A stretch of 32,061 bases of DNA. Source: an uncultured Bacilli bacterium (GTDB taxonomy: Bacteria > Bacillota_I > Bacilli_A > RF39 > UBA660). The notes under the pieces are model-generated. The model was not told where the DNA came from and searched no databases. It was given only the letters and a program-made list of their open reading frames with translations. The DNA lies in assembly GCA_947626035.1 (NCBI GenBank), contig CANQQR010000010.1, positions 1-32,061 of the forward strand, written 5' to 3'. Numbering within the stretch: the first letter of the stretch is position 1; each line of letters opens with the position of its first letter. A program made the translations under genes and the position numbers. Shown here piece by piece: positions 1 through 32,061 of the stretch.

Positions 1-19
1 TTGTTTGTTTGTTTGTAAC

Positions 20-47
20 ATTATATCAAACTCACTTACTTCGTCAA
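20..47 (-). promoter_or_regulatory. Candidate minus-strand promoter downstream of the tail module
   Basis: Minus strand TTGACG (47-42), 16 nt, TATAAT (25-20). Confidence 0.5.
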
Positions 48-90
48 GTAACTTATTGTATCTTTTTTTCATTTTTTCTTTTCCTTTCTC

Positions 91-1554
91 TTATTCATTC
101 CATTCTTCTATTACTTCATAATCAAGTATTTCGTGATTACTTTGTAGATATATTGGTGTATGATGTTGAAACCAGTTTTTACCATGTGAGAATATCGGTG
201 TTCCTATTGGTACATCTGCTTCTTTTATACTAGTCGCTAGTTTATCAATACACTCTACTTTAAATCTAAAACTTTCTTGATATGAAAAACTCCCGTTAAG
301 TGTTAATGTTGTTTCTTTTATTGTATTTCCACTTATTGTTGGTGTTATAGTTCCACCTGTAGTCCATGAACTTGCATTACTTTTTTTGTAATACCATTTC
401 ATTGACGATATTGCATTTGCTACTTTACCAAAACTTTGATTAAAAAAAGTACCACTATATGTTAATTTAACAGTGTTACTCGTTTGACTTACCCTTTTTG
501 GGTCGATTATAATTTGTGGTGCAAAATATTCAACTAAATTACTTATACTACCGGCTGTTAATGATGTTGAAAAACCTCTGCTATTTTCAATAACTATAGT
601 AAATGTACTTGATACAGCATTTTTTATTTCCCTAGATGTTCCGCTTACAGTTACACCATCTATCTTTCTTACAGTTATTGTGCTATTGGTGTCTTTCGTT
701 GAATAAGCGGCTCTTAAACTACTTAAGCTTACTTTAGCAGTACTATAACCTTTTATTATTTTAGTACTACTTCCTGTTAAAGCGATTGTAGTACTATTGG
801 AATCCACCACCGTAGCTGTAAAATATGGACTACAGTTAGTTTGATTACATGTGACTGTTAATTTAGCTTCGGAAGAACCAATTAATCTACTTCCACTGTA
901 AGTATTCAGTTTCATATTAAGTTCAGTACTTTTTCCAGTAAATAATGAATAAAAAGAAGCTGGTACTATAAATGGTATCGATGTCCGGTTAAAAAATTTA
1001 TATTCTTCCTCTTGCAAATTTCCACCTTGATTTACATATTCCCAAGTGTCTCCACTAGTATTAATTGCTAATGAATGATTGAAAGTCGGAGATGCTGGGT
1101 TAAGTGGTATTGTATAAAGACTTTCTATATCAACATTTAAATTAGGAAGTTTAGTGGCTCTTGGAATAGTTGCAAGAGCCATTTGACCACTCGCACTTGT
1201 ATCTCCACAAGTATAATATTGTCCTGATGTATCGCTAACGGAGAACGATACACTTATGCTTTTTGAACCGCTGGCATCATGTGAAATTGTAAAAGTTTCG
1301 GAAAGTAATCCAAGAGTTGAATAACCATCATAAGCAGGAATTGTACCACTTCGTACTTGTCCATTAACATTTATAGTCCATGTGATAGCAGTTCCCCATT
1401 GTTCCCAGTTCCAACCTGTGCTAGATGGCGCTAATTGAAAAGAAACTAAAACTCTACTACTATTACTTGCTATATCACTTGCATTTAATGCGTTTTCATT
1501 TGCATTTAAGACAAAGTAATGATGTCCTTTAGAACCATACCCTACTAATTGCAT
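91..1554 (-). CDS. DUF859-like siphovirus minor structural protein
   Basis: 487 aa ORF. N-terminal 'WEQWGTAITWTINVNGQVRSGTIPAYDGYSTLGLLSETFTISHDASGSKSISVSFS' resembles phage DUF859 proteins; sits next to tail genes. Confidence 0.7.
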   Translation of the reverse strand: MQLVGYGSKGHHYFVLNANENALNASDIASNSSRVLVSFQLAPSSTGWNWEQWGTAITWTINVNGQVRSGTIPAYDGYSTLGLLSETFTISHDASGSKSISVSFSVSDTSGQYYTCGDTSASGQMALATIPRATKLPNLNVDIESLYTIPLNPASPTFNHSLAINTSGDTWEYVNQGGNLQEEEYKFFNRTSIPFIVPASFYSLFTGKSTELNMKLNTYSGSRLIGSSEAKLTVTCNQTNCSPYFTATVVDSNSTTIALTGSSTKIIKGYSTAKVSLSSLRAAYSTKDTNSTITVRKIDGVTVSGTSREIKNAVSSTFTIVIENSRGFSTSLTAGSISNLVEYFAPQIIIDPKRVSQTSNTVKLTYSGTFFNQSFGKVANAISSMKWYYKKSNASSWTTGGTITPTISGNTIKETTLTLNGSFSYQESFRFKVECIDKLATSIKEADVPIGTPIFSHGKNWFQHHTPIYLQSNHEILDYEVIEEWNE

Positions 1555-1564
1555 GTTTTACCTC

Positions 1565-4330
1565 CTATTCCATATAAAAATAACCCGTTCCTACACCAAA
1601 GGTTGGGTTATTATATTCTTCAATTCTTACATGTGGAGCTGAAAAATACTTTTCAACTGTCATATTTTTAGACCTAACTATTGTCTCGTTTGTTTTTGTA
1701 TCAAAACCAGCAAATAACAAATCTTCATTGTTATGCTTATCTTCTATTGTCATACCGTAACTATCTAATGTATTAGAAACAGGCGCTCCAGTTTCGTCTA
1801 TGTTTAATCCGTTTTTATCAAAAGTAAAGTTATTTTCTGTAGTTACCCTATCAACACCATTTTGTTGTATGTTTTCTAATACTTGTATTGTATACTCAGT
1901 TGAACTTTGCATTGTTTCTACTTTTTGAGTTAATGTATTAACACTTTCAGCATCAGCATAATTATTAAGTCTTTCTAACACATCTTGATAGTTGTTATTA
2001 GCGTTTGTATCATTGATGTTTATTTGTGATTGTAAGTCGCTTATCTTACCATCTACATTTCTATTTAAGTAATACCACTCATAATCTTCAAAGTTAGTAC
2101 TATCTTGTTCGTCAAAATCAACATACTCTCCGCGATAATCACTTGGCTTTTTACCTAAAGCATATTTCTCGTCTTCTGGTGTAAAAGTTGTTCCATCTTC
2201 TGAGTACATAATATGTAAGTATGGTGTTCTTCCGTCCGCCCCAGGTGCCCCAGGTGTTCCATTAGTACCGTTTTTACCATCTGCACCTTTTATAAGAGAC
2301 CAAGTATATGCTGTGTAAGCTGTTGGAGGTGTTTCTGAAGTTGTAGTTGCTATACCTATGTATTTTGTATCTTCGGTAGGTATATCTACCATCGGACTTC
2401 CGGTTTCATTTACTGAATATTTAACATGTAAATATGTAGACTGACCATTTTCCCCAGGTGGTCCTTGTAATCCTGGTGCACCATCTTTACCAGGTGCTCC
2501 GTCTTCTCCCTTAGCTCCATCTTCGCCTTTTTGAACCAAAGTAATTATTACTTTCTTTTGAAGTGAATATTTACTAGTTTCATCACTATATTCAAAAGTA
2601 AGAACTAACTCATTAGAAATACTAGGTATAGCTACTGAACTATCAGTTGACACTTTGATATCATTTTTTGTAAGTTCTATTGTTAACCCATCTATTTGTT
2701 CTTTTAAAGTAGGTGTAACAAACACTTGCTTACCTTTAAAATAAGAATAGTGATTAATTAAAAAATCCTTTGTTTCCAAAGGAATATAGCCTTTACAAGG
2801 TATAGTCAAATTATATACATCTAAATCTGTACTAAAAAGGTTAATACTATCAACTATTTCTTTTAAATTAGTTTGTTTATCTTCAATAACAAAATTAATT
2901 CCTTGATTATCAATTTTTGCAATTATATTACCATTAACATCATAAACTTCTATAACGCCATTAGTATTACCTTTACCACCTAATTTAAGAGTTCCACCTT
3001 TAATCATATCAGCAACAAGATTTATAACATTTATATTTTGCATATCTAAAGTTCCGTCTATTGTCCAAGCCGATGTAAAATTGCCATTTATACCCTCATG
3101 TCCAAATGCTATACCTTTTGAATTAATTAATATTACATCTTTAGCACTTTCTTTTGGTAATGAATCTAAAATTAAAATTTTATCTCCATCATATATAACA
3201 TAACTATTTCCTAAAGCTTGCCACATAGTAGCTGCTGCATTTTTTAATTCTTCTTCCAAAAAAGCTTTAGTATCATTAGACATAGATTCTACCAATTGTT
3301 CAGTATTTTTATTTACATCTTTAATTAAATTCTTTAATGAATTTTTAAAATTTCCAAATTCAATACTCTTAAACTTTTTTAAATTAACATCATATTGTAT
3401 TGAAATAACATTAGTAGTTAACGCAACATTTAACTTTGGATGCTCAACATAAATAGTATCGCCTACGTCTGTTATTTCTTCAAGATGCGCAGCTAAAGTA
3501 TAATTAACCTTTGGTAATTTATTACTATTTAAATATTCCAATGCCTGCTTTCTTAAATCAGTAATTAACCTATTTTTAAATTGCTCATCTGATTCAGTAT
3601 CAAGTTTCTCTAAATCTTGAGAAAATGATATAACCTTTGTAAATGGAATATCATATAATTTTTCCTCTAATTCAAGATATTTTTCTGGTAAAAGTACACC
3701 ATCTTTTCCTACAGGAAGAATTTTAGTAACAACATCATCCCAATTTTCAACAACATTCATATTAGTAATATTTTTTGTATATTTAAGAGTTACACCACGA
3801 TCAGTTCCTATAGTTTTATTAATTGCAACTTTTAAATTATCTCTAACTAAATGCCCACCCCAGCGTTCAACTAAAACACTATCAGCTTCTTGTAAAGACT
3901 TTCTAACGCATCTATAAGAATTTATAGAAGTAATATCAGAACTCGTAGAAAATGGAGATTCTATATCAGCATTAGTATTTAAATGATCTAGTGCATAATT
4001 ACAATCTTTATCAACAATATTTCTATCGTCAACAATATAATTAGCTCTATCGAAATAAATATGCTTTGCCTTTACCTTAACTTTAGATATTCCCTTTTCA
4101 GGCTTGCCACCTATTCTAAAACATTGCTCGCCCTCTGGAAATGGTGTTGGACATTTTATAATCATATTAGCTTGATAATATTCTAAATTATTTATGCTAT
4201 CTTCTACTTCTATATAATAATCTCCGTTGTCTTCTTTATATAGCATACACTTATAAGGTTTAAGAATTTTTAATCCATTATTATTGAATAATCTTTCATT
4301 TGAATCATACAACTTAATCATTATAACCAC
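1565..4330 (-). CDS. Prophage endopeptidase-type tail protein with two collagen-like Gly-X-Y blocks
   Basis: 921 aa. Tail-associated N-terminus; 'GEDGAKGEDGAPGKDGAPGLQGPPGENG' and 'GADGKNGTNGTPGAPGADG'; YLHxxYS modules. Confidence 0.8.
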   Translation of the reverse strand: MVIMIKLYDSNERLFNNNGLKILKPYKCMLYKEDNGDYYIEVEDSINNLEYYQANMIIKCPTPFPEGEQCFRIGGKPEKGISKVKVKAKHIYFDRANYIVDDRNIVDKDCNYALDHLNTNADIESPFSTSSDITSINSYRCVRKSLQEADSVLVERWGGHLVRDNLKVAINKTIGTDRGVTLKYTKNITNMNVVENWDDVVTKILPVGKDGVLLPEKYLELEEKLYDIPFTKVISFSQDLEKLDTESDEQFKNRLITDLRKQALEYLNSNKLPKVNYTLAAHLEEITDVGDTIYVEHPKLNVALTTNVISIQYDVNLKKFKSIEFGNFKNSLKNLIKDVNKNTEQLVESMSNDTKAFLEEELKNAAATMWQALGNSYVIYDGDKILILDSLPKESAKDVILINSKGIAFGHEGINGNFTSAWTIDGTLDMQNINVINLVADMIKGGTLKLGGKGNTNGVIEVYDVNGNIIAKIDNQGINFVIEDKQTNLKEIVDSINLFSTDLDVYNLTIPCKGYIPLETKDFLINHYSYFKGKQVFVTPTLKEQIDGLTIELTKNDIKVSTDSSVAIPSISNELVLTFEYSDETSKYSLQKKVIITLVQKGEDGAKGEDGAPGKDGAPGLQGPPGENGQSTYLHVKYSVNETGSPMVDIPTEDTKYIGIATTTSETPPTAYTAYTWSLIKGADGKNGTNGTPGAPGADGRTPYLHIMYSEDGTTFTPEDEKYALGKKPSDYRGEYVDFDEQDSTNFEDYEWYYLNRNVDGKISDLQSQININDTNANNNYQDVLERLNNYADAESVNTLTQKVETMQSSTEYTIQVLENIQQNGVDRVTTENNFTFDKNGLNIDETGAPVSNTLDSYGMTIEDKHNNEDLLFAGFDTKTNETIVRSKNMTVEKYFSAPHVRIEEYNNPTFGVGTGYFYME

Positions 4331-4998
4331 CTACTATTTGGAAAAATTTCTATTGTTGCATTCTCACATCTTATATTATTTTTACCTGAATTTAAGATAG
4401 GAAATTCTCCTGTCATATTACGATTTTTAAGTTTATTTTCATAATATGCATCTTGAATTTCACTATCAATATACACGACTTTATCAGAATCAAATGTATA
4501 GGTAAATATTTGTTTTTCATTTAAATAAAAATTAACTGTTCCATCACCAGTTAACTTAATTATCGGCTTAGAATTTTCTAATCCCACATTATTCACTTCA
4601 ACTGTATCTTTACCAGTAACACTTTTTTCATTTACTTTATATTTAAAAGGTTGAACATGAAAAGTAACAGTAGCTGTTTTAAATCTTAATAAAGACTCAT
4701 AATCAATTTGTCCTATTATTCTTGCTTTATAATATTTATCTTCTTCATTAGACAAAATAAGTTTCCCATCTCCAGTAAAATACTTTATGACCTCATCAAT
4801 ATCATAATTATAACTTAAAGATATTTCTAATGTTTTATCATAAGCTTCATAACCTAATTCATTAATAATATCGCCATCTACACCATCTATCTCTATTCTT
4901 TCTGTTCTTATACCAGGTTTAGAAATAGCGGGTAATTTACTTATAATCAAACCCTTTATTGTTCTACTATCATTACCTTTCCATATTATATGACTCAT
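4321..4998 (-). CDS. Distal tail protein (Dit-like)
   Basis: 225 aa between tape measure and endopeptidase tail genes; siphovirus tail-family pattern. Confidence 0.75.
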   Translation of the reverse strand: MSHIIWKGNDSRTIKGLIISKLPAISKPGIRTERIEIDGVDGDIINELGYEAYDKTLEISLSYNYDIDEVIKYFTGDGKLILSNEEDKYYKARIIGQIDYESLLRFKTATVTFHVQPFKYKVNEKSVTGKDTVEVNNVGLENSKPIIKLTGDGTVNFYLNEKQIFTYTFDSDKVVYIDSEIQDAYYENKLKNRNMTGEFPILNSGKNNIRCENATIEIFPNSRWL

Positions 4999-6359
4999 GA
5001 ATAAATCACCCTTTCCATTGTGTTTTCAACAAACGAAGCGGCCACTTCATCATCTAACACAATTTTCATTTCTTTTAATGCTGTTTTAAACGCTTCAACC
5101 GCCATTCCAAAATTAGAATTGTCACTAAATTTACTAGAACTTAGACTTTTATTAATATTTACATTTGTATCAAAATCAAAATCAGAAGAAAGAGACTTTT
5201 GTATTTCAGCATTAACATCTTTCATTTCATTTTCGAATCCTACGCCAATACCTTTAGCCATATTAACACCAATATTATCTCTTAAAACTGTAGATGGAGA
5301 ATGTATACCAAAAAAGTCTTTTAATCCATTTAAAACCGATTTTCCAAAGCCTTTAATTTTACCCATAATCCAATCAACAGTATTATCGATACCTGTCCAT
5401 ATTCCTTTAACCAGATTAGTTCCAATATCATTTATTGAAGACATTCCATTTGCAAAACCTGTAACAATAGAAGCAATAATTTGTGGAATTTTTGATACTA
5501 ATTGAGGAATAGCTTTAATTAATCCCTCACTAAGTTTAATTATTAATGTAATACCCATTTCCATTAATTTAGGTAAATTATCTGTTATAGTAGTAATTAA
5601 TTTATCTATTATTATTGGTACTTTATCTATTAAATCAGGTAATGCTTCAATTAATCCATCAGCAAGCCCCAATATTAATTGAATACCAGCATCAATAACT
5701 AAATCTATGTTATCTACTAATGTCTCAACCATAAGAACTACAGCATCCACCATTTGAGGTACTAAAATAGGTAACTGTTTAGCAATTCCTTGCACTAATG
5801 AAACAACTAATGTAATACCCATCTCTATTATTTGAGGTAAATTTTGAACAAGTGCTGATATAAGCGTTGTAATTATTTGCATAACTGCATCCATTATAGT
5901 AGACATATTTTCCTTAACCCCAGTAACTAAAGAATTTAAAATATTAGATCCTGCTTCTAAAAACTCAGGTAATTTTTCCATTATTCCATTAAGAATTTCT
6001 GGTAAAACTTCCATGATGCTATTAACAGTTTGTTCTACCACTGGAAGAACATTATCGGCAACTGTACTAACACTAGTAATTAAATTCTTCGCAAGTTGAC
6101 TTAAATCAGCATTACCATTAGCAAATCCAGTAAGTAAATTATTCCATGCTGACTTCATAGCGTTAATAGAACCACTTATTGTTTTGTCTGCTTCTTTTGC
6201 AGTAGTACCAGTTATACCCATTTCTGTTTGTATAATATGTATTGCTTCTGTTACATCCGCAAAACTATCAATAGACAAATCGGCCATTTCACCATTTGCT
6301 TCTTTTACTCTATTAGCATCAGCAATAAGACGTTCCATTTCAGTTTTTGTACCGCCGTA
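4995..6359 (-). CDS. Tape measure protein, exon 2
   Basis: ORF track begins at the internal ATG 6338; reading upstream adds TAC GGC GGT ACA AAA ACT GAA (YGGTKTE) to 6359, matching the usual 'LDNLKLGYGGTKTEMERL' tape measure motif. Confidence 0.9.
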   Translation of the reverse strand, partial: YGGTKTEMERLIADANRVKEANGEMADLSIDSFADVTEAIHIIQTEMGITGTTAKEADKTISGSINAMKSAWNNLLTGFANGNADLSQLAKNLITSVSTVADNVLPVVEQTVNSIMEVLPEILNGIMEKLPEFLEAGSNILNSLVTGVKENMSTIMDAVMQIITTLISALVQNLPQIIEMGITLVVSLVQGIAKQLPILVPQMVDAVVLMVETLVDNIDLVIDAGIQLILGLADGLIEALPDLIDKVPIIIDKLITTITDNLPKLMEMGITLIIKLSEGLIKAIPQLVSKIPQIIASIVTGFANGMSSINDIGTNLVKGIWTGIDNTVDWIMGKIKGFGKSVLNGLKDFFGIHSPSTVLRDNIGVNMAKGIGVGFENEMKDVNAEIQKSLSSDFDFDTNVNINKSLSSSKFSDNSNFGMAVEAFKTALKEMKIVLDDEVAASFVENTMERVIYS

Positions 6360-7221
6360 CCTATATGTTCACATAGAATCGTTAATCCTATGCCGTTCTC
6401 TTATGAACTGCTATATGTTTCCATATAGAGCAGACTATCTCTTCTTCCATCAAAAAATGGAAGCTATGCACTTCCACTCACTTGAGTGTACTTCCTTTCG
6501 GAATAGTCGTTACACTTTTTTAATTATATGTTTTTTTCTTTTGAACCTAAATATTCAAATTTGTATCCTTTTGTTGTTCCTCTTCTTCCTATTGTGCTAT
6601 TTTTTAATAATTGTGAAATATTACTAATTGTCTTATTAAAATATTTTGCTGTGTCTGTCACACTATTAAATTCTAATACACTAATAACTTTTCCCCAAGC
6701 AATATGTCCCCCACCTCTTTTTTTCCTTTTTTCTTCATATTGTTTGACTAAAATTTTTTCGCTTCTAACACCAACAACATTAAATCTTGAATTTTGTTCT
6801 GAATAAGTTGCCCATCTTAAGTTATCAATTGAATTATTTTGTCTATTACCATCTTTATGGTCAACCGTTGGCTTATTTAAAGGATTTTCAATAAAATTTT
6901 CTGCAATCAATCTATGAACAGGTTTTTTATAAGATTTATTATTTTTCCATAAATCTACGTATAAATAATTATTGTGTTTATTAACATATGCTTTTTTTGT
7001 TATATTCTTTATATTATTAATTACAACACCTTTTTCATTGATAGAATAATTTTCAAATCCTTTGATTTTTTTATACATAATACCGCCTTCTTGTATATTT
7101 TATTTTATCATACATAGTATTATAAATCGACATATAATTAAACTTAGCACGGTATTGTCTACACCATTACGTGTTTAGAGTTTCACCGTTTTCACATAGT
7201 TTTACTTGAGCTATTTTGTTA
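6360..7221 (-). mobile_element. Group I intron interrupting the tape measure gene
   Basis: Exon motif LDNLKLG|YGGTKTE is split. P1: exon UUGGGU pairs with intron GCUCAA, ending in the U-G wobble at the 5' splice site; intron ends in G. P7-like core strands ACGACUAUUC and GAGAUAGUC near the 3' end. Confidence 0.9.
6524..7078 (-). CDS. NUMOD4/HNH homing endonuclease (intron-encoded)
   Basis: 184 aa; 'IKGFENYSINEKG' NUMOD4-like start and 'VDHKDGNRQNNSIDNLRWATYSEQNSR' HNH motif; lies inside the intron. Confidence 0.9.
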   Translation of the reverse strand: MYKKIKGFENYSINEKGVVINNIKNITKKAYVNKHNNYLYVDLWKNNKSYKKPVHRLIAENFIENPLNKPTVDHKDGNRQNNSIDNLRWATYSEQNSRFNVVGVRSEKILVKQYEEKRKKRGGGHIAWGKVISVLEFNSVTDTAKYFNKTISNISQLLKNSTIGRRGTTKGYKFEYLGSKEKNI

Positions 7222-8124
7222 ACCCAATTTAAGATTATCTAACATTGTATAATTTTGTTTAGCAAATCCTTGATATGCGTTTTGAATCATAGACATATCA
7301 GTTCCCATCTTATTTGCATTATCTGCCATATCAGTAATTGCTAAATCTGCGGCTTCTGCAGCAGCTGCAGTATCGCCGTTTAGTGAGGAAATTAAACTAG
7401 CACTAAATGAGGTCACAGTTTCCATATATTGATTAGCACCCAAGCCAACAGTTTTATAAGCATTGTTTGCATATTCCTGAACTTTAGAAGAACTATCTTT
7501 AAATAAAGTATCAACACCACCAACTAATTGCTCATAATCAGCGAAACCAGTAACAGCTCCTTTGGTAACATCAATTAATGCCGTTCCTAAATCCTTAGCA
7601 AGACTAATCATACTTTTAAAACCTGCTGATATGGCTTCACTAATCAAATTTCCTTTAATTAAATCGCCTAATTTTATCGCTCCATTTCCAGCATCATTTT
7701 CCGCCTTTTCAAATTCTTTTAATTCATTAGTTGTTTCAACATGAGCACTTTTTAAAGCATTCATAGTCTTTTCATTATCACTTATTTCTTTAGTTGTCTT
7801 ATTAACTTCTGCTTGCGCCTTATTTAACTCATTTTGCCATTTATTAACAGTAGTCGCATTAGAATCAGTACTTTCCTTTGCTTCATTTAACATTTTTCTC
7901 GCTTCTTCTAATGCTTTATTCTGGGATTTTAATTTTTCAGATAAAATTTCATTTTTTGCACTTAAAGTCGTAACACTATCATTATTAACATCATAACTAG
8001 AAGTTAATGCTTTCATAGAACTAGATAATACAGTTAAATTTTGAGTAATGCTACTAAGCGCTTTTTTATAATCATCCTCGCCTGATAATTTTATTGCTCC
8101 ACCAAATGTTCCCGCCATTTTCAT
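7222..8124 (-). CDS. Tape measure protein, exon 1
   Basis: Typical start 'MAGTFGGAIKLSGEDDYKKALSSITQNL'; ends at LDNLKLG where the intron begins (in-frame intron stop at 7219-7221). Confidence 0.9.
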
Positions 8125-8133
8125 TCCTCCTCT

Positions 8134-8367
8134 CTATGGTAACCATTCTTCTTCTTTCATACACACTTCTTCTAATTCAGCAAATGTTTTTCCTGTTCTT
8201 TCAAAATCGTAATAATTTTTATAATGCTCATATAATTTGTTAAATTTTCTTAATGTCATATGAAATATATCTTTTTCAGTCGGTATCCTTAATTTGCATA
8301 AACCTACAAATACAAACCACGAGAAATCAATAACACTATCTTCTTCCTCGTGGATTATTCGTTTTTT
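8134..8367 (-). CDS. Tail assembly chaperone frameshift extension (gpT-like, made as gpGT by -1 PRF)
   Basis: -1 frame is open from the slippery site to TAG at 8134: RIIHEEEDSVIDFSWFVFVGLCKLRIPTEKDIFHMTLRKFNKLYEHYKNYYDFERTGKTFAELEEVCMKEEEWLP. Confidence 0.85.
   Translation of the reverse strand, partial: KKRIIHEEEDSVIDFSWFVFVGLCKLRIPTEKDIFHMTLRKFNKLYEHYKNYYDFERTGKTFAELEEVCMKEEEWLP
8317..8367 (-). promoter_or_regulatory. Programmed -1 ribosomal frameshift signal
   Basis: A_AAA_AAC at 8367-8361 in the 0 frame, 7 nt spacer, then perfect 7-bp stem CCACGAG...CTCGTGG (8353-8317). Confidence 0.88.
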
Positions 8368-8711
8368 ATATCATCAGATTTCGTACTATTTATAACTACA
8401 TTGTTCATAACATTTGTTGCTTTTTTAAGTCCTAATGAAGTTATAATTCTTCCAACTTGTTTTTCGTTATAAAAAGGTTGTTGTTCTTCTTTAGGTAAAC
8501 TTTCATTTTTAATATCAATTGCTTCATTTAACATAGCAGTATAACCAAATATTAAAGCTTCAATATCAACTTCCTTTCCTTGACTTCCTGTTAATTCTCC
8601 CCATTTTTGAATTGTTCCATATTGTTTTTGAATTTCCTTTATTACATTCAAACTAACAACAAGTTCATAAGTTTTATCATTTACATCAAATTTAAAACTA
8701 TAATCATTCAT
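8355..8711 (-). CDS. Tail assembly chaperone (gpG-like)
   Basis: 118 aa between major tail protein and tape measure; carries the frameshift site at its 3' end. Confidence 0.8.
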   Translation of the reverse strand: MNDYSFKFDVNDKTYELVVSLNVIKEIQKQYGTIQKWGELTGSQGKEVDIEALIFGYTAMLNEAIDIKNESLPKEEQQPFYNEKQVGRIITSLGLKKATNVMNNVVINSTKSDDIKNE

Positions 8712-8732
8712 TTTTTACCATTCCTTTCATAT

Positions 8733-8769
8733 AAAAAAAGGGAATAAGTCCTAATATAGGTCCTATTCC
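8733..8769 (-). terminator. Intrinsic terminator after the major tail gene
   Basis: Minus GGAATAGGACCTA-TAT-TAGGACTTATTCC followed by C then TTTTTTT. Confidence 0.75.
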
Positions 8770-8832
8770 TTTCTTCTAGTAGATTTTTTCACTCTTTCTT
8801 CAAAAGTCATATAATCTTTATTACTTTACAAA

Positions 8833-9762
8833 TTATTCAGTTTTTAATTCTAATTCAGTTAATGTCAATACTCTAGTATCTTTTCCAACACTGACAACTT
8901 CAATAGTTTGATTTTTATTTGCTATTTGAAAAACAATCAAACCATCTTTAGGATCAACTTCAACCGGTTTTTTCAATTTTGAACCATCGCCTTTTAATTC
9001 ACAAGTAACAGTTGCACCAGATTTACATTCTGGAAAATATAATGCTAAAAAATTACCTTTAGCACCTTTTTCAAAACCATCGAAATTTTGTACATAATTT
9101 ATAGTTCCATTTAAATTATTTAAAATCCCAATTTTTACATTATCTTGAAGTTCATTAACCTTTTTTCCGCCAAGATTAGTATCTGTATCACCCGTTGGAA
9201 CCTCTATATTAATTTTTTTTTTAGGATCAGTAAGTAAATCATCCAAATATTTACTAGCTTCTTCAAAATTAGTAAATGTTTTTGTTTTAGACCAATCACC
9301 ATTTTCCTTTTGCATTACTGTTCCATTTAAAGATGGTGTAACGTATTGTATTGATTCGCCTTTTGTAGTTTCTTCTGGAAGTGTTTCAGCAAATTTTACT
9401 TTTGATAAAAATTCAACTTTATATTTTCTAACACCTCTAACAACTTTAGTTAAAATACGTCCAATTGCTACATAAGGCGCATTATCAGTAGAATTTCTTA
9501 CAACTTCTCCATCATCTGATATATTATGTCCTAAAATATCAGCAAAAACTTTATCATCGTCATCATCTACAGACAGTGCAACAGTACCCTTATTAAAAGA
9601 AGTATCACTTTCTGCTACCGCATCATCAGCGTATAAAACAGCGCTATTGCTTTCAATGGAAACATTACAATTTACTGCTCTACCAAAATTTTCAGGTTGT
9701 GTAACTTCATCATTAGCATCTAATTTTGAATATCTTAAATACTTTAATCCAATTCTTGCCAT
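8833..9762 (-). CDS. Major tail protein (phi13-type)
   Basis: 'MARIGLKYLRYSKLD...' and 'VAIGRILTKVVRGVRKYKVEFLSKVKFAE', typical of this family; position. Confidence 0.85.
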   Translation of the reverse strand: MARIGLKYLRYSKLDANDEVTQPENFGRAVNCNVSIESNSAVLYADDAVAESDTSFNKGTVALSVDDDDDKVFADILGHNISDDGEVVRNSTDNAPYVAIGRILTKVVRGVRKYKVEFLSKVKFAETLPEETTKGESIQYVTPSLNGTVMQKENGDWSKTKTFTNFEEASKYLDDLLTDPKKKINIEVPTGDTDTNLGGKKVNELQDNVKIGILNNLNGTINYVQNFDGFEKGAKGNFLALYFPECKSGATVTCELKGDGSKLKKPVEVDPKDGLIVFQIANKNQTIEVVSVGKDTRVLTLTELELKTE

Positions 9763-10106
9763 ATAATTTCATCCCTTTCCTTATTCCAAGTCGTAACTTT
9801 ATGAAAAAAGTGAGTATCACTTTCATAAATGTCCTCACTATCTTCAATAAAATTCCAACCATTTTTATACAATATTTTTTTTAATTCATTTAATATATTT
9901 AAAAAATTGCTTTTACTATATATATTAAAGTCATATTCTACAGTAGTGGTATCTAATTTATCATCACTATAACTACTACCATGCTCACCGTTAGAAAAAT
10001 AAACTACATATTCTTCACTTGAACCCTCATAATTAGCAAATTCTACAGGAATTTTCTTACCATCAACTATAAAATTTTTAAACAAAAGTTCTATCTCATT
10101 ATTCAT
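9744..10106 (-). CDS. Putative tail terminator/tail component
   Basis: 120 aa between HK97-gp10-like gene and major tail protein gene. Confidence 0.5.
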   Translation of the reverse strand: MNNEIELLFKNFIVDGKKIPVEFANYEGSSEEYVVYFSNGEHGSSYSDDKLDTTTVEYDFNIYSKSNFLNILNELKKILYKNGWNFIEDSEDIYESDTHFFHKVTTWNKERDEIIWQELD

Positions 10107-10109
10107 AAA

Positions 10110-10523
10110 CTACTCCTTAGGTAAATATTTATTTTGGACTCTTTCCATTTCTTCAGTAATTTCTTTTTTATTAAAAGATCTCCTAAAAAAAGGTTTTCTT
10201 GTCTCTCCCCTAGATGAGCCATGCTCTCTTGCAGCCACTATCAAAGGTGCGGGATGTTTCTTTTCTTCATCAAGATAACCAGAAAAATACACTCTCGCAT
10301 TTACAGCATCATCACTAGGCGTTTTATAGATTTTTGTAATATGTAAACATTTTTCTAATCTATCTGTATCACTAAATGACTTCTTCATGTTAACTTTTAC
10401 TCTTTCGCAAACTTTTTTAGCAGCAGAATTTGTCATTTCACTCATCATTTTAAATGTACTTTTATTGAGTTCCTCCAATTCTTTAATCAAATTATTAGGT
10501 AGTTGAGATTGAAACCTAGCCAT
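10110..10523 (-). CDS. HK97 gp10-like protein
   Basis: 137 aa, position and 'PFFRRSFNKKEI' C-terminal pattern. Confidence 0.65.
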   Translation of the reverse strand: MARFQSQLPNNLIKELEELNKSTFKMMSEMTNSAAKKVCERVKVNMKKSFSDTDRLEKCLHITKIYKTPSDDAVNARVYFSGYLDEEKKHPAPLIVAAREHGSSRGETRKPFFRRSFNKKEITEEMERVQNKYLPKE

Positions 10524-10858
10524 TATTTAGTTACTTCCTTTGCTTGAATTTCTAACTCAACATTTTCTTCATTTATATTATTTAAATATTCAATAGTATA
10601 AATTTTTTCATTGTACCTAATAAACATATCTCTAGTAATAGTTGTTAATGGAAATCTGATTGTGAAATTAGTATATGCTTTTTCAAAGTCACTATCGTTA
10701 ATAATTAAAGTCATACCCTTAGTTGTTTTTACTTTAGCATATGTAGTTAATATTTCCTGTTCTTGTTTTGTTTTAAATCCATCTGTATCTTTCGTTATTT
10801 TTCCTTTAAAAATTGTTATTTTTTTATTATATTTTCCTGGATTAATAACTTTGCTCAT
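10523..10858 (-). CDS. Head-tail adaptor/head closure protein
   Basis: 'NPGKYNKKITIFK...TKQEQEILTTYAKVKTTKG' typical of phage head-tail joining proteins. Confidence 0.75.
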   Translation of the reverse strand: MSKVINPGKYNKKITIFKGKITKDTDGFKTKQEQEILTTYAKVKTTKGMTLIINDSDFEKAYTNFTIRFPLTTITRDMFIRYNEKIYTIEYLNNINEENVELEIQAKEVTK

Positions 10859-11160
10859 AATAAATTTTTCCTATGTCTTCCTAAAATAGTATCAATAACT
10901 TTATTTACATTGGATTCTTCAACATAAAAACTACGATGATCATACATATCTTGACATAAAACATAAACAGCTATTATTAAATCTTCATGTTTGTCTAATT
11001 CCTCCTCTTTCAAAGCAGTCTCGTCTATAATATATTTTTTAGCAACTTTTAAATATGTAGATAACTCATACTGTATTTGAGGATTTATTTCACTAATTCT
11101 CAAATAATTAGCAATTTCTTTATAAGTTATCTCACTTACTTTAGTTATTTCTTTTTCCAT
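10855..11160 (-). CDS. Head-tail connector (gp6-like)
   Basis: 101 aa with 'YLRI...LKVAKKYIIDETAL...VLCQDMYDHR' pattern of gp6-like connectors. Confidence 0.7.
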   Translation of the reverse strand: MEKEITKVSEITYKEIANYLRISEINPQIQYELSTYLKVAKKYIIDETALKEEELDKHEDLIIAVYVLCQDMYDHRSFYVEESNVNKVIDTILGRHRKNLL

Positions 11161-11181
11161 TTCTTTACCTCCAAAGGTAAA

Positions 11182-11508
11182 TTATTCAGTAATTTCATCT
11201 GACGTATCATTAGATTCATCTACTGGTTTTGAGTCATTATCTTCTGTTTTAGAAGATTCATCTACTAATTCTTTATAAGCTTCTATTTCTTCTTTAAGTC
11301 TAGTATTTTCCTCAGTTAATTTTTCAATAGTTTCATTAGCTTCATTTAAAGAATTTTCTAATGCTTTATTAGAATTTATTTTATATTCTTTAATTAATTT
11401 TGATTTAATTAAACTATTGGCCAAAGCAAGATTAGGGATTTCCCTAACCTCGCCTTGAGTCATAGAAATAATGCCACTAAAAGTTCTCAATGCAACATAC
11501 ATGAACAA
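11182..11508 (-). CDS. Hypothetical small head-region protein
   Basis: 108 aa ORF in the head operon, coiled-coil/acidic C-terminus. Confidence 0.5.
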   Translation of the reverse strand: MFMYVALRTFSGIISMTQGEVREIPNLALANSLIKSKLIKEYKINSNKALENSLNEANETIEKLTEENTRLKEEIEAYKELVDESSKTEDNDSKPVDESNDTSDEITE

Positions 11509-11512
11509 CCAC

Positions 11513-12646
11513 CTACTCTCCAGCTGGTGTTGCTACAACAACAATTTTTTCAGGATTTTCTACTTTTTCATCAACTTCAGAATAACCGCATACACCTATA
11601 GCATGTTGAGTTGCATATTTTTCTTTTAATACAGTTATTTCTAATTCTTCTGGAAAATGTATTGCTAAACCACTAAAATCGCCATAGTAAATAACATTTT
11701 TAGAATCTTCTCCAAGTTTCGCAACATTAGCACTAGTAAATACAGGTTTACCTAATAATTCATAATTCCATTTTTCATTAAATACCCTATTTAAAAGATA
11801 GTTTCCATCATTATCTTTTAATTTTCTAATAGCCTTTCTAGTTTCCTTGTTCATAATCCAACAAGCGTCAATTTGATAAATATCTGGTACTTGTTCTTGT
11901 ACATCTATTAATTCATCAGATGTAATAGCAGCATTATTAGACAATTCAAATTTCATATTTTCGTAATCTTCTGATTTACCAATACCTAAAATTTTGCTAT
12001 CTGTACCATTTAAGCCCTCTTTTTCAAAGAAAACTTTAAATTTAAGTGCCATTCTATCAATTACATATTGTACTAAATCAAAATCACTATTTTTTAGTAA
12101 AGATTTAGAAACTTTTGCTAGTGATCCAGTTAAAAAGCCTTTTAACTCTATAGCAGAAAATTTATTAGATTTTTCTACTAATTCACTAAATTCTTCTGCA
12201 TAATCACAAGAAATATCATCAGATGAAGCATCTACTTTTGGAATAATAATATTTCCCTTTGCAGTATATCTAGTTGCTCTTGCAACTAAAGGAGATATTT
12301 CTGTTACTTTGTCTATTATTTTTTTAACTATAGTGCTACCAATTAAAACACCATTATCGCCCTTTGTCATTTGTGTTGCATTATTGTAATCTCTAATAAT
12401 GTTAGCAAAATCATGAATTTCTTTTTCTTCTTTTGTCATGTTATCTTGTTTTATTTCTTTCTTTTCCATCATGTTTACTTTTTCTTCCATTTCAATAGTA
12501 GCTTCTACATTTGATATATCTTCCATAATGTTATCAAATTCCTCCTTTTCCTCTTTTGTTACTGCCCTTTTTTGAGCCTTAGCAGCATTTAAAATATTTT
12601 CAGCTCTGTCTTTCAAATCGTTTAGTTTTTCATTTAATTCTTTCAT
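11513..12646 (-). CDS. HK97-type major capsid protein
   Basis: N-terminal coiled-coil delta region, then 'SPLVARATRYTAKGNIIIPKVD' and 'CWIMNKETRKAIRKLKDNDGNYLLN...LLGKPVF'. Confidence 0.92.
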   Translation of the reverse strand: MKELNEKLNDLKDRAENILNAAKAQKRAVTKEEKEEFDNIMEDISNVEATIEMEEKVNMMEKKEIKQDNMTKEEKEIHDFANIIRDYNNATQMTKGDNGVLIGSTIVKKIIDKVTEISPLVARATRYTAKGNIIIPKVDASSDDISCDYAEEFSELVEKSNKFSAIELKGFLTGSLAKVSKSLLKNSDFDLVQYVIDRMALKFKVFFEKEGLNGTDSKILGIGKSEDYENMKFELSNNAAITSDELIDVQEQVPDIYQIDACWIMNKETRKAIRKLKDNDGNYLLNRVFNEKWNYELLGKPVFTSANVAKLGEDSKNVIYYGDFSGLAIHFPEELEITVLKEKYATQHAIGVCGYSEVDEKVENPEKIVVVATPAGE

Positions 12647-13401
12647 TATTTCTTTCCTCCTATTTCCTTTAATTTATTTTCAAAATACTCATACTCTATT
12701 TTCTTTTCATCAAAAGCAACATTAGTAATGAGTTCATTTGTTTTGGTTTCCAAATTTTTTGGAATATTCTTATAATGCTTAAATATCTTTTCATCAACGC
12801 AAGCAGTATTAGCTTTAGCTTCTTTAATCAAATTAACATTAAAAAGATTATCTACTTCTTCCGCAGATAACCAGCTTTCAGCATCAATAAGATTTTTAAT
12901 AGTCTCACGATCACATTTAGTTTTCTTTTCATACAGTGGTAACATCACATTATCTTCTATTGAATTTAATGTATCAATTTCTTTTTGCATATCTTTTGCA
13001 TTTCCAAACGCAAGACTCATTGGCTTATGAATCATCAACATTGAGTTTGAATATACGTTTATTTCATCAGCCACCATTATTAAAAATGAAGCAGCACTTG
13101 CAGCTAATCCATCAATAAATGCCTTTATATAAATATTTTTAGTTGTTTGTAATCTTTGTAGCATTGAACACATTGTTGATGCAGCAAAAACAGAACCACC
13201 TGGACTATTAACATAAATATTCAAAGTGCTATGACTTGGTAAAGTATCTAATAAAGATTTAAAATCCTTCAAGTCTACATCTTGTTCAGATGGATACCAA
13301 TCATCATTCTTATCATTTGAGATTGCACCATAAATATATAAATCAGTACTTTCATCAGTTTGATTTTTAAACTCATAAAACTTATTCTTCATTCTTATCA
13401 C
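12646..13401 (-). CDS. ClpP-like prohead protease
   Basis: 'IYVNSPGGSVFAASTM', 'AASAASFLIMVADEI...MLMIHKP'. Confidence 0.92.
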   Translation of the reverse strand: MIRMKNKFYEFKNQTDESTDLYIYGAISNDKNDDWYPSEQDVDLKDFKSLLDTLPSHSTLNIYVNSPGGSVFAASTMCSMLQRLQTTKNIYIKAFIDGLAASAASFLIMVADEINVYSNSMLMIHKPMSLAFGNAKDMQKEIDTLNSIEDNVMLPLYEKKTKCDRETIKNLIDAESWLSAEEVDNLFNVNLIKEAKANTACVDEKIFKHYKNIPKNLETKTNELITNVAFDEKKIEYEYFENKLKEIGGKK

Positions 13402-14614
13402 CTCCTTTAATTAATTTTTTACTTGAATCAGTATTAGGCGTGTAATATTCTTTAGTCTTTATATCATAGATAACATTACCTAAATTCATAGCAATTACAT
13501 CTAAGCCCTCTATTTCATCATAATTTTCTAAATAACGTATCTCATTTAATGTAATCCATCCTGTTTCTTTAGCAATTTTATATGCTTCAAATCTTTCTTT
13601 CAAAGTACCCTTTAATATTTCTTTTAAGTCAAAAGAAAAGAAGAAATCCTTTTTCTCCGTTTCTAATAATAAATCCCTATTTAATGAACACTCAATTTCA
13701 CTTATAATAGGTAATATTGCTTCTTTAAGTGTTCCGTCATAATCATCCTTTATATGAAAAATATTATCTATTTCAGCATTTAAGTCTTTTCTACTTTCAT
13801 TTAACTGCATTTCGGTACTAGAATTAGAACATTCTTTAAAATCAATACCTTTATTTAAAACAACAGCATTTTCTTCATTATCACTTGAATATAATTTTTT
13901 CCAAGCATCTTTCAGTTCCTTTATAGCCTCTTCTGATAACTTATTTTCCGATTTTAAAAAACCTCTTTTATTCCCGCCCATTTTTAATTGCTTATACTGA
14001 TAAACTAAACTTGCAAATGCTGTTTCAATTGCCTTAGATACTTGACTTGTTACGCCTACACCATCAGCACCATTCTTTGTATTTCTCAAGAATTTTAAGA
14101 AATCATAGCTATGATAAGTTTTATCATTTACCAATATGTCATAATTTTTATTAATAGGATCTTTATTCATCGAAATTTGTACTTTATCATCTTCCACATA
14201 ATGAATCGATACAACTTTATTCCTGTTTTTTTTAATATAAGCATAGCCACCTTTACCTAACAAATAGTCTTCAATAATAGCACGCTTAAATTGAACACCA
14301 GTTAAAGTATCTTTAGTATCATCATTAAGTAGTCTTACCCTATCATCATCAACTTCTGTAACTTTTCGTTTTTTTGTTTCCTTATTAAATTCTTCTTTAT
14401 AAAGCTTTATCGGAATCATAGCAATAGTTCCAGTTATAAAATCAACAGCACTAGAAACTTTCGGAAGTGATAATGCTTTTTTTCTGTCAATTTCTTCTCC
14501 ATTTATTAATGCACTAAGCAATATGTCATCAACAGAATCAAGAGATATATAATTTTTAAAATTTAACTTTCTTTTTATAAAATCAAAAATTTTCACATTG
14601 TTTCCACCTCGCAT
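13382..14614 (-). CDS. Phage portal protein
   Basis: 410 aa HK97-type portal between terminase and protease. Confidence 0.9.
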   Translation of the reverse strand: MRGGNNVKIFDFIKRKLNFKNYISLDSVDDILLSALINGEEIDRKKALSLPKVSSAVDFITGTIAMIPIKLYKEEFNKETKKRKVTEVDDDRVRLLNDDTKDTLTGVQFKRAIIEDYLLGKGGYAYIKKNRNKVVSIHYVEDDKVQISMNKDPINKNYDILVNDKTYHSYDFLKFLRNTKNGADGVGVTSQVSKAIETAFASLVYQYKQLKMGGNKRGFLKSENKLSEEAIKELKDAWKKLYSSDNEENAVVLNKGIDFKECSNSSTEMQLNESRKDLNAEIDNIFHIKDDYDGTLKEAILPIISEIECSLNRDLLLETEKKDFFFSFDLKEILKGTLKERFEAYKIAKETGWITLNEIRYLENYDEIEGLDVIAMNLGNVIYDIKTKEYYTPNTDSSKKLIKGGDKNEE

Positions 14615-14675
14615 TTTAAAAATAAAAAAACAAACAAAAAATTAATTATCTTGTCTGTTTAATTCTTTACATTTT

Positions 14676-14714
14676 ACATTATATCAAACATAAAGTGTCA
14701 CAAGTGTCAAAGTT
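14676..14714 (-). promoter_or_regulatory. Candidate late promoter/regulatory element, copy 1
   Basis: Minus AACTTTGACACTTGTGACACTTTATGTTTGATATAATGT, upstream of the portal gene; 37/39 identical to 17507-17545. Confidence 0.6.
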
Positions 14715-16446
14715 ATATTATTTGAACAAAAAAGTCGCCATTTTCTAAATATTTTTCTTGTTGAAGCAAATAAACAGCATTTAATAAAGAAAATACCATA
14801 TCAACTTTACCATTAGATTTCTTTTTATGTATATATCTGTTCATATTTGTATCGTAAACACATTTAGCATTTTGAAAATTGATTTCCAAAAGTTTATTAC
14901 TTTCATATTTGAATTTTCCATCCATTATTTTTTCATACAATAACTTGGTTGGCTGATGTAAAGTATCTGAGTGTTGTCTAATTTGTACTGTAGTGTATTT
15001 GGAATCCCATTTTTGAGCAGAAGACATACAATTAAATCTATCATAACCAATACCCATAACAACTACATCATATTTTTCTTCAATATTAAACACAAATTCT
15101 TCTATAACACCGTAATCAACAATCTTATCGCCACACGCAATACATTTCATTGCATTAATAAAATCATAATAATTTATTTTTTCTACCTGATTCTTTTCTT
15201 CTATTCTACCAGCTGGAATAAAATCTATAGCTTCCGCTAAAATAGTACCATCATCATCCGCTACCATACCAACAGCACAATTATCATTTGAAATAGCAAG
15301 ATCCACACCTAAAAAAACTTCTCTTCCAGACCAATCAATTTTATCAACTCTACATTTTTGAACTTCACTTACGTCAATAAAACTTTCTGTTCCAGCTCCT
15401 TGATAAATAATATTACAGTGTTTTGTTAAAAAATTTTCTCTTAACCTTTCACGATCTATTGCATTTTGCCTTTTAGATAATAAATCCTTATAGACTTCTT
15501 CTATTTCAATAGCTAATGGATTAGATTGTAATATTACATTATCATCCGTAGCCCAATTTTTAGTTTCGTTTGGCTCATATAACAAAGCAAACACAGTCTC
15601 ATCGGTTTTTATATCATCTAATATCTTCTTTGCGTTATTTACTTCATCTTCCATAGGATTATCTATTGTCGGGTATTTTGTGCTTATTATAAATCCTAAT
15701 TTATTAATAACTAACAATTGACCTGACCTCATAGCTTCAATTGCGTAAGATGTAGGTAATGCCCCGACTTCATCTGCAATAAAAACATTAGGCTCTTTTC
15801 CATCCATCCTATTAGTTGAATAATTAAGAGGGTAATAAGTGATATCAGTTAAAACATTTAATATTCTATCTCTTAATATTTTAAACTCATCTTCCTCAAA
15901 TACATCAATATTTGCTTTAATAAGAGATTCAAGAGCAAGTTTTATTTCTTTTGCTAAAGCTCCATCTGGAGCAATAGAAAAGAACCTAGAAAATTTAGGT
16001 TCCAAATAAAATAATAACAAAACTAAATATGCAACTATAAAAGTTTTACCATTCTTTCTAGCTATTTCCAAAATTACAGTTTGATATTTTCTTCTTCTGT
16101 TATCTTCTCTATAAACTGTACATAAACTACCAACTGTCAACAACCACTGATAGCCTGCTAAAGCTTCATAAATACTTTTACCTGTTTTAGGACCTCTAGC
16201 CATTTTTAATATTTTACTTATTTTATCTATTTTAGAAACAAGCTTTTCATTTATACAATATTCACTACTTTTTCCATTAGCAATAACTAAAAATTTTTGA
16301 CATTGTTTTTTTACATATTTAGGAGATAACAATTGTTTTTCTCCGTTTAAATCATAATAGTAATCAGGTAGCTCTAATCTATCATTTACCACTGCTTTAG
16401 CATACTTATAACTTGGATGTTCTTTAATCATATTAATCATCTTCAC
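14713..16446 (-). CDS. terL: Terminase large subunit
   Basis: 577 aa; 'VILEIARKNGKTFIVAYLVLLLF' Walker A-like region, 'VFIADEVGALPTS' Walker B, nuclease 'FLGVDLAISND'. Confidence 0.92.
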   Translation of the reverse strand: MKMINMIKEHPSYKYAKAVVNDRLELPDYYYDLNGEKQLLSPKYVKKQCQKFLVIANGKSSEYCINEKLVSKIDKISKILKMARGPKTGKSIYEALAGYQWLLTVGSLCTVYREDNRRRKYQTVILEIARKNGKTFIVAYLVLLLFYLEPKFSRFFSIAPDGALAKEIKLALESLIKANIDVFEEDEFKILRDRILNVLTDITYYPLNYSTNRMDGKEPNVFIADEVGALPTSYAIEAMRSGQLLVINKLGFIISTKYPTIDNPMEDEVNNAKKILDDIKTDETVFALLYEPNETKNWATDDNVILQSNPLAIEIEEVYKDLLSKRQNAIDRERLRENFLTKHCNIIYQGAGTESFIDVSEVQKCRVDKIDWSGREVFLGVDLAISNDNCAVGMVADDDGTILAEAIDFIPAGRIEEKNQVEKINYYDFINAMKCIACGDKIVDYGVIEEFVFNIEEKYDVVVMGIGYDRFNCMSSAQKWDSKYTTVQIRQHSDTLHQPTKLLYEKIMDGKFKYESNKLLEINFQNAKCVYDTNMNRYIHKKKSNGKVDMVFSLLNAVYLLQQEKYLENGDFFVQII

Positions 16447-16930
16447 CGTTTAAAACTGATAATAAAGTCTTTTTAGGCGCCGGAATCATATTTAAAGAAA
16501 TTTTAGCTCTAGCTTGCGGTGATAACGATAGTTCATTACAACATCTAAAGAAATCTTTTGAGTACATCTCTCTTACTGACTTTAAAGCAGCTATTTTCGA
16601 TACATCTAAACTATCAATTTCCTTTCCATCTGAATTAACTATCTTATTTGCTTTGTTAATTTCCTTTTCAATGCTTTCTAATCTTTCTATAGTTATTGCA
16701 GTTTGGTTTAGTAAGTATGAATCCAGATTACTTAAAATGTCTTTGTTTAAATTATTTAAGATGTCTTTAAAAATTATCTTTTGTCTTTTATTTAAATACT
16801 TGAACGGTTTTAACTCATTATTTTTTCCTCTTAATACTTTTTCATTTTCTTCTCTTGCTTTTCTTTGTTCCTTACTCATTTTCATTGAATTAGTTTCAAT
16901 AGCTTTTGCTGGTCTTGACATTTTTTCCAC
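16433..16930 (-). CDS. terS: Terminase small subunit (P27 family)
   Basis: 'MSRPAKAIE...LSPQARAKISLN' signature, immediately upstream of terL. Confidence 0.85.
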   Translation of the reverse strand: MEKMSRPAKAIETNSMKMSKEQRKAREENEKVLRGKNNELKPFKYLNKRQKIIFKDILNNLNKDILSNLDSYLLNQTAITIERLESIEKEINKANKIVNSDGKEIDSLDVSKIAALKSVREMYSKDFFRCCNELSLSPQARAKISLNMIPAPKKTLLSVLNGEDD

Positions 16931-17012
16931 CTCAATTCTTACAAAAAACTTTCATTTTAGGCATTTTTCATGTTCAGAGGGGCGCGGTAGGTTTTGAACG
17001 AACAACAAAAAA

Positions 17013-17453
17013 TCAATATTTAATGGTAGGGGGGATTAAGATTTTCTCTACTTCTTGCTTTATTTCAGCTAAATTACAATTAGGATTAGCTAATTTAAAT
17101 AAAATTTCTCTAGGTATAACATTATGTTCAGCAAGTTCATGATGATAACTACACAAAGTTATTAAGTTGGAATCATCTAAACCTCTACTTAGATCTTCCT
17201 CCAGTGGAACAATATGATGAACACCTAACTTATTGAAGTTGTATCTTAATTCTGTATTGTATATATTAGCAAGACAACAACGACATAAATTCAAATCTCT
17301 TTCTCTTATGCTTTTACTCTTTTCATGCCACTTATTTGTTGCTCTAAACTTATCTGCTTCCGTTTTACCTCTTACTTGTTTCTTAACATAACAAGTATGG
17401 TTAAAGTCATGAATTTTACCACATCTAGCACATGTTTTGTACATAAAAATCAC
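17013..17453 (-). CDS. HNH endonuclease (packaging-associated)
   Basis: CARCGKIH...LCRCCLAN...VHHIVPL...LITLCSYHHELAE. Confidence 0.9.
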   Translation of the reverse strand: MIFMYKTCARCGKIHDFNHTCYVKKQVRGKTEADKFRATNKWHEKSKSIRERDLNLCRCCLANIYNTELRYNFNKLGVHHIVPLEEDLSRGLDDSNLITLCSYHHELAEHNVIPREILFKLANPNCNLAEIKQEVEKILIPPTIKY

Positions 17454-17506
17454 TCACTCTAAATAAAAAAAGGACAACTTTTAATTAGTAATCCTTTCCA
17501 ACGTAT

Positions 17507-17545
17507 ACATTATATCAAAAATAGAGTGTCACAAGTGTCAAAGTT
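17507..17545 (-). promoter_or_regulatory. Candidate late promoter/regulatory element, copy 2
   Basis: Minus AACTTTGACACTTGTGACACTCTATTTTTGATATAATGT, upstream of the HNH-terminase genes. Confidence 0.6.
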
Positions 17546-17724
17546 TGCTTTTTTGAATTTTACATAATGACTTAATTCTGTTAAATTCGGGTTTATTAAG
17601 TAGTCGTAAAATCTCTCTCGAGAAATTAAAAGAAATTTTCACAACTTATCCACAATAATTTTTTTGTCAATTTACTTTTTTTCATTATGTTAAATTAACT
17701 GACTTTTTAAAAAAAATTAATTCA

Positions 17725-18351
17725 TTAACCTAAATAAAAACCTTTTCTTCTATTATTTTTAACGTCATCATCCCAACATATATACCTAAGTGTAACTGTT
17801 TCACTTGAATGATTAAGCATTTCCTTTAAGCCAATAAGATCGCCAGTTTGTTCATAATATTGTCTTGCAAAATATTTTCTCAAAGAATGAGCTGCAACTG
17901 GGTAAGAAATTTTTAATTCATTAGCCATTTTTTTAATAATTTGCCATGCTCTTACTCTCGTAATTGGTTTATTTTCGCCGTTTCTACTTTTGAATAAATA
18001 TTCCCCTTTTATTAATTTATTTCTATTAATATAATCTTCGATATCTTTCTTTAATGCTGGATGTAATTCAAAAGATTGTTCTTTACCTGTTTTAAATTCT
18101 CTACAATAAACTCCACCATTAACAAAATTATCTACTTTTAATTGCACTAAATCTTCGATTCTAAATGCTAAATTTCTACCTAAATGCAACAATAAATAAT
18201 TACGATCCCATAAAAATGATTGCTCCTTATTATTGGTATCATCTGCTTCTTGTTTTCTCTTTCTACATATAAGTATCATATTATTTATGTCTTCCTTTTT
18301 AAAAGGTTTTACGGTTTTCCTACCAGATTTATTTCTAAATACACGTGCCAT
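17725..18351 (-). CDS. Short tyrosine recombinase (catalytic domain)
   Basis: 'LAFRIEDLVQLKV', 'HSLRKYFARQYYEQTGDLIGLKEMLNHSSETVTLRYI': R, HxxR, H, Y constellation present. Confidence 0.85.
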   Translation of the reverse strand: MARVFRNKSGRKTVKPFKKEDINNMILICRKRKQEADDTNNKEQSFLWDRNYLLLHLGRNLAFRIEDLVQLKVDNFVNGGVYCREFKTGKEQSFELHPALKKDIEDYINRNKLIKGEYLFKSRNGENKPITRVRAWQIIKKMANELKISYPVAAHSLRKYFARQYYEQTGDLIGLKEMLNHSSETVTLRYICWDDDVKNNRRKGFYLG

Positions 18352-18368
18352 AGAATCACTCCTATTCT

Positions 18369-18500
18369 TTACCTCTTTCCTGTTCCAACTATTACTTTTT
18401 CTTTTGTTATTGTATTTTCACAATAAATATATCTATCTTCTACATAAAACTTTAATATTCCTTGTTCTGCTTCACTTCGTATTTTCACTATATCTATCAT
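18369..18500 (-). CDS. Small hypothetical protein (43 aa)
   Basis: MIDIVKIRSEAEQGILKFYVEDRYIYCENTITKEKVIVGTGKR*; fills the gap between neighbouring ORFs. Confidence 0.45.
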   Translation of the reverse strand: MIDIVKIRSEAEQGILKFYVEDRYIYCENTITKEKVIVGTGKR

Positions 18501-18690
18501 TTTTCTCATACACCTCTATATCTTTTATTACAATTTTAAATTTCCCTATATAACCCTCTCCTACTAAAGCATATTTATTCTTTTCTAAAAATTCAAATAA
18601 GTCATCTATGTTATCAAATACTTTGCTCCAGTCCTCTAATAATTTATTTTTATTATTTTCAATGTCATACTTTTCAAATAGAATTTTCAT
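18472..18690 (-). CDS. Hypothetical early protein
   Basis: 72 aa ORF in early operon. Confidence 0.5.
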   Translation of the reverse strand: MKILFEKYDIENNKNKLLEDWSKVFDNIDDLFEFLEKNKYALVGEGYIGKFKIVIKDIEVYEKNDRYSENTK

Positions 18691-18692
18691 AT

Positions 18693-19061
18693 CTATTCTC
18701 CTATCTTATAACAATTATTTTCAAATTGTTCTTTAGTTAAAATTGTTTCTATTCTTAGTTCATCGTAATATTCATTGACATCTTTGTCGCTATCTTCAAA
18801 TGAATAATAAAAGCGTGATTTATCACAATTGCCATCTTCATCTTCTGCATAGTCTATAGATAATAATTTAGCTCCATTAACATAATCTCCGATTTCAATT
18901 AAATTTTTAATATCATGGTTTGATTTTATTACTTCGGAAAACAAATAATACATATTATTATCAGCATGAAAACCATCGTCACATACTTTTAAGGCTCTAA
19001 CAATTTTTGTACTAGTGTAGTCTATAACACGTACATAATCTCTATCTTTTAAATGTTTCAT
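18693..19061 (-). CDS. Hypothetical early protein
   Basis: 122 aa ORF, tightly packed. Confidence 0.55.
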   Translation of the reverse strand: MKHLKDRDYVRVIDYTSTKIVRALKVCDDGFHADNNMYYLFSEVIKSNHDIKNLIEIGDYVNGAKLLSIDYAEDEDGNCDKSRFYYSFEDSDKDVNEYYDELRIETILTKEQFENNCYKIGE

Positions 19062-19456
19062 AATCCAAGCTCCTCAACGGTATATTTTTCGTTTGACTTC
19101 ATACCTTTATACATCGTACTTAGTTTGAAATAAGGTAAACTGAAATATTCGGGACCTTGCAAATATATAAAAATATATTCTTTGTATATATTAGAACTAT
19201 CATGACATTTACTAATGTATTTAACTCTATTTCTAAAAGGTCTAATAACATCACTTAAATATTTTCTTTCAGCATTATCAAGTATTGATTCTCCTAAAGT
19301 TAATTTTACTTTACTTAATTGTAATTTATCAATAATTTTCATTTCATCTTTAGTTAATTCGGGAACATTAACAAAAAATGTAGCTCCTTTAAATATATCT
19401 TTACCCTCATCATAAGTAATAATTGGTAATATAGTAACTTCTTTTTCTAATTTCAT
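19058..19456 (-). CDS. Hypothetical early protein
   Basis: 132 aa ORF, overlaps neighbour by 4 nt. Confidence 0.55.
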   Translation of the reverse strand: MKLEKEVTILPIITYDEGKDIFKGATFFVNVPELTKDEMKIIDKLQLSKVKLTLGESILDNAERKYLSDVIRPFRNRVKYISKCHDSSNIYKEYIFIYLQGPEYFSLPYFKLSTMYKGMKSNEKYTVEELGL

Positions 19457-19459
19457 TTT

Positions 19460-19822
19460 CTAACACTCTCCTTTCAATTCTTGTAATTTTTCCAAACATT
19501 CACTAGCATATATCTTATTTGCAGGTTTAATATTTAATTTCCCCCAAAGCCACTTTTCAAATTCAATTAAAATTTCACTATCAGTTAATTTATTATTTTG
19601 TTTTAAACGTCCTACACAGTCATTTCTTTTACAACAATATTTCTTTAGTTCTTCGTTTTCCATTTGTAGTTGTTCAACATATTTTAATAAGACTTTAGCA
19701 TTTTCAATATCGATACTATATTCCATAGGCATAACTGTGGCTGTTTTAAAATTAATAGCCGTTTCTAATTCCATAATTGCTTGTTTTACTTCTTCACTCA
19801 TCTTTACCACCTTTATTAACAA
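19460..19822 (-). CDS. Hypothetical early protein
   Basis: 120 aa ORF; likely start at internal Met (MSEEVKQ). Confidence 0.5.
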   Translation of the reverse strand: MLIKVVKMSEEVKQAIMELETAINFKTATVMPMEYSIDIENAKVLLKYVEQLQMENEELKKYCCKRNDCVGRLKQNNKLTDSEILIEFEKWLWGKLNIKPANKIYASECLEKLQELKGEC

Positions 19823-20114
19823 AATCTAGAACTTCTTGATAAACAATATATACTGGTTTCATAATAACATTTGAACTATTTATGATTTGTTTTTTTCTAA
19901 AACTATCTTCATCATAATAATTTGCTTTTATATTTGGTGTTGTTTCTTTTATTTTATCTTCCAAAAAAGAAATAAGTTGTTGTTTTTCTTGTTGCAAATT
20001 TTTAATATAACCATATAAATACCTAGCATTTTCATTATTTATTTCATACCATAATTTATTGTTTTGACACTCTTCTAGTTGTTTAAATACATAATCTTCT
20101 TGTGTTTTATACAT
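19794..20114 (-). CDS. Hypothetical early protein
   Basis: 106 aa ORF. Confidence 0.5.
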   Translation of the reverse strand: MYKTQEDYVFKQLEECQNNKLWYEINNENARYLYGYIKNLQQEKQQLISFLEDKIKETTPNIKANYYDEDSFRKKQIINSSNVIMKPVYIVYQEVLDFVNKGGKDE

Positions 20115-20519
20115 TTATTTCTCATCTAACCTTTCTTTTAGGTATTTTTGATTTTTGATAAGTTTGTTAAGTGCAACTTGTATTTCACCCACATTTTCTA
20201 TTAATACTTCTACTTTGTTACTTGATAAAATTTCTTGTAATTCATCTATTTCTTTTATATCTTTCCACTCATCATTTTCTTCTAGTATTTCAATGTCTTT
20301 TTTATTTAGCAAATCATTTTCAATATAATAGTTAAAATTTAAGCTAATATCTTCATCATCTTCTAACTCATATCTTGTTTCTATACCTTTATGAAAAATA
20401 TAAATTTCATTATCAACTTTAATTTTTTTAGGTGCTTTATTATCTTTTATAAGTCCTATTAGTTCATACATTGTTATCTTTTTAGTTTTCATATCTCCTC
20501 CACTTCGCTTTTTCAACAA
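20115..20519 (-). CDS. Hypothetical early protein
   Basis: ORF; internal Met start (MKTKKITMYELIGLIK) more likely than 20519. Confidence 0.5.
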   Translation of the reverse strand: MLKKRSGGDMKTKKITMYELIGLIKDNKAPKKIKVDNEIYIFHKGIETRYELEDDEDISLNFNYYIENDLLNKKDIEILEENDEWKDIKEIDELQEILSSNKVEVLIENVGEIQVALNKLIKNQKYLKERLDEK

Positions 20520-20778
20520 AACCTGCTTGCATTAAATCGTATATTGTAAACAAAAACTCTCCAAATTCAATATCATGTAATTTTGAATCTAACCTAACAC
20601 ATTTGATTTCACGAGCACCAGCAATATTTCTTCCACCTATTTTATGCTCAGCGTGTATCACTACTAAACCGTTCCCAAAATATTTTACATAACATGGTCC
20701 ACCCATATTTCTTTCTTCGAAATCAAATTTCTTTAATTCTTCCAAATTTACATCATCTTTTATTTTTAATTTATGCAT
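20482..20778 (-). CDS. Hypothetical early protein
   Basis: 98 aa ORF. Confidence 0.5.
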   Translation of the reverse strand: MHKLKIKDDVNLEELKKFDFEERNMGGPCYVKYFGNGLVVIHAEHKIGGRNIAGAREIKCVRLDSKLHDIEFGEFLFTIYDLMQAGFVEKAKWRRYEN

Positions 20779-20780
20779 AC

Positions 20781-21164
20781 TTATTCTCCTAACATCTCTT
20801 TTATTTGCTCATCAGTGTAATATCTATTTTTATACTGTGTATTAAGTCTTTTTTCAGTTTTACCTATATTTGTTAATAAAATATTTCTATTATCTTTATT
20901 ACTAATTAATTTATTTTTATTGTCTTTAAACACTCTATTAAGTTCTACCTGATTCTTGAATTTTCTTCTTTCCTGCAATACCTTTTGAAAATCTCTACAC
21001 ACTCTATAGCATTTTTTACTATCTAACTTCATATTTTCTATTAAGTGATAAAAATCACATCTAATATAATCATACTTTTGCATTTCATTTGAAATAGAAT
21101 TATCAAATTCTTCTAATTCATCTAATAACTTACATACTTCAATTACTTTTTCTTTTATGTTCAT
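20781..21164 (-). CDS. Hypothetical early protein
   Basis: 127 aa ORF. Confidence 0.5.
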   Translation of the reverse strand: MNIKEKVIEVCKLLDELEEFDNSISNEMQKYDYIRCDFYHLIENMKLDSKKCYRVCRDFQKVLQERRKFKNQVELNRVFKDNKNKLISNKDNRNILLTNIGKTEKRLNTQYKNRYYTDEQIKEMLGE

Positions 21165-21166
21165 TT

Positions 21167-21322
21167 TTATTGTTTTTCTAATCCCTCCATTATTTTTATT
21201 TGTAATTCTTTATAATCATTTTCTTTTTTCTTTATTAATTTTTGAAGTACAGTATATATTTTTACTTTTACATATTTGTTAGTTTCTATATCTAGCATCT
21301 TCTTTAATTTTTCTTCTTTCAT
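21167..21322 (-). CDS. Small hypothetical protein (51 aa)
   Basis: MKEEKLKKMLDIETNKYVKVKIYTVLQKLIKKKENDYKELQIKIMEGLEKQ*; not in ORF track, fills operon gap. Confidence 0.45.
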   Translation of the reverse strand: MKEEKLKKMLDIETNKYVKVKIYTVLQKLIKKKENDYKELQIKIMEGLEKQ

Positions 21323-21594
21323 TTCGTTACCCTTACTTTTAAATCTTTAGACCACTCTCTTTTACCATATCTCTTTACTTCTTCGTCCATATATTTTCTA
21401 TATTCAGGTCTTATCACATAATCTATAATTGCATCTGAACCATAACCGTATTTTTCTACATAATCAGCTAATTTCGATACTCTATAATTACTTCTAATAC
21501 CATTCCTATAGAAAGCATAAATCCACTTTTGATGGCTCTTATTTTTTATTCCTATATAACTTAAAAACTTTATAAATTGATTTTCTTCTATCAT
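21319..21594 (-). CDS. Hypothetical early protein
   Basis: 91 aa ORF. Confidence 0.5.
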   Translation of the reverse strand: MIEENQFIKFLSYIGIKNKSHQKWIYAFYRNGIRSNYRVSKLADYVEKYGYGSDAIIDYVIRPEYRKYMDEEVKRYGKREWSKDLKVRVTK

Positions 21595-21605
21595 AATTTA
21601 ATGGG

Positions 21606-21631
21606 GAGATGTGAGAGGATTCTCACATCTC
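21606..21631. repeat. Perfect 11-bp inverted repeat with 4-nt loop
   Basis: GAGATGTGAGA-GGAT-TCTCACATCTC. Confidence 0.9.
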
Positions 21632-21677
21632 TTTATAAAACCTTTCTTATTAGTTAAACCATACCCCACTGCTTACG

Positions 21678-22310
21678 TTACATTTTTTCTATATACGGAT
21701 TGTCAGACCTTAGACAGACTACTGGACGCACGACGTCACTCGAATAGTAGACGTGGCCGTAGCCCAAGTAGCCAGCGTAGCTAGAACCGCCCACGCGGAA
21801 CACGCGCGCGTACTCTTTACCCTTTTGTGTGTACATGGGTGACATTGTCCAGTAATAATAACCTCTATCTAATTTGTGCATCTCTTCTGGCATTTGTTCT
21901 GCTTCTCTTATAGTTATTAATCTAATATAATCTTCAGCGTATTTATCTTGGTCATAGTTAGTTACCATTAGTTCTAATCCTTTATCTTTAAACTCATTCT
22001 CAGCAAACTTAATTAAACCTTTTCTAATAGTACTATTAATCCAGTCTGGGTCTACTTCTGTATTAAATGGTACATCATAATCTTCATCATAACCCTCAAA
22101 ATACTTCTTTATCATATCTACTGGTAAAGCATTTTTCATAAGAAGTGTTAATAATCCATCTTCATTTTTCATTACATACCATTCATAACCATTAAATTTA
22201 ACTTCATATTCTTTAGATTCACTACCTACTTCCATTAACTTATATCTTTTATTATTTATCTTTATTTCTTTCATTTCTATTTTCCTCACTTTCCAAAATA
22301 CAATAACCAT
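21678..22310 (-). CDS. DUF6273-like protein with putative hypervariable C-terminal C-type-lectin-like region
   Basis: 'GYEWYVMKNEDGLLTLL...WINSTIRKGL...DYIRLITIREAEQMP...YYYWTMSP...VVRPVVCLRSDN'; start probably at MKEIKINNKRYKL. Confidence 0.65.
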   Translation of the reverse strand: MVIVFWKVRKIEMKEIKINNKRYKLMEVGSESKEYEVKFNGYEWYVMKNEDGLLTLLMKNALPVDMIKKYFEGYDEDYDVPFNTEVDPDWINSTIRKGLIKFAENEFKDKGLELMVTNYDQDKYAEDYIRLITIREAEQMPEEMHKLDRGYYYWTMSPMYTQKGKEYARVFRVGGSSYAGYLGYGHVYYSSDVVRPVVCLRSDNPYIEKM

Positions 22311-22735
22311 TTATATACTTTAGTATTTATCTTTCTCTCTTTTAATTCTTTGATTTTGTTATTATTATCTACATAAAGTTGCATTTGTGTTTTTACTAAT
22401 TCACTACTTTTTAATTCAGGTATTTTAATTACTATTGTTTCCATATCTGCAATACCTGATATTATATCTTTTTCATAGCCTTGATAATTATTTACTATAG
22501 TTGTTATTTCTTTTTCTATGTTTTGGTTTTCTTCTTCATAAAGTTCTATTTTGTCGTCTATAACAAACATATCATAGCCATTAGTACCTATTGTTATTAC
22601 AATTATCAATGCTATTATTCCAAATGTTACTGCACCAGCAACACTTATAAACAATGTAGATTCCCAATCTTTATCTTCTGCTATTCTACAAACAATAACT
22701 GCTAAAATACATAATATAACTACTACTATTAACAT
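22286..22735 (-). CDS. Membrane-anchored coiled-coil protein
   Basis: Two hydrophobic N-terminal segments and Glu/Lys-rich C-terminus. Confidence 0.55.
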   Translation of the reverse strand: MLIVVVILCILAVIVCRIAEDKDWESTLFISVAGAVTFGIIALIIVITIGTNGYDMFVIDDKIELYEEENQNIEKEITTIVNNYQGYEKDIISGIADMETIVIKIPELKSSELVKTQMQLYVDNNNKIKELKERKINTKVYKWLLYFGK

Positions 22736-22755
22736 AATTATTCCTCTCTTCTATT

Positions 22756-23187
22756 CTAAAATGGTAAATCATCATCATTTAAAGTCACTTGTTCTCCAAA
22801 ACTATTAAATGGGTCTTCATCTACTGTTACACTTTCATTTTCTTTAACTGTATCTTGTGAATCGCTATCTTGCTTTTTATTTTCTAAAAATTCTACTTGC
22901 TCAACTATTACTTTTGTATAATATCTTTTAACCCCATCATACTCTGCTGTGCTAGTTTGTACTCTTCCCTCAATTCCTAACTTACTTCCTTTTTTACAAT
23001 ACTTATAAATTAAATCAGCTGTTGAACCATAAAACATAACTGTTAAATAATCACTATCATATTCGCCAGCATTATTCTTATAATTTCTTCTAATAGCTAA
23101 TCTATTTTGAATAACTGATTTACCAGTTCTTGAAGTTCTTAAATCGATATCTTCTGTTAATCTACCTGTAATCCAAATTTTATTCAT
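22756..23187 (-). CDS. ssb: Single-stranded DNA-binding protein
   Basis: 'MNKIWITGRLTEDIDLR...SVIQNRLAIRR...YLTVMFYGSTADLIYKYCKKGSKLGIEGRVQT', acidic tail ending DDDLPF. Confidence 0.93.
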   Translation of the reverse strand: MNKIWITGRLTEDIDLRTSRTGKSVIQNRLAIRRNYKNNAGEYDSDYLTVMFYGSTADLIYKYCKKGSKLGIEGRVQTSTAEYDGVKRYYTKVIVEQVEFLENKKQDSDSQDTVKENESVTVDEDPFNSFGEQVTLNDDDLPF

Positions 23188-23605
23188 TATTCGCTTCCTT
23201 TCTTAAAAAATTATTTATTTTTGGTGACACTGTTTTAGTCACTTTCATTTTTTGTCCTTTAGGTGTACGTCCAGATGGTATTTTACGTACTAAATATTTA
23301 CTACTTACATATTCTTTTAATTTTTCTTGCATATTTTCATTTGCTTTAGTAAGCTCATTAACTCTTTTAGTTAACCCACCTTTAGCAGCGGTTAATGTTT
23401 TCTTTTCTTCTTTCAAATCAGCAATCATTTTATCTTTTATTTTAAATTCATCATTTAACCTTAATGCATCCAACTTTAAATTTTCTATTTCTTCTTTTAA
23501 TGTATTATTTTCATTTATTACTTCTATGTGCTTTTTTACTTCTTTCTTTAATTTTGTTAATTCTCCCAAGACCCTTTCATAATCTTTCTTATAAAATATT
23601 TTCAT
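23180..23605 (-). CDS. Coiled-coil hypothetical protein
   Basis: 141 aa coiled-coil. Confidence 0.5.
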   Translation of the reverse strand: MKIFYKKDYERVLGELTKLKKEVKKHIEVINENNTLKEEIENLKLDALRLNDEFKIKDKMIADLKEEKKTLTAAKGGLTKRVNELTKANENMQEKLKEYVSSKYLVRKIPSGRTPKGQKMKVTKTVSPKINNFLRKEANNE

Positions 23606-24024
23606 TTTCTTTTCTCCCTTTCTTTTTCACATTCTAAATATCTCTTTAATTTCATATATGGACTAGTCCTTGAGTACATTAATTCTTTTGCAATAGCATT
23701 CCAAGTCTTACATTCAAGAAATCTCATTCTAATAATACTTTGAATATCAACATCAGTTATTGTATTAATGTAATTTTCTATCTTCAAATTTTCCTTTAAC
23801 AACTTTTCATATTTTTTTTGAAGTTTACTTTTTAATTTAATTAAATTAGTCGCTTTTTCTTCAACAGGATTAGAACTATTAAATGTTTTTACATTAACAA
23901 TATTTAATGACTTTCCGCTTAAAACTGTTTGTTCCAATTCCTTTAGCCTATCTTCTAATTGTGAAATCTGCTTTTTAATGGAAAAGTATTTACTTAATGC
24001 TTCTATTGTCATATTCACTCTCAC
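23602..24024 (-). CDS. Sigma-70 region-4-like / DUF1492-type phage transcription regulator
   Basis: Coiled-coil N-terminus, 'INTITDVDIQSIIRMRFLECKTWNAIAKELMYSRTSPYMKLKRYL'. Confidence 0.6.
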   Translation of the reverse strand: MRVNMTIEALSKYFSIKKQISQLEDRLKELEQTVLSGKSLNIVNVKTFNSSNPVEEKATNLIKLKSKLQKKYEKLLKENLKIENYINTITDVDIQSIIRMRFLECKTWNAIAKELMYSRTSPYMKLKRYLECEKEREKRK

Positions 24025-24578
24025 TCAAATAACTTTTTCGTTTCATTTAGATTAACTGCTAAAGGAATACCTGGATTTTCTTTAGTAAACTTAATATTTA
24101 TTAAAATTTCATGTTCTAAACCTGTTGTTAAAGGAATAAGCTTCAATAGAAAGTTGTAATAAATTGAATCAAATTCGTCTTGCTTCATTAATAAAAATTC
24201 ATTTTCACGTTCTGGACTCATTGAATGATTAAAATATTTTTCGCCTTTAGTTTTCATGTACCTAATGCTGTTATGTCTTTCCATATGTTTTTGCATTGCA
24301 TCATAATAAGCAATTTTTCCACAAAATTCACACTTCATCAAAAATTTCTTATTTTTGATACTTTCCTTTTCGCTAAAGAGAAATAATTTTATATCAGGTG
24401 GATTCTTTTTGTAATTTGTATTTTCTTTATGTTCAGCATATCTTGCTAACACAACATCTTTAGATAACCTCATAAGTGCATTTTTCCAAACTTGATATTC
24501 GTCTTCGTCTTTTATCTCAAAAGAACTATAATCCTTTTTGATTTGACTAATAAATTGCATAACTTCTTCTTTAGTCAT
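24021..24578 (-). CDS. Zinc-finger-containing early protein
   Basis: CEFCGKIAYYDAMQKHMERH C2H2-like motif. Confidence 0.55.
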   Translation of the reverse strand: MTKEEVMQFISQIKKDYSSFEIKDEDEYQVWKNALMRLSKDVVLARYAEHKENTNYKKNPPDIKLFLFSEKESIKNKKFLMKCEFCGKIAYYDAMQKHMERHNSIRYMKTKGEKYFNHSMSPERENEFLLMKQDEFDSIYYNFLLKLIPLTTGLEHEILINIKFTKENPGIPLAVNLNETKKLFE

Positions 24579-25314
24579 TTCTTAAATCCTCCCATCTTCT
24601 TTGACTCAAAAATGTTGTTGGGTAAGGAATAAACTGTCCATTATTCTTTTTCCATTCATCAGAATCCTTAAAGTAGTAAAGCGATAATATTATTTCTTCA
24701 TGTAGTTCTTTTGAGGGTTTATGTCTTAAATACCAATCTCTACTTTTTGCTTTATTTTTTTTCTTAGGGTAGATGCTCCAAAATGCATTAAACATTTGCG
24801 CATATATATTTATATTAACCTTACCTATCCTTACCTGTGTCGACGGCTCGTCGACGGTACTAATATTTGGTACAAAATTGTTAGTATTTTTTTGAGAATT
24901 TTCTTCAATTTTTGGACTTAATTTTAGTACATTTTCACTATCATTTTTATCATTTTTTTCTTCAATAGAATCTACTAAAAAATATTCTTTATTTTCATCT
25001 AATTTCAGTTGTGATTTTTCTTTAGTATACGGGGTTTCGTTATATGTATCTTTTCTAATGTAATTATGAATTTTCCAATGCTTAATAACTACTACACCAC
25101 TTTCAAACGGTATAATAAAATTTCTCATAAATAACAACTTTAAATCATCATTACTAGCGCCTACTATTTTAACTATCTTTTTTGGAGAATTGACAAATCC
25201 ATCATCATCAGCTCTCATAGCTAAATCATAGTATAGTAATCTACTACTAATAGGCATGTCTAAAAAAGCATCGCTATCTATGATTGTTTTCGCAAACATT
25301 CTTCTTTCAGCCAT
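24571..25314 (-). CDS. Phage replisome organizer/replication initiator
   Basis: 'MAERRMFAKTIIDSDAFLDMPISSRLLYYDLAMRADDDGFVNSPKKI' N-terminal signature. Confidence 0.85.
   Translation of the reverse strand: MAERRMFAKTIIDSDAFLDMPISSRLLYYDLAMRADDDGFVNSPKKIVKIVGASNDDLKLLFMRNFIIPFESGVVVIKHWKIHNYIRKDTYNETPYTKEKSQLKLDENKEYFLVDSIEEKNDKNDSENVLKLSPKIEENSQKNTNNFVPNISTVDEPSTQVRIGKVNINIYAQMFNAFWSIYPKKKNKAKSRDWYLRHKPSKELHEEIILSLYYFKDSDEWKKNNGQFIPYPTTFLSQRRWEDLRND
24797..24855. other. Candidate phage replication origin inside the replisome organizer gene
   Basis: Two tandem 10-mers CCTTACCTAT/CCTTACCTGT, GC-rich inverted repeat GTCGACG-GCT-CGTCGAC, adjacent AT-rich CATATATATTTATATTAA. Confidence 0.6.
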
Positions 25315-25321
25315 AATTACA

Positions 25322-25441
25322 TCATTTACCTTTCCATATTGCTTTTAACAAACAATAAATCATATACACTAAAATTATTAAAACAATCATCAAAACAGCA
25401 CATAAAATTGCACATCCTAAAATGGAAAATAATCTTCCCAT
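25322..25441 (-). CDS. Small membrane protein (39 aa)
   Basis: MGRLFSILGCAILCAVLMIVLIILVYMIYCLLKAIWKGK* with GGAGG upstream. Confidence 0.55.
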   Translation of the reverse strand: MGRLFSILGCAILCAVLMIVLIILVYMIYCLLKAIWKGK

Positions 25442-25480
25442 TTAATTTTCCTCCTTTCTTTTCAACCATTCCCCAAATTA

Positions 25481-25711
25481 TTACTTAATAGATTTTAAAA
25501 TGACATCCTCAAAATAATCATATGTAACACCTAAAACACTTGCAGCCATCATAAATGAAATAAAACCTAACAATGTCCAGCCATATGATCTACCTGTCAA
25601 CCAACTTGCAATAGTTAACATAAACATGTCATGTAAAACTATGTAAGCACAGAAAATCATGACTGCAATAACTAAAATATTTTTCCATTTAATACGTCTA
25701 ATATATTTCAT
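25481..25711 (-). CDS. Small membrane protein
   Basis: 76 aa with hydrophobic segments. Confidence 0.55.
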   Translation of the reverse strand: MKYIRRIKWKNILVIAVMIFCAYIVLHDMFMLTIASWLTGRSYGWTLLGFISFMMAASVLGVTYDYFEDVILKSIK

Positions 25712-25721
25712 ACTCTCTCCT

Positions 25722-25976
25722 TTAAATAAACTTACATTTTTTATCTTTTTTTAATTTTTCTAATTGTTTATCAGTGTAAAACCACTTACTGACATCGCCA
25801 CCCCTTGACTCAACATTAGCTGCTAATTCATTAATGACATCGTATATATGAATTAATACATTCCTTAACTCATTTTCAGATGGTGTTTCTGCATATACTT
25901 CTATAGTTGTATTTCCATCTTTTACACTCTTAATAAACCTTAAATTAGAATCACTTGACGACTTTTGATTATTCAT
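25722..25976 (-). CDS. Hypothetical early protein
   Basis: Start at MNNQKSSSD preceded by GTGAGGTG; first gene downstream of the hairpin leader. Confidence 0.55.
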   Translation of the reverse strand: MNNQKSSSDSNLRFIKSVKDGNTTIEVYAETPSENELRNVLIHIYDVINELAANVESRGGDVSKWFYTDKQLEKLKKDKKCKFI

Positions 25977-26031
25977 TTCTAAACACCTCACTTAATCTTA
26001 TGTGTTTAATAATTTAAAATTAATTTCCATA

Positions 26032-26135
26032 CCCCTAATTGCTTAAAAGAGTAACCCTTTTTTTCAAAAGATAAAATAAGGAGCTCTAATGAAAAAATTA
26101 TGGGAGATAAGGTTACTCTTCTAAACAATTAGAAG
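26032..26135 (-). ncRNA. Leader hairpin A (structured RNA candidate)
   Basis: Minus TACTTCTAATTGTTTAGAAGAGTAACC pairs with GGTTACTCTTTTAAGCAATTAGGGGTA: 27 consecutive pairs including 4 G-U. Confidence 0.65.
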
Positions 26136-26162
26136 TAGTTTAATTTAATTTTATTAATTTCT

Positions 26163-26310
26163 ATATCTCTAACTGCTTAAGGGGGCAATCTAAAAGAGGT
26201 TTGAATAGTATAAATTTATGAATCAATTTTAATAATAAAAGGTGTTTAGTAATAGTTACATCGTAATATTTTTTTTAATAAGATTACCCCTTTAAACAGC
26301 TAGAAATATA
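26163..26310 (-). ncRNA. Leader hairpin B (structured RNA candidate, homologous to A)
   Basis: Minus ATATTTCTAGCTGTTTAAAGGGGTAATCT pairs with AGATTGCCCCCTTAAGCAGTTAGAGATAT: 28/29 paired including 4 G-U. Confidence 0.65.
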
Positions 26311-26311
26311 A

Positions 26312-26341
26312 TTTACATTTACCTCTCTTTAGATTTATAAT
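26312..26341 (+). promoter_or_regulatory. Promoter for the plus-strand gene at 26364
   Basis: TTTACA, 18 nt, TATAAT. Confidence 0.5.
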
Positions 26342-26363
26342 ATTTAACCAAAGAAGGTGAAAT

Positions 26364-26591
26364 ATGTTTCACTATGTTGTGACTAAAGGTAAAGTATTAA
26401 TTCCTACTGAAGATTTTTCTTTAGTAAAGAAGACTACAACTATTGCTGACCCTACATCTGCTAAAGTTCATTTAGAGTACCCAAATGGTATAATAATGGA
26501 CTGCATTCTTTCTGTTAATGGTGCTGACATCACTATTAACAGGGAATTGATACTGAACCCTGATGGAAACTATGAATTAAAGGAAGATTAA
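26364..26591 (+). CDS. Small hypothetical protein
   Basis: 75 aa, AGAAGGTG ribosome-binding site. Confidence 0.6.
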   Translation: MFHYVVTKGKVLIPTEDFSLVKKTTTIADPTSAKVHLEYPNGIIMDCILSVNGADITINRELILNPDGNYELKED

Positions 26592-26674
26592 TCTTCTTTT
26601 TTTTCAATACTTATTCCAGTTTTATTAATAACAAATTGTTTATCACCAATGTTAATTACTATTTCTTTTTCCAT
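26588..26674 (-). CDS. Mini-protein (28 aa), cassette family
   Basis: MEKEIVINIGDKQFVINKTGISIEKKED* after the shared AGGAGGGAAT leader. Confidence 0.45.
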   Translation of the reverse strand: MEKEIVINIGDKQFVINKTGISIEKKED

Positions 26675-26759
26675 ATTCCCTCCTAACTTTTTTCTTTTTT
26701 ATAATTTGATTTTCTTTAACCCCTATTCTATAATTAGTTTTAGAAAGGAGTGTGAATCA

Positions 26760-26987
26760 ATGCAAATAATTGGTTATCCTACTAATACTGATAATCAAAA
26801 GAAATTTAGTGAAAGACATATAGAAATTCGTAATGAAGTTGTCGATAAAGTTAAAGATGTAATCGACAAAGCTAATGTTTCTCCAGAAGTAAAACAATTA
26901 GTATTTGATGTTTTTGCAGAATTAATAGTTGCAGTACAAGAAGATGTATCAGCTGTCTTTCGCTATGCATCAAGTGATGAAAAATAA
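26760..26987 (+). CDS. Small hypothetical protein
   Basis: 75 aa from ATG 26760 with AAAGGAG; the 26649 start lacks an RBS. Confidence 0.55.
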   Translation: MQIIGYPTNTDNQKKFSERHIEIRNEVVDKVKDVIDKANVSPEVKQLVFDVFAELIVAVQEDVSAVFRYASSDEK

Positions 26988-26995
26988 TTATCAGT

Positions 26996-27024
26996 AGACT
27001 TATTCGTTTGAATGAGTCTTTTTA
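26996..27024 (+). terminator. Intrinsic terminator
   Basis: AGACTTATTC-GTTT-GAATGAGTCT followed by T-run. Confidence 0.65.
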
Positions 27025-27173
27025 TTAAAACTATATCTTGGAATGCCATTATAATAATCATTCATTTCTTTTAATTTTTTAGGATTTTCTAAATATTCAA
27101 TTTCTTTTTTCTTTAAATGTATTAATTCTTTTAAACTTTGACTAATACTTTCTATAAGTTTTATTAATTTCAT
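27000..27173 (-). CDS. Small hypothetical protein (57 aa), cassette family
   Basis: MKLIKLIESISQSLKELIHLKKKEIEYLENPKKLKEMNDYYNGIPRYSFNKKTHSNE*. Confidence 0.4.
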   Translation of the reverse strand: MKLIKLIESISQSLKELIHLKKKEIEYLENPKKLKEMNDYYNGIPRYSFNKKTHSNE

Positions 27174-27202
27174 TTTCCATATTCCCTCCTAACTTTTTTC
27201 TT

Positions 27203-27313
27203 TTAATAACCTAATAATTTTAAAACTAACCATAAAATCCACCCAATTATTAATAAAACTGACAATACTAATTGTATAAATAATAATACTTTTAGTATTT
27301 TTTCATATTTCAT
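27203..27313 (-). CDS. Small membrane protein (36 aa), cassette family
   Basis: MKYEKILKVLLFIQLVLSVLLIIGWILWLVLKLLGY*. Confidence 0.5.
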   Translation of the reverse strand: MKYEKILKVLLFIQLVLSVLLIIGWILWLVLKLLGY

Positions 27314-27329
27314 ATTTTCTCCTAACTTT

Positions 27330-27455
27330 TTATTTCCTTTTTTTTAATTCTTCTATTTCTTTTTCTAGTCTATCTACCTTTTCCAATTGTTTTGCTATTT
27401 TAATAAATAAACTTCCTAACTTTTCTCCTAAAAGTTCTTTTATTTCTTTTTCCAT
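27330..27455 (-). CDS. Small coiled-coil protein (41 aa), cassette family
   Basis: MEKEIKELLGEKLGSLFIKIAKQLEKVDRLEKEIEELKKRK*. Confidence 0.5.
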   Translation of the reverse strand: MEKEIKELLGEKLGSLFIKIAKQLEKVDRLEKEIEELKKRK

Positions 27456-27478
27456 ATTCCCTCCTAATTTTCACTTTA

Positions 27479-27721
27479 TTAATCAGTATGGATGCTTTGA
27501 AATTGAAGTCTTTCTGTGATTTCATTCAAAATAATTTTTGCATTTACTACTGATATTTTTTTGTCTGCAAATATTTGTAATATTTTTTCTTCTATTTCTT
27601 CAAACATCGCAGGTGGAACACTTTGGTTTTGATTTTTTGCTGCTGTCCACCATACACCCACTCTTCTATCTAATGTTGCTTCTGGTGTTTCAACTTTTAT
27701 ATTTTCTTTTCTTAATATCAT
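27479..27721 (-). CDS. Hypothetical protein, cassette family
   Basis: Start at MILRKENIK after AGTTAGGAGG. Confidence 0.55.
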   Translation of the reverse strand: MILRKENIKVETPEATLDRRVGVWWTAAKNQNQSVPPAMFEEIEEKILQIFADKKISVVNAKIILNEITERLQFQSIHTD

Positions 27722-27745
27722 ATTTTTCCTCCTAACTATCATTTT

Positions 27746-28072
27746 TTAATATCTGCATTCTTTGTTAAATAATATAGCAATTAAAATTATGTCATTTATT
27801 TCATACTTCTCTAAACCATATAAATAATTAATTAACTTTTGTTTTAACATAACAGAACTAAAGTTTTGTTCTTTAGAATTTTCTTTTTCCAGTCTATCTA
27901 CCTTTTCCAATTGTTTTGCTATTTTAATAAATAAACTACCTAATTTTTCCCCTAAAAGTTCTTTGATTTTATCTTCTATCTTTTGTTCACAATTATCATC
28001 ACTCATATTCATTTCATGATTTGCTTCCTCTATCATTTGTATTATTTCTTCTGTAGTACGTTCTCTAAACAT
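27746..28072 (-). CDS. Hypothetical coiled-coil protein, cassette family
   Basis: 108 aa; contains IKELLGEKLGSLFIKIAKQLEKVDRLEKE shared with 27330-27455. Confidence 0.55.
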   Translation of the reverse strand: MFRERTTEEIIQMIEEANHEMNMSDDNCEQKIEDKIKELLGEKLGSLFIKIAKQLEKVDRLEKENSKEQNFSSVMLKQKLINYLYGLEKYEINDIILIAILFNKECRY

Positions 28073-28107
28073 TTCTTTCCCTCCTAACTTTCACTTTCTT
28101 TTTCCAG

Positions 28108-28476
28108 TTATTCAATTAACAATCCATCTTTATCAAACTTAAAATGTTTTTCTTCAAAAGTAACAAAAACTGGACTATTTGGCACTTCAATTTCTTTTGT
28201 AAATAATAATTCATTATTTAAGTCATAATATTTTTCAATGTATCTTGTTGTATTTTCTTTTTTCTCTATTAATTCAGTTTCTTTTAATAAATGTACTATT
28301 TCCTTTTTCACTTTAAGTTTTACCCATTCATAGGTCTCAAAATTGTTACTATCTTCTTCTTTATCATCTGTATATTGTCCTAACCATTCAGCTATTTCTT
28401 TACCATTATTTTCACTAAATGTTTTTCCATCATGGCTATATTTAATATGAAGATATTGTGTTTTTTCTTTTTCCAT
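28108..28476 (-). CDS. Stand-alone tail-domain homologue, cassette family
   Basis: 'QYLHIKYSHDGKTFS...DSNNFETYEWVKLK...HFKFDKDGLLIE' parallels tail protein 'PYLHIMYSEDGTTFT...DSTNFEDYEWYYLN...NFTFDKNGLNID'. Confidence 0.7.
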   Translation of the reverse strand: MEKEKTQYLHIKYSHDGKTFSENNGKEIAEWLGQYTDDKEEDSNNFETYEWVKLKVKKEIVHLLKETELIEKKENTTRYIEKYYDLNNELLFTKEIEVPNSPVFVTFEEKHFKFDKDGLLIE

Positions 28477-28551
28477 ATTCCCTCCTAACTATCATTTTGA
28501 CTATTAACCTTTATTCCATTAAAATATTTTTTGGAAAGGAGTTGCTTTTAA

Positions 28552-28905
28552 ATGTTAGATACCAAAACTTATAAATTTTTAGATTATTTAGTAAATAAAA
28601 CTACCATTACACATAAAGAGTATTTTGAATATCATAGAAAACATAAAACTAATAATTACGAGACTATTCAAATGTATGTATATTTACTTAACAATAATTA
28701 CATTATGTTAAGAGATGATAAAATACATTACACTTATCAAACTAATGTGATTGTAAAATATTACAAAGAAAATAAATTAAACAACATATTTATAAATCAC
28801 ATCTTACCTTACATACACGAATTTTTTATATTTTTAATAGGATTGCTAACACCATACCTATTACAAATAATAAAGTATATTTTAAAAATCTCACATTTGA
28901 TTTAA
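28552..28905 (+). CDS. Hypothetical protein with C-terminal membrane segment
   Basis: 117 aa, GGAAAGGAG upstream. Confidence 0.55.
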   Translation: MLDTKTYKFLDYLVNKTTITHKEYFEYHRKHKTNNYETIQMYVYLLNNNYIMLRDDKIHYTYQTNVIVKYYKENKLNNIFINHILPYIHEFFIFLIGLLTPYLLQIIKYILKISHLI

Positions 28906-29002
28906 TTTCAAATATAGTTTTCATTAAATCTATAACTTCTCCATCTCTCCAAATATGTTCTTTAAACATTGGATGCAATTTATCAAGTTTATAGTCTTTC
29001 AT
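28826..29002 (-). CDS. Small membrane protein (58 aa), cassette family
   Basis: MKDYKLDKLHPMFKEHIWRDGEVIDLMKTIFEIKSNVRFLKYTLLFVIGMVLAILLKI*. Confidence 0.5.
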   Translation of the reverse strand: MKDYKLDKLHPMFKEHIWRDGEVIDLMKTIFEIKSNVRFLKYTLLFVIGMVLAILLKI

Positions 29003-29010
29003 ATTCCCTC

Positions 29011-29268
29011 CTAACTATCATTTTCTTTTGGTATTTTTTCTTCAAAGTTGCGAATATATTCACATACGTTTTTAAAAAAAATTTCATTATCTACATTATA
29101 TTTTTCCAGTATCTCAAATAATCTTCCAAGTTTAATAACTTCTGGATTATTTTCATATAAACATAATGTATTCTTATGAATCCCAGTAATTTCAGATGCT
29201 TTTTCCAAAGTCCAATTATTACGTGAACGTATGCTTTTGAGTTCTCTTCCTATTTGCTCAATACACAT
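29011..29268 (-). CDS. Cro-like HTH regulator
   Basis: 'IGRELKSIRSRNNWTLEKASEITGIHKNTLCLYENN' HTH_XRE; divergent from repressor. Confidence 0.8.
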   Translation of the reverse strand: MCIEQIGRELKSIRSRNNWTLEKASEITGIHKNTLCLYENNPEVIKLGRLFEILEKYNVDNEIFFKNVCEYIRNFEEKIPKENDS

Positions 29269-29290
29269 ATTTACCTCCTATCTGGCTACC

Positions 29291-29319
29291 ATTATACGTG
29301 AATATATTCCCGTTGTCAA
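29291..29319 (-). promoter_or_regulatory. Early lytic promoter (PR-like)
   Basis: TTGACA, 17 nt, TATAAT on minus strand. Confidence 0.85.
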
Positions 29320-29348
29320 TTGCTTTTGTGAAAAAATTCGCAATTTTG

Positions 29349-29377
29349 TTGATTTTTTACGTTTTTTTGTGTATAAT
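29349..29377 (+). promoter_or_regulatory. Repressor promoter (PRM-like)
   Basis: TTGATT, 17 nt, TATAAT. Confidence 0.8.
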
Positions 29378-29397
29378 CTTCACAGAAAGGGGAAAAC

Positions 29398-30054
29398 ATG
29401 GAAAATAATTTTAAAACAAATTTAAAAATTATTAGAGAACAAAAAAATCTATCGCAACAAGATGTAGCTGATAAAATAGGTGTTGATCGTTCAACTATTG
29501 GCTATTGGGAAAATGGAAAAGCAGACCCAACAATGGTTAATGTAATAAAATTAGCAGAAGCGTTAGATGTAGACTTAGTCACTCTAATCGGAGGTGAATT
29601 AAATTTTGACAATGCAGAGATTATACCCATTACAAATGATACAGTGCAAATACCTGTACTAGGTACTATTAAAGCAGGTATTCCAATTGAAGCACAAGAA
29701 GATATATTAGAATATATAGAAATACCTAAACAATGGACCAAAGGCGGAAGAAGCTTTTATGGTCTTAAAATAAGTGGCGATAGTATGTTCCCTAAATATA
29801 GTGAAAAAGATATTGTTATATTTGAACAGACAAATGACTACTCTATTGCTAATAATAAAGACTGCGCTATTATGGTAAATGGATTTGATGCTACTTTTAA
29901 AAATGTCACTATAAATGAAAATGGTATTATGTTGATACCACTTAATCCTAATAATCAGGACAACTACTTACCTACTTTTTATAATAAAGAGCAAATAGAA
30001 AACTTACCTGTTAAAATCATTGGTATTGCAAGAGAAAAGAGGACAAGACTGTAA
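29398..30054 (+). CDS. CI-like repressor (HTH_XRE + S24/LexA peptidase)
   Basis: 'LKIIREQKNLSQQDVADKIGVDRSTIGYWENGK' and 'SFYGLKISGDSMFPKYSEKDIVIFEQ'. Confidence 0.92.
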   Translation: MENNFKTNLKIIREQKNLSQQDVADKIGVDRSTIGYWENGKADPTMVNVIKLAEALDVDLVTLIGGELNFDNAEIIPITNDTVQIPVLGTIKAGIPIEAQEDILEYIEIPKQWTKGGRSFYGLKISGDSMFPKYSEKDIVIFEQTNDYSIANNKDCAIMVNGFDATFKNVTINENGIMLIPLNPNNQDNYLPTFYNKEQIENLPVKIIGIAREKRTRL

Positions 30055-30068
30055 AGGAAGTGAAAGAT

Positions 30069-30224
30069 ATGACAGAGACAGAAACTGAAGAAAAAGTAAA
30101 AAATGAAACTGTAACAGAAGAAGTTAAACCTAAAGATAAAATAGATTATGCTTGTGATAATTTTAAGGAAATGTCTAAGAATATAATAAATCAAAAGTTT
30201 AAATATATGAAAAGAAAGGAGTAA
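30069..30224 (+). CDS. Small hypothetical protein (51 aa)
   Basis: MTETETEEKVKNETVTEEVKPKDKIDYACDNFKEMSKNIINQKFKYMKRKE*. Confidence 0.4.
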   Translation: MTETETEEKVKNETVTEEVKPKDKIDYACDNFKEMSKNIINQKFKYMKRKE

Positions 30225-30244
30225 AAAAGTAAAAATATTGGGTA

Positions 30245-30320
30245 TTGACACAATCACCACTTTATTATAAAATGTAAGTGTGATGTGCTTCAGTATCCCG
30301 TGTGGACTGAAGACTTTTTT
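30245..30320 (+). ncRNA. abiF-type leader RNA with its own promoter and terminator
   Basis: TTGACA, 17 nt, TAAAAT; then CTTCAGT-ATCCCGTGTGG-ACTGAAG hairpin and TTTTTT, ending 5 nt before the Abi_2 start codon. Confidence 0.75.
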
Positions 30321-30325
30321 GTATT

Positions 30326-31285
30326 ATGAAAGAATTTAAAACAATAAATGAACAAATAGATATTCTCAAAAATAGAGGTCTAATTTTTAATGACGAAAAT
30401 AAAGCAAAAGATTTATTAATTTCTAATAACTATTATAATATAATAAATGGCTATAAAGATTTATTTATTACACTTGGAACAAAAGACAACTTTTTAAATG
30501 GTACAACTTTTGAAGAAATTTATTCTTTATATGATTTTGATAAAAAAATAAAAGATATTTTATTAGAATATATATTAAAAATAGAAAACAATTTGCGCTC
30601 TTACATCGCTTATTATTTTTCTAAATTTCATGGCAATGACAATTATTTAAAACTTGATAGTTTTGATAATTTTAATAATTTATCTAATGTTTCTATAGAT
30701 ACTAAACAAAAAAGAATAAAAAATATCCAAGATTTAATAGCAAATATACATAAAGAAATTGGAAAAACTATCAATGCTAAAAACTATATTAACCATTATC
30801 TAGTAAATTACGGATTTGTACCCATGTGGGTTCTAGTTAATATATTATCTTTTGGAACTTTATCTAAATTTTTAGAACTTATGAAGCAAAATGAAAGAAT
30901 ATATATATCTCAACATTACAATATATCAGAAAATGAATTAATACAGCATACAAAAATGCTTGCTTATTTTAGAAACCTCTGTGCACATGATGACAGAATA
31001 TATAACACTAAACTTCCAAAATATTTATATATACCAGATAATAAATACCACACTTTATTAAATATACCTAAACACAATAATATGTATTTATATGGTAAAA
31101 ACGATTTATTTTCACTAATAATTACGCTCAAAGTAATGTTATTACCAGAAGAATTTAATACTTTGTATAACAAAATAAATGGTCGAATAATAAGCTTAAG
31201 TAAAAAAATGTACGTTATTTCAATTGATGATGTATTAAATAAAATGAATTTCCCAAAAAATTGGCAAGAAATAAAAAAGTTCTAG
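30326..31285 (+). CDS. Abi_2 (AbiD/AbiF-type) HEPN abortive infection protein
   Basis: 'LISNNYYNIINGYKDLF...RNLCAHDDRIYN' (RxxxxH HEPN motif), 'YGFVPMWVLVNILSFGTLSKF'. Confidence 0.9.
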   Translation: MKEFKTINEQIDILKNRGLIFNDENKAKDLLISNNYYNIINGYKDLFITLGTKDNFLNGTTFEEIYSLYDFDKKIKDILLEYILKIENNLRSYIAYYFSKFHGNDNYLKLDSFDNFNNLSNVSIDTKQKRIKNIQDLIANIHKEIGKTINAKNYINHYLVNYGFVPMWVLVNILSFGTLSKFLELMKQNERIYISQHYNISENELIQHTKMLAYFRNLCAHDDRIYNTKLPKYLYIPDNKYHTLLNIPKHNNMYLYGKNDLFSLIITLKVMLLPEEFNTLYNKINGRIISLSKKMYVISIDDVLNKMNFPKNWQEIKKF

Positions 31286-31477
31286 GTCCTAACAGGTTTC
31301 CTAGACACTATCAATAATAATTATATGCAAAAAATAAATAAGTATGCTAGTATAGATACTTAATAGAAAGGAAATATTAAGTATGGGAATAAAAGAACTA
31401 TTAAGGGGAATAGTAACACAACAAGAATTACTAAACTATTATATTGTGAAAATAATTGTAAAAATTGTAGAAAAATA

Positions 31478-31675
31478 ATGTATTACGAAGAGTATTATAA
31501 TAATAAAATTAGAATTAATTTGTTATTTGCTGATGTTAAATTTAAAGTTGTACTAGAAAAAAGAGAAAAATATTATCTATTAATTACAGGTTACTATATC
31601 AATTATGAATATAGATTAAACAAAGAGATTCAAAAAGCAAATTTGTTTTCACAACAGAAAACGCCACTTGATTAA
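31478..31675 (+). CDS. Small hypothetical protein, possibly frameshifted at its 5' end
   Basis: Open frame continues upstream through YCENNCKNCRKIM without an in-frame ATG. Confidence 0.35.
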   Translation: MYYEEYYNNKIRINLLFADVKFKVVLEKREKYYLLITGYYINYEYRLNKEIQKANLFSQQKTPLD

Positions 31676-31679
31676 GTTC

Positions 31680-31838
31680 AAATGACGTCTCCAGAATCTC
31701 CTTTTACCATTGGTAAATGAGAAAATATAACTGAGATGGTGCCAAGCACTAAATTAAAAATCATACATCAGTTATAGACCAGACAAAGCATATTGCTTTC
31801 GGTACAAATAATATATCAAAAAATATATCATTTGTCAA
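31680..31838 (-). ncRNA. Candidate structured non-coding transcript with strong promoter
   Basis: Minus TTGACA (31838-31833), 17 nt, TATATT (31815-31810), then nested hairpins, no convincing ORF. Confidence 0.4.
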
Positions 31839-31880
31839 TTATAGTATATTTAATTCAAACAAAATTATGTATGTAAAATA

Positions 31881-31911
31881 AAACAAAACATCCCTGATTA
31901 AGGGATGCTGA
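31881..31911 (-). terminator. Candidate intrinsic terminator (minus strand)
   Basis: CATCCCT-TAATC-AGGGATG followed by TTTTGTTTTATTTT. Confidence 0.65.
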
Positions 31912-31958
31912 AAAACCAAAAGTCGTCAAAAAAATACAAATTTAGTTATTGCAGTGAA

Positions 31959-31992
31959 CTATAATTGTATAGGTTTTTCTATACAATTATAG
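31959..31992. repeat. Perfect 14-bp inverted repeat
   Basis: CTATAATTGTATAG-GTTTTT-CTATACAATTATAG. Confidence 0.9.
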
Positions 31993-32061
31993 CATACGGC
32001 AGACGATGTCCGCAACCTAACATAATAAAAAAATAAGCAAACCTCCTTGAAATAGTTTGCC

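Follow-up and report, generated by a model that had tools for sequence, protein, structure and literature searches.

Two long, homologous hairpins, A and B, stand in tandem (about 280 nt together) in a prophage of an uncultured Bacilli bacterium. They lie on the strand of the lytic genes, before a gene start, and their stems are kept by compensatory changes. Leaders of three prophages contain hairpins of this kind, as probably do late leaders of related phages, and the identity of A and B as sense-strand leader RNA is well supported. New here are a homologue (C), a hairpin of the same shape (E) and a probably related set (F), with no Rfam match. The hairpins probably control the cutting, protection or reading of the phage message. 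The covariation rests on few sequences, and the regulatory mechanism of A and B, tentatively that of an RNase III-type processing or 5'-protection element, is inferred throughout.

Two tandem hairpins ahead of the replication genes

The window analysed here is a 32,061-nt stretch of contig CANQQR010000010.1, from a host assembly of 1.43 Mb in 77 contigs. It is a prophage, with a repressor gene at 29398 on the plus strand and a cro-like gene at 29268, the replication module and the structural genes on the minus strand. A and B are placed between a reversed plus-strand gene (26364) and a minus-strand operon with its likely start codon at 25976 (Table 1). The preliminary description put them before the replication operon, which is right, with two small genes intervening before the DnaD-like helicase loader. 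Relatives of the first are present in five further genomes from the host family, where such hairpins are absent. The reversed 75-aa gene matched no family.

Table 1. Positions of the hairpins and neighbouring features (window coordinates, except hairpin E)
Feature	Position	Strand	Details
Hairpin A	26030..26137	-	arms 26137-26109 / 26058-26030; 29 gap-free pairs including G-U; 50-nt loop; 108 nt
Hairpin B	26161..26311	-	arms 26311-26281 / 26191-26161; about 30 pairs, one A-C mismatch; 89-nt loop; 151 nt
3' flank of A	26018..26029	-	common to A and B (GAAATTAAT)
3' flank of B	26150..26160	-	common to A and B (GAAATTAAT)
First gene past the hairpins	25722..25976	-	ORF 25991-25722; likely ATG 25976, ribosome site AAGTGAGG, 54 nt past A
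Second small gene before helicase loader	25711-25481	-	
DnaD-like helicase loader, replication module	24571..25314	-	phrog_5708, E 3e-63
Promoter of reversed gene, abutting B	26312..26341	+	TTTACA-18-TATAAT, 11/12, consensus match only
Reversed (antisense) 75-aa gene amid early-operon genes	26364..26591	+	
Early promoter between repressor and cro-like genes	29291..29319	-	TTGACA-17-TATAAT, 12/12, consensus match only
First late promoter	17470..17541	-	GACAC repeats, TATAATGTA; promoter-proximal intrinsic terminator; site of F in related phages, F absent here
Second late promoter, before portal gene	14630..14710	-	promoter-proximal terminator
Hairpin E	L211 2009-2151 (G018)		27-pair stem, 89-nt loop; 31 nt before start codon; behind reversed gene

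The position and strand originally given for the two hairpins proved correct. They are the top two gap-free stems when both strands of the window are compared. The segment 26010-26330 folds at -87.9 kcal/mol (z -8.0) on the minus strand, against -66.0 kcal/mol (z -3.9) on the plus strand. The stems of A and B are homologous, and their 28 aligned pairs contain five double changes, five single changes neutral for pairing and one break; the earlier count agrees with this except for the neutral singles, of which it had four. The loops of A and B are unrelated, as had been claimed, with a similarity not above that of shuffles. The shared flank was likewise confirmed on the minus-strand 3' side (TATRGAAATTAAT), the duplication being on that side only. 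An intrinsic terminator was rejected as the identity of A and B, given their loops of 50-89 nt and no U-tract past the 3' arms.

The eight wobbles of the preliminary description, all G-U on the minus strand, become five in A and four in B, plus one A-C in B. In a tally of distinct sites, where shared ones count once (two wobbles are common to A and B), A and B alone give seven G-U on the minus strand versus one A-C (P 0.035), A to E alone give 13 to 2 (P 0.004), and all loci give 22 G-U on the coding strand versus 4 A-C (P 0.0003). The argument from wobble bias to selection on the minus strand is thus modest for A and B and strong only with the homologues. Moreover, the coding strand gives the better fold for each of A to E and the higher score for the F stems. 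The claim of a cis-acting minus-strand RNA is supported by both homologues and covariation.

That this RNA belongs to an early leader needs a qualification. It is a leader on the lytic strand, but the consensus early promoter lies about 3 kb upstream of the hairpins. No convincing minus-strand promoter was found directly before B; a nearer weak promoter is possible. The consensus scan misses the late promoter at 17.5 kb.

Two further features of these prophages were observed. The reversed small early-operon genes at 28552-28905 (+) of the window and 8621-9010 (+) of locus L112 have a winged-helix and membrane-helix look and are weakly similar to each other; they could be lysogenic-conversion genes. 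The window also encodes an Abi_2 (AbiD/AbiF-like) protein at 30326-31285 (+) (Pfam PF07751, E 6e-45), near which neither an abiF RNA nor any other Rfam match was found.

Related hairpins in other phages

A covariance model built from A and B, as had been proposed, was used to search 295 host-family genomes. It found one clear match outside the own genome, in a prophage of the same genus (G006; 48 bits, E 1e-5). The next matches were weak and lacked the stem; of all matches, only those in G000 and G006 are credible. The new homologue, C, is located in L112 of G006, also deposited as CANSWR010000022.1 ("uncultured Firmicutes bacterium"), and its 28 pairs enclose an 88-nt loop. Right behind the reversed gene at 8621-9010, it ends 46 nt upstream of the gene of a DnaD-like helicase loader (phrog_2514). 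Just upstream of C, in tandem, lies a second long hairpin, D, for which arm alignment detected no homology to A, B or C. Among A, B and C, 7 pairs are changed on both sides and 98.8% of the cells are paired, values of which neither is reached in any of 500 shuffles; this covariation is strong, though below R-scape grade, coming from three sequences of which two are tandem duplicates. Conservation is seen in mid-stem, and 16 of the 28 pairs are invariant in all three. Inside the helicase-loader gene of L112, 22-bp iteron-like repeats were observed at 7920-7984 (TGTGCACTTGTTGTGCATTCAT, 2.8 copies); this array is a likely origin.

Hairpin E, of the same shape, was present in one (G018) of 17 replication regions from other prophages of the host family. 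It has no sequence homology to the other hairpins and no stem sequence in common with them. In all three prophages the hairpins are preceded by a reversed gene inside the early operon, and the distance from hairpin end to start codon is 54 nt for A, 46 nt for C and 31 nt for E. No hairpin accompanies the second reversed gene of the window (28552-28905) or a reversed gene in L093. Since only A, B, C and E combine a stem score of at least 25.5 with a loop of at least 12 nt in 1.44 Mb (some loci overlapping, and counted before the phages found through the terminase), this architecture is rare, and it recurs in one setting. Long palindromic repeats flank a cro-like gene in L093 (453-732) and L094 (1778-2048) (TTTTCACTTTAAGTGAAA; GTGAATATATTCGCATAT); these are likely repressor operators.

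Searching with the window's terminase led to phages 73-78% identical in that protein. In several of them (L226, L229, L230, L233 and L234), the late HNH-terS-terL unit has a leader with hairpins, F, whose arms are 28-42 nt and whose loops are 34-59 nt long. The motif UGUUUA/UAAGCA, with the same U-G pair, is found in A, B, C and most F stems (UAUUUA in L233). Pair-shuffle z values against the F of L230 are 3.2 for A, 3.0 for B and 4.1 for C, some other combinations being weaker, and F is probably homologous to these three. Double changes of its own are present in F, as is a second helix, from the loop to the 3' flank. No reversed gene precedes the F hairpins, which are sited behind, not before, the first late terminator. 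F is an accessory element, because it is missing from the corresponding place in L227, L242, L232 and the window. The motif CUCC occurs in 5 of 8 loops (P 5e-5), a pattern spotted post hoc that we do not count as evidence.

In the window and in L226-L242, each late unit (HNH-terS-terL; portal onward) has a direct-repeat promoter with TATAATGTA and an intrinsic terminator immediately after it. The direct repeats are TTCACA/TTCACA in L226-L242 and GACAC/GACAC in the window. From this layout, the late units look as if they were under activator and antitermination control. L227 and L242 have the same promoter-terminator units without any such hairpin. Just upstream of the late promoter, L232 (4644-4795) and L241 (8704-8855) have a 25-pair inverted repeat with a 102-nt loop; it was set aside, having a sequence different from F and being almost perfect on both strands, and may be a mobile or regulatory repeat.

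Other searches gave no further members. Rfam returned nothing above the gathering threshold in the window, for EAR or others, and matches below it were mostly generic long-hairpin microRNA models. When A/B, C/D and E were searched as nucleotides against phage and plasmid collections, only AT-rich chance matches came up, and no A/B-like hairpin was seen at 80 viral-contig loci surrounding DnaD-like relatives. A two-arm pattern scan of the viral contigs gave 17 matches, apparently chance matches in coding sequence, none of them an A/B-like hairpin; the viral-contig scans used exact patterns, which miss distant homologues. In genome contigs the pattern scan found G006 again and one chance match. 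An initially similar stem in L034 (3480-3595) was rejected, since it is better on the non-coding than on the coding strand and also overlaps a ribosome site. Mimicry of CRISPR repeats was also discarded, the host genome having no similar repeats.

Possible functions of the hairpins

We tentatively favour A and B being an RNase III-type processing or 5'-protection element. The form of the stems, the free loops and the place before gene starts fit such a hairpin. An RNase III site needs at least some two helical turns of almost unbroken duplex on the transcribed strand, and the stems found here, with 27-32 pairs, are that long. Long, near-perfect duplexes like these would be recognised as double-stranded RNA. 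Host RNase III could cut the early transcript in the stems, or the stems could simply cap it; the downstream replication message would then begin with a strong hairpin, shielded from 5'-end-dependent decay. Under processing or capping the loops would be free to change, matching the unrelated loops observed. The long early transcript would also run antisense through the reversed gene at 26364-26987, and in the three prophages the sense early RNA would pair with the mRNA of the reversed gene, giving a likely duplex open to RNase III attack. RNase III prefers uninterrupted duplexes and digests overlapping sense and antisense RNA in Firmicutes (PMC3997798; a further precedent in PMC3531473). Against the processing reading stand the hairpin-free reversed genes (28552-28905 and that in L093) and the F hairpins, with no reversed gene in front. 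The conserved mid-stem UGUUUA/UAAGCA, which suggests sequence-specific recognition rather than that of plain double-stranded RNA, also counts against it. It is possible, if doubtful, that a new kind of phage RNA element is at hand, a long hairpin that is sequence-specific, with the conserved UGUUUA/UAAGCA core and fixed U-G, and sited in early leaders in some phages and in late leaders in others of the same lineage; it would mark lytic transcripts for a single dedicated factor, be it polymerase, a ribonuclease or a phage protein.

The same core and the U-G pair fixed in A, B, C and F would also suit recognition by an RNA-binding protein of the phage or host, or a pseudoknot, either of them controlling translation of the next gene. 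F has its second conserved helix, and the A loop (26059-26108) shows complementarity to the following gene's ribosome site and start codon (25970-26008, minus strand; -21.5 kcal/mol, z -3.8, the best of seven sites), which singles out A as the hairpin for a translation effect. However, such pairing is not general over the seven hairpins (Stouffer z -0.8), and the E stem is unlike all others in sequence, so we regard translation control as rather unlikely. Processive antitermination as by put, where the nascent hairpins would bind RNA polymerase so that it passes the terminators behind the late promoters, is still conceivable because both late promoters (17541 and 14710), downstream on the same strand, have an intrinsic terminator right behind them. 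Two tandem hairpins within the lytic transcript and a conserved core that fits a specific partner speak for it too. Yet A and B are far larger than put RNAs, which have about 70 nt and follow PL directly or PR at about 270 nt (PMC9378689), and their loops are long and variable. The early promoter is 3 kb away, L227 and L242 have the same promoter-terminator units and no such hairpin, and F comes after the first late terminator instead of ahead of it; antitermination is accordingly an unlikely reading.

A role at the DNA level, as an origin, a single-strand primosome site or operator repeats, seems improbable. A, B and C do adjoin replication genes, and G-T is better tolerated than A-C in single-stranded DNA as well. 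Nevertheless, the arms of each hairpin co-vary instead of following one consensus across copies, E and F are away from replication genes, no DnaA-box cluster was found, and the array inside the loader gene of L112 occupies a usual place for a phage origin. RNA is a simpler reading than minus-strand single-stranded DNA because of the leader positions and because the iteron-like repeats of L112 lie elsewhere. As for the arms being terminal repeats of a MITE or insertion sequence, which the preliminary description named as its own refutation, inverted arms do enclose unrelated inner sequence, and presence is accessory among related phages. But A and B are a single locus in their own genome, with no dispersed copies in several hundred relatives, the wobbles are strand-biased and the flank is duplicated on one side only. 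This highly improbable reading is already largely refuted.

These hairpins would be a new structured-RNA family in phages of an uncultured, small-genome Bacilli lineage, whose lytic leaders carry exchangeable long hairpins beside late promoters each with its own terminator. Terminator passage and message protection in such phages would become testable with a few reporter constructs.

Comparison with known systems

The likeness to HK022 put sites first suggested for A and B holds for the presence of two hairpins only. Like putL and putR, they are paired hairpins in lytic-strand RNA. However, put has two short stem-loops in about 70 nt, whereas A (108 nt) and B (151 nt) have stems of 29-30 pairs and a different structure, including their loops; and put is no more than about 270 nt away from the early promoter, whereas A and B (26311-26030) are about 3 kb from the best one (29319-29291). 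The put RNA needs no protein factor to suppress termination downstream of it. The EAR and conAn antitermination RNAs of Firmicutes are also leader RNAs of long operons in Gram-positive bacteria or their elements, but the window has no Rfam match. The hairpins that stabilise bacterial mRNAs resemble A and B as strong structures ahead of a ribosome site; theirs sit right at the transcript's 5' end or close to it. Coliphage T7 early mRNA has RNase III processing sites, and RNase III cleavage sites are also known from the early mRNA of Bacillus phage SP82 (Panganiban and Whiteley 1983, as cited in PMC12502629). In general layout, A and B differ from the SP82 and T7 sites in being tandem homologous copies with a conserved core and unrelated 50-89-nt loops, and share with them the long duplex hairpins between or before early genes.
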